Positions 1-64,000 of a stretch of DNA of 64,000 bases are shown here, piece after piece (position 1 is the stretch's first letter; each line of letters begins with the position of its first letter). The DNA is from Planoprotostelium fungivorum (Eukaryota; Evosea; Variosea; Cavosteliida; Cavosteliaceae). Both the position numbers and the translations under genes were made by a program. Where the stretch lies: NCBI GenBank assembly GCA_003024175.1, contig MDYQ01000007.1, positions 62,001 through 126,000 on the forward strand, given 5' to 3'. The notes beneath the pieces are model-generated. The model saw only the letters and a program-made list of their open reading frames with translations, made no database searches and had not been told where the DNA came from.

Positions 1-3000
1 GGAGAAGATAAGGAAAGGAGATGTGAAAAGTAAAACAAGATCTCACGTCTTCCGTTTCATCTGATAGACCGAGATCTCTCCTCAGCTCTGCAGTCAACCT
101 CTCCGTGTACTTCTTTCCCACCACACAAGCCACCACCAGAAAGTTCCACGTGAAATAGTGATCTCTCATCTTCAATTTACACAGATAGTCCAGTGCCGCC
201 CTCACAGCTGATCTCTGTCAGCTCTTCTTCCTCTCTCCACTCACCTTCGAATGTATCGGATACGGAAGACGTGTGAAACTTTCCGTCTTCGATCTGTGCA
301 CTCTTCTGTGGAGTATCAAAGTTAACCTTCGTCTATTCGACAATGAAGAAAATAAGACACCTTGTCTAATTCTAAAGCACCTTCCATCCAGGCGTTCAGC
401 TTGATGGCGATCTCTTTCAACCACGTCATGACGAAAGGAACGAACATGTTCTCCAGCTCATTCGTCTTGTCCACCTATCCTTCTTCACTCCCCCTTTTAC
501 GAGGGTGACTCACCTTCTCTTCGTCTGTTACTTTAACCAATTTCAGCATCCTCCTGACTTTGACGTACACCCCGAGAGAATCGGTAGAGTTCTCCTCCGC
601 ACACAGCAATTTGACTTCCTTCCAGATTAAATCCAAATAAATCTTCGTCGTCGTCTCCTCTACGTGAACGGCTCTACATCGTCAATCGAAATCTTCCACA
701 TCGACACGACTCACTCTGGAAAAGAAGGAGAGAAGAGAGACTCTTCTTTCATCTCCTGAACGGTTCGGTCGGCGAGTAGATCGAATTGAGCCACGGTTAA
801 CGATTTCCTCGAAGCTTTCGGTACGATTGATTTGTGGCGCTGGAGGTGGGGTAATATTCCATTGTGTTGTAAGAGTTGAATGTGTTCTTCTCCTTCTTCT
901 TCCAGCTTCTCTGCTTCCTCTGTGAACTTTTGAAATTTCGTCCTGCTGCTGTCCTGAAGTGAAGATAAGGACAAGGAAGAGAGGAAGTGAAATTGACCTG
1001 CAGAAACGATCTGATCTTACTGATGGCCAAGTTCTCGGCGTTATTACACAGTAGATACACGATCTTACTCAAACTTTCGACGCTTTTCTTCGGTTTGTTC
1101 TGCATCGTTCAGTCAAACATAGAATCACCTTCACTCACCTGAGGGAAGAGTTCGACACGTCTACGAATAGCATCGGCCACTTGTATCCACATCTTCCTGC
1201 AGATGCTGCGGTACAGTGTAGTCTGCAGACGTTATTTCTTCCATCGGTCTCTCGCTCGTGTCTCTATTCTACTCTCACCTCGAATCTCGTGACGGGAGCT
1301 TTATCTCTACGCAAGGAGATCTGTTCGAGGTGTCTCCTGATCTGGTCCAACAGGAACAAGAAGGAATCTTCCAAGAAATAGAGCTTACTGAGAGGATGAG
1401 ACGATGAAAGAAAATCGAGATCATCGTGATTCACCTCAATTGACAGAAGAGCCATCCGACACCGAATCGACCAGAATATTCTTCTAAGAAAGAGAGGAAC
1501 CCCTTGAAGATCTTCATCTGACCCATTCCAGTGGAATCTGGTGACGTCAGATGACGTCATCGATGACTTGATACCTGTGGTCGATTCTTTCTTCATCAAG
1601 TGGATGATGTGTTCGGACAGTGCTCGACACAGGTTGAAAAAGTGACGATTGTGGTTGATCAACCCACTGCTGAAGAAAGAGTTCTCCTCAACGGGTTCGA
1701 TGTCGTTATCTCCCTCTCCCTGATTCAGATCAGACCACATCGTAGATGAATGATATCAGAAATCATATAGTGATGTTGCGTAGATCGATGGGGTGAATCA
1801 CATCGACGAGAGGGGAAGACGCATCCAGAGTGGGTGAGCTGATGGTGGGTGTGGACGTCTCCACAACACCTGTGATCTCTCGAATGTACTGTCACTCTGT
1901 TCAGACCATCGCTTAATTTTCCCTCCACATCATCTTCACCTTTGCATAAGGATGAGTCAACCTTGTCTCTAATTTGATTCTCCCTTCCCCTGCTAACGCA
2001 TACCATTTCGTCGTGCTCTCGTGTTTCAATAGTTCCTCCTTCACAAGAGTCAATCCACACGAAAATTTAGAACGTGGTGTGTTGGATGATGATGACTGTG
2101 ATGATGTGACGTCACCATGGTGATGGTGATCGATCCCAGTGAATCATCCGGTGAGAAGATGTCTCGATCGAAGACTTGTACTACCAACTCTTCCTCTCCC
2201 GACACGACTTCTCTGCTCTCGTTCACCCCACGTTCTCTCTCTTCCCCTCACATTTCAAAATTCTCGTTCCAGATGGGATTTAAAGTGGACGATTTCGTCT
2301 TCGTTCTCGCCTCGTAAAGTCCCAATTTAATGACAACGAAGGGATCGCTTGTCTTCAGATCGGTGGCGATGAGTGATTCTGCCTCCAAAACTATTCTCTT
2401 CAGTCTCTTCTCTTCTCTTTCGTCTCACCTTTCAGATGGAGGGTGGCAAAGAAGGACGGATCCTGTTCAATGTCAACGTCTCATCGATGATGTGGAATCG
2501 TGGCATCGACGATACGTGTCTTCACATCGTCGATGGAGCACTCACGCTGGTGATGAGATTACGTTCTATATCTATGATGGTTGTTCTCTCCCTCTTCCTC
2601 CATCGATCGTATTCTGTGTTGTTCTACTCGATGTCAATCCGTCATCGATGTATCGCACCTCACTCTGAAATTTGCACGAGTGTAATAAGGATGTCTCTCT
2701 GCATTTTGGAAACGATAATTCAACTCCACGAGTAACGTCTCGATTCCCTCTCCGTTTCGATGCACTCTCTTCATCATCTGATCCAATCAATCGTTCCACC
2801 TTCTCCTCCTTCTCAGACGAAAAATAAACTCACCTCTTCGTAATCTGCATCGGATACCTGCATTGCCTCTTTAATTATCTCGGTGTTGATCAAATCTGAG
2901 AAAATGAGATGACGAGACGTTAAACATGGTAACCCACGTGTGGCATCATCGTTCACGGCGAGACTGAACTCTACGCAGTGCAGTGCAAATTCGACGGCCA

Positions 3001-4842
3001 ACTCACTCTCTCTCCCTTCTCTCACTTGAAACTTTTGTTGGTAGGTAGAGAAGGGTAGATCGGGCACCACCATCTGCTTCCTCACGGGTCGTTGCAGGTG
3101 CAATAAGGCCTGACGCCGTTCATCCGATTTCAAGTGTGACGACTCACCCCTTCAGGTATGTGATAGCTCGTCAACTGTCTGTGCAGTTCCAATCGCTTCA
3201 TTCTCCTCTCCTTCTTCTTCTCCGGTCTCTCCCAAGACAGAGTGAAACAACTCGGTTCTCTGATCTGAAAGGACTCACACAAGGAGGAGACGATGTGGTG
3301 CACTCTCTTCGTCTCATCGATTCTTCTGGCCACTGCACTCTCTGCCCCGGACAATTTGACCTGCTTTATATCAATTTCTTCGTCAGTGTATCACGCACAC
3401 CTGCACTTGGATGACTTTCTCCTTCTTCTCTTCTGGGACGATGGAAGTTGGTGCCCCGTTCACTTCTTGTGTCCCTTGAATGATCTCCCGCTCCGTCTGT
3501 TTCGTATCTCTGTCAGAGATAATACATTTACATCTTATAATACAAGTGGATAGAAGAGGGAGATATCAATTTGTATTTTGCAAGTGGATAGAAGGGATGT
3601 CACCTGTACAACGTCGAACATCTTTCCAGCGTGAACGAGTCGAGTGAAGTGGTACTTTCTACCGTCCTTTCTCCATCAGCCTTGATGACGAATGATGATG
3701 TGACATCCTACCTTCATCTTGAAAGTGAGCACCCCCTCGGGTATGAGGAGGAGGCAGCTGGTGCGCTCTAGATCGATGATGTCTGCGATAGGTAATATCC
3801 TCTTGTGTGTTCCTAACAGTGAGAAGTAACACACGTGCCTTTGTGAGAGGTAGACGTAACCGAATCGAGAAATACCATCCATGTGAAGTGCCCCCGAATA
3901 ACATCCAAAGACCTTCGTTGCATCATCACGATGAACATTGTAGAATGTGATGGTATAGAGCACGAAATGTAAAGTCGTTTGTCTATCACCTTCTCTTGAT
4001 AAGAAACGGAGGGGAACCTCTCGTGAAACTTTTTCAATGCCTTCTCCTGATCGTCATCAGAGATGATGCATCACTCTATCTCTTCACCTCTCCCTCTCTC
4101 ATGGTCTCTCTCGTCACCACCTGAAAATCACATGTGATGCAGATCTCTCCTTGTGCACTGCCTCCTTCCTTTCTGGGTTCTATGTATACATCACACACAA
4201 TACTCGAATCAAGTAGTGGGATCCTCACGAAGTGGTATCCATTTGGTCATTGTCGAATTCTCTGCTCTGATCTGGCTGACCGGGATCTGTATGATACCAA
4301 GAGAATGCTTTCCGATGAGCTCTTTGTGATAACATTTGAGAGTCAATACCGCTTCTTCTGTTCGTATAACAGGTCTGTTGATGATGAGAAAGGACGGAGA
4401 TGGAAAGACATCACATGGAAAACTTCTCGTTCCATTGAGGTTGAGAGGTCTTGTGCAGAGTCTTCGTCTTGAATTTCTCTTTTTCTAATTTGATGGACAC
4501 ATATGGGTCCACCTGTTGAATGATAGGCACATCATTTGAAGGTGAAAGAGCTCACCTTACTTTGGCTATTTGGACGATTGGGAAGATCGCGTGCGCCAGC
4601 CACTATAAAGATCAAGTCAATCTATTATCCGATTACGAGATCTCACCCAATAGATTCAAGACGTATGTATCCGTAGACGCTGATCTCTGCTGTGCCGCCT
4701 TCATCTTTGGTGAGATGGGTCCAGAATACTCTTCATCGTCTGATTGCTCTCTAGAGGATGCAGCCGAACTCGACGTCGATCCTCTCCTCGATCCCTTTGG
4801 AGAGAGCAAGGAAGAGAGCTTGGCAAAACTGCTCAACGACAT
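1..4842 (-). CDS. C2-GRAM-MUN domain protein (Munc13-related), 3' end beyond window
   Basis: Probably a membrane-binding, vesicle-tethering or priming protein. Reading from the ATG at 4842 (MSLSSFAK) there is a Ser-rich N-terminus, then a C2 domain (about 4690-4190) with AGARDLPNRP, VDPYVSIKLEKEKFKT, PQWNEKF and a late strand GKHSLGIIQIPVSQI. A GRAM/PH-like domain follows (about 4040-3600): FGCYSGALHMDGISRFGYVY, CYFSLLGTHKRILPIADI, KYHFTRLVHAGKMF. A long helical region comes next. Near the window edge is a MUN-like (MHD1) stretch: WLKEIAIKLNAWMEGALELD, then FHTSSVSDTFE and KYTERL. C2 and MUN together are typical of Munc13/BAIAP3/Munc13-4; the inserted GRAM domain is not part of the animal proteins I know. 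Introns of about 40-60 nt separate the exons. The MUN call rests on pattern resemblance. Its start lies 76 bp below the upstream gene's stop on the same strand. Confidence 0.6.
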
Positions 4843-4918
4843 GATCGAATGTGTCGTTTCGGACACACGGCTGAATGTGTTTCTCAACAAAAGAAAAAGG
4901 AGGTGTAGTCGTTACACT

Positions 4919-6228
4919 CTAACTTTTAATACTGATCATACCCGGTCTCCGTCCCTTCACTTGCTTCCTCTTCTTCATTGTCTTATCTACATTGTTCTTC
5001 TTGCCCTCCTCCTTGTCATACGTGTACTCCTCGTTGAGTTTGTTCGCCCACAATAATGTGTTGATGATCCAGAAGGCTCCCATGCCACCACCCGCGATGA
5101 ACCACAGGAGTCGAGCAACATCCCAGAACTGATGGACGGTGAATATCGATTGGACTCCCTCTGATATCCCAGATAGAACCTGCGTTCCTCAGTCTCTATC
5201 CATCACCGCATGAGATCTCACTCTCGTGGTGTATGTGTCCGTTCCGTCCTCCGAATTGGATGGTAAGATGTAGTCCAAGCTGATGAACAAGGGCAACATG
5301 AATAAAAAGACAAACTGTGAGGGTGAGTTTGCATGAGGACAAGGGGGGCTCACGAGTAGTCTCCTCTTCGTATACCGGACGAAAGGTGAGGGCTCTGGAT
5401 CTGATGAGGAGTCCTCCTGCAGGGATCGATAGTCGAATGGGCTGTAGATGGATGCATCAGAGGAGTAAGGAGAAGACCCAGAAGAGTGAGGGCTGCCCAG
5501 GGGACTTCCTGTGGTGGACGAGCAGTAGTCCGAGAGGAAAGGATCGGAGTCGACGACCGATAATGGAAGTGAAGGTAACTTCAGAGAGGGAAGGTCGACG
5601 TTAGACATGATGTTGGTGGTGCCCTGGAGCTCCTTTCCGAGGATGGAAGACAGAAACTGATCGTCTGAGACACCTCCTGTGCGGTGTCATTTCAAGTGAT
5701 TTGCAGGATGATTACCGTTGAGTCCGAAGGATAAGACCTCTTCTTCCTCTTCGGTGGGAATCATCTGAATAAAGATGCCCTGCTCTCGCAGTCGGTCCAT
5801 CTCTTGCAGTAAGAGTCTGTTCTGTCTCTGCAGACTCTTGTTTTCACTTGTCAATGTGGAGGCGACAGTTTGAAGGCGCTTGATGGTTGAGACGGCGCAT
5901 TCCAACACGGAGGCCTTGGTTGTCATTACATACTTACATTCGGGTAGCTGTGTTAAGTCATGGACTAGTCAAGTGGTATAGAGCCTCACCAGTTCTTTAA
6001 GATCCATGATTTGGACATTAATCTTCTGACGCCCTCGCTGTTCAGTAGCTTGATGTCTGTGCTGTTCAGAACGTTGCCTGAGGCATTTCTGACGGCCCAC
6101 CTTCTCTTCTTGTTCGTTCCATCGGGAACTTGGTTATCATCGTTTGATGAAGGAGAGGAACCACTCTCTGCAAACTCAGAAAGGTCGTCCGCGAAGAATG
6201 TATCTACCAGCAGTTCGCTGCTACTCAT
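4919..6228 (-). CDS. SREBP-like membrane-anchored bHLH-leucine zipper transcription factor
   Basis: A predicted ER-tethered transcription factor. The acidic N-terminus (MSSSELLVDTFFADDLSEF) leads to a bHLH basic region RHQATEQRGRQKIN with loop and helix 2 (KASVLECAVSTIKRLQ), then a leucine zipper (LTSENKSLQRQNRLLLQEMD). After a Ser/Pro-rich linker come two hydrophobic segments, FVFLFMLPLFISLDYIL and LLWFIAGGGMGAFWIINTLL, separated by a loop of about 37 residues containing TTRVLSG. This hairpin is the SREBP layout, and R-V-L-S fits the site-1 protease consensus (Arg, any, hydrophobic, any). Only about 40 basic residues follow helix 2, so the large C-terminal regulatory domain that binds SCAP in animal SREBPs is absent. 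The first intron is ambiguous: GT..AG choices of 23 or 41 nt both restore the bHLH frame. It is divergent from the kinase, with 108 bp between start codons. Confidence 0.72.
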
Positions 6229-6336
6229 TTTCTCTTGTGTGTTTTTCTCCGCGCTTGAGACCGTTTTGCTTCGGAGATTTCATATTACGTACAACATTAA
6301 AAGCTTTTTTGTGATCATCGTCGCACATTCTATGAG
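6229..6336. promoter_or_regulatory. shared divergent promoter of bHLH factor and STE20 kinase
   Basis: Only 108 bp separate the two ATGs, which read away from each other. The interval is AT-rich in the middle (ATATTACGTACAACATTAAAA) with no reading frame of its own, so both promoters and both 5' leaders must fit here or overlap the first exons. Confidence 0.5.
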
Positions 6337-9206
6337 ATGCCGGCTCAATGGTTCTTTCAGCGGAGGGCTGATAATGTGCTGACCTTGTCGGACGACTCAT
6401 TCCGGGCTGTTGTCGTTGGCACTCCGAGTGACATTACACATGCCGTTCATGTCGATCGGCAGTTACAGTGGAGTGGTTCTGGCGTCATCACAGAGTTTGC
6501 ATTGCATGAGGTCTTAGGGAAGGGGTGAGCTACTCCATTTTCCTCAGATTGCCTGATTTATTTAGGTCTTTCGGAGAAGTATTTCGCGCCACCCATAAGA
6601 CATCAGAGAAGGTAATGAGTTTTCATCTGAACAAACATCAGGAAGTTTCTGAAGATGGTAGGAGTTGGCTATCAAAGTTCTACATCAAGATGCCTCTGAT
6701 ATGAGTGGAGAAGAGGTACATCATACCGTGGATCTCCATTGATTCGAAACATAGATTCAACACGAGATCGACTTTTTGAAGAAGTTCAATCACGAGAACA
6801 TAGTACAATATTGGGGTTCTATTCTGATGAAAGATGCCTGCATATGGGTATGTAACCAAAGCTATATCCCCTGTTCTGATCAACAGATAGATCATGATGG
6901 ACTACTGTGATATGGGATCCATCGACGACATGATGAATCGCTGCGAGGAGACATTAGATCGTAAATTCATTTCTATTCTCCATCCATGCTGAACCCAATC
7001 AGTGCAAGAGACAAGATATGTAATGTACGCCACCCTGAAAGGCCTATCGTATCTCCACAATAATAACGTGAGTCCCCAGAAGATAGCGAACAACATCGAA
7101 CGACGAAACAGGTGATGCACAGAGACATTAAAGCCGGTAATATTCTGGTGGACTCCCTCGGGAACGTTAAGATCGCCGATTTTGGTGAGCCAATTTCACT
7201 CGACGAGCATCCACCACACGCATCTTGCTCATGTAACGATCAGGTGTATCAGCAGAGAACACGGGGAAGCATCAGACGATGACGGGAAGGTGAGACATCC
7301 ATCACACGATTTCAAAAGATTAACATTGTTAACAGTCCATATTGGATGGGTGAGGATGAATCGATTCCTCGACATGGATGATGAACGATGAATAGCTCCC
7401 GAGATATTAAAAATCAATCGAAAACCGTACGATGAGAAGGTGGACATTTGGTCTTTAGGTGAGAGAGTGATAGGAGACAAAGGTTGATCCTCCCATTCAG
7501 GTATCACGTGCATCGAAGTGGCTTCAGGTGCACCACCTCTCTACGATAAGAATCCGAGTCACGTGAGAAGAAGGATGAAGAGCGTGAAGAGATGACCGAA
7601 ATAGGCCATGAGAATCGTTCCCAAATTAGATGCACCGACGTTACCTTCTGATGGAGGCCAACAGTGGGATCCAAAATTAGAATCCTTCGTGAGAGAATGT
7701 CTAGTGAAAGACCCGAAAGCGAGAGGAAAAGCAGAAGAACTGTTGAATGTGGGATCTTCTTATCTCTCATCACTTACACGATCAGCACGACTTCTTCATT
7801 CACAGACCCATGGAAAACGATGCACTGAGAACAAAGATCGAAACCTGCAGGAAGATCCCCCGAAACAAGGTGAACATCAACGCCATCACACAATTCGATG
7901 TGTCATCAACAGATCATCGATTTGTACGATTGATGTCAATATCAAATCGTCGATTCACAAGATTGATGTGACGACAGAAGAGAGAATCATCTGATGGAAC
8001 GGAAGAGAGGAAGAAGACATCAGCCCCCACACGACCGAAGAAGAGAGGAAAGACGAATCGAAAGAGTGGAACTGTAGAAGACGAAGGAACGATCGTCATC
8101 ACTCCATCCAAGGAGAAGGTCACTGTCTCCATCGATTCTGAAGATGGAACGATGCTCATCCATCGAAGTGGAGAGAGTGTCATCGAGAGAGACCATGAAG
8201 ATAGCACGGTGAAGATCAACAGAGATGATGGAGAAGACAGTACAGTCAAGATCAATAGAGATGAAGAGGATAGCACGGTCAAGATCAACAGAGACGTTAA
8301 AGAAGACAGTACAGTCAGGATCCATGATCAACGAAGAGGAGAGAGTGCAAACAAGACGAATGGAAAGAAGATCACAATGGATGGAAAGAAGAAGGAGGAG
8401 ACAGTGATTGTACATAAGACAGAGTGAGTTCACACGTCGATATAAAAATAACGTCCACAGGAACAAGGGAGAAGCCAGACAGAGAGTGTCATCCAACCTC
8501 ACTCAGATGTCCACCGCAAAGACACCGAATGATAAGCAAGAGAAGACGCGAAAGAAGGCATCGATCGACGTCGATGACATGATCGGTTGGGCGATGCGAC
8601 ATCGATGGCTCATCATCGGTCTCATCATGGTGCTGTCTCTATCCTTCACGATTCCCCTGTTGTACGATTACTATTCACCGCCACCACCGCCACCACCTCC
8701 ACAAAAGTGAGAAGAAGAGAGAGGAAAGTCTGACAAAACGCAGAGACACGATGAAAGAAGTGGCTTCGACACTGTTGCACATCGCAACGTTGGGTCTCAT
8801 CAACGATCAGTCTGCACCCCCCGATGATCGATCGGCGACATCATCTTCCTCGTCTGAATCAGTGGCGTCGCGAAAACGAGCCCAGGCAGAAGCGCAAGCG
8901 AGAGAAGAGAGGAGAGAGAAACAGAAGAGGAGACAAGAGAAGGAAGCAGAAGAGAAGGAGAGGAGACAGAAAGAGGAGAAGAGACAGAGGGAAGAGAAGA
9001 GACAGAGGGAGGAGAAGGAGAGGAGACAGAGAGAAGAAGAGAAGATGCAGAGAGAGGAAAGAGAGAGGAGAGAAGAGAGACAGAAGGATGGAGGACAAGT
9101 GGTCAAGAAGAACATGTGGATGACGCGCATCATGCAAGTCACGAGTGTGGTCGTCAAGAGATTAGGAGATCTGATGATGAGATTGATGGCGGCTTTGGGG
9201 AGATAA
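6337..9206 (+). CDS. STE20/GCK-type protein kinase with acidic repeats, transmembrane segment and charged helix
   Basis: A Ser/Thr kinase. The catalytic domain lies at about 6500-7800: glycine loop GKGSFGEVF, lysine motif ELAIKVL, catalytic [11 protein letters not shown], activation segment TGSPYWMAPEIL, VDIWSLGI and a C-terminal [18 protein letters not shown], all as in MST/GCK kinases. The linker then carries at least four copies of E-D-S/G-T-V/M-x-I-N/H (about 8140-8325). The next exon encodes a hydrophobic helix, [20 protein letters not shown], followed by [11 protein letters not shown] 37-nt intron (8707-8743) joins in frame to an R/E/K-rich stretch of about 75 residues, a likely single alpha helix or coiled coil, ending in an amphipathic segment. 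No SARAH domain was recognised. The start was chosen as the first in-frame ATG, 109 bp from the divergent neighbour. Confidence 0.8.
8887..9090 (+). repeat. purine-rich (GAGAR)n coding low-complexity tract
   Basis: About 200 bp of almost pure purine, GAGAGGAGACAGA-type units, encodes the Arg/Glu/Lys helix of the kinase C-terminus. Long frames in other readings of this stretch are composition artefacts. Confidence 0.75.
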
Positions 9207-9507
9207 AGAAGAGAGAGATGATTGTATGTACAGTGGTGCGTCTATTCCTTCGTCTGTTCGATGGTAGCTGTTCGATGGTAACTGCCCGATGTAGGGATGA
9301 GGTGAAAAATCCCCTTGCATTCAGTTTTTGTTTCTCATCACGAAGTCCCATTCGATCTACATGTCGTACTTCGAGAGCCTCTGGCCGAAAATTCAGCTTG
9401 TTGACTCTCTAATTGAACTAGCAGGATATCAGCAACGAGAGAGAGATGATGCAAATCCTCACCCAGAAGATAATATGCTGTCTCATCGTGTCCAGTCTCT
9501 AAATCCT

Positions 9508-9789
9508 CTAGTTCTGTACTCTCGAATTGTCCTCCATCTTCCTCTCTCTGCTATCGTCAGTGATGTTCTTTACGTAAATGATGTTGCTCACCAGCTTTGC
9601 TTTGATGGAACTGAGGGCCTCCTTGACAACATCGGGGGACAAATAAGAAGAACTCGACTCCTCCAACTCGGCGACGCTCGGTGTCGAATCCCTCCTTCGG
9701 GCGGGTGATCGATCCATCTCATTGATCATCGCGAGCGAACTCTTCGAGTCCTCTCTCTTCTTCTTCGCCAAAGGCAGACAATTCCCCAT
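9508..9789 (-). CDS. dually acylated small protein, LAMTOR1/p18-like
   Basis: The N-terminus MGNCLPLAKKKRE has Gly2 for myristoylation, Cys4 for palmitoylation and a basic patch, which predicts anchoring to endolysosomal or plasma membrane. A helix EALSSIKAKLVSNIIYV resembles the LAMTOR1 (p18, Ragulator) segment QALLSSILAKTASNIIDV. LAMTOR1 recruits Rag GTPases and mTORC1 to lysosomes. The rest of the family is not obvious. The frame either stops at 9508, or splices at GTGAGC or GTAAAG to reach a stop at 9338 with an acidic tail (LEDLETGHDETAYY). The family name is tentative; the acylation motif is clear. Confidence 0.45.
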   Translation of the reverse strand: MGNCLPLAKKKREDSKSSLAMINEMDRSPARRRDSTPSVAELEESSSSYLSPDVVKEALSSIKAKLVSNIIYVKNITDDSRERKMEDNSRVQN

Positions 9790-9829
9790 GTCTCACAATT
9801 TTATGATGATCCACTGACCCAGCAGAGCT

Positions 9830-10061
9830 GAATCTGTAGCAATTCTCGTTCTGGAAGAATGCGGCGGTTCCTCCGGTTCGTTGAAGCGGGTCAACTTCCG
9901 CGGAAGCATTATCTTCTCCGGCATATTTTTGGTCGTCTTTGTGTGTGCTTCTGTCACGGTCTTGTGCTTTATCTGGACGGGCGCACAACTGCACGAGGAC
10001 AGTGATAGGATAATACATCAAGTGTTCAAGTGTTTTACCTATAGCATAGGACGGATGATAT
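9830..10061 (+). other. short interval with a possible one-helix membrane ORF
   Basis: Between the LAMTOR1-like gene and the double-C2 gene, the plus strand reads RVNFRGSIIFSGIFLVVFV and then CASVTVLCFIW, a convincing hydrophobic helix. It has no in-frame ATG and would need an unseen upstream exon. It overlaps the 3' end of the minus-strand gene if continued to 10138. It resembles a TMEM230-type fragment only weakly. The minus frame here is also open, so coding status is undecided. Confidence 0.25.
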
Positions 10062-11758
10062 TTATTTCTCCATATATTGCACAAATTGAGAGAGGAGAAA
10101 GGCTACGGACAGGACGCTCAGAACGAAGAAGAAGCTGAGGGGTTTGTTGGCAGTGGTGGGTTCTACTTGGGGGATGGGTGTGAATCTGGGCCCACTGATC
10201 TTTGTCTGCGGCTCATTCTTGGGTGCCTCTTGGTCTAGCGTTTTCGATCTGTCTAATGAGCCCACGGGGGTGATGTTGGTCGCGGGGATGGAGGACTTGA
10301 GGTCCACAGGTTCGGAGGTGGGAAAGTGAGAGTGAGTGTCTTTGATGTCGCTCTCTGGTCTCTTCCACGTGAATTCGCTGACGGACTCTCTGGCACTGTC
10401 CACCGTGACGGTCTGATGGAGCATTAGAGGATGACGATCGTGATGTGGACAGATGCTGTGACACACCTTTCCTTGTCCCTCTACGAAATCAACGTAAAGG
10501 ATTCCAGCTGGTTTAGAAGATCCTCCCCTGTTCCATTTTAGATTTTCCACAATCAGCAAGCCACTCACTTAGAATGCTTTAGAATGGGCAGCTGGGGTGA
10601 GTTACCCAGAATCTCTTTCAATGAAGTGTGGACGGTTCCCAGCAAGAAAGGTTTGTTGTGTCTGGAATCAATCACATCGATGGATAACTTTCCTTTCAGA
10701 CCTGTTCGTCTGTCATCATCCGTGACATCGTGAGACCATCGATGATGTGATGGACGAGATCATCAAGACGTACCTCCCGCCTCTTCTGTAGACAATGTGA
10801 CTGGTTTCCAGATCGGATTATTCTTGTTGAAATAGATCTAAATGGTTTGAGTTCAACTCGACCACAACAAATTTCACCTCCGACTCTGCGATCACCGGAT
10901 TCTCTGTCGTCTCATCTGTAAAGATCATCAACATCACATCATCATCGTGATGGCATTCACCCTCTGAAACGGTTCTGATCTGTATGGATACGTTCAACTT
11001 TGTGATGAGAGAGTTCTTATCTAATCCTGAGGCTCTGAACGTGACGAGATAATTGTCGTAAGCCTGTCTCCATCAGTTTTCTCTCTCAGCTCTTCTCACC
11101 TGTCTCTTTGTCACCGTGGAGGTTGCTCTGCAGGCAGTGACAACGACCTTGCCGGAATGTTTGTAGAAGGCCTTACCGACCTGAGCCATCATCAGGATGG
11201 AAAGATGGTCGCGATCACCTTCTTACTGTTGATGATTCTCAATACCGTGGACGAATCGGTCAATTCTTTTACGAATTAGTCATTCGTCAACGCGATTAGG
11301 ATGATAAACACCTTTTAGAGAAGTCGTCATTCCTCCAATGAAGTCATCTTGTCCGTCTTCGTCCTGTTGATGGTGAGATTGTGAGAGAATGGTTTCATCT
11401 CACCCAATCCCATACTTCTAAGATGAGAGGTGCATTGAATCCACTACAATCTGCGGTCGATAATTCGAACGTCTGTGAATGTGATGAATAAACGCACTCC
11501 ACATGATCTCACCTTCCAGACTGGGTCCAGTGTCTGATTGACTACCTATACATCGACTCAAAAATCATTTCGTAACACTGGGCTCACTTCTGATCTATAT
11601 ATCTCCTGACTCTTCTGGTCTTTTATGATGACGTAGGGATCTAGTGAAGATAAGATCGGGAAGATGGGAACATCCATCATACCTGACTTCCTGAAGGCAC
11701 CGTCCATTCTATCGAGTCCCTTGCCACATAGAGTCAAGACGAATCCAGTTGTCTCCAT
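10062..11758 (-). CDS. tail-anchored double-C2 protein (copine-like tandem C2, no vWA domain)
   Basis: Two consecutive C2 domains followed by a C-terminal membrane helix. C2A (about 11758-11290) has GKGLDRMDGAFRKS-DPYVIIK, NQTLDPVWK and EVWDW...EDGQDDFIGG, so the usual calcium-ligand aspartates are present. C2B (about 11060-10570) has YDNYLVTFRASGLDKNSLI, NNPIWKPVTLS and KLSIDVIDSRHNKPFLLGT. Its aspartate positions are replaced, so it probably does not bind calcium. Copines have this tandem C2 arrangement followed by a vWA domain. Here the C2 pair is followed by about 80 disordered residues and PLSFFFVLSVLSVAFLLSQF near the C-terminus, a tail anchor. Introns are around 40-55 nt. Synaptotagmin-like or ferlin-like alternatives are less likely because of the copine-type PIWKP/DPVWK spacing. 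Confidence 0.6.
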
Positions 11759-12008
11759 CGTGCTGTGCGTCTCACTACCCCAAGAACCGTGGTCGCAATT
11801 TGAACCACCGAGCTCTACAACTCAAAGGTCCTCGGGGTGCGTACTCCCGAATTGCCGGTACATTCGTGGTCCGGATCATTCGATTGTTCCGCTGCACCCC
11901 TCGGCGGATATAAGGAAGGAGATATAGAAGTTCATGCAGTAGCTACCATCTCATCTCCCCTGTCTTCTTCCACGGTCACAAGCATGAGATATAGTCATCG
12001 CTCCAAAA

Positions 12009-14055
12009 TTATTTATTTTTTACAGAAGGAATGAGCTCCGTTGGTGGAACGCAGCGGTCCACCATTTGCGTGGGGTGTGTGCTCGCCGTGGGTAATGCGA
12101 GCAAAAATTTGAGTTCTCCGTGTTTGTTTCCTATCTCTCCCATCAATCCCGTGATCGCACGATGACACAATGATCGCACGATGATGCATTCGTCTTTGTC
12201 GATGATGTAATGATGAAAGACGTCCGTGATGAACGATGAGCGCACCAGTTTTCCGAGACAAGAGACCACCGAACAACGTGGCGACGATTCCAGCCGATTC
12301 GTCCGTCCTCTTGCTTCCACTGTAATGTACCTTTCCTCTCGGTGGCGTCCCCGACGATAAAGTCTGATGTCTCTCGTTCTGCAGACAGTCAATCTTCTCC
12401 CTCTCTTCTCTCTCACCCTCTTCTTCGGTTTGTAAGGAGACGAGTTGTTCTGTCACCATCGTGAGAAGACATTCGATATATCACACGTCTGCACCTCTAC
12501 GTCCACCGGTGGCAATATCTGTAAGCTGGCGTGGCCCGGTGGTGGAGAGAAGAGGAAAGAAGATTGAGGTGACGTCGTCTCTGACGAGGGCGTTGTAGAT
12601 GTAGGAGGAGAAGAGATGGTTCCACTCCGTGGTTTTAGGACGGAAGGTACGGCGGACACGAAGAGGTGCTCCTGTGGAAAAGACTCTGTCGTGGGCCTGC
12701 GGCTCATCGGTGGACTCCTGGAGGCCAGTAGAAAGGACGTGACTGTCGTCTTCGATCGATTCCTCTCCTTGTCGTATTGGGCAGAAGTCATCGCCCTCAT
12801 TCTCTCTTGTGAAGTCATCCTCTTCTCTTTTGACGTCATCGTTTTGTCTTGGAGAGTCGATTTTTCTTGTGAAGAGTTGGAATCTGAGGCGTCATGCACG
12901 GTGTCTTCGTGTGAAGTAGAGACGTCGGCGTTGATGGGAGGGATTTCACCAGAGAGACGAACGTATTGCTCGATCTCGTCTTCTGATAGAGCCTGTTGAC
13001 TCGTCACGTTCTCTTCGAAAGATAAAATAAAAGATTCGGAGAGATGACTCACCACGGTGGACATTCTCTGATGAGAGATCTGAGGAGCTAACTCGGTCGA
13101 GTGGGATTGAAAATAAGCTTCGTTGATGGCGGAGGGGAGAGTGATGGCCCTCCTATCCAACCTCTTTGGAATTTCTGCCCTCAATCTGAAGACATGAGAT
13201 TCCGCATGGCCAATGATCTCACTTCATGGACTCGCTGCTGGAGCGTTTCTCAGAGCGGATGGCTTCGAGAGGTTCATGTAAGATGCGATCTAAAAGGTCT
13301 TGCGTGCTTCGCAGTCCAATGATGGGTCGCGAGCTGAAAGGAGATGGAGGTGTAACCGAAGGTGATGGCTTCGCTTGTTTGGCCAACTCCACGACGGGTG
13401 CATTATCCATTCGCATAGAATCGAGATCGGATGACATGGACTCCTCGTCTGAATCATCTGAATCACTCATCTCGGTTGTAATATGAGATGTTGTGTCTGT
13501 GTTGAGTTGATGAGGAGAATCGAGAGGGATGCAATCGTTTCCTGATTGTGTTTGATGTGTGATGGTCTCGATCGGATCTTGACTGGTGCGTAGAGGTTGT
13601 CTGGTCAGAGTGAACACAGGCACCTGATGATATGTGACTCACCGAACTATCTCGTCCGATGCTCTTAGGGCAATAGAACTGACTTGTTCCATACCATCAG
13701 AGGATCTCAATGGTGTTGACTTGTGAAAACTAGAAGACCGCTTCACCTTGAGATGAGATTCAGATTCAGATCAGTGAGATAATGATATTACCACAGAGGC
13801 GTACGATTCCTTGGTCCTTCGATTCTCAATGATAGACTCTGCCCTTCTCATCCTCTCTTCCGGTTGTCGATGGGTCTCCGTGTTGATCTTCGATTCTCTC
13901 TCCTGCCAGATCTTCAAGACTGGCGAGGGATTTCCACGAGTCACGACGCTCTTAGAGAGTCGCGCCGCTGAATCAGATCGCTTCAAGGGTTCATCGTGTG
14001 CGTTTTGATGATTCTGTGGTTGGCGCTCTCCTGTGTCCGAGTGTTTCCTGTTCAT
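12009..14055 (-). CDS. Ser/Thr-rich, largely disordered protein of unknown function
   Basis: I do not recognise the family. Exons in order: MNRKHSDTGERQPQNH (start 14055) with NPSPVLKIWQERES and RMRRAESIIENRR; a short exon VKRSSSFHK; an acidic-serine exon (13623-13219) with MSDSDDSDEESMSSDLDS and LRSTQDLLDRILHEPLEAIR; an exon with LRAEIPKRLDRRAITLPSAI followed by a Pro/Ser/Thr-rich tail (13184-12453); and a last exon with SAGIVATLFGGLLSRKTG. The last exon has two open frames ending at 12009 and 12013, so the exact C-terminus is uncertain. An AATAAATAA motif at the end may be the poly(A) signal. The composition suggests a phosphorylated scaffold or cytoskeletal adaptor; that is inference only. 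Confidence 0.5.
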
Positions 14056-14389
14056 GCCCTCCTCGAGTGGGCTGAACCTCTTGGCGCTTGTTGATCGGAG
14101 GAGCCGTCTGTTCTGTTCCCTATATTCAGAATTTCCTCCGTTTTATTATTTATATGCTTGGATTGTTTCCGCTGCCGGCATGAGCTTGCGCATGCGATTT
14201 CAGGGGGATGTCAGATGATGTGGTAGTTGATTGGTTTTATACTCCAGAGCTATCGTTTATGGTATGCATCCCTTCTATAGACACCACCAGAATACTCATC
14301 GTTATTCAAATTTGTACAACAACTAATCTATTTATCACACTGCTATTTAGGTAGCAACACTGCTATGCGAAGAGAAACTGTGATTACTC

Positions 14390-14590
14390 TTACTGTGGCA
14401 CAACCTTGACCTGGCCCAAAAGTTTCACGCCGTGAAACGAAACGCGCTCCGTCCTTTCATTTTTTAAACAATCACAACACACAAACACCCCAAACGAACA
14501 CGACTTCTTGCCGCCATCTGCCAAGATGGCAATGTTGGTGGTGGCACTCTTCTTTGCTGGGCCTGCAGTGGGTTGTTGACCTTTGGGCAA
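14390..14590 (-). other. small ORF with Cys motif, probably a relic
   Basis: Sixty-six codons with a plausible composition: KKSATTNIAILADGGKK, then CSFGVFVCCDCLKNER. Nothing upstream or downstream joins to it convincingly. It may be the last exon of a lost gene or part of a transposon. Confidence 0.2.
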
Positions 14591-15649
14591 TCAGGAATTA
14601 TCACTCTCTGACCCATTCTTCTTTCCCACAAGATGTACTAGCGGGGGCGTACAATTTTTTTAAATCCAAATAAAAGTCCATTTTGTACCAATTGAGTCCT
14701 TTTCATGGTTCATTCACGTTCACTCCATATTGACCAGGGTTTGAGAAAATAAGGATTAAGAATAAGGAACTGAGAAAATAGGGCAACATTTGAATGTCAC
14801 CAGTAATATCAGATTCTTCATTCAATTCACACTGCTTGCCTCTAATATTTGTATTCTGTATCCTAAGCTTTAAACAGTGTACAATGCTTGTTATCTGGAC
14901 CATTCTCTTTCTTCACCAATCTGCTTATAGTGCTGAGATACTTTGTTTCAGCTGATATCTCATCAAGGCAATCTTTGAAATGTGCAGGGTTCCTACTCAC
15001 ATACTCTCTGATCCCTCAGGTAAATGTTGAATCTTAGTCCCAGGAGGTGGTCTCAACACTGTTGCTCTGTGGTTGAAGAATCCCTCATTCCTCTGCTTCT
15101 GCCATGAGATTGCTGTGAGGGCACTCTGCCACAGCAAATTCTAAGAGACAGGGTCAAGCTATAACTCTGTTTCACCATCATCACGTGATCCTCAGGTCAT
15201 GAGATGATTTGCTTTTGTTCTTTGAAACCAAGGGAAAATGCAGATGTGTTACATACCTTGAAGCCTCCAAATTACAGCACTGTTCCTTATTTCTCCTCTG
15301 ATCCTGCTCCCCAGTATTACTGGGGAACCACTTAGATAAAGTCCTTTGCTCAAAATGTTCAACACTCATCTCTAAATCCTTTCTGGTGTCAGGGCTGGCT
15401 GTTTAGTGTAACATGCCATAATGTCTCCCACTCTCTCATTCTCTTCTTCTTGGTAGATCCACAGGTCCCCATAACCCTTCCTCAATGTCTGTTTTGCTTG
15501 GACAATTGTAGTGGCTACTCTGTTTGCGTTGCAAGTGAACTCTCTCAAAGCTTTGTATCAGCCACAACATTTGCCTTTAATGTTGGTTGCTTCTGTTGCT
15601 TTGATGAGGGCAGACAGTTCTTTTGTCATTGACTTGTTGTTGTCATCAT

Positions 15650-15935
15650 CTATTAAGGATCTGCAGAGACAGACTTGTCATGGAGACTGTCTCAGCACAG
15701 TCTCTGTCTTGAAGTTGAGACACAGGCAAGACACAGGGGTGTCTTGTCTCACAAAACTGCAAGACAAGACAAAGACAAGACAAACAAGTCTTGTCTCAGA
15801 CCATCTTGAGACCGTCTTGGTTTGTTTCTTTTTCCTGGGGATACTGGGAACGAACCCTTTGCAAGACCACACACCAAGAGTAGAGAGGGAGGAAAGCAAA
15901 GACATTGATGAGGACCTGCAAAGACAGTCTTGACA
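15650..15935. mobile_element. GAGAC/GTCTC-rich element with AAGGATCTGCAGAGAC end
   Basis: It begins TTAAGGATCTGCAGAGACAG and continues with dense interspersed CAAGAC, GAGAC and TCTTG units on both strands. A partly matching end (GAGGACCTGCAAAGAC) lies at about 15907. The same terminal motif recurs at 16516, 17512, 18140 and 18375, so this is one copy of a local repeat family, probably a non-autonomous DNA transposon with GAGAC-rich subterminal arrays. Confidence 0.5.
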
Positions 15936-16084
15936 CAGTAATCTTAACATGTCTCACAATCAGGACACATTAACCTTAACGTGCAAGACTATCTGAGATA
16001 TTGAGAGATTGGGGCAAAGGCTTGACACTTGACAACTGGAGAACGAGAAGAATCTGAGGTTGGTCAATAAATGCATCTCATGCC

Positions 16085-16420
16085 TCTCAACTTTCTACGT
16101 CAGTAGACGTGGCAGGGCAGGAAAGCACATCAAGAGCCATCTGGGCAAGGCAATGGTGATGGTCAGTTGCACTGTTGAGTTTGGCCAACCAGTAGTTGAT
16201 GGGAAGATTAAGTTGTGATATGATATCCACCGCTTCAGAAGCTCCAAAGGAGTTGTTGAGAAGGTTGTCCTTGTCTTCCAAGTCCCCTGGAACCTCTTTG
16301 CTCCAAACCTTGTAGTGAGTAGTGAACCTAGGAAGAAAACTCACTTCTTTAGACGAGCCCAATGCAGGCGTGGTTGTGTTCCACTTGGTCTGTCGTCTCA
16401 ACATCCACAATACTCTCTAG
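16085..16420 (-). mobile_element. hAT-type transposase C-terminal fragment
   Basis: The minus frame reads LNLPINYWLAKLNSATDHHH followed by LAQMALDVLSCPATSTDVES. This matches the hAT dimerisation-region pattern: short Trp-containing helix, then Leu-Ala..Ala-Leu-Asp..Pro-Ala-Thr-Ser..Val-Glu. Only the C-terminal part is present and the frame closes soon after. It is a decayed piece of an autonomous element that could have mobilised the nearby GAGAC-ended copies. Confidence 0.6.
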
Positions 16421-16514
16421 AAAGAGCTGGTCATCTAGGCAGTCTTTGTTGGTTTTTTCTTCTTGACTGTTTTTCTTGCCTGGCCCTTCTTCTTCTTCTT
16501 TTTGGTTTCCTCTT

Positions 16515-16695
16515 TGTTAAGGACCTGCAGAGACATAAAAATTTGTGTCTCTGTCTTGTCTCGCATTTTTCGGATCTGTCTCGACAAAAAATTGCTTGTC
16601 TCGGTCTCTGTCTCGTCTCGCCATTTTTATCACGCAAGACGGTACGAGACAAGACACAAGCAACTCTTGTCTCTGTCTCGTCTCGACAATTTTCC
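16515..16695. mobile_element. GTCTC-rich terminal array, left-end copy
   Basis: It starts TTAAGGACCTGCAGAGACAT and runs about 180 bp with repeated GTCTC, TGTCTCG and GAGAC units. It is the same end motif as at 15653, here in the orientation of a left terminus, with right-end copies at 17512 and 18140. Confidence 0.5.
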
Positions 16696-16928
16696 CCAGA
16701 AAGTCATGAGAACAATATCAGAAAACTTCGTGCAGAGCCAACCAACATTATCATATCCCATCAGAGTGGTCAGATACATCAGATCAGTTGTTGATCGGTT
16801 AGGTCGTAGCCGAGATGAGGCAATGGATATACTTCAGTGGCACGTGGATTGAAATCACTGATTGCTATGGTGCGCTGTCTAAAAATAAACTATTCAAATA
16901 ACCGTTGATTTATTGAAGATGTGATGCA

Positions 16929-17521
16929 ATCGGATCAGTATACTTGGCCCTCTCGAGTGAAAAGGTGGTCCACCGCTCCATATCAGATGGGCTCAATTAG
17001 AGAGAGAGTCTTGGATGAAGATACAATGGCCTTCCTATGATATCCCAGCCAGGTTTGAGATGTTACAGCAGAGGTGATGTCAACGGCCATTCTTGATGGC
17101 GTTATCTTTGCAGGCACTACCCTCTTTGGACATGGATGGGCAATTATGTGTGATGAAATCAAAAGGTGAGAGGGACAAGTCACTTTTATTGACCAACCTC
17201 AGATTCTTCTCGTCTCTGGTCGTCATGTGACAAGCCTTTGCCAACAATCTCTCAACATCTTCACTTTCCTCCTCTCTACTCTTGGTGCGTGGTCTTGCAA
17301 AGGGTTTGTTCCCGGTGTCCCCCAAAAAGAGAAAGAATAAAACCGAGACGGTCTCGAGACGGTCCGAGACAAGACTTGTTTGTCTCGTCTTTGTCTCGTC
17401 TTGCGGTTTGGTCAGAGACAGGACGGGACGAGACACCCCTCTGTCTCGATCACGTCTCGACGTCGAGACAGAGACAGTCTCCAAGACAGTCTCAAGACGA
17501 GACCGTCTCTGCAGGTCCTTA
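16929..17521. repeat. left copy of about 0.59-kb direct duplication, hAT relic plus GAGAC end
   Basis: It begins ATCGGATCAGTATACTTGGC and ends GTCTCTGCAGGTCCTTA. On the minus strand it encodes a hAT-like tail: ESEDVERLLAKACHMTTRDE, then KNLRLVNK. It is near-identical to 17587-18153. The two copies flank a single N at 17586. Confidence 0.75.
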
Positions 17522-17586
17522 ATTAAATCGCTTTAGCTTTACCAACAACTATGGAATCAATCTGTTACCATAAGTGCATAGTTTAN

Positions 17587-18153
17587 ATCGGATCAGTATA
17601 CTTGGCCCTCTCGAGTGAAAAGGTGGTCCACCGCTCCATATCAGATGGGCTCAATTAGAGAGAGAGTCTTGGATGAAGATACAATGGCCTTCCTATGATA
17701 TCCCAGCCAGGTTTGAGATGTTACAGCAGAGGTGATGTCAACGGCCATTCTTGATGGCGTTATCTTTGCAGGCACTACCCTCTTAGGACATGGATGGCAA
17801 TTATGTGTGATGAAGTCAAAAGGTGAGAGGGACAAGTCACTTTTATTGACCAACCTCAGATTCTTCTCGTCTCTGGTCGTCATGTGACAAGCCTTTGCCA
17901 ACAATCTCTCAACATCTTCACTTTCCTCCCTCTCTACTCTTGGTGCGTGGTCTTGCAAAGGGTTCGTTCCCAGTGTCCCCCAAAAAGAGAAAGAATAAAA
18001 CCGAGACGGTCTTGAGACGGTCCGAGACAAGACTTGTTTGTCTCGTCTTTGTCTCGTCTTGCAGTTTGGTCAGAGACAGGACGGGACGAGACACCCCTCT
18101 GTCTTGATTGCGTCTCGACGTTGAGACAGAGACAGTCTCTGCAGGTCCTTAGA
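17587..18153. repeat. right copy of the direct duplication, beginning immediately after N
   Basis: It starts at the base after the N with the same sequence as 16929 and ends at the same GCAGGTCCTTA terminus. It has a few substitutions and lacks about 30 bp of the GAGAC array present in the left copy. Sequences diverge abruptly beyond the terminus. The pattern fits two alleles joined head to tail by an assembler, or two nearby insertions of one element. Confidence 0.7.
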
Positions 18154-18155
18154 TT

Positions 18156-18527
18156 TAGCTCTGATACTGGGAGTGCTTAAGCGATATTGCTCTGCAGAGG
18201 AATCAGATAATCCATACACTATGAACTTATGGTAGTTGTTGGTAAAGCTAAAGCGATTTAGCTGAAACGATGAACGCGATTTAGCGCAATGTTGCGTATA
18301 AACCCTGCCTCTTAGCTACCACCCTTCTCAATGTCAAGACAGATACTGTGCCAAAACAGTCTCCAAGAGAACTCTGTCTCTGCAGGTCCTTAAAGTGTAT
18401 GTATTTTGGGGGTGCGTATAAACAACTATGGGATCAACATGTAACCATCAATGCATAGTGTATGGATCAACTGATTCCTCTGAGGAGCAATATCGTTTGA
18501 GCATCCCCAGTATCAGAGCTAAATCAC
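18156..18527. repeat. imperfect inverted repeat, about 75-bp arms
   Basis: The left arm (TTTAGCTCTGATACTGGGAG through CCATACACTATG, about 18156-18225) is the reverse complement, with roughly 85% agreement by eye, of the right arm ending CCCAGTATCAGAGCTAAAT (about 18456-18527). The spacer contains another GCAGGTCCTTA transposon end at 18375. It looks like a fold-back or MITE-type element. Confidence 0.6.
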
Positions 18528-19893
18528 TTCTGCTGTTTAGCTTTTTGTAAAAATCATCACCATGAGTACCAAAAAACTTTTCAAAAAATCAATCCAACAG
18601 CACATAGAGTACATTCAGATCATAGTGCATCATCCTATAGTGTTAAGAGACCAAAATGCGATTTAGAAAATGTTGCGTATAAATCCTGCCTCTTAGCCAC
18701 CACCCTTCGTTGAGACGCCATTGAGACACGTGAATGTCTTGTCCTGTTGTGTCTCTAACTGTCAGGAAGCAAAGCAAAGGTGGTAATTCACCTGTAAAAT
18801 TAATGGTGTAAATATTTGGGTCGATCAGAAAACAGGTGATTGTAGATGTGAAGAATAAAATAATAAACGCGCATTTGAAGCACATCAGTGATCTGCAGAT
18901 CTGCCGTCTTTGTCTTCTTGAAGTGAAAGGTAGTGGGTGCTTGTAGGAGACCACTCTAGGCTCGTAGAGTCTTAAACCTGTCTAATAGCCTGGACCTGGT
19001 GGCAGATTTCAAAGCAAGAACTGCTCGCGTCACCACATCCAAGAGGAAGTGTAAGAACTGATCTGCTGGATCAAGGGGACAATGTTATGACGCTACGTTG
19101 TGGAGAAGGAATATTGACAACAAAAGGAATTGATTTGACGGTCTACAATTGTATTGTGTAATAAAAAGGGATTGTTCAAAGCCCCTCTGCAAGAAGAGAG
19201 GTCTCATACATCACCATCAAGTCTACCATCTGCATCCATCATTTACCTGAGATAATCCTTTTATAACAATCAAACAGCTGATAGATGGACATCACTCATG
19301 ATCCCTGTGCACATAAGTCAAGATTGTGGTGTATGGTCACCACATAAGAACCAAACAGTTCAATGAGTCTCTGTTTATAAAGAATGATTTCAAACCAAAG
19401 AAAGCCAAGGTGTTCCTTTTCAATGAACATGCATTGAATGTGTTTCTTGGTTGCTGAGTTTTCACTGACTTTTCTCCAAGTTTTCCAATTAGTCAATGAT
19501 GTCAAATGTTGGGCACAACAAAGATCACCACACTCTTCCACTCACACCCTGGTTCTGGTGTCACCTTGTCAGTTTCTTTGATGTCCAGCAATTCGTCCAT
19601 GAAATTTTTGCTTCTGTGATTGAGTTTGTGATGTCAATTGTGATACACAAACAAACTCATTCTCATTATCCAATTTGTTCAAATATTGACAAAAAGGAGA
19701 AGAGGGGTGTCATTGTGATTTTCAGGGAAGTGATGGATTTTGAGATCTCTCGTACGTGATGATCGATCCATGTCTGCTTTATAAGGACAAGCATCAAGAA
19801 AGCCCACAAACAATAGATCTATCTCTTTTTCACCTTTGTCATATCACTCTTTGTCATCATTCAAATTCATTGTATGTACAGGGTGTCTTGTAT

Positions 19894-21396
19894 TTACAAT
19901 AGCATCCAATCGTATTCCAGTCTCTCTTTGGGTGCTGATGTCTCGCCACCACTGCCCCAGTAGATCTTCAGCCATTCCACAACTGGCTCCAAGTCCACTT
20001 CAGAGGCAATCTTCAGCAACATGTCAATCGTTGCTGCTGATGAATCAGCCAGGTCGATATCGCTCGTCAGTCTGGGGTCAATGCGATAAAACTGCTCCCC
20101 TGTTGAGATCAGCTCTTCCTCCCCATGATATCCCTCACCCAATAAGCATGCAGACTGGTGGGTGGCCGCACAGGATGTGGAATCCATCAGTAGATTGATC
20201 AGATTCATGCCCCACTGATAGACTCCCCAGTTTCCATCACCAAACATCTCTGCACTCCTTCAGTAACAGATCTGAATCTCCTCTCTCACCCTTTGGAATG
20301 TGGTGGGGGTTGTTACCAGTGGAAAGGGACAAGACACAGATGTCAGACAGCTGCACACCCTCGCAGATGCAAGAAGTGATGGCAGCCAGTGATGGATTGT
20401 TGGCGAATACTCCTCCGTCCACGTATCCCTGATGACATGAGCCTTGATCGAGCATCATGACTCACCTGATAGATGGGGAAATAAGTGGGAGCGGCAGCTG
20501 ATCTCAGACATGCATCGGCGAGGAGAGTGTCAGCGTTGTCCGAACTATCAAAGTTGTGAAAGTACTCGGGAAACCATCGTGGATCGTCTGACCAGCCTCC
20601 ACAGGCTCGGGGGATTCTCATGCGGAGGAGCTGCTGGGTAAGATCACCAGTGGCTGTGGTGATGGGAGGTTTGAGCCCGCTGATGGTGTCGGACTTGGTC
20701 GCTTTCTGTTCTTCCTGATCGATGTGAGGACCTTGATGGAATGGAGGTTGTGACGATCACCTTTCTCGTGGAAGAAGGATCGAGGTTAAAAGCGGGGATG
20801 AGAATCTTCTTTTTCACCTGTCAAGTGTGAGGTGAGGTGAGAGGAAAACATGATCATACCTGACCGAGGGTCGTCTGCCCGACGATGGAAATGGCCATGT
20901 CTCGAATGGGTGCGGCATCGAAGGCGGCGGAGAGAGTGTTGTCCATGGTGGTGGTTCTCTTCCAGTATGATTCATGGAAAATGTTTGCTGCGTTATTCAA
21001 CCAAATATTCAAAAGCTCGGTCGGTGTTCGGCCAGTAGCGAGAGCGCTGACGTTGAAAGAGCCCGCACTGGTTCCTGTGGGTCTTCAGTACATGTTCCTC
21101 TGTGAAGGATCACTCCAAATCATCTCACCCGCAAACATGTCTATCTGGTCTACGAACTCTGGATAGAGCTTGACTATTCTACCAAGAATGGCGGCCTGTA
21201 AGATGCCTCTGATTCCACCTCCATCGAGGCAGAGGATTCTAAATGGCTTCTTTGGCCCGGAACCAGCAAACACGGGGGGATCGACTGGAGGGGTCGTGCT
21301 CAGCAGTGAAAAATCGATCCGGCTGGGTTGACTCAAGATATCAGACTTGGTGGGGATAAACTCTTCTTCCTTTGGAGGATAGAAGTACTCATACAT
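19894..21396 (-). CDS. patatin-like phospholipase (iPLA2-type acyl hydrolase)
   Basis: A lipid acyl hydrolase with a Ser-Asp dyad. The start at 21396 (MYEYFYPPKEEEF) precedes the patatin core: oxyanion-hole motif LCLDGGGIRG, nucleophile elbow FAG-TSAGS restored by splicing (Gly-Thr-Ser-Ala-Gly), and the acid motif YVDGGVFANNP. The C-terminal half has ICVLSLSTGNNPHHIPKGE and a tail ending EYDWMLL. No signal peptide or ankyrin repeats are visible, so a soluble cytosolic enzyme of about 400 residues is expected, closer to plant/bacterial and PNPLA8-type patatins than to ankyrin-bearing iPLA2-beta. Introns are around 45-60 nt. The catalytic residues are clearly present; the substrate is unknown. 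Confidence 0.85.
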
Positions 21397-21562
21397 GATG
21401 TTCGTGGTTGTGAGGAAAGGGTTTAGGTTGAAGATGAGCCGACAGGAAGATTTTCCGTTTCCAACCCGAGAAAAATGAATTCAATTTCGCATAAATCTCG
21501 TTCCTTTCCTTCTTCAATGAACCCTCGCCAGAGAATGTCACACTCAGCTGAAGATGATTGAC

Positions 21563-23013
21563 TCAGTTGAATAGAATGGGAAGATTCGACGCACGGACCA
21601 TAGCTTTAACGAGAAGACGTTTCTGTTCGAGCTCGTGAGTGCATTCATTACAGTGTGATTGATGTGATGTCTTCAAGAATTTCTTGATAAGGAACTCGAA
21701 TACATCTTTATCGTTTGAATCTTCGAATGTAGTTACTCAGGGCCCTGTCGATCGATTCCTGAAATCCTTCTCATCTTCCGTTTACACAGAATACACTCTC
21801 GATCCAGTCTTACTGTGGTTAAGCGGGAGTGAGATGAGGAGTCTTTGCTCGACCAACAGACGTAAGAACTACATCATGCGATGAGATGATGATCACGGAG
21901 ATCCGATCGATGGTGAGGTGCATGACGCGGATGGTTTTGTAGAGAATTAGATTGTGATGAACAATTCTCATGTCATTACACCTCAAAGTTATTGCAAACG
22001 TCAATGTGAATGGATACCAACTCCAATTGTGAAGGGATTTTATGAGTCCACCACTGTTTCGATGCAATATTTCAGACCCTGTCTGTCATCAGAAGAATAA
22101 AAAAGCAGCTTCACCTCTAGATAGCCCTCTGTGAAGTACTGAAAGGCCCTTTCATCCCAAGAAGTACCCCGCTAGAAGGATGAAATTCTTCGTCACCTCT
22201 GTTGGTGAGGGAGTTCACCTGTGCCCCACTTTAGAACCCTCAGATCGATGAGGGGATACCCAGGCCATTCAAGGGTACTCTGTTTCCTGAAAAAGTCGAA
22301 CTGTTGGGTGGATGATGGAGGGTCACCAGCCATTCGATCAACCATGTCTCCTGTTCTTGTGGCTTCGTGGTACTTGCCTCACTCTTCAATCCGTGTGGCA
22401 ATGACAAGAAGAGTCCTTACAGCAGATGTGCCCAACAATCGAGCTCATCCCTCTTTCAACCAATCGAGGATGGTGGCGATGTCCTTCGTAGATCGCCTGT
22501 CTCACCACCTCTGCAAGATTTAGATGATGTGAGTCAGGTGTGTGGAATGGGCATTGTGGGCAATCCCTCGATCTCACGCTGGTGGAGGACCCATTCAATC
22601 ATCTACAAGAGTCCGTGGCATGCAATCCGGTTGATCAGTGTTGAGGGTTCTTGACTGAAACGCTCGATGACCTTGTCAAACTCTTCGCATTGCAGGCAGG
22701 CGGCGATGGTCTTCTTCTGTCCGGACAGAAGTTGTTGTCTCAAGGAAGATATCAGACAGGTCCCAATCAAACTGGGATTCCAAGCGAGATGGCGGTCTAT
22801 CCAAAGAACTGGATTAGAACGAGATGATCCCTTTGCTGCTTCTAATACCTCACTGGCCTGATCTCTCTCTGGACCACCACTTCACTGCGAAGATCTCTTT
22901 CCCTTCCGGCTAGGTCTGCGAGAGTGGTGCAGAAAGCATGCGACGCTCAAATCGGGTGTGGAGATGTAGAGGATAGCCATCCAGATTTCGGGCGGGATGA
23001 AAAGTTCTTCCAT
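21563..23013 (-). CDS. unresolved gene, possible F-box start and Cys-pair C-terminus
   Basis: Coding signal is present but I could not make one clean exon chain. The ATG at 23013 opens MEELFIPPEIWMAILYIST, which resembles an F-box (Pro-Pro-Glu-hydrophobic-Trp). Further exons read KKTIAACLQCEEFDKVIERF, TGDMVDRMAGDPPS and STLEWPGYPLIDLRVLKW. The last exons give RECILCKRKM, DVFEFLIKKFLKTS and SHCNECTHELEQKR, so two CxxC-type pairs may bind zinc. The stop at 21563 follows LPILFN. The strand is supported by consistent short frames with GTGAG donors. It could be two genes. Confidence 0.4.
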
Positions 23014-23346
23014 CGCTCAACTGTTGATGTGATCGAGAATTAACTGAGATCATGGCTGAGTTGTGCAGGCGCGCCTTCCTGAGCCGAAATAAAAGATCTC
23101 GAGTCACAGCCGAGTCCCAATTATATTATACAACACCTTCAAGTGAGGGCTCGCACACAGAGAGTCACGGGCAACTACATTCTTTATAAAGTGTATTAAT
23201 ACAATTTCGTCCGAGCCCTTGTTGAGCGGAAGTTAGGAGTTGCTTGTGTCGGAGCTGAAATCGGGGAACTTGTCGACAATCGAAGTCTACGTTTTTGATT
23301 TTTCTCCGGCGCTAGGCAGTCTCCTGCAACGTATACAGCAACCAAC

Positions 23347-25313
23347 ATGCTCGCATCGAAGACCGTCACACAACTCTCCCGCTCTATGGGAACCCTCCCC
23401 CAGAGGTCCAACATGAGCGTGAGACGAAAGAGGATGCATTCGACAGTCGTCTGATAAATGACAGTCCTTGAAGAACAGACTTCAAGAGCTCATCCCCATC
23501 AAGGCCGCTGAGATCAAGAAGATCAAGGAAGAGCACGGAGAGAAGATCATCGGAACATGCACCGTCAGCCAGGTGAGATTGTTCACGAGATCTCTCCCAG
23601 CCCTTCGTCTCACTTCCCCAACTCATCTCATTTGACAGGCCTACGGAGGTATGCGCTCTGTCAAGTCTCTCATCACCGAGACCTCTCTCCTCGACGCCGA
23701 AGAGGTGAGATCTCCTCCTTCCCACATTCGATGAAAATGCATCCTTCGATTCTGTCTCAGAGGAGACTGACTGTGAGACAGGGAATCAGATACCGTGGAC
23801 TGAGCCTTCCCGAGTGCCAACAGCAGCTGCCAAAGGCCAAGGGAGGAGAGGAGCCCTTACCCGAGGGAGTCCTCTGGCTTCTCCTCACCGGAGAGGTCCC
23901 CACCCAGGCTCAAGTTCAGGAAGTCACTGCCGACCTCCAGTCCAGAGCCAAGGTGAGCCTCTCACCACCACCCACAGCACATTGTGCATCATTCGAATCG
24001 TCGAACGACATGCGAGAGATGGAGAGTTGACCGAAAGCAGGTGCAAGACTGGGTTCTGAAGCTCATCAAGGACCTGCCCCCCGACATGCACCCCATGACC
24101 AAGTTGAACATTGGTATCAACGCCCTCCAAACTGACTCTGGTTTCGCCAAGGCCTACCAGGAGGGTCTGCACAAGAGCAAGTACTGGGACCACACCTACG
24201 AGGACTCCCTCAACCTCATCGCCAGACTGCCCATCATTGCTGCTGCCATCTACAGATCCACTTACAAGGATGGTGTGTGTCCATCTCCTCTTTCTCTTTC
24301 TTCTCATCGACAGATTTGTTCTTCTCCATCATGTTGTCGAGTGATGATGGGATTGGACTGAAAGAGAGCAGGTAAGCTGGTGCCTGTTGACCCCAAGCTC
24401 GATTGGTCCGCCAACTACGCTCGCATGCTCGGATTCAACGATCCCAAGATCGACGAGATGATGAGACTCTACCTCTTCCTCCACGCCGATCACGAGGTAT
24501 TTATTCCTTTTTATTCTTTTTCTCTCCTCTTCTCATCTCTCCTCTTCTCATCTCTCCTCTTCTTTCTCTTTTGTGAAATTGTTCGATAGATACTGAATGA
24601 TGTTAGGGAGGAAACGTCTCTGCTCACACAACTCACTTGGTGGGATCTGCTCTGTCTGACCCTTACCTCTCTCTCGCTGCCGGTATGAACGGTCTCGCTG
24701 GACCCCTTCACGGTCTCGCCAACCAGGAGGTTTGTTCTTTTTCTCCTCGTACTCCCATCTACAAACGTGTAGATGAGATAGTAAAACAAAATAGGTCCTG
24801 AGATGGACTCTGGATCTGAAGAAGAAGCTCGGAGACAAGCCCGTGACCAACGAGCAGCTCTCCAAGGCTGTCTGGGACACCCTCAACGCCGGTCAGGTGA
24901 GTCCGTCTACAACCCGCCACTCCTGACCCTCCCAGGTCGTCCCCGGTTTCGGACACGCCGTGTTGAGGAAGACAGACCCCCGATACATGGCCCAGAGAGA
25001 GTTCGCACAGAAGCACCTCCCCAACGATCCCCTCTTCAAGCTCGTCTCCCAGATCTACGACGTCGTCCCAGGTGTTCTGACTGAGCACGGAAAGACAAAG
25101 AACCCCTACCCCAACGTGGACGCTCACTCTGGAGTCCTCCTGCAGTACTTTGGACTCAAGGAGGAGAACTACTACACGGTTCTCTTTGGTGTCTCGAGAG
25201 CTCTCGGTGTCCTTCCCTCTCTTGTCTGGGACCGTGCTCTCGGTTTCCCCATCGAGAGACCCAAGAGTATCACCACCGAGTGGGTCAAGAAGTGGGCCGC
25301 TACTGCCAAGTAA
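23347..25313 (+). CDS. CS: citrate synthase, mitochondrial
   Basis: Catalyses acetyl-CoA plus oxaloacetate to citrate, the first step of the TCA cycle. The ATG at 23347 begins [20 protein letters not shown], a basic, Ser-rich presequence typical of mitochondrial import. Conserved blocks follow in order: [15 protein letters not shown] (across a splice), [36 protein letters not shown] and the catalytic His block [20 protein letters not shown]. Next come the second His in [15 protein letters not shown] and the catalytic Asp in [15 protein letters not shown]. It ends [10 protein letters not shown], close to the animal enzyme in length (about 460 residues). There are eight or so short introns with GTGAG or similar donors. 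This is the best reference gene in the window for splice-site consensus. Confidence 0.97.
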
Positions 25314-25537
25314 TCCACAATACATTTTCGTTCGATTCTCTATTCACTCCTATACCATGTCATCTTCTCCTGTACCTGTTATATTCTCTCAAGTGTCCTC
25401 TCTCATAAATGTTGTGTTCTCTCCCCCATGGCTGTTATGACGTCCCTCCCTTGAAACGATAATCACAAGAGTGTCAACCATTTCCGAGTTGTAATCGGAG
25501 GTCAACCGGTTCCCTCGAACATCAGGGAGGAAATGCG

Positions 25538-28500
25538 ATGGAGAACAAGATCGAAGAGTTCATAGCCATCGAATCGATAGACCTCGGCAGACAGTCGGCT
25601 GTTCACTTGCTCAGTCGTCTGGTCAATAATGCAGGCAAAGCCAGAGATGATAACGTCAACAACACCAGGATATCACCAGAGAGATGGGTCAGGTTCATGT
25701 TCGATATCCTCGCCACACCTGATATGCCCCTCTCCGTGCCCCTCTTGAGAGCTGCATCTATCATAGATCACACCGACGTCATTCTAGTCGAAAGAAACGA
25801 CGATAATAACGGCGATAACGAACACGGTGCGAGAGACAATACACTCTACGTCGTTTTTGACACACGAACCACAGAGGAGAACATCGCACCGAGCACGAGT
25901 GCTCTGATTCATGAACTGCAGCCTCCACCGCATTTGTTAGCTGGACAAGATATCGTGGAGCAAGCCATGTCACCCTTCTCTCAACCAGAGGAAAAGAAGG
26001 GTGATCCCTGATGATGTCATTATCACAAGCTAATGAAGAGACAGAGAAACAGAAGAGACAGAAAGTGATCGTTTTGACACAGAATCCACATTCAACACCC
26101 ACATTGGTCATCACTCAAGGTGTAAGAGAGGGTCTGATGAATGGTAAGCCATCCATCTGCAGAGAGACTAACGACGACAAGGAATCATTCTCGTGGATAA
26201 TTACTTCCACTGCCACGCTTTACATCAGATCATGCCCAACATCGTACATAGGAACAACTTTAGACATCTATACGATCCCTCCTTCAATAACAAGAAGAAG
26301 GAAATTCTAACCATCAACAACATTCTCGACTGTCTGAAGGGCGGCAATCTCGCCGATCTGGCCATCAGTGTCCAGTGAGTCGATGAACATCTCCATTCAT
26401 CACTCCATTCATCACTCCATCATCACTCCACCATCACTCCATCGAGGTCACGTTGACCGGTATCAGGACAGAGAACCACTCTCACCACCAATACACACTC
26501 AAACACATCGAAGCTTTCGCTCTGTTGATCGTGTACATCTACCTCTGCTTACTCCCCAACGGAAAGCACAACGATCCACAACGCCTGAAGGACGAGTTGA
26601 GGAGAGTCTACACCTCTCTCAGCATGTACATCAAGAAGGTGAAGTTTCAACCATTGTGCCACTCACATGCATCAGAGTCCAGCATCCAGGGTGGTGCTGA
26701 GGGAGGGAGACAAGAAGGAAGGAAACGAGAGCACGAGGAACATTCGGAGATATTACTCACTGTACGAACTGATCGATGGAATCGTGGAGAAGAGAGTGAG
26801 GATGACAGCCACAGAGTTACAAGATCAGAGGAAGGACATCCCTCTCAAGAACCCAAAGGTGAGATACACTCCAGTCGATGTCTCCCAGGAGGGAGAGAAT
26901 GACTGTGAACAGGATAGACCGGATAATCAAGAGGAAGTGGTGAGATACCACCGTTCGACTCTCTACTTCAACGAGTTCTTCGAATGCTGTCAGTTGGATT
27001 TTGCTTATCGAAAGAGGAGGCTCGAACAGAGGAGGGTCTCCACTAAAAAGTGAGGAGAACAGAGAGACGTGGACTGACGTGAGATAGGACCATCAAGGAG
27101 AAAGACAAGGAGAACAGGAGAAGAGGTGAAGTATGGGACGATCACCCTTCTGATGTCTGGCAGAGTTGATCGCACAACAAGAGATCTGCTTCGAAAAGAT
27201 CATCTTCTGGTTGGGGAAATCCACCAACATTGTGAGTCCTTTGAATGAGAGTCATTGAGACTGTTCAGGTCCTCATTCACCTCCGACACATCTGTTCAGA
27301 GAAAGAGTATCTGTCGGAATCGATGAGAGAGGAGAACATCAGCATACTGATCGACGTGCTGAGAGTGTATGCCGTATTCACAGATCACTCCAGACCCCAA
27401 GTGGGGGGAAAGCCTCAGCTCATCGACTCCCAGCTCATCATCATCGACTATTGCATGCAGATATTAACCACTGGTCTACAGGGCGCATACGGTGCGTCTC
27501 ATCATCATCATCATCATCATCATCACCCTCATCCTCTTCCACATCCATCATCATCCTCGGTACGAAGATCACATCGTCACTCTTATGTTCGATTGAATGT
27601 GATTTCAGATAAGAATTTAGAGATTCCCCTGTGGTTCAACAATAAGACGGAGAAGATTGCCAAGATCATCCTCTCCTTCATCGGTGACTTCCAAGAGATG
27701 AGAGATGAATCCGATGAATCCATGTACGAGCATTACACTTCAGCTTGGTTCTCAAACTGTTTCCTCTACCTCGGTGCCGCATACGGTATACCTTTCTTCT
27801 CCTCTCCCCTCTCTTCTCTTGTCTTCTCCCCTCTCATCTCTTCTCTTGTCTTCTCCCCTCTCATCTCTTCTCTTGTCTTCTCCCCTCTCATCTCTCCTCT
27901 TAGGATTAGCAAGTGAGGAGACCAACGACAAGATCCTCCACTTCATCCACGAATTCGCTCAGAATCGTCCGAGAGAGATCGTGTGAGTATTGTACATTCA
28001 CTCTCTGTCACCATTCTCATTCCACCAGTGAATCACCTCACGTGGGAAATTTCTTGAACGGAATGAGCTATCTCATGGTGGGACTGCAAGATGGAGACAT
28101 GATGCAACAGATCGTCCACGACGTCCTCTGTCTGTGGGACGTGTCCCTCACCTCAGAGGTATCCGAACAGCCCAGTCACCACCGAACCGTGGCCAGAGGT
28201 GAAGAAACCATGTCACGAGAGAGTGAAGGGAGACAGATACAAAGATTCCCTATGTCGATCACGGTCTGACGATCATGAAATTGACCGAATTCATCTGCAA
28301 GGCCAAATTGGAGAAATTGACACTGGTGGGGAACGAGCAAGAGATCAACGTGTGGATCAACACTTTTGTCGGACAGGTGAGATCCTCATCCCTTCTCAGT
28401 GGATGAATCGTGCAGGTGACGGATCACTTTTACGATTCGGCCAACACGGGGATATCAAGGATGATGTCTCTGTATGCCATGGCGGGTAACGTGTACGTCT

Positions 28501-30811
28501 CTTCTCATGTGATGTGACACTTCTCATGGATGGTAGGAGATCAGTGCAGAAGTTTGTCAAGGAGTCACCCGCCATCGTCATCACACCTGAAGTGGAATAT
28601 TCCATGTCACATCTCGATCAGGTTCTCCTCTTCTCATCATTCTCATCTCTCCTCTTCTCATCATTCTCATCTCTCCTCTTCTCATCAATCACATCTCTCC
28701 TCTTCTCATCATTCTCATCTCTCCTCTTCATCATTCTCATCTCTCCTTCTAAATAGTAATACGATACGGTAGGTCATCGTACAGAGTGCCACCTTGTGGT
28801 TACAAGATCAATTGCCGGCCATCCATCAGGACAAGAGTGAGTCGATCTACACTCCTCTCTTCATCCATAGACAAACTGTGAATCGAACTGAAATACACAG
28901 ACATGACGAGAGAATGGTGGAAGATGGCTACGGCTGTGGCCTGTGAGAGCTGTGCCTCCATCATCTCACCCGTCTATTCTCATCCTCCCTTCCTCTTCCG
29001 CGACATCATCATGGATGTGTTCTTCGATCACGTGATCGGATGTCTCTACGTATTTGACGATCTACGCTGTGGATTCCAACAGACCATCGAATCGGTGCGT
29101 ACACTTACACGTGTCGATCTGAAGGGCGACAGATCGAGAGACACAAGAAGAGCAGGATCTTCAGACAAGAAGTCACGCACTTTGGCTCGGCCATATCCGA
29201 GATGTTCAGAAAAGAGAACGCAGAGGGAAGGGGGCACATCCTGAAGAGGTGAACGAGAGGAGAGGAGAAGACTGAACGTCACAGGTTGAACGATTATGCC
29301 AAGAAGTTGTACGAAGAGTGGAGAGTCTTCTATCTGGTCAACGGAGAGCAACAGTTGACTTCACCGGGAGATTCCAAAGAGAGGAGAGAAGTGTCACAGA
29401 ATGCCAAAGTCCAACGTGAGCGAACGAGAGGGGGGGAGGTGCTGACGCGACACAGTGAGCGCGCTGACTGGGGCGTTGCTACCGATATTACAGAGCACGT
29501 TTATCACGTACACGATGATACTGAATCAGATGATGGAGACGAGAGAGATGAAGGAGAGACAGGCCGTGGATGTTCTCGTCATCTACTCTCACCTCAACTT
29601 TTGTAGAGTCGATTTTCCAGCTTACACGGATGTCGTCAAAGCTCTTCTCTTGCTCGTCATACAACACGATGAGAGGGTGAGTTGAACACATACAGAAGAC
29701 AGGAAGAAGTGGACTATAGAGGATGAAACGTGACACGATCGACAGGTGAAGAAGGCAGAGTTGAGCATGATGATCTTCCACCAGATCCCAAGGGACGTGT
29801 TCCATATGGTAGGAATCCCTCTACATCGCTGTAGACTGACAGTCCACAGAACGATGGATCGAGAGAGAGCGTGGAGGACGCCGTCGGGCTGTCTCGCGTC
29901 TACTTCTTGTTCAGTCTCCTACAGAGACTCATCCCCTCCCTCTCTCAACAGGAGATGAGAGATCACCTCTGTCCAATGTTGATGGAGTGAGTTCACATCC
30001 AATCGATTCTCGTGGATAACGAAACACAGAGGAATCGAATGCCCCCATCCTCAGCTGAACGTATCGGCACAAGAACTGTTTGGCATCTTGTTTGCCCTTC
30101 CTTTTCCAGAGGAATACCTCGACGGTACCACACAAGAGATACCCGTACAATCTCTCATCCTTCCCTCCTATCTAGATACTTCCCTCAAGGTATTCACCTC
30201 CCCATCTCACTCTCTCCTTCTCATCACGAGATGAAACACAACATGAACCACGTCTGGATCTGATGACGAGACAGTACCTACCTGCAATGCCCCAGAACGA
30301 GGGACTGTTGAGAGAGACCATTGGGGTGGCCATGAAGAACCACAGCACCTCCTCCAGATCTCGTCAGACCATCACCAGAGTGTACGACAGTCTGCACAGA
30401 GTCGTCCGGTACACCCTACACAGACTGTTCCAGACCGCCAAATTGGGAATGAAGAAGGGAACTGTGGAATCCACTCAGAGATGTTCTCTCCTGGTGCATC
30501 AGATCAACCACGTGGACCCTTCTCTCCTGCCGGAGCTGTTTGGAATGATAGAAGAGGTCCTTCTGATGGGAGAGGAGAAGGGAAAGGTGAGGAGGGAGAG
30601 ACAAAGTCCAATTGATGGAGGACAGATCACGATGGTGAGGATGTGCTATGACGTCATCACAAAGAGCTTCGATTATTCGAGGAAGAACACGTGCATCACG
30701 TGGTATCTGGAGTTGCTGGAGGGTTTAGACTTGAGGAAAGAAGAGGAGATGAATGGAAGGGCGGAGGTCATCAGGAACACGGGGTTACCGAGAGCATTTC
30801 CCGCCATGTAA
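25538..30811 (+). CDS. very large alpha-helical protein, HEAT/ARM-like, unrecognised
   Basis: A chain of about 20 exons on one strand gives roughly 1500 residues. It begins MENKIEEFIAIESIDLGRQS and ends NTGLPRAFPAM. The protein is dominated by amphipathic helices, for example HIEAFALLIVYIYLCLLP, DVLVIYSHLNFCRVDFPAY, VVKALLLLVIQHDERV and EMRDHLCPMLMEGIE, which is the look of a HEAT or armadillo solenoid. An importin/exportin-type karyopherin is one candidate, but I cannot match a family. Two introns have been expanded by pyrimidine minisatellites. Splices such as LMNG-IILVDNYF (39-nt intron) support continuity, but a split into two genes cannot be excluded. Confidence 0.5.
27490..27545. repeat. 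(CAT)n microsatellite in intron
   Basis: A run of ATCATCATC units followed by CCTCATCCTC, inside an intron of the large helical protein. Its histidine-run translation is an artefact. Confidence 0.6.
27788..27902. repeat. pyrimidine minisatellite filling an intron, about 27-bp unit
   Basis: Three to four copies of a CTTCTCCCCTCTCATCTCTT-type unit occupy almost the whole intron between GGTATACC and CTCTTAG. The strand bias is entirely C/T on the coding strand, effectively one long polypyrimidine tract. Confidence 0.75.
28618..28756. repeat. pyrimidine minisatellite filling an intron, about 24-bp unit
   Basis: Five to six copies of a TCCTCTTCTCATCATTCTCA-type unit end in TCTAAATAG, the probable acceptor. 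It is related in composition to the array at 27788 and to the shorter one at 24525-24560 in citrate synthase. Confidence 0.75.
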
Positions 30812-31192
30812 AGAGAGTAAATCGCCTTACCTTTCATCTTGAGAACCTTTGAAATAGAGTTAGTGTGACGATAGATGTGTGCGGTAGATGGGTCCGTCAC
30901 GTGAGTCCACCCACATACCCATCAGTGCAATAGACATCTATTTCTGTGATGGAGTTGATCCCAAAAAAAGAGAAACCCGATTCGGAAGGGGTATATTGAG
31001 ACGAGAGAGCTCATAGTATGAATAGAGGGAGCTAGTGCTGGGATGATAAGAGGGTAGATTGTTGCTAGGGAAGGTTGTGTGGCTGTGGTTGGGGTAATCG
31101 GATATGCGAGAGTTGGTTGAGTAACCATGGTGACAGATGTATTAAATTAAAAGCAGACTTTTTCTTCTCTCACACATCACAAAACAGGCATC
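30812..31192. promoter_or_regulatory. intergenic region with a GTCACGTGAG E-box upstream of the Myb gene
   Basis: 380 bp between the helical-protein stop and the Myb start. It contains CCGTCACGTGAGTCC at 30892-30906 (core CACGTG at 30898-30903) and an AT-rich leader just before the ATG. No supported gene lies within. Confidence 0.4.
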
Positions 31193-32326
31193 ATGAGCGC
31201 AGCACCTCTTAATGAGGACGAAGCAGGGGTGAGCGTGCGAGCCGATAGGACCATTTCTGAGTGTATGGGTAGTCCGGCAACGATCTCGATGCGAGCAAGA
31301 AACCAAGGAAGACGTACACGCTCAGCAAGCAGAGAGAGCACTGGTCAGACGAAGAACATTTAAAGTTCTTAGAGGCGCTCAAATTATATGACCGTGATTG
31401 GAAGAGAATAGAAAAGTTCATTGGAACCAAAACGACAGTCCAAGTGAGGAAACTTCCGATCTGCCTCTATATTCATTCAGAGGACTGCCAACTGAATGAC
31501 AATCAAGATACGAAGCCATGCGCAGAAATACTTTTTAAGAGTCCAGAAGAACAATACGGGCGAGCGGATACCTCCGCCAAGACCCAAGAGGAAGTCTACA
31601 GAAAAGGGAGATCTGAAACCCTCTGGTGATGTATAATCTGAGATGTGGTCGCTGACAGGTGACGACAGAAGAGATAAAGGTACCGTTCAGCGTCAATTCA
31701 TCCAATATATCCCAACCCGGACCACTCAATCAACCGGCCAGCTTCCATCAATGGATGTACTCGAACAACCTCCTCCCTCAAGTCTTCTTCAACGAGGAGG
31801 GAAACTCTGAAGCACAGCTAGAACTCCACAACCAACAACAAGAGCAATACCAACACGCACAACTGTACATACAACAGGTGACATCTCACATCGAACGTCC
31901 TTCCTCTGACCATGTTAGGTCATGCCACCATCACAGACTCTCATGCGAAACAACATGGCGGGAGAACCGGAAGACACGGGCTTCCTCAACGTCATCTCCT
32001 TTCTGGGTAACGTCTACGACCCCTCCGAGCAAACGTGGAACAACAACCTCAACCCACACAACCGAGAGATGGTCCAAGCTCTCATGCAGAACCTCTCCGT
32101 AAACCTCGCCCAACCTCAGATGAGAGAGCAGTACTCCCACCTGGTCCCAGACGGTTACCGTCCACCCCATGCGATACCCAACGTGCCTCGACCTACCGAA
32201 TTTGGAAACGCCAACAACGGAGAGAGACAGCCGTACTTGGACAACATCGCTCTGACGCCGTACTTGTCTGTGAACAACGGGTCCGGGTTCAACAACGGCC
32301 AAGGGCAGAGGGAGGCACCGACATGA
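31193..32326 (+). CDS. SHAQKYF-class single-Myb transcription factor
   Basis: A DNA-binding protein of the one-repeat Myb class known from plant REVEILLE/CCA1/LHY proteins and from Dictyostelium. The start [12 protein letters not shown] is at 31193. After a 44-nt intron comes [20 protein letters not shown], then [20 protein letters not shown] with FIGTKTTVQ, and in the next exon [16 protein letters not shown]. Together these form a complete Myb/SANT fold with three helices, and the third carries the diagnostic Ser-His-Ala-Gln-Lys-Tyr-Phe. A basic PPPRPKRK patch may be a nuclear signal. The C-terminus is Asn/Gln/Pro-rich ([15 protein letters not shown]), resembling an activation domain. No MPN or SWIRM domain is present, so it is not MYSM1. 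Confidence 0.85.
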
Positions 32327-32546
32327 TGAGAGGAGGAAGTGGAGTTGTGTTCTTTTGGAGGATAGTTGAGTTGTTTGAGGTAAATACATGAGATGGATAA
32401 TCGTTATCCTACATCGTCCTCTCTTCTCATGTGGACATCTCATGTCTTGTGTGATGTGCTCACTCCTGGTTGATGATGCGCTCAGAATTTGTAGTTATTG
32501 GTGTGAGTCAAAATCGTCAGAATGAATCGAGCCAGTTCCATCGTGT

Positions 32547-33124
32547 TCATTCGTGCATTGTTATTGGCATCACTTGATATCCGTGGAGTTTCAATTCTCT
32601 CGTCTCTTGTGCTACAGCACACCAGGCTGCGTGCGATGTCATTTATACAAATCAAATAGAAAGATGATCGATGGCTCACGACAACAACATATGGCGATAC
32701 AGTCCGTTTGAAGAGAGCCCTGAAGAGAAAGTGAGGAAGAGGATACATCGAACAGACTCACGTGGATTCCATAGCGCTTACGGATGACTCCTCTCGTCTT
32801 GGGTGCAAAGTCTATACGAGTCATTGTACTGTAATAAATCGGATACTCACAGCAAGTACATAACCACACAGAGAGACATGACGTAACGGATAATGGCTCA
32901 TCTTTACTGATAGCTCGGTTTTTGGCGAGCTATGATGACATCAACAACACGAAGATAGAAGACGATTTGTGGATAATAAGTATTACCTGACAAGGACAAC
33001 AAAACAGGGAGGTGAGAACTGACACTCAGTGAGGATCGCATAATCACACATCTCTCTCACAGATACTCCAATCTTCGCTGCACTCACAGATGCCAGAGGA
33101 CCATCCTTCGGTAGTCTTCTCCAT
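32547..33124 (-). CDS. PLAC8-family cysteine-rich protein
   Basis: The start MEKTTEGWSSGICECSED (33124) has the Trp-x-x-Gly-x-Cys-x-Cys opening of PLAC8/cornifelin proteins. Further exons give VWLCTCCEYPIYY and RGVIRKRYGIHGSLQTDCIA. The family signature CCCPWCAVAQETRELKLHG (Cys-Cys-x-Pro-x-Cys...Gln-x-x-Arg-Glu-Leu) is restored by splicing with a GTGAGCC donor. The stop is at 32547. PLAC8 proteins are small membrane-associated proteins linked to cell size, metal handling and exocytosis. The middle exons are less certain than the two ends. Confidence 0.65.
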
Positions 33125-33291
33125 CTCCCGCACCCCTCTCTGATCCGCCGAGTCCGAATGACAATCGCCCAGATCAGAAACTTCAAATAACAACCCCGTC
33201 GCATCAACGACAATCAGAGATCAACGTGACAAACACGAGTCTCCTGCACATGAACACGAAATCGTACAATCTATAACATCATATTAACAGG

Positions 33292-34168
33292 CTATTCCTG
33301 CACAGGTGCAGCGGCGGGTGCTTGAGTGTCCACAGGGTGAGTGATGAATTCAGAAGCTTGCCAGTTGGGGAACAAACTGAAGAAGAAGGGAATGACGAGA
33401 GACTTGATCTCAAAGAGGATGCCACCCTGCTCCCCTTGTGTGTCATTCGGTTGCACGTTTGTTGGCTTTGGGATGTTGAATGGGATCTGAGTGAAAAGTC
33501 TCAGTCGCCCGGTCTGGACACTGACAATGGTCAATCACGATCAGATGTGAAGATGAGACAACTCACAGGAAGATGACAAGGGCACAGAAGCAGAGGATGA
33601 AGAGGCGGGAAGAGCCTCCACCCTGGGAGAAGATGAAGACCACGAATGCCAACTTGATGAGAGTCCACAGAGTGGAGCCGTCCTCTCTTCCCTCTTCGTT
33701 ACCATTCTCAATGTTTGGAAACGCGGGTTGATGTTGTTCGTGTTGGTGTGCTTGATGCTGTGCCTGTGGTACTTGTTGCATCTCTTCCTGGACTTGAGCT
33801 GGTTGGAAGCGGTTTCGAAGACCATATGGTTCCTCTGGGATGATTCTCTGTCCATCTGCTTCTCTGTTTATCGTTGTGGCGTTGTTGGAGGTGGTTTCCG
33901 TTTCGGTGCGGCTGATGACTGCGTGAATGCTCTGTGTCTTGGATAGATCATTGTTCGAGAAGATCTGCGACAGGAGCTGATTATCCTGAAGGAGTTTACC
34001 GGCGTGAACAAGTTTTATCTGAGTGACGTTGGGTCTTGAAGGATATTGCTCAGATAGACGCTGTTTGAAATGCAAGATGTTGGCATCCAGTGAAGAGCCT
34101 TGGATGAGGACGTCTTCGTATCGTGAAGATACATTTCGAACTATGACATCGACCGAAGCGGCTTGCAT
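33292..34168 (-). CDS. HERPUD: HERPUD-like ER ubiquitin-domain membrane protein
   Basis: Predicted ER-associated degradation scaffold. Start MQAASVDVIVRNVSSRYED at 34168. Residues 1-80 form a ubiquitin-like fold: VDVIVRN, LSEQYPSRPNVTQIKLVHAG, KLLQDNQLLSQIF. A Gln/Pro/Glu-rich linker leads to a helical pair with LWTLIKLAFVVFIFSQGGGS and RLFILCFCALVIFL, followed after a 45-nt intron by QTGRLRLFTQIPFN. A C-terminal hydrophobic block LVIPFFFSLFPNW then corresponds to the HERPUD tail. In animals HERPUD nucleates the HRD1 ERAD complex and is induced by ER stress. The start was chosen over an upstream in-frame codon because the ubiquitin-like fold begins at the ATG. Confidence 0.7.
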
Positions 34169-34263
34169 GTTTTCTCTTGTGTGCGTTGATGTTGTTTGAT
34201 TTTCTTGCTGATGTGTCTCAAAAAAGAAAACAACGACATCATCAGAAAACACGTGACCTAGCA
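34169..34263. promoter_or_regulatory. divergent promoter with CACGTGAC E-box
   Basis: 95 bp separate the HERPUD-like ATG from the plus-strand gene. It contains AAACACGTGACC with the CACGTG core at 34250-34255. Confidence 0.4.
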
Positions 34264-34859
34264 TGTCTCAGCAACCAGAGAAATTGACCACACTGGAAGC
34301 AATTAAGTTGCTAAAAGGAGAGGAGAAGAAGGTTAGTCTTATCACATGATTGATTTTGACAAATGATGTACTGTATAGACGGTAGAAAACTTCATCTCCG
34401 GGCAAATATGGAGAGGAACAGTTGGTTTTGCTATAGGAGCACTCTTAGCCCGTTCTCTAGTCAGTGAGTCTTTCATACATGTGGCACGTCGACGTGAGAT
34501 TGAAGGAACAATAGTAAAGAAACCGAGAGTGAATCAGTTATATTCTAGAATGCTCCATCTTCCTTCTGGCGCCATCAATGTGATCAGCGTGGCTGCATTA
34601 GGTGGTCTAGGATCAGGAGCGGGGCTCGTTATCGGCTACAACTCCTTCATGAACAATTTGAAAGCGACCAGAGGAAAGCTGGGTATGATCAGCAGAGAGA
34701 CGTGAGCCATTATGATTACATCCTCCGACTCACTCTCACAGGATGGAGGGTCTATCAACTGATGACGAGATGGCGGAGATCTTACAGACGTTCAATACGA
34801 CGAAGCAGGATCATGAGAAGATACAGGGAGGTGCTCGAAAGAGCGCTGAGGAGAAATAA
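34264..34859 (+). CDS. small glycine-rich two-helix membrane protein
   Basis: I do not recognise the family. Start MSQQPEKLTTLEAIKLLKGE at 34264; introns after GEEKK (GTTAGT donor, about 48 nt) and after ISRET. There are two hydrophobic, Gly/Ala-rich segments, WRGTVGFAIGALLARSLV and INVISVAALGGLGSGAGLVI, separated by about 45 polar, basic residues. A helical hydrophilic tail ends GGARKSAEEK. The hairpin of small-residue helices recalls inner-mitochondrial-membrane proteins such as MIC10 or ROMO1, but there is no sequence match to claim. About 150 residues. It is divergent from HERPUD-like. Confidence 0.6.
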
Positions 34860-35000
34860 AAGAGATCGACAGAACACCCTTCTTTATCAGAGAACATGCT
34901 CTTTGCTATCACGGATATACATTCATTCACACTCCTAAACTCTCTACTCATCATGAGATCAAGGCCCATCTGATCTCACGCCCACCTCGTCTCTGTGGCT

Positions 35001-36308
35001 TTATCTTGCGGATGTATTGAATTGGTTAAAGTATCCTTCTTGTGGTTGATTCGTGTTGTATATCTGATTCAACGATCGATTCCTCTCCTTCTGCAGAGCT
35101 GCCAATCGCTTGTTCTCTTCAACAGTCTTCATCAGCTCCTCCCTTCGAATCGCCTCTAACTCTTGCACTCTCTGCTCTAACATTCTATCCTGAGTCATGG
35201 CCAGGGTATCCCATTGCTGTTTGTGAGTCCTCTCTTGGTCCCTCTTGGCCTGTTGATCCCTCAGCATCTCACGAAGCGTGGAACGACTCACCTTGTTCAT
35301 TTCCATCTGTCTCTTCTGATCGTTGTGGATTTGTCTCAGTTGATCGGGTGACATTCCCTTGTAGGCATACGTGACCAGTTTGCCTTGGTTATAGGCTTGG
35401 TTTGGATTCTCCGTTAAGAAGTCCCCGCTGGCCGTCTGGTGCATCTCATGAAGCCCGTGCATGGTCTCGTCTATCTTTTGGTTCGTCTCACGTTCCTTCT
35501 TCAGCTCTGCCTGAGCCTTGTTGTATTCTTTCTCCGCCCGCATTTCGGCCTGTTTGTGGCGGTGTCGAGCCTCTTCGACGCTCAACAGGCGTTCGTTGAT
35601 CTCTTTGAGTCGCTGCTCGTACATGCTGCGAGATTCAGAACCATCTTTTCCAAGGGAACTCACTTTTCGACTTCCTTCTCTCTCTTCGTGCGTTCTAATT
35701 TCTCTCTCGCCTGCTGCTGGATCCAATCTCTCATCTGCTCAGTCTGTCTCTCTTTTCTGTCTTTCACCAGTGTATCTTCTCCCTCAAAAATCCTCAAGCC
35801 AGAAACACCCAGCTCCTCAGGCTGAAATTTAAATCAGAAGCTACTAAGGAAGCTTATTTTACCTCGGGTGCATAGATCTGAGCCGGATCGTTCAAATCCC
35901 ACTCTCTTCGAGTCGATTTGGGAGAGTTTTGGAAATTCTGACTGGCGTACATCTTGTTCACCTGTCGCTTCTCTTGTTCTCTCTGTTGAACTAACGTCTC
36001 TAATAACTGGTCGTTCCTTTCTCTCTCTCGGTCTAGCGGGTGTCACTTGAGTGTTGTCGAAAGTATCTCACCGAATGCGAGATCTCTTTGTCTCTCGGCC
36101 TCCTTCGCTTCATTCTTGAGTCGAATTTGTTCGGAGATGGCATCCGTATCCACCTGTTCTCATTGAATGAGTGATAAATCCTCATCACTGGATGATTCAC
36201 CGCTTTCGTTCTATATTTGGGGTCGTAGATGCGTGCCTTACGTTCTTCCTCGGCTTTCCGCCTTCTCTCTATCCTGGCAGCTTCTTTATCTGTGCCTCCT
36301 AGGATCAT
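35001..36308 (-). CDS. RIBC: RIB43A (RIBC) ciliary microtubule inner protein
   Basis: RIB43A proteins lie on the protofilament ribbon inside axonemal doublet A-tubules. Start MILGGTDKEAARIERRRKAE at 36308. Conserved blocks are AFDRERERNDQLLETLVQQR (restored by a 39-nt intron), REWDLNDP, QMRDWIQQQAREKLERTKRE, DFLTENPNQA, YKGMSPDQLRQI and the signature ending NQPQEGYFNQFNTSAR. These match vertebrate RIBC1/2 blocks in order (ERIRND, REFDLNDP, EQMREWILQQQ, GDLLTENPEQA, WKGMSPEQLAEI, EHYFTQFNTSSR). It is almost wholly coiled coil, about 375 residues. Its presence implies a motile cilium or flagellum. It sits head to head with CYB5D1, another axonemal gene. Confidence 0.95.
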
Positions 36309-36417
36309 GATGTTCGTGTCAGGTCCTCGGTTTATTTGATGATGCGGGTTTCAACCGAGAGCTAAAAATAATTCGGTCACGTGACTCTCTATCAACTGGT
36401 TCTGCGCAGACAACACG
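36309..36417. promoter_or_regulatory. bidirectional promoter of two ciliary genes, palindromic GTCACGTGAC
   Basis: 109 bp between the RIB43A and CYB5D1 start codons. It contains a perfect 10-bp palindrome GTCACGTGAC at 36376-36385, the consensus for MITF/TFE/USF-type bHLH-Zip dimers. I see no clear RFX X-box. Confidence 0.5.
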
Positions 36418-37191
36418 ATGGACGGAGAGGAGATCGAGATAGAAGAGGCTCCGCTTCGCCGATATTACACACCTGCAGAGGTATCCATTCACAATCACGA
36501 ACAAGACTGTTGGGCATCGTGGTTGGGCAAAGTCTATAATCTTACCAGTCTCATCGCGCAATTCGAAGAGGTGAATGCAGTCAAGCCACTCATCAGTGCA
36601 GCGGGAAGGGACATCTCTGATTGGTTCGAGCCCGACGGAGAGGTGAGATCACAAATGGGTGCGGGCTGGTCTTTACAGAGACGATTAGTTGAAAACCATG
36701 ATCGACTCGGAGACTGGATTGAGAGTGCCATCAATTGAAGTCTTCGCGAACGGATGCGTTCACGTGCCACCGCCATACCCCACTTCAAATTGGAGGAATG
36801 ATTTTGGTCCTCCTTGGTGGAAGGATTCCACTTATTGCATCGGCAGTCTGTCGAACAAGACGAGAATGATACGTGTCATCAACACGTTGAGCAATCAAGA
36901 ACACGTTTTGGAGGTAAAATCATGAGACCTCTCGCTGCGGAATCTTAACGATTTCAGGTCTGCTCAGAAGAGACGATCAATGAGGTCATGGCGAGGTACA
37001 CCAAATTCAACAAGCACGCCGATCAGTACATATGGAAGCGGCTGGGAAAGCCATTAGAGATGGACAAGACATTAGAAGAGAACGGCATCGCCGATCAAGA
37101 TGTGACCTTCGATCAGCTCGACCTCCCACACAGCACTTACTATCCAGCACTGCACATCTACTTCAACAACTACCAAGTGCCCAAGACATAA
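36418..37191 (+). CDS. CYB5D1: CYB5D1, cytochrome b5-domain ciliary protein
   Basis: A haem-binding-fold protein located at the axonemal radial spokes in studied species. Start [20 protein letters not shown] at 36418. The b5-like domain has [29 protein letters not shown] and [15 protein letters not shown]. The conserved C-terminal region follows: [40 protein letters not shown] and LEENGIADQ, ending [12 protein letters not shown]. Blocks align in order with human CYB5D1 (DISHWFDP, DWANDFGKPWW, IRIINTLTSQEH, LEENGI). Introns lie near 36640-36690 and 36916-36958. It pairs divergently with RIB43A, consistent with shared ciliary expression. Confidence 0.95.
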
Positions 37192-37212
37192 AGAAAATCA
37201 ATTTTCTATCTT

Positions 37213-37981
37213 TTACTGTTGTTGTTTCTTCAGGGCCTTCATCTTCTCCAACAGAACCTTCTGCTCCCTGAAGATTTGTGTCGTGTGTCGCTTCACTAAA
37301 CTTCCAAAATCGATCTGCTCCTCTTTTGTCAGGCTCTCTGCCTTAGCGGCTGCCTTCTTGATCTCTTCTATGTGTTCGTATTTGTCTGGTGATGATGAGT
37401 ATACAGAATTGTCGAGGAATAACTGACCGTATTCACTTCCTTTCAGGAGGACGTTGAAATGATCCAACTCCTCGACAACCTTTTGTCTCTTCTGCTTCTC
37501 ACTCTCCAAATTCTTCGTCAACTTCTCTGTCTATGGTGCAATGAGAATGCGCACGATCAACGGGTAGATGCTTACCTCTTCAGGTTGAGCAGAGGAGAGC
37601 TGAGCAGACAGTTTCATGATAGCCTCAACTGGGGCATTGATGTTGGACTAGTCGATGATCAACATCAAATCATATCGGGCGATCATAGCTCACCATTGTC
37701 TTCTTCAAATCGCCCAGATCGTTTCTCAGCTTCTCGACTCTGTCGTACTCTGGACCGAATGACTTCTTTTCTTCCGGCTGAGATCTTCAATATGATGTCT
37801 TCTTAACTCTCAATCTCACCTCTTGAACGGGCAAGCTGCGCCAATCTGCCTCTTGTGAGAGAGCGTCTGGTACTCTCTGTCCACCTACAGGCACTGGAAC
37901 GGTAGAACCTCCGTGGAAGGTGTTGCTCTGTCTATCGAACTGCTCTCTGAAAGCGGCATCAGATTGGATCATGTCCTCCAT
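37213..37981 (-). CDS. small coiled-coil protein, family not recognised
   Basis: Four short exons give about 190 residues. Start MEDMIQSDAAFREQFDRQSN at 37981, then VPVPVGGQRVPDALSQEADW, KSFGPEYDRVEKLRNDLGDL, SAQLSSAQPEE and a long helical last exon with LTKNLESEKQKRQKVVEELD, ending KMKALKKQQQ. Predicted mostly helical with heptads in the last exon. It could be a subunit of a cytoskeletal or trafficking complex, but no signature supports a name. Its stop is 21 bp from the CYB5D1 stop (convergent). Confidence 0.6.
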
Positions 37982-38227
37982 GGTGACGTTGCTTGTTATC
38001 TATGAAATGGTTCAATGCTGAACACAAATTCGGACGACCAAAAATAGATTCTCAGAATAAAATTCAAGGAAAAGAGTTGCAAGTGGAGGCACATCATGCA
38101 CACCGTGCACCATCGATGAAATGTGTTCAAAGAATCAAAATCATGGAAGGACGAAATAAGTTTCAGATCAAGTTAAAAGAGAACATCAGATGAGAAAAGT
38201 TGAGAAGGGATGGAAAGATGAGAACTT
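37982..38227. other. intergenic, nothing recognised
   Basis: About 245 bp between the coiled-coil gene start and the PDAP1 stop. The plus-strand frame at 37993-38193 has no homology signal and overlaps a likely promoter; I regard it as noncoding. Confidence 0.4.
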
Positions 38228-39058
38228 TTATCGACGACCCTCTCTCGCTGCCTTCTCCTTCTGTTCCTTGGCTATCGCTCGTTCAATCAACCATTTCAAA
38301 TACGAAGTAGTCTATAACATGTGAAAACATGAGATCTCATACCCTTCAGCTCTTCATCCCTGCGAGCGGCAGCCTCTTCACGACGCTTTTTGACTTCAGC
38401 CAATCTGGCGAGATCCTTTCTCTCCGCGCTCTTGCTTTGGTTCTTCTGTGCGTCCAATGCTTCCCTGTCATTTCATCAGGATGACAATGCAGTCACAATG
38501 GACGTACTTCTCCTTGCGGCTGAGCGAAGACTGATTGCTGATGTTACCCTCCTTGATCATCTTGGCCACATCGGCTGCCTTCAAGTTCTTCTCCTTGACA
38601 CGGTTGGGGTTTTCGATCTCGATGATGCCTTCTACTCCCTTTCCTTTCTTCTCTCTTGGCTTCTTCGTTGTCTCTTCCTCGTCGCTGTCTTCTTCTTCAC
38701 TGTCCTCCTCCTCTGAGCTCTCGAGGGTTGCTTTGGACATCTTCTTGGTGGTCTTAGAAGTCTGCTCATCTTCAGAGTCTTCTTCCTCAGAATCCTCTTC
38801 CTCAGAGGAGCTTTCATCATCGACAGTCTTGGGTCTCTCTTGATCTTCCCAATCTTCCTAGAGAAGCAGATCAGATGATCGAAATGGATGATAGATGGAC
38901 AATAACGATCAACGTACTCTGAATTCTCCACGGGCACCACCGCCACGACCTCCACGGCCGCCACCGCTTCTCTTTCCTTGACTCTTCAATTTCTCATATG
39001 CTCTTGAGCCAGGAACAACTTCCTTTCCTTTGGCTCCTCCACGTCCACGTCCGCTCAT
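38228..39058 (-). CDS. PDAP1: PDAP1/HASPP28 family 28-kDa phosphoprotein
   Basis: Start MSGRGRGGAKGKEVV (39058), followed by RGG-type repeats and long Ser/Glu stretches (ESSEEEDSEEEDSDEEE), probable CK2 sites. The family core is clear: GKGVEGIIEIENPNRVKEKN (human KGVEGLIDIENPNRV), LSRKEK and KDLARLAEVKKRREEAAARR (human [20 protein letters not shown]). The last exon is ambiguous. The frame YLKWLIERAIAKEQKEKAAR to a stop at 38228 looks coding, but the visible donor would put translation into another frame ending DYFVFEMVD. The RGG-rich N-terminus suggests RNA binding. Confidence 0.85.
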
Positions 39059-39156
39059 GTTGTCTCTTGATTGGCTCTTGTTTGATCTGTGGGACTGATC
39101 TCCCGTTGTAGGCGAACAAATCGAAACCCATTTCATTTAAAGGGTGATCTTGGACA

Positions 39157-40218
39157 ATGACCTTCGTGGGATTCTTTGGCTGCATTCTATTGGCCTTCGC
39201 ACCTGCATTCAGTGTGTTCCTACTGGTCATCTCTCGTAATGCACAGTTAATCATCTTGTCCATCGGAGGGTGAGTTCTTCATTCACACGTCAGCGGCCGA
39301 GTTTCTATTCGTCGTGAGAGACGAAAAATCCCATCATAAAAGTCGTTTTTGACGCCGACACAGATCATTCTTTTGGTTGTTATCGGCATTACTGGCTGCG
39401 ATATGGTGGTACATCATTCCTCCCCTCCGAACTGCTTATCCTTGGATCATCATCTGCAGTATCATCTTCCAGGAGGCCCTTCGCTTCGGTTTCTTCTCCC
39501 TCTACGTGTGAGTTTCTCTCTCCTTCAATTCAGAGTTGACCATCTAACAGACGAGCGGAGAAAGGTTTCATCGCAGAGAGGGAGAGACAGACTGCTTCTC
39601 TTACATCTCATCCCGATCCTCTTCGGGCTAACATTGGTGAGACCATCTCTTCATGGACTTGATCTCTAATTGATCTTGAAGCCATCGGTTGGGGTGCTGG
39701 TGTGGCTCACAGTTTAGTGAGTTACGTCACTCTCCTGTGGGAGTACTCTGGACCAGCTTCTTACTTCTCCCACAACTGCAGCGTCTCCATCTTCATCGTG
39801 ATGGGTGATCGATCTCCATTGCATCATCATCTCGACTGATCGGATGCAGCCGTCCAGTCATTCTGCTTCATCGTACTTCACATGTTGTGGTCTATCATCG
39901 GCTACGAAGGTTTCGTCTCTAGAAACCCAATCAAAATGTCTGTCGTAGTTCTGACTCACCTCTGTGCTTCCTTCCTGGTGAGGATCACCACCGTCCTCAC
40001 AACATCATCGTGGAACATCAGTCCATGCATCATGACAAAGTCCACTCACATTTAACAGACCATGCTGAACATGGCCTCTTGTGGCGCTGGTATGTCCATG
40101 GTTGTGATTCTCACTCTCGGAGTATCAGCCTACACCTTCTATGTATGTAGGGGCAGCCGAGTGTATCATGTGAGTTGTCTTCCATGTTTCAACTGTACTG
40201 AAGAGAGACAGAAATGAT
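39157..40218 (+). CDS. APH1: APH-1, gamma-secretase subunit
   Basis: A multipass scaffold subunit of gamma-secretase, the intramembrane protease that cleaves Notch and APP in animals. Start [20 protein letters not shown] at 39157 matches the family opening FFGC..AF.PAF. Then come [40 protein letters not shown] and [13 protein letters not shown], then [49 protein letters not shown] and [16 protein letters not shown]. His residues in the AHS and LH segments correspond to conserved APH-1 histidines. Seven hydrophobic segments are visible. The end at 40218 assumes no splice after VYH. It is divergent from PDAP1, with under 100 bp between starts. Confidence 0.92.
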
Positions 40219-40252
40219 GGGAAACAGAAGAATAAAATACAGCGAGATGTTT
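40219..40252. terminator. shared convergent 3' region of APH1 and SUA5
   Basis: Only 34 bp lie between the two stop codons. It carries GAATAAAATA for the plus strand and, across the SUA5 stop, CAATAAAAC for the minus strand, so the two 3' UTRs must overlap. Confidence 0.55.
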
Positions 40253-42045
<1,793 letters not shown>

Positions 42046-42052
42046 TCAGATC

Positions 42053-43543
42053 ATGAGTCGCTTCGTACGCCCTTCGAAGAATGTTCCACCACCACAGCAA
42101 TTGTCATCCGTCAGCAGTTTTCGACCAGTGGCAGTCAGGAAACCCAATGCAGGATTACCACCAGGCTGCCGTCCTTCTGTACAGAACGGTCAGCTGTTGG
42201 TATCGTCAGGACTGCACGAATTAGATGATATCCTTTCGATGACCGTCGCACGTAGAACCGACATCCATTTCTTGACTCCCACTCACAATTGCTGGGAGGA
42301 GGTCTGTCCGTGGGCACGATCACAATCGTGGAGGAAGACAGAAACAGCAGCTATTATCTCGCGCTGTTGAAATACTTCATCGCGGAGGGTCTGGCAGTCG
42401 ATCACGAGGGGCTCGTGTACACTTCTCAACGTCAATTCGTATCGAGATTACCAAAGAACTTGACTGCAGAGTACGAGAAGGAGAAGGAAGAAGAAGAGAA
42501 GAGGAAAGCAGGAGGGGAAATCAACAAGGTGAACGGTGATACGATCATCTTATTCACTCGTGAACAGACGGAGACACCCAGTCTGACGATCGCATGGCAA
42601 TACGAGAAATATCTGAACAAGGATGCTGGTGTCGTCGCGCACAAATCAGGTGATGAATCCCATCGAGAGGATGATAATGAACCGATGAGAAACAGGGAGT
42701 CTGAAGGGTGCTTCGGTCAAATCGTTCTGTCATTCTTTCGATCTTGGAAAGAGCATGAGAGACGAGTACATGTCCTCGAAGAAGATGAAGACTGTCGACC
42801 CCTGCGAGCTATCGAGAGAGGACGTCTACCAGTCTCTCCTCGATTCTATCTCCTCCATCATCGAGAAAGAATACAGCACGTGAGTCCATCCGATGACGAT
42901 GCAATGTGTCATGTCTACAGGGATGGAAAAGTGATGAAGCAGCCGAACATTTTGAGGATCGGAATCCATTCACTGTGCTGTCCATCATATGGACCTATCA
43001 ATGTGAGATGCATGACATCATCGATCCATCACTGACCAACTCACAGGAGAGGTCACTCCTCTTATTCCTTCACAGACTCAAAGGACTCCTCCGACACTCT
43101 CTGGCGGTCTGCATGATCACCCTCCCATCACACATCATCGGTCCCCATCTGACAAAGAGTGTCCATCTCTATTCGGACACCCTCCTCTCTGTATCTTCCT
43201 TTGAGAGTGAGAATGACTTTTGAATCGAATGCAATTCTCAAAGTGTGCAGGTGCAGTGGGTCAAGTGTCATCTGCTTTCGATGAGTACGACGGCCAATTG
43301 GTCATCAAGAAACTACTTCGAATCAATTCGCTCGTCGCTCACACACCGGAGACACTGCACTACGTCTTTAAGATGAAGAGGAGGAAGTTACTGATCGAGA
43401 TCCTCACGTTGGGTCCCGAGGAGTCACGCTCTACGAAAGAGAAGGAGAAGGAAGAAGCAGGAGCAGAGAGAATGGCAGCAGCCAACATCTCTTCTGTCGC
43501 ATGTGCCCCTGCCCCGTCCAAGAGGAAAGATCTTGAGTTTTGA
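42053..43543 (+). CDS. ELP4: Elongator complex subunit ELP4 (PAXNEB)
   Basis: ELP4 is a RecA-fold subunit of the Elp456 ring needed for wobble-uridine (mcm5/ncm5) modification. Start MSRFVRPSKNVPPPQQLSSV at 42053. Blocks are GLHELDDIL-LGGGLSVGTI (P-loop-like region), TIVEEDRNSSYYLALLKYFI, AEGLAVDHEGLVYTS, TIAWQYEKYLNK, PNILRIGIHSLCCPSYG and RLKGLLRHSLAVCMITLPSH, ending SKRKDLEF (human ends GKKHLDF). Introns lie around 42240-42290, 42645-42700 and elsewhere. It is divergent from SUA5 by about 100 bp, pairing two tRNA anticodon-loop modification genes. Confidence 0.92.
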
Positions 43544-43626
43544 ATAAATGTGAAAAGGAGCTTGAAGCTCCATTTCGGTTGTAGACGTTGTCGTTCCTTC
43601 AGCTGATCAAAGGAAGCTTCACAAAA

Positions 43627-46218
43627 ATGATTGAATGGGAGGGCAAGTCAAAGATACTCACTACTTCACCGATCTACATGTTACCTCGAGCCGAGCTCGA
43701 CAAAATACCTGATGGCTACAATGATTCTGCAATGGTAGAGATAGGAGTGAGAGATGTCTTTCATCACGGTGGCGGTGTCTGAACAACACAGAGCGCCATA
43801 GAGACTCTAGATGACAGAAGAGACCGCGATCTTCGTCTGTTTGAAAATAGACCACTCGATCAATATTATTCCAAGCATCCAGAGCTCCTCCCAGCTCAGA
43901 TCGAGCTCTCAAAGATCTCGAGCTTTCGAAGAGATGAACACGAGAAGCGAATCAAGGTCGCAGAGAAAGTATTGAAAACCGCTCCTCTCTGCGCCGATGC
44001 TTGGTACGTATTCTTTTTCTCGATGGGCATTGATTTGTTAGGTGTGTGCTGGCTGAACATAAAGCGACCACGGTGCAGCAAGCATTAGAATATTACCGAA
44101 GAGGAGAAGTCGCTGGAAAGACCGCCGTCAACGATAAAGAATACGAAAAGAGGATCAGTGAGATCAGATGATGTCAACTCGCATCTGATATCACACAGAG
44201 GACCATTCACACCGACAACCAAAGAACGGAATCTTATACTGGAACACCTTGATCACCAGGCCATTCCTCCGAGCCAAGGCAGGCGTCGCACTCTGCCTCA
44301 TGAAATTGGGAGATTACGCAGAGGCCAGNTCTAGATGACAGAAGAGACCGCGATCTTCGTCTGTTTGAAAATAGACCACTCGATCAATATTATTCCAAGC
44401 ATCCAGAGCTCCTCCCAGCTCAGATCGAGCTCTCAAAGATCTCGAGCTTTCGAAGAGATGACCACGAGAATCGAGTCAAGGTCGCAGAGAAAGTATTGAA
44501 AACCGCTCCTCTCTGCGCCGATGCTTGGTACGTATTCTTCCTCTCGATGGGCATTGATTTGTTAGGTGTGTGCTGGCTGAACATAAAGCGACCACGGTGC
44601 AGCAAGCATTAGAATACTACCGAAGAGGAGAAGCCGTTGGAAAGACCGCCGTCAACGATAAAGATTACGAAAAGAGGATCAGTGAGATCAGATGATGTCA
44701 ACTCGGGATCTGATATCACACAGAGGATCATTCACACAGACAACCGAAGAATGGAATCTTATACTGGAACACCTTGATCACCAGGCCATTCCTCCGAGCC
44801 AAGGCAGGTGTCGCACTCTGCCTCATGAAGTTGGGAGATTATGCAGAGGCCAGACAAGAGGTACGACTCTGCCATCTCTCTCATCTGATGTGTCTCAGTG
44901 CCATCTGATCGTCGGACATCTCTGCCCGGCAGACAACTTAGGGATGAGAGTGCCTTACCTACTTTGTCTCATGCATATGAAGAGGTGGGACGAAGTGGAC
45001 TACCTCCTGGATATGTACCCCACGTGAGTCCGTGCATCTCTCTTCACACCTCTCACGGTGTCTCAGGAACAGAGTGGCCGCTTTTCAATACACGAAGGCA
45101 CTTCACGGATACAACCAGAGGAAACCTTCCACACTCAAGTGAAATGAAATGTTCCATCGTCATCCATCATCCATCATCCATCACCCATAATCATCACCCA
45201 TAATCATCCATCACATGAACGTGTCACCTGATGCGATGGACAGAGACCTCCACGCCGCCTATCTGATGAATCCCCACATCATGGTTCACCTCATCTCCGG
45301 TAAAAAGATCACCGTACCTCCCTGCTGCCTCCAGAATGGAACACAGGTGACCTCCCTCCACCTCCCTCCTCTCAACTCTACAGACCGAAGCTGACTTCTA
45401 CTCTTTCTTCTTCGGTTCTCTTTGGACACCCAACGCCATCCGTTGGGCACAAGAGACCCTGACGAAGCCAATCGAAAACAGGATCGAGCACAGCCACGAG
45501 CATGGCCACGGCTGCTGCTCTCACGACCACCACGGTCACGATCACGGACCGAAGAAGAGGGTGGACGTCGTCAAGATGGCGGACGAGTTGTTCGGGCACG
45601 CCGAGAAGAAAGAGCATTCGCTCGTCGTGGAGAAGGCAGACAAATTTCTGCCTCACATCGAAGATGAAACGTTGGAGAAAAAGGTTCGAGTACAGAGGGG
45701 GGATGCCATGTTCATGATGGTGAATGATGAGATGTGGTGGTGTGTCATCGAGGGGTAGGACAAGTATGACGAAGCGTACGGAGACTACTGGAAGGTGTTA
45801 GAGAGAGATCCAAAGTCACTCGTGGCACTGGAAGGTGAAGTGTGTGAGGTGTCTGGAATTCATTGGATCAGGTCTGGCTCGCTGTCAACACAAGCAGAAG
45901 AACTACGCACCTCTCTACTGGACGTTGAAGCATCTCCACACCATTCCTTCGTATGTGGATGGTGTCGTTGACATTGAAGAAGAGATGAAGAACCTCACGG
46001 TGGATCTAAAGGGGTGAGTCTTCGTGGTGATCATGTTGAGGACATGATGGTGATGGCGATGATCCGATGACACGAACAGATGTGGAATGTGTGGAAAGCA
46101 CGAGGGAAAGACGAAGATGTGCGGAGGTTGTCGAAGCATTCACTTTTGTGGTACAGAATGTTCTAGAAAACTGTGGCCCGTCCACAAGGTCTGGTGTAAA
46201 TCGAACGGAAGTCAATAA
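43627..46218 (+). CDS. ST7-like TPR protein with His-rich linker and C-terminal MYND zinc finger
   Basis: The start MIEWEGKSKILTTSPIYMLP is tentative. TPR/ST7-type blocks are KHPELLPAQIELSKISSFRR, RIKVAEKVLKTAPLCADAW, ALEYYRRGEVAGKTAVNDK, GILYWNTLITRPFLRAKAGV, LCLMKLGDYAEARQE, MRVPYLLCLMHMKRWDEVDY, AYLMNPHIMVHLISGKKI and SLWTPNAIRWAQETLTKPIE. The same open frame continues into HSHEHGHGCCSHDHHGHDHG, another TPR-like pair (DKYDEAYGDYWKVLERDPKS, CQHKQKNYAPLYW) and a full MYND finger CGMCGKHEGKTKMCGGC with HFCGTECSRKLWPVHKVWC. The gene is interrupted by a duplicated 523-bp block around the N at 44329, so part of the TPR region appears twice. An intron of only 27-33 nt precedes ETLDDRRDRD. Confidence 0.65.
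43806..44328. repeat. left copy of 523-bp duplication ending at N
   Basis: It begins TCTAGATGACAGAAGAGACC and ends GCAGAGGCCAG, directly followed by N at 44329. It contains the exon with LRLFENRPLDQYY and the following exons of the ST7-like gene. It differs from the right copy by scattered substitutions. Confidence 0.85.
44330..44853. repeat. right copy of 523-bp duplication starting at N
   Basis: It begins with the same TCTAGATGACAG immediately after the N and reaches the same GCAGAGGCCAG at 44853, then continues into the rest of the gene. Only substitutions are seen (for example GAACACGAGAAG versus GACCACGAGAAT). The exact end-to-N-to-start arrangement points to two alleles of one locus placed in series. 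Confidence 0.85.
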
Positions 46219-46232
46219 ACGACTTTTACATT
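46219..46232. terminator. 14-bp convergent junction of MYND gene and ATG4
   Basis: The stop codons at 46216-46218 (plus) and 46233-46235 (minus) nearly touch. CAATAAACG on the plus strand overlaps the stop and may serve as the poly(A) signal, so transcripts must overlap into the opposite gene. Confidence 0.5.
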
Positions 46233-48001
46233 TATAAAGCACATATCCTCGATTCTTCTTCTTCTCTCAGATAATCAGGCACTTCCTCTTGTGCTCCAAA
46301 GAGGGGATTGTCTTCTCCTTGTATCTGTCATCGTCAGCTGTGAGGGTGTGTCCCTCTCACCTTCTTTGCAAAGGACCAGAAGGCATCGAATTCGTCTCTG
46401 TCGTGACAGTAGAAGGCGAGGGAGAGGGAGGGATCGAGCTGAGAGACGTTGATCTTGTTGGGAATGGTCCAGTGGAAGGAACTGTTGTCGAATCTTCCAC
46501 CGTCACTGTTGATGGTGGCTTGACACGTGTGAGGGTCTAAATAGAATAGTTGATCATCTGCATCATCGTCATCATGATCATCTCATCTTCTCCTTCGTGA
46601 TGATCACCTTGACTGGCGACGAAATACATTGCAGCTCTGGGTCTACCACCGAGGAATCCAATGCAATGCGGTATTTTGAAGATATTGCACAACTGTTCGT
46701 TGTAGACCGAATTGATGCAGTCGATTCCGAGTCGAAGAGGAATGAGAATGAAGAGAGAGTTCCAATTACCGTGACGCGTGGCAACTCTGACGATTTGATC
46801 ACGGTACAACGTTGAGTCAGAGCTGGTGTAGGTGACCAAGTGTGGTAGGTGAGATTTCAATAGTTCACTGTTCCATCTCATCAGCTCGTGATGATGAGAG
46901 TCTACGTCTTCACGATGGGGTGATGACATGACAAGATGCGATGATGACATCGATGACTTACGATAAGACGAGAGTGATGGTGGAAGGTCCGAACCACTCT
47001 CCAATGTTCTTTCCATACTTCACTCCAGAGCTGGCGATGTTGTGTACCGAATAATATCTCTCAGGTTCGTCCAGAAACCAGCTCAAGATCTGCCCCCGTC
47101 AACACTCCAATTCCTCTTATCATCACCTCTTCGTATTGCTCGACCTGGTCCTCCTTGTCTAATTCCCAATCTATTACTGTCATTCTCTCTTCGAATCACA
47201 TCTTCTTTCATCTCACCTCTTCCTAGAAAGTGACAGACTAACACTTGAGATAACATCATCTGTCCGCTGGGGTAGTACGTGAGTCGAGATCATCGACGAC
47301 ACATGCCATGATGATGGACCGGATGTAGAGGTGAAGGAACCCACCTCCTCAACATACAGCCCCACCCCGTGTCACTCGTGATGTACGTGTTCGATATGGA
47401 TTGAAAATCCTTTCTGTAAGTGAACCAAAAGAGAGATCGGAAGGCGACAATGAATTCTTGGAAGGGTATACCAGTCTCATTCTGTTCGGAGGTCATTCGT
47501 GGTGCATGCAGATTGTATGGAGGACACCTCGGTTTGGGCCGAAAACGTCTTTCCTTTGATCATGTGTATGTCGGTGGAAGAAAAGGTGGGTAGTTCAGAG
47601 ACATCTGGGCAGTGTGAGCTATTACATGTGGAATGACGCACGGGGCATCCAAGCGTAGAGATAACTCATGACGTATGTTTTTACGGATGTGTAACCGCCA
47701 CCCAGCCAAGAGCCCCACGATCCTAGCGAGGGTGAACCATCTCCATTGTTGGATTGAGGAGAATCTGCCGTTTGTTCTGTTCGAATTAATTCCATCTTTT
47801 TGTATCAAACGAGAAGAGGAGATGGATGTGGATGACATGATGTTGCATACCTCTATCAAGCCAGTGAAAAGAACCAGCGCTTGGTTCCTTCTGCACATGC
47901 ATGCTCTCGAAAGAGCTTAATGATTCAGGAGAAGAGTCCTGAGATTGAACGACGAGAAAATCATTCTCGGGTGGCAACTTGGAGGTGGAGATCTCATCCA
48001 T
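46233..48001 (-). CDS. ATG4: autophagy cysteine protease ATG4
   Basis: Processes and delipidates ATG8/LC3. Start MDEISTSKLPPENDFLVVQS at 48001, an N-terminal extension with acidic Ser-rich stretches. Catalytic region: FIVAFRSLFWFTYRKDFQSI, then TYITSDTGWGCMLR containing the nucleophilic Cys (Gly-Trp-Gly-Cys-Met-Leu-Arg). Further blocks are NWNSLFILIPLRLGIDCINS, IGFLGGRPRAAMYFVASQ and LDPHTCQATINSD, with the Asp-Pro-His catalytic pair, and LDPSLALAFYCHDRDEFDAF. The C-terminal tail is acidic and ends with a possible LIR-type motif. The exons covering 47550-47850 have two open frames and remain uncertain. Introns are about 40-70 nt. Confidence 0.9.
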
Positions 48002-48300
48002 CTCCAGTGAAAATATTTGTATTACTTCTGTCGCTCTCTCTTCCCTCTCCACCTCTGATCTTCCAAGATGACAAAATTGTTGTTTAAAAATGGGTTTTGG
48101 TCTCGCATGAAGAAATTTCGCAAACAGGAAACCTTTTGTGTCACAAGCACGATCCACGTTAGTATCTATATGAAACACTCATTTAGTCTTCAGTCATAGA
48201 CACTATCGATTCAAAACCATCCACAACATTGCGTCAGTTTGTAGTCACACGGCTCGTTGTTTGGTCACGCCAAATTCCAATCACATCTCAATCGAACATC

Positions 48301-48605
48301 ATGTCGTCCTTTGCGAGGCTAGCAGCTACATCGACTCGAATCAACAGAAGTGCCAGAGTGGAAAATATCTTCTCTCGAGCAACTTCGAGTTCAAGTGATT
48401 CGAAGACGGCTAATCAGAAGATCGCTGAGGCCATAGAAAAGTAAGATCTCGTTCGAGAAGAACAATCATTGATCGATCTAGTTTACGGAAAGAGGGCAAG
48501 AAAAGCGATCAAGCGATCCAAGACAAGATAAGAGAGATGACAACTGAGATCAGAAACAGCGGCATGCCTCAAGATAGAGTGAAACCGGTGAAGAGACAAG
48601 TATAA
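48301..48605 (+). CDS. small basic protein with mitochondrial-type N-terminus
   Basis: Two exons, 41-nt intron, 87 residues. MSSFARLAATSTRINRSARV is Arg/Ser/Ala-rich without acids, a good matrix-targeting sequence. The second half is a charged helix, KKSDQAIQDKIREMTTEIRN, ending DRVKPVKRQV. No family recognised. Its stop is 100 bp from the site-1 protease stop (convergent). Confidence 0.6.
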
Positions 48606-48704
48606 AGTGTGCATAATGTTGGTGGTTGATTCGATTGCATTACCTCGTCGCTGACCGAGTGATCCGTGATTCACATCAAGACGAACTCAACCATCTATAA
48701 TACT

Positions 48705-51700
48705 TTATACGACCAAACGAACACGAACGGGAGGGACATCCACTGGCTTCCGTTTCATCATGCGATGAACGATCATCACACCCGCCACGATGATGGCGAC
48801 ATACGGAACGATCACCCAACCTGTTCCCTCTCAGTTTCTATTCTCTTCCGTACAAACTCACTTAAGACGAGGTGGAATCCTCCATTGGATCTGGTGGATC
48901 TCTCTTCTTTGAATCTAGAGTCCCTGCCCTTCTCTGTCATCTTACCGGGTGAGTAATCGTCCCATTCGATCTTGACGTCTCCCTTTCCTTCTGTCTTGTG
49001 GAACACCCAAGAGGGACATGTTGCCGTCTTACCCATCACCTGCATCATCATCAACACCATGACATCAACATCATCATTCTAATGTGGTGTGAGATTCACC
49101 TTTGAATACTTGTATAGATCTGCCCCTTCCATTCTGAGGGGAAGAGTGGGGAACATGGGAGACTTGTACTCCTTCTCCAGATACTCCCATTCAAACTTCC
49201 TATCCATTCCTCCCTTCATCGCGAATCGCAGCATGTCCCCTGCATCCATCAACACGTGTCCCTCTACACATCACACTCACCAGCCAGGCCATAACAGGAT
49301 GCTTTACTTCCATAGGAATCATCCAAACAGCTGCTGTCTCCATACAGTGCTATCCTTCCCTTCATGTTCTGCGGTAAGGCCTGACTCTGTGTCGTGTCAA
49401 GGGATGTGGTATGATATCGTGGGGAAGATGTCGTACCGTATTGGGGTAAGGGTAGATGGCGAGGGGGTAGACCGTCTTGAATTCTCCGCGGAATCTCTTC
49501 AGGTCTTCCGTCTGGTCCATGAGACTCTGAGGGACCATTCCTCCTCCCTTGGGAAATCTCGCGATCGTCACACCAGATCCGAAAGCAGCATTGTGATCAT
49601 CTACTCAGAGTCAACTCTTCCATCAACTTGATCATCAACTTGATCATCACGAGCGTCATGATGATGATGACGATGATCGATGATGATGATGATGATGGTG
49701 ATGATGACATCGCTCACCATTCTCTGATTTTAGAATTCCATCGAAAACTCGATCCCCGAAGGCCATGTCGAACGGTCTCAGCAGGTCGTTGAGGGCCGGA
49801 ATATTTGATCCACCCGTGGCGGGGGACCACCACTGCTTCGTGTTCTCGTCAAAGAAGACCACGTTCTTCATCACCTGACATCGTCAGAGATTCCACAGAA
49901 AACTCGATGAGATCTCACATCGACGTTGTACCAATCGGCAAAGATGACGAGGGACAGACCTTCCTCCCTGACGTCCCTCTCTATCTTTTTGATTTCGGCG
50001 GGAAAATATTCCTCTTCTGGATCTACAATGACGAGGGCACCGTAGTTCTTCGCGTCAAAGCAAGTGTAAGGGCTGCCCAGTATGTCCACGTAATATCCTT
50101 GGTTCCTCAGATATGCCCACATCCACTGTTCTTGTCAGTCTTCAACATCCAAACGACTCGAATGGAAAGAACATGAATGATGATGATGAGTGATGATGTG
50201 AGTGATGATGATGAGTGATGATGTGAGTGATGACGTGATTCTCCCACCTTAAAGTTAGTGTGTAGGTGATCACCGTTCCAGTCAAAGGGTTCGTCTCTCT
50301 GATCCAATGCGTCCCTGGGGAAATATCCAGAGGGGTATCGTATGGAGTGGTATTGGTCCCACAGGATTCTCTTGCTCCGCTCCACTTGAGGTACGATCGT
50401 CACCTGCCCCACTCACTCTCCTTCTCTCTTCTCTCTCTCACCTTGATCGGGAAATCGATCACTTGACTTCTGTCCTGTGTTTCTCCTGTTCCTACTCCCT
50501 GGTCAGATGTGGCTCGTTGTAGAGGATATCGTTATGACTGGTTGTAGATGAAATCACCTGGTGGAGATGACACGGTGAGCGAGACGATTCCCTCCGCTTC
50601 TCCGTCGTAGTCTTTTCCTTCTTCCGATACCCTGTCCCGCATCAATCCACATCGACATCGACATCACACCTGATCTGTACAGCGAGATATCCCGTCCAAG
50701 GCCAGAGTACATCCGAGTAAGTGAATCTCACTTCTAACAAGTTTCCGTGTGTCGCTGGCTTCCACACAGGAGGTTGAGGGATCTATGTGTCGTCATTCCT
50801 CTGTCGTTCTCTTCGATCGAGATGACTCACTGAGCCCGTGACACCCATACCGTTGATGACGGTGATATTTACAATGATCGGCATGCTGGTGTAGAAGATG
50901 GGCTGCGTGCAGTAGGGCCACAGGTAGGGACACTGTGTCAGATCTCCTGATGCTGGTAGTAGAGACACTCTGGGCTTCGTCTCTTGCAGTAACTGGTAGC
51001 TCTTGACGAGATGTACCTTGCCCGATCCCTGCTCGAATATGTTCCGATCCGATATACGTTCGGCTCCCTCTATCAGTACCTTTCTCTTCGTTTAATCTCT
51101 CTCTTCACGTCGAGTGGATCACCTGCTTCAATGTGGCAACGTTGACGCGATCGGATCTCTGCTCTGGGGGGATGGAAGATATGAGAAGGGCTAAGACTCC
51201 TGTCGTATGTTCGGTGGAAGAGCGAGACGTTCACAACTTCACCTGCCACGACTGGACTGGCCACGGATGTACCGGATAATTTCCTGCACTCACCATCGGG
51301 TCTCGATCCTGTTGTCATCAGATGTCATCATGGATGAATGTCTTCGAAGAATGTGATGTCTTCCTCGATAGAGAAGAAGAGGAGGACAGAGAGATGTGAA
51401 GGGTTACCATCTACATTCTGACCGAAAGTGATGACATCTGGTTTGACTCTTCCGTATCCTTCGGGGATCTCCCACGTGGTCATACCCCTCGATGAAAATT
51501 CAGCCAATTTTCCGTCCAATTTGAGACCTCCCACACCGATCACGTCTGTCCACGATGTCATGATGATGTCTCATGAGCTCGTGATGTTCTATCGTCTGAC
51601 TCACCCAATTGATCGGCAGGATTGTTCAGTGTTCCGTAGAGAGGGCCGTCATTACCAATGGCTGAGACTACAATGACGTTGTTCGCGCTCAACTCCCAGA

Positions 51701-52994
51701 CCTGATCGAATGAGTCGTCTCGTTGTAGATCGACAATTCACCTTCTCCACAAAGGGTCTGTCCATGAAATCTGGACCTCCTATGGAGAGGTTCAAGATGT
51801 TGATCTCCTTCATCAGAACGTGATTGAATGCATCGAGGAACCACGATGTGTAAGAGACTGTCCTCTGTCACTCACACACTTGTGCATCACTCACTCTTCT
51901 TATCGTTGAACACTCTGAAGATGTACATCTCTGAATCGGGGGCCAGGCCGGGACACGAAGGATGACGGCTACCGATCACCCCGGCAACGAACGTACCGTG
52001 TCCCACGGTGTCGTAAGATTTACTCTCTTCGGTCCAATTGGTGATCTCCACGACGTTCCCAAAGTGTGAGTGACCTGAGGAGTCAGGCTCGTCTCTCTCT
52101 ATGCTCACCATGCTTGAGACCCGTGTCAAATACGGCCACTCGAACTCCAGCACCTTAGAGAGATGAATAAAATGTCGGATTTCGATTGATTTTCAAAGTG
52201 GAAGTAGAATGACTTTGTTGAAGAAAGATACGTACCGGTGTAGTTTCTGTCCCACATGTACGTTGCATCTAACAGATCAACGATCTGCCCGTTTCCGTGC
52301 AGCTTTCGCATGCCTGGATAATAGTCTTCTAGATCCTCTTGCTCTGAGAATCTCGTGCTTCCTCTGTCGTCTTCTATCAGATCCACTGGAATCATGCATG
52401 CAAAATGAACCGTATGAGATGAGCTCACCTGCCAACTCGATGGGTTGCCATCTTGGTTGCATTTGGAAATCGTTTCTCGTCGTAATCTTGGTATTCTTCT
52501 GTATCTTCCTCAAACTACTCCAGTTGAGTGGATGATGTGATTATGAGTCATGACCTGATTCAATGTTCCAACATATCTCCTCTGTCGGGCGACGTGCTTG
52601 ACTCGTGGATCGTTTCTCAATGTTTCTATGTGCTTTTTTGCGTTGGCAGTGAATTGAACGAGAGAGAAATCAGAAGGATGTTCCACAGCTGGATTGTTTC
52701 TCTCTATCGTGAACCAATCATCTGAAGTTCCTAATATGTCTCTGATGATCGTATCGTGTTTGGAGATGTCCGTGAACGTGTGGAACATGACAATGTATTC
52801 TGATTCGATCAGAGTTCGATGAGGAAAAAAGGCTCAGCTTACGTGATTTGATAGGATTATTGACGTTCTCGTCTTCAATATCTGTTTTTTCAGTCGATCC
52901 AAGGCAACATGATACAGAGCACCACAATAAGATTAATCTGTGATCGTTGAGTAATATAATGAAGGATACGATCCCACAAGGTTAGTTGCCTCAT
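48705..52994 (-). CDS. MBTPS1: membrane-bound transcription factor site-1 protease
   Basis: A subtilisin-family protease of the Golgi lumen that activates SREBP and ATF6 by cutting RXX(L)-type sites. Start [20 protein letters not shown] at 52994 leads into a hydrophobic signal [12 protein letters not shown]. The prodomain includes [20 protein letters not shown] and [14 protein letters not shown]. The catalytic triad is intact: Asp in [11 protein letters not shown], His in [15 protein letters not shown], Ser in [18 protein letters not shown]; oxyanion Asn in [20 protein letters not shown]. Downstream conserved blocks are [71 protein letters not shown] and [19 protein letters not shown] transmembrane segment [20 protein letters not shown] and a basic tail end the protein. 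Full length, with about 18 short introns. Confidence 0.97.
49640..49715. repeat. (GATGAT)n microsatellite in site-1 protease intron
   Basis: An imperfect run of GATGATGAT units within an intron. A shorter related run lies at 50178-50235 (GAGTGATGATGATGAGTGAT). Confidence 0.6.
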
Positions 52995-53171
52995 CAGATT
53001 GGAGGGATTACAAACCCCATCGGGCTTCATCCGGGACGAAAAGAGGAAATTACACGAAAATTTGTCATTGTAGAATATTTTTTGGTTGTAGATACACGTC
53101 ACGTGAGCTTTTCCTCGAAACAACGTTTTCATAATTGATCTGCATATCATTCAGAACACAATCACACAAAC
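52995..53171. promoter_or_regulatory. divergent promoter with GTCACGTGA E-box
   Basis: 177 bp between the site-1 protease ATG and the HMG/BRCT gene ATG. GTCACGTGA lies at 53098-53106, about 104 bp upstream of the site-1 protease start. No gene lies in between. Confidence 0.45.
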
Positions 53172-55687
53172 ATGACCTCCCTCTTTGGCAAGAAGACCTA
53201 CGGAGCCAGGTCAAAGAAAGATGCACCTTCAACCACAGATGCAGAAGAGATGGAGCCCTCGAACAACTCATTGGCATTCAGCGGTTCGATCCAATTGGGA
53301 GATGATGGTGAGACGATCGGATATCCTCTTGTCCATGACTCAATCCGATACAGAGTTGAAGGACGACGAGGAGGAGAGGGAAGACGGAGGTCCGGGTTAT
53401 ATCGAGACACCGCCCCCACAGAAGAAGGTGCGAGAAGCATCTCGACCTCTCATTTACCTTTTACAGCCGGTCTCCTCCGCCTATGATACCATCGACAGCG
53501 ACGACGATGCCATGTTCATCCCCACCCGCAAGGAAGGAAACGACAACAAGAAAGAAGAACTGAAAGACTCGGAGGACGATGGTGAATTGGTCAACAGCGA
53601 CAATGAGAGAGAGGAGGAGCCCAAGGTCTCTCCCATCAACTTTGCCGCCAAATTGAAGAAAGAAGCCGCCCAGAAGAAAGAGATGGAGGACAAGAAGAAG
53701 ACAGAATCTACACCCAAGCGATCACAGCCAGAAGAAGACAAGGGATCTGAAGAAGAGGAGGAACCAGCCACAAAGAGAGGAAGAGGCAGACCGAAGGCAT
53801 CGAAAGAGTCTCCCAAGATGGAGAAGGCAAAGGAATCACCCAAAGTAGACAAAGCCAAGGCATCGAAGGAATCACCCAAAGTGGAGAAGGCAAAGGAGTC
53901 ACCCCAGACGAAGGAGAAGGCCAGCCCAAAGGTCTCTGAGAGATCACCCAAGAACAAATCCCCCAAGCCACTGAATGTGATGGGATACTTCTGCGAGAAG
54001 AGATTGAAGGAGCTGCAAGAAGAAGACGAAGACGCAGATCCCAAGAAATTGGCATCCATGGTGAGTGAAGGAGAGCGAAGAGGCTCTGACGTGATTCAGG
54101 CCCAATCGGAATGGAAGAGTATGTCAGAGAAAGAGCAGAAGGTGTACAAGGAGGAATTTCTGGCACTGCAAGAAGAGGCGGATCACGAGATGGAGTTGGA
54201 AGTCGAGAAGAAGAAGGCAAAGTCACCAGCCAAGAAGGAAGAAGAGGATGAACCGTTAGAAGAAGAGAAGCCAAAGGACAAGAAGAAAGCAGAGACGAAG
54301 AAGACGCCCGCGAAGAAACAAGAGGAGAAGAAGGCAGCAGCTAAGAAGTCCGAGAAGACACCGATCAAGGGAAAGAAGGCCGAGACAGAAGAGAAGACAC
54401 CCACCAAGAGGAAGACGCCCGAGAGGGAGAAGAATCCGAAGACACCAGCGAAGAAGCAGAAGAAGGGAGAGAAGAACGGGGACAACGAAGAGAAAGAAGC
54501 TGGCGCCATGGATGACGAAGAAGAAGATCCCGTAGAAGGTGAATCAGAGGGTGAACAGGACGACAACGATGAGAAGATCGTCAAGGTGAGAGGAAATTCC
54601 TCCAACTCACGACTGAATGAGCATCAGTACATCGTACACACGGGTCTCAGCGCGGAAGATGCAGAGTTGATGAACGATCTGGAGAGACAATTCAAAAACG
54701 GAGAATTCAGCTCTGAGATGAGTGCCGAGACGACTCACGTCATGGTTGGCTCTTTGGGAATCCGTTCATTGAAGGTGATCTCTCTCCCTCTCTATTTTGG
54801 CGAAGAGTGAACGATGTAGGTACTCTCTGCCATCGTGACCGGACTCTTTGTGGTGGACATGTCGTACATCACCTCCCAGAGGAAGCAGAAGGAACTCAAA
54901 GACAACGAAGCGGATCACTTCTGCAAGAGATTCCCCGGTGCAAAGAAGGGACACATGGCCATCACCAAAGGTGAACTTCTTCTCCTCACTCTCCCTCACT
55001 CTTCACAGACCCAGACACAAAATTGTTCACCGGAAAGGTCTTCACCGTGGAGAAGTCTCACATCATGTCGAGGAGAGATCTGGAACAGTGAGCCCTCCCA
55101 AAAACATTCCATTCGATTCTGATGTCTTCAGATTGATCAGGAGAGGAGGGGGTAAGATTGCAAAGAAGCAACAAGAGGGAGAGAAGATCGTCGTCTCTTC
55201 TGAACCCCCATCTTCCGATTCCACCATCTACAACGTTGTAGATCCCAAGTGGGTCTTCGATTGCATCTCTGACTACGAGATCAAAGACACGGACGCTTAC
55301 CCTCCCTCTTCCGTGAGACAGTCATCACGGTCGAATGTTCCTCACCTCGTGCAGGAGAAGCTCAAGAAGACGCCAAAGAAGAAGGAAGGAGAAGAGAAGA
55401 AGACACCGACGAAGAAGGAAGGAAAGGAGAAGGAAGGAAAGGAGAAGGAAGGAAAGGAGAAGGAGACACCCAAGAGGGCAAAGAAGGAAGAGGAGGAGAA
55501 GGAGACACCCAAGAAGAGGAAGAAGAAGGAAGAGGAGAAGGAGACACCGAAGAAGGAGACATCCAAGAGGGGAAAGAAGGAAGAAGAGGAGACAGAGACA
55601 CCCAAGAAGGCAGCCGTGAAGACGGCAGTGAAGGCGTCGAAGAAGACACCAGCGAAAGGAAAGAAGAAGGAGGAACAAGACGAATAA
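53172..55687 (+). CDS. nuclear protein with AT-hook, HMG-box-like region, two BRCT domains and KTPKK repeats
   Basis: Probably a chromatin or DNA-damage protein. Start MTSLFGKKTYGARSKKDAPS at 53172, then acidic Ser-rich exons. A long exon (53470-54776) contains an AT-hook KRGRGRPK, several S-P-K repeats (KESPKVEKAKESP), and an HMG-box-like segment with LNVMGYFCEKRLKELQ and SEWKSMSEKEQKVYKEE. A histone-H1-like Lys/Pro stretch (KTPAKKQ, KTPIKGKK, KTPTKRK) follows. BRCT-1 spans VHTGLSAEDAELMNDLERQF through IVTGLFVVDMSYITSQRK. BRCT-2 spans KLFTGKVFTVEKSH, LIRRGGGKIAKK and DPKWVFDCISDYEI, with the conserved Trp. The tail is made of KEGKEKE and KETPKK repeats ending EEQDE. Antisense frames here are compositional shadows. 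Confidence 0.8.
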
Positions 55688-55944
55688 ATAGGGGGTGGTA
55701 TCATAGTGTTGACTTCTCGATACATCTGTATGATATCAGATAAATGTCAACACCACCATCTTCATCGTGATCACCTCACCATCATACACGATCCCAATGA
55801 CGACCGTCACCAGGACTGTATGCTCTCTTTATGAGTGTGATCTAGACCGAAGAGGTCGATCTCCACTCATGATTGTCTTCCCATGACAGACACGCTGACT
55901 GTGACAAAGCTCAACAAATAAATGTTCGGATTAATTCAAAACTG
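55688..55944. other. intergenic, promoter of thioesterase gene
   Basis: About 255 bp. It contains a possible poly(A) signal for the HMG/BRCT gene (GATAAATG) and AATAAATG just upstream of the thioesterase ATG. No reading frame is supported. Confidence 0.4.
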
Positions 55945-57025
55945 ATGTTGCGATTGTCATCACGCCACCCAATCCCATTCAGACGACGTTTCGTATCGAA
56001 CATGAGTTCAGTGTATGTCATTCTCTTCTCTCTATTCACCTGGACCCTCGGTCTTCATGCTGATCACTCTCTTGAGGTCGAATCATACGGCCTCGGGTGA
56101 AGCAGCACTCTGTAAATACTTACTGAATTCAAACAGGAACAGTGGCCCTTGGGATCTGATGAAACGAGCCAAAGTTCTCCCACCGAGAGGAGATCACAAG
56201 TACACTATCGTTTGGATGCACGGATTAGGTCTTTCTGTCAACGCATCGTCTGTCCATTGAAGATCATCAGGCGATTCTTCCGAGGGCTTTAGAGATCTCT
56301 TCGAACAATTCGTCATGCCAAACACTAGAGTGGTGTTACTCAACGCACCCGTGATGCCAGTCACTGCCAATGGAGGAATGAGAATGCAATCGTGGTACGA
56401 CATCCGATCTTTCGATCGCTCAGAAGGTCTCAATCGTGATGAAGATCACGAAGGTAATGACGTAAATCACCTCTCTTGATCATCTCATCTGTCCCAAGGC
56501 ATCGATCAGGCAGCCGACGCCATCAAAAGAGTCTTAGAAGAAGAGACGAAGAGAGTCGAATCGAACAGAGTCATCGTCGGAGGTTTCTCTCAAGGAGCAG
56601 CCATGACACTCAGAGTCTCTTTACCTTACGAGAAGAAACTGGGAGGCATCACCCCCTGCAGTGGCTATCTCCTACAGAACGAACGCTATCCAGGCCTCTT
56701 GGGACCTCATGCGAGAGAGACACCCATATTGGCTTATCACGGTGCCGTCGATGAGGTGACACACGCTCGATCGTCCTCGCGTGCCTTCACATGTTCGCCC
56801 GCCTGAACACGTGGACGATGATGTTTTTCCATCTGATGAGAGGGACAGGTGGTACCACTGGAATTTGCAGAGGTGGGCTACAAGAAACTGATGGAATGTG
56901 GAGTGAAGGAAAATCTCGACCTACGAGTGGAGAGGAGATTGGGCCATTCCATGTCCAACAGCCAGATCTCAGAGCTGTTCTCTTTCATGTCGAATGTCTT
57001 CAAACGATCAGAGGGAAAGTTGTAA
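55945..57025 (+). CDS. acyl-protein thioesterase / lysophospholipase (LYPLA family)
   Basis: A serine hydrolase that removes palmitate from proteins or acyl chains from lysophospholipids. Core blocks are YTIVWMHGLG-DSSEGF (oxyanion region, restored by a 45-nt intron), MPNTRVVLLNAPVMPVTANG, MQSWYDIRS, nucleophile VIVGGFSQGAAMTL (Gly-x-Ser-x-Gly), PCSGYLL, catalytic Asp in ILAYHGAVDEVVPL and His in RRLGHSMS. The ATG at 55945 encodes MLRLSSRHPIPFRRRFVSN, which looks like a mitochondrial presequence, followed by a second ATG (MSS). The exon joining this N-terminus to RNSGPWDLMKRAK is not certain. Length and motifs match APT1/2. The start choice would decide mitochondrial versus cytosolic location. 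Confidence 0.88.
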
Positions 57026-57219
57026 AGGATTGAATGACGGCCTGTTCATCTCTATCTTTCAGATTGAATGCACTGAGAGAAGAAGGAATAGAACGGTTTA
57101 GACTGCTGGCTTTTCTCTACTCTTTTACTTGAGTTTGACACGATCAAGAAATACCTGTCATACTACACAGCCTACGCCGAGCAGGATACCGCTTAATTCC
57201 CCGATAAGACAGCGACGAG

Positions 57220-58849
57220 ATGCACATCAAGAAGCCCGATTCTCTGTGGGATAGTCTTCTCATGTGAGACCTGATGAACCACGAGCGTAATGCTGACACC
57301 GTTTAGCTACACCACCGTCAAGGTGGTCAAAATCAGAGATTGGAGGTTAGGAGTTCTCCACTATGCCTTCATGTTGGGCATATTGGGTTATGTCGCAGGT
57401 TGCCATCTCTTTCGCATCAATTTCGTGATGCTGATTGTGATACAGTATATGCCGTGTGGCTCAACAAAGGATATCTTCAGAAGGATCAACCTGTTGGTAG
57501 TGTACGGTCGACTCTTGCACCAGTGACGTCGAATCGATCTCAGCACATCGTAATTGATTGTGATTCAGCCCGATCAGCTGAATGCCACCAATACTTTCCC
57601 CTATTGTTCTCAATATCAGCCAGCTTACCAAGGGTTCAACAATTTTCCATGTATATATTACTCTGGACATGATGTGCAGTGAGCCCAAACGCCCCGACAT
57701 CATCGTTTCTGACTGACGTGAAGGATGCCTGACGCCCTTGCCAATCCATTCATGATTGTCACCAGAACAAAGGTGACACTCGATCAACATCGCATTACGC
57801 ATCTGATGGCGATACAGAGTTTCACGTTGAACGGGAGTCCAAATATCAATTGTACCGGCAGATTCATCGATCAACCAGAGTGCATCATCACGAACAAACA
57901 AACAAAGGACCCAACAGCTGGGACCACACAACGGTAAGCGCTGCGATGATGAGACGATCGTCAGACAGAATCTCGTTCCCTCATTCGATGTCAGGTATTA
58001 CACTGCGGGTATAGAAGACTACACGGTGAGAAGTTTGATCTCATGGCGTTTCTCTCGCTTAACATCATCAGCTGTTTATGGAACACGTTGTGTACGGCAG
58101 GAGCAGCCATTTCTCTGGCCGAAACGAAGACATGGAGGAGAGGTTTTACGATAGCAAAGGAGACCTGATGACGATCGATGTGAGATCTGATTCTATTATG
58201 ATCTGATGATGACAAATCCATAGACCAACACGGGAGACATCATCACGGTGAGACAGTTACTGAGCATGGCCGGCATCACCTCCCTCGATAGTGAGAGTCA
58301 TATTCAAAAGCATGAGCCAAAGATGACGCTACAACAGCAATCTCTTCTATATCCAACCACACAGCGAGGTATGATGGAGTTCAGATCATGGTCATCATCG
58401 ATTACCAGAGTGAAATCCTAAACTCGAACAAATACACCTACACGTAAGATCTAGTACGCCGAAGCCACATCATCTCATCTCACGCAGGGTGAGAGCGTCA
58501 CAGATCATTGGGGTTGATACGACGGTCACCACCTCCACTCAAGATGGATCCGTCGTGACTTATAATGGTATCATCGTCAGTTACATCCAAACCGGGACCA
58601 TCGGTGTCTTCAGTTTCCCCGCCCTCCTCACCTCCATCATCGGAGGTGCAGTTCTGACCGGAGTCGCCACCACCGTCGTGGACCTCATGGCCGTGTATCT
58701 CATGCCCGAGAAAGAGTGGTATAGGTGATATCCATCCCAGGCGAACACTTCTCATGATGGACAGCGAGAAGAAGTTTGATGACAGCCTGGCGCGGCCGGA
58801 AAGGAACACCATCTCGCTGCCCGAATTAGAAGAGCCTCTTTTGTACTGA
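57220..58849 (+). CDS. P2X: P2X-type ATP-gated cation channel
   Basis: A trimeric, two-helix ligand-gated channel. Start MHIKKPDSLWDSLL at 57220; a splice gives IYTTVKVVKIRDWRLGV, containing the P2X-typical Y-x-T-x-K before TM1 (LHYAFMLGILGYV), then GYLQKDQPVGSVRSTL as in P2X ectodomain starts. The Cys-bearing ectodomain includes NATNTFPYCSQYQPAYQGF and LNGSPNINCTGRF. A lower-body strand reads RYDGVQIMVIIDY. TM2 reads FPALLTSIIGGAVLTGVATT, then VVDLMAVYLMPEKEW. The next exon begins YSEKKFDD, preserving the Y-x-x-x-K retention motif after TM2, and ends LEEPLLY. Domain order and both flanking motifs fit P2X. Ligand residues could not be aligned confidently because the ectodomain is divergent. 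Confidence 0.82.
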
Positions 58850-59370
58850 TTGTGCTTCGAGAAGCCGTTGAAAATCGGATAAAGAGCGCCGTCACCTGCA
58901 GCTGACATGCCAGAATAAGAGTATTATTCCTGGTTAAATCGAATTGTAGATGTGCTTTGTGAATTCAGCAATATCTGCATGTCAGACGACAGCCTACGGG
59001 TCTGAAGACTGATATGCATTGCGACCGCCTTTAGCCCTGGTTGTGGGAAGTATTCTTGTCTCTGACGCGCACCCGCAAGTACCGTGAGGACCTATTTCTA
59101 CGGAAAGCTTCCATGCAACTTCCCAACCTCTCTGTCCCCAGTGGAGGGAATTCTCGAACGGCCCCGCATTAGCGTAAGATGGAATCCCGCATCTGTGCTC
59201 AGACTGTTCTCTCTTCTATCTCTGTTCCACTCCAAGTGCTTGCGACCTCTCTTCCTGTGAGCCTGCTTCTGCTGTAATCAACAGTCAGAGAGAGCGCATT
59301 GGCTATTGAAGGAATCTACTATCATCACCACCTGAACGGTACCTTAGATGTAGCTTTTAGGCTGAAAAAG
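58850..59370. other. 520-bp intergenic region, nothing recognised
   Basis: No sustained frame, no repeat. It should contain the P2X 3' UTR and the kinase promoter. Confidence 0.4.
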
Positions 59371-61449
59371 ATGCAGAGGGCCGAGAACTGTAATTTCATA
59401 GGGAGAGCATTTTTTATTTGGTTCATGTGAAAGTTGAAAGGCGATTTTCGCTGGAAAAGTGGTCACCTTAGCAACTGCGCCCTGCAAAGGGCACAGAAGG
59501 TTCAAGTAAATCCACAGTCCTTGCTGTTGCTTCATCTCGTTGCCTCCTGTGGAGGGACCATGATCTGTGCACCTCCCAATGAAAGGTGAGAAGAGAAGTT
59601 GACAAATTGACCTGCGGGCTTTGAGAGATATTCGTAGCTTATGCAAGGAACATGAGTCTAACCACTTCACAGCACTCTATCGCTTCGTTTCCGGTAAGGA
59701 AAAGAAGCCCAGGGGCTCTGAACCTCCAGAGTCATCTCGGTCAAGTGTCGGGGATGATATGGAGACGAGCTCACAATCGAGTGGACGTGAGAAGGAACAC
59801 GTTTCAAATATGAAAGATCCTCTGTTTCAAACTCTTCCTCTCGCCGCACAAGAAGCATTTAAAACTAGTGGTCTCACGGAAGACCAAGTGGTAAATGATT
59901 GGCCTATATTCTTGCGGTGAGTGCATATAGACGATGATGGGGGGTCGATTGATCTGATGTCTCATTACAAATCGTTCTCGGGATGGAAAAATGATCCCAT
60001 CTCAGATGTCTTTATTATTGCACACCGCGGAACACCTTCACAAAACCGCCGCCGTTAGTCAACAGCCGATTTCAACCCACACCCCTACCATCCTTCTTCA
60101 AGACATCGTCTCAACCATTATCCATCCAAGTCGTCGACTCACACACCCGCAACGTCGTCTCGAAGACGGAAGTACTCGCCAAGAACGGCACTCTCGTGAG
60201 TCTCCAACATCCATATCATTCCGACGACTCACACCACCATCAGGAAGAAGAGTCTCCATACAGCAAGGGAAGCAGCGCGCCACCCTCTACTGCAGAGAGT
60301 CTCCTCCGAGAGGCCGAAGATGCCTCCAGACACCGATCATCGCGGAAGAAGCTGCGACCGGATCAACTGGGTGAGACACAACGACGTACCACACCACTCT
60401 GTACTCATTCCCATAGACAAGTTGGTCGAGAGAAGAAACCCAAACGACGTCTTCACCTTCTCGAAGGAAACGGGGAAGGGATCGTTTGGAAAGGTGTACA
60501 TGGTGGTGAAGAAGGACGATAAGAAGAAGGTGAGATGATGGTGATGACGTGATGGAGATGAGCTGATGGGAGACAGTATGCCGTCAAGCTGATGAAGAAG
60601 AAGTGGTCGGAAGATGCACAGTCGACAGGGCAAGAGATATCGCTCTTGTCATCATGCAGTCATCCCAACATCATCGGGTACACCTGCTCCTACCTCTTCA
60701 ACGATCAAGTCTGGGTGAGTTGACAGTCTACAACGAGACATCCCTGACCTTCTCTCAGCTCGTCATGGATTACTGCGACGCGGGGACCCTCAACGAACTC
60801 CTCGTTGTAGATCTATCCGAACAGCAGATCGCCTGCATCATCCAGCAGGTACTGCAAGGAGTGGAGTACCTGCACAGACATCGAAAGATCCACAGAGGTG
60901 AGAGCTCACGTCATGAGATGATCATCATCTCATGTGTCGATCAGATATCAAGAGTCACAACATACTTCTGAACATGAATGGGGACGTCAAGGTGGCCGAC
61001 CTGGGCCTATGTATAGAAGCCGAAGAGTCCACCAGCATGGCTGGATCGAAATACTGGGTCGCCCCCGAGGTAAACCCTAAATCCCATCTCCCTCCCTGTA
61101 CTCACCCACCCAGGTCATCACGGGACGCTACAACTGCAAGGCAGACGTGTGGAGCATCGGAGCCCTCATGATGGAGATGGCTGAGGGAGCTGCACCGTAC
61201 TCCAAATTCAAGGCACTGAAGGCCATGCACTTGACAGCGACACGTGGTGCCCCCGGGCTGGCACAGCCCGAGAAGTGGACGGACAACTTTAGAGACTTCC
61301 TCCGCTCTTTCTTCATCATGGACGTGGACCAACGGCCGTCCGCGCAGTCCATGCTGAAGCACCCTTTCTTGCTTCAAGCCCAGAGTCGAAAGGAGCTGAC
61401 GAAGACGATGAAGCTGGTCTTTCTACTGCGGGTAACGACCGGAATATAA
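59371..61449 (+). CDS. PAK-like STE20 kinase with degenerate CRIB/PBD and DLG motif
   Basis: The regulatory N-terminus ends in [20 protein letters not shown], then [13 protein letters not shown], which resembles the autoinhibitory segment after the CRIB motif of PAKs. The CRIB core itself is not clear. A Ser/His-rich linker follows. Catalytic domain: [65 protein letters not shown] (HRD restored by splicing), VADLGLC in place of the usual [23 protein letters not shown] and [16 protein letters not shown], ending [18 protein letters not shown]. The proposed start at 59371 ([15 protein letters not shown]) comes from frame-consistent splices and is tentative. Introns are short. Confidence 0.8.
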
Positions 61450-61826
61450 GAGAGTGAATAGACTGAAAGTTATCAGTGATTGGTGTATCTAGTGACCTCT
61501 TTGAGCTTTTTGTGTGCGAAATAAAAGAAAAGGAGAAGGGCTCTCACTTTTCGTGTTGTAGACGGAAATAGAACGATCTGCCCGCCCGGTTGCTTAGAGG
61601 AAGCATCTGAGAGGGAGGTTCTTTGGAAGACCCCCGAGGCCGTGGAAATTCATCGTACTCTCTCAAAATGATGCACGGTGAGAGGACGAGATCGAATCAT
61701 CATCTCGGGTTGATTGTACATAACTGTACGGCGGTATTGGAATACATGATAGCACGTCTGTCCTGTATATTCCGTAACAGAAGTCTTTTCATATTGACGA
61801 GACTTCTCTGAACCCACCGATCCATT
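61450..61826. other. intergenic between kinase and GATA-finger gene
   Basis: About 377 bp. GAAATAAAAG near 61520 is a candidate poly(A) signal for the kinase. No gene is supported. Confidence 0.4.
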
Positions 61827-63872
61827 ATGCATCGACCATCTCCATCCCCTCTTCTCACGAACTTCTTAGCAGTTGGCCCCAATTCGAAGGCAATTCCTTT
61901 ACCTCTTCCTGAAGAGCTTCGAAAGCCGATGGAAAACCCAGAGCTGGTCGCCGGCATTGCCACCGAAGAATTCCTTTTCGTTTGGATACTCCAAGCCCAA
62001 GGTTTGTCAATCACAATGGTTGACTATCATACATCACCCCTGATTTCTCTCATTCACCGATCGTCACACAGGTCTCCAGACAACAATTAAAATCGGAGGA
62101 GATGCGAGGAGTGTCATCGTCCTCTGTAACATGGACGGCATCTTCAACCCAGAGGTCCGTTTCGACACTCCTCATCTTCTCATTTGTCCATTAGATCGTC
62201 ACTGTCTCCAGAGAGGTTAAACCCCAAGGCCAACTCATCCACTCATCCATCGATATCGGAGGTTGGAAGTACAAAGTCATCCGCTACAGCTACGTTCCCA
62301 TCGTAGAGAAAAAGCTCTACTCAGACGACCAATTCACAAATACTCTGCCACAACCACCACCCTTACCTCTATATGATTCCGACGGGTACAATACTGAATC
62401 AGAGAGTGAGCGTTGTAGATCGATTTCTTCTGAATTTTGCCAGAGCCCAGTGAGTGGACTCTTATGAAGTGGTGAGCGGTCATTGTCAGAATGTCACTCA
62501 ACTCTCTCAGGCACTTGTCAGAGTACGAGTTAGAGTCTTTCCTGGAAAAATGGTGCAGCGATGAGACCAACAAAGCCATATCAGAGAGTCTAAAGAACAC
62601 GGCCATCAAGACCTTCAAGATATCACCTAAAGTGATCGCGTTCATCATGTCGATGCATCGATGGTGATGATGACACGACTTAGATATTCGACAATGTCCT
62701 GGGGAGAGTGAAGAAGAATCTGGAGAAGAAAGCACAGGCGCAGGAGGCAGCGAGACAGGCTGCCATCAACAATGCCTTGAAGAAGATGTGAGAGATGACC
62801 AATTCGATGGAAGCTGACCCGTGGAGGCAACCCAACTCCATCACGTCGACGCGAGTCTGTGCTTGTTGCATGGTCAAGGGAAGTTCTTACTGGAGAACCG
62901 GTTTAGATGGAACCACAAGCTATTGTAACGTACGTACAACCTTCATCTCATACGATCGACATCATCACGATCACGTCATCACGATCACATCATCATCGCA
63001 ACGTTCACCATGGACGATGAGACACACGCTGATAGAAGAGACAGAGTTGTGGAGTGAGATTCTATCGATTCTGCAGGAAACATCGACTGGCATTCGACAA
63101 CCGAACCAACTACGAGAAGGATCCGTATGTCCTCAAACTGTGGAACGTGAGTCTCTCTCCTCTTCTCTTCTCACATCAACAGGAAGCCAATACCACCCTC
63201 ATCGGCAAGTTCAAGACCCATTCACCACCACTGAAGGTGAAGAACACACACAGACACCTCTGACACGAACAGGAGTACAAAGAGAAGGTGCAGAACCCTT
63301 CAGAGTGCCCAGAGACTCCCTCGGTCTCGTCAGAAGACAAGATGCAGAGCGGTTTAGAATGTTTGGAGACTACCTCATCAGAAGACAAGAAGCAGAGTGC
63401 TTTAGAATGCCCGAAGACTCTCTCGGCCTCGTCAGAGGACAAGAAGCAGAGCGGTTCGGAATGTGCAGAGACTCTTTCACATCCAACAGAGGAGGCCTCA
63501 CCATCGGTCGAGATGAAAGACGTCGCCTCACCACACAAGATGGAACCGAAGAAGCATGAGATGCCACAAGGACTTCCACCCACAATGATACAGACGACAC
63601 AGCCACAACCGATGCAAGTGGAAGAGGAGAAGCGGGGAGATCGAAATGGAGAGGAGCCGATGTCGCAGGAGAAGGATGCAGTCTCCTCTACGAGACCTCT
63701 CTTTCAATTTAGTTCACCCAAATCTCCCCACTCTCCGGGAAGACATGTGATGATGAAGACGTCCAATGGCTGGGAGATGAACCCAATCCAAACGACACCC
63801 ACATTACGTCCGGCATTACCCTTTGGACACTTTCAAAAGGAAGAGATGGATGTGAAAGAGGGTGTCACATGA
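61827..63872 (+). CDS. GATA-type zinc-finger protein fused to an uncharacterised N-terminal domain
   Basis: Start MHRPSPSPLLTNFLAVGPNS at 61827. The N-terminal region (GLQTTIKIGGDARSVIVLCN, IVTVSREVKPQGQLIHSSID, GGWKYKVIRYSYVPIVEKKL) looks like a compact beta-rich domain I cannot name. A helical part ends RQAAINNALKKM. A GT..AG intron of 39 nt (62789-62827) keeps the frame into QPNSITSTRVCACCMVKG and a GATA-like finger: Cys-x2-Cys, then 18 residues including YWR, then Cys-x2-Cys across a second splice (YCN-SCGVRFYRFCRKHRLAF). The C-terminus has acidic Ser/Glu repeats (SEDKKQSALECPKT) and a Pro-rich tail ending VKEGVT. If the 39-nt intron is not used, the finger gene would start at 62795, four bases after the first stop. 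GAATAAAACG at about 63966 is the likely poly(A) signal. Confidence 0.65.
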
Positions 63873-64000
63873 CCCTGTCTGGGATGATCGGAGGAATGAA
63901 GGTTTTGTCTATAGAGGGAAGGTGTCTTCTTTTTCCAAGTTTTGAACGAATGAAACGGTTGTAAGAGAATAAAACGTTGAAAGCGGATGAAACACCAGCA

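Follow-up and report, generated by a model that had tools for sequence, protein, structure and literature searches.

Can a basic helix-loop-helix (bHLH) transcription factor be linked to release by site-1 protease (S1P) without docking on SCAP? Most of what is known of how the SREBP switch (DNA-binding half, membrane hairpin, proteases and SCAP) was put together comes from animals and from fungi, and S1P is missing in those fungi that have been studied. Where a genome has retained S1P, a short bHLH-hairpin protein could reveal a link between S1P and a bHLH factor that is free of SCAP docking. If true, such a link would allow the protease step and the sterol sensor to be dated separately. The locus described here raises this question. 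It lies in a window of 64,000 nucleotides (the whole stretch of DNA analyzed) that is eukaryotic, intron-rich and about 47% G+C, and it encodes a membrane-anchored bHLH-leucine zipper (bHLH-Zip) protein on the minus strand at positions 4919-6228. The short introns of the window and the genes it holds hint at a protist, perhaps an amoebozoan.

Gene structure and neighboring genes

The gene runs from an ATG at 6228 to a TAG stop at 4921-4919, in exact agreement with the earlier note on this DNA, and comprises six exons encoding about 368 aa. Introns 2-5 are canonical GT..AG introns of 42, 39, 39 and 42 nt, and their removal leaves a single open frame; the two of 39 nt, at 5715-5677 and 5353-5315, separate exons 3 and 4 and exons 4 and 5, respectively. 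Intron 1 is ambiguous, as either 41 nt (6129-6089, yielding 368 aa) or 23 nt (6100-6078, yielding 374 aa) can be removed. The 41-nt version (6089-6129) was preferred because introns of the S1P gene in the same window measured 38-48 nt, plus one of 122 nt, and none was as short as 23 nt. The shorter candidate, which would leave NKKRR in the protein, was disfavored by its size.

Exon 1 (6130-6228, minus strand, as are all parts of this gene) encodes residues 1-33, SSELLVDTFFADDLSEFAES, an acidic N-terminus with a positive in-frame codon score that is a possible activation domain. The basic region and helix 1, RQRSEQHRHQATEQRGRQKINVQIMDLKEL, are encoded by exon 2 (5990-6088), and the loop, helix 2 and leucine zipper by exon 3 (5716-5947), as placed by the gene model and the Pfam HLH match. 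Exon 4 (5354-5676) of the model adds a Ser/Asp/Pro-rich linker that ends in RYTKRRLL, ahead of the first membrane helix.

The reading frame is continuous over 1104 nt and carries the codon bias of the genome. With codon usage trained on the S1P gene of the window, the proposed frame scored +0.23 overall, compared with -0.28 and -0.37 for the others. Exon 2 (6088-5990), taken alone, had a better codon score in another frame, and a score as low as its own was seen in none of the 43 comparable S1P windows read in their true frame. Despite this codon usage, the frame of exon 2 was settled by the bHLH profile, which it matched at 19.1 bits when the highest value among 300 shuffles was 10.2; the competing codon frame was absent among the best profile matches.

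A SCAP-binding C-terminal regulatory domain, one of the features by which SREBPs are recognized, is absent from the gene, which stops at 4919. On the 3' side a same-strand C2/GRAM gene starts about 80 bp beyond this stop, and a kinase gene in divergent orientation apparently starts near 6332-6337 on the 5' flank, about 105-110 bp away. With neighbors at about 80-110 bp, a long SREBP-type C-terminal domain is therefore not encoded nearby. The earlier note was right to see no SCAP-binding domain, and a long C-terminal domain spliced onto the gene, which it had named as evidence against its own reading, was not found at the DNA level. A fusion reaching into the C2/GRAM gene is likewise disfavored, since a separate ATG opens that gene about 80 bp beyond the stop.

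This downstream gene (3600-4850, minus strand) contains two C2 stretches (1e-25), and its match to GRAM is below threshold. Fragments of the divergent neighbor (6332-8710, plus strand) read like a STE20-type protein kinase, tandem repeats lie beyond them near 8160-8310, and a hydrophobic segment around 8600 is a possible membrane anchor; the exon of this gene at 7605-7991 had no Pfam match. Elsewhere in the window, an Elongator subunit 4 homologue (Pfam PAXNEB, 8e-24) was found at 42256-43032 (plus strand). Direct repeats at 16929-18139 (96-100% identical, spacing 658 nt), with a single N at the copy junction (17586), are possibly an assembly artefact, and a tandem duplication at 43806-44853 (95-98%, with copies 524-525 nt apart), which has one N at its junction (44329), is likely an assembly join. 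Scanning of the window for Rfam families and tRNAs returned none.

DNA-binding domain and kinship

Residues 43-92 form a bHLH domain that exceeds the gathering cut-off of Pfam HLH (28.7-28.9 bits, E 1e-6, or 1.1e-6 unrounded). Contiguous with its helix 2 is a perfect leucine zipper of five heptads (L91, L98, L105, L112 and L119). The bHLH with an immediately adjoining zipper that is characteristic of SREBPs, and that had previously been read from the letters, is thereby present. The basic region carries the E-box set His5/Glu9/Arg13 (HxxxExxxR), and an E-box of the CACGTG kind is predicted because of it. A tyrosine that replaces arginine in the basic region is diagnostic of SREBPs (PMC8549280, PMC3894159); the earlier note had pointed to its absence here, and the residue at its position is indeed a Gly (HQATEQRGR).

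The best PDB sequence matches of the bHLH were USF2 (2e-4), MAX (1e-3), SREBP-1a (2e-3) and MITF (2.5e-3). In a 25-sequence bHLH tree, which is a rough guide built on one short domain, the protein sat on a long branch with no supported grouping. The SREBPs were its nearest rows by path, grouping with them cost 0.6 log-likelihood units (p-AU 0.20), and placements with SREBP, MITF/TFEB, USF, MAX and BIM1 all went unrejected. The suggestion that the basic region looks more like USF/MITF thus holds insofar as USF2 tops the PDB matches, but is weakened by SREBP-1a and MAX lying within about one order of it and by a tree that rejects no placement. A search for relatives in prokaryote genomes and viral contigs returned none, as expected for a eukaryotic gene.

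Because Gly stands at the tyrosine position, no C-terminal domain is present and no grouping is supported in the bHLH tree, we do not file the protein as an SREBP on its present sequence. It probably works like one, as an S1P-type released bHLH factor without SCAP docking. What sets this case apart is that a bHLH hairpin protein with neither the tail nor the tyrosine occurs where S1P has been retained, a pairing of which no description was found in the open-access literature; the open-access full text on SREBP in Dictyostelium, Amoebozoa and Acanthamoeba described no such protein.

Predicted membrane hairpin and lumenal loop

The two hydrophobic helices claimed in the earlier note were recovered by topology prediction at residues 246-268 and 304-326, with predicted insertion energies of -2.29 and -1.11 kcal/mol, respectively. 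When the C-terminal region was shuffled 500 times, no shuffle reached both energies, and control sequences of SREBP-1 and SREBP-2 gave the expected two segments in the same script. The bulk of helix 1 (residues 252-268, FVFLFMLPLFISLDYIL) is encoded at 5264-5314 and has a central Pro that can be likened to those of S2P substrates. Helix 2 (ARLLWFIAGGGMGAFWIINTLLW) is encoded at 5048-5116. Between them lies the predicted lumenal loop (residues 269-303, positions 5117-5263), which is split by the intron at 5221-5180, and helix 2 is followed by a Lys/Arg-rich C-terminal tail (residues 327-368, positions 4922-5047) that is without the SREBP regulatory domain. The loop measures 35 residues and not the 37 given before, and the tail, put at about 40, has 42.

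The sequence RYTKRR precedes helix 1, the tail contains 13 K/R, and the loop contains five acidic residues and one Arg. By the positive-inside rule, both ends of the protein are predicted to be cytosolic; the two-helix hairpin with cytosolic ends that is typical of SREBPs is, by prediction, present.

SREBP-2 is cleaved in an RxxL context, and no RxxL was found in the 35-residue loop. The only arginine of the loop lies in TTRVLSG, a string that had been correctly spotted and that spans an exon junction between TTR and VLSG. Within it, RVLS (residues 282-285) is located about 20 residues ahead of helix 2, a position like that in SREBP-2. Relaxed S1P patterns such as RVLS turned up in 8-17% of shuffled loops. 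With RxxL missing and the looser pattern this frequent, the description of the protein as having its own site-1 cleavage motif is not supported as it was put. S1P cuts after RRAS, RSLK and RKVF (PMC8310232), and Ser at P1 is therefore acceptable and a cut between RVLS and G permissible. The motif fits S1P cleavage but is not compelling.

Site-1 protease gene elsewhere in the window

A near-complete homologue of S1P (MBTPS1) is encoded at 48747-52788 on the minus strand, with a pro-region, catalytic Asp/His/Ser motifs and a C-terminal hydrophobic stretch. An assembled 682-residue piece aligned with human S1P over 660 residues (E 3.9e-236, 789 bits); the Asp, His and Ser motifs are all intact within this alignment and the S1P-specific downstream region is matched. 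Subtilisins trailed at about 1e-23 or worse. The gene contains many introns of about 40 nt, its exon limits are approximate, and the assembled piece stops short of the exons between 49285 and 48821. The hydrophobic stretch at 48821-48747 looks like the C-terminal anchor of the protease.

The S1P and bHLH genes are about 42 kb apart. Thus, the presence of the S1P gene in the window speaks for an S1P in this organism, and not for an operon-like link between the two genes. The gene, on which the earlier note was silent, is nevertheless the best support for a release mechanism, and it backs the release from the membrane that had earlier been thought likely. The motif pair of a site-2 protease was not found within the 64-kb window, which on its own says little about the genome.

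Proposed mechanism and alternative explanations

We lean toward a two-pass ER bHLH-Zip factor that would be freed by S1P and then by a site-2-type cut, bind an E-box and do without animal-type SCAP docking. The protein would be made as an ER membrane factor with both ends in the cytosol. We infer a first cut in the lumenal loop by the genome's own S1P, probably between RVLS and G, and a second by a site-2-type intramembrane protease in helix 1, whose proline is helix-breaking. Once freed, the bHLH-Zip half would dimerize, enter the nucleus and presumably bind an E-box of the CACGTG kind. Animal-type SCAP docking would be impossible because the SREBP C-terminal domain is missing, and trafficking may be constitutive or governed by a different signal (sterol, ER stress or oxygen).

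The origin of such a factor can be read in more than one way, as reduced, ancestral or convergent. It is quite possible, if somewhat short of an even chance, that the protein is a true diverged SREBP that lost its C-terminal regulatory domain, like Sre2 of S. pombe and Sre1 of basidiomycetes, and had its tyrosine secondarily replaced. The identical layout of the architecture, the proximity of the SREBPs by path with the small cost of grouping with them, and the existence of truncated SREBPs in fungi (PMC8549280) argue for this, against the Gly at the distinguishing position, the higher PDB ranks of USF2 and MAX relative to SREBP-1a, and a tree whose support is unstarred and which leaves the MITF, USF, MAX and BIM1 groupings equally unrejected. 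The same Gly, with USF2 as best PDB match and no detectable SREBP C-terminal domain, would suit an independent invention, in which a member of a different bHLH-Zip subfamily acquired a hairpin anchor and was drawn into the S1P route. We consider this unlikely: an HLH with transmembrane helices was rare outside SREBP in a vertebrate survey (PMC12724719), the loop and helix spacing are close to those of SREBP, and the tree gives it no preference over kinship. That a wholly unrelated factor convergently acquired both anchor and S1P release, giving a SCAP-free switch in a protist, is slightly more doubtful still.

Other explanations concern the release and the gene model themselves. Plants have S1P, and its substrates there are bZIP proteins; the S1P of this genome, therefore, need not act on the bHLH-hairpin protein. 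The protein may be anchored and released by other means (a Dsc-type ubiquitin ligase with the proteasome, a rhomboid or signal-peptide peptidase), or not released at all, as the S1P-free activation of fungal SREBPs (PMC8549280) and an S1P motif near chance would allow. This seems rather improbable for a genome that, unlike those fungi, encodes S1P, and for a loop with a compatible site where one is expected. A wrong model that joined two genes, one for the bHLH protein and another for a two-helix membrane protein, would be in keeping with a first intron that is ambiguous, a low codon score of exon 2 in the bHLH frame and evidence that comes from DNA. Such an error is very improbable, however, given the canonical 39-nt introns that connect exon 3 with exon 4 and exon 4 with exon 5, the continuous frame with the codon bias of the genome, and flanks of about 110 bp upstream and about 80 bp downstream that leave no space for separate promoters.

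Comparison with known systems

Animal SREBP-1 and SREBP-2 (SREBF1/2) share with the protein described here the bHLH-Zip, the Ser-rich linker, a hairpin with cytosolic N and C termini, a lumenal loop of 30-50 residues, the helix 1 proline and an S1P in the genome. The present protein differs from them by a Gly in place of Tyr, the absence of RxxL, and a 42-residue tail where they have a SCAP-binding domain of roughly 500 residues. In vertebrates, the rare pairing of an HLH with transmembrane helices marks SREBP (PMC12724719); in Arabidopsis, membrane bHLH proteins have also been predicted and listed (PMC9237531).

The reduced SREBPs of fungi are similar too. S. pombe Sre2, C. neoformans Sre1 and X. 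dendrorhous Sre1 are without the DUF2014 C-terminal domain, the last of these is probably SCAP-independent, and the fungi named are without S1P, fungal SREBPs being activated independently of it (PMC8549280). As with S. pombe Sre2 and basidiomycete Sre1, the bHLH-hairpin protein would be of SREBP type with DUF2014 missing. The fungal proteins differ in retaining this residue, the tyrosine (reported for X. dendrorhous Sre1), in belonging to genomes without S1P, and in being processed by the Dsc complex or the S2P homologue Stp1. In K. phaffii, the processing of Hms1-1 is less dependent on its SCAP analogue (PMC12926077).

The USF and MITF-TFE factors share the bHLH-Zip and the His/Glu/Arg E-box contacts, USF2 being the best PDB match, but are soluble, lack a membrane anchor, have a longer HLH loop and carry Arg at the position of the SREBP tyrosine, where Gly is found here. 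ATF6 and plant bZIP17/28 are likewise membrane transcription factors tied to S1P/S2P, and differ in having a bZIP domain, a single pass and a large lumenal stress-sensing tail. Altogether, since reduced SREBPs are known in fungi, the protein represents a variant and not a new category.
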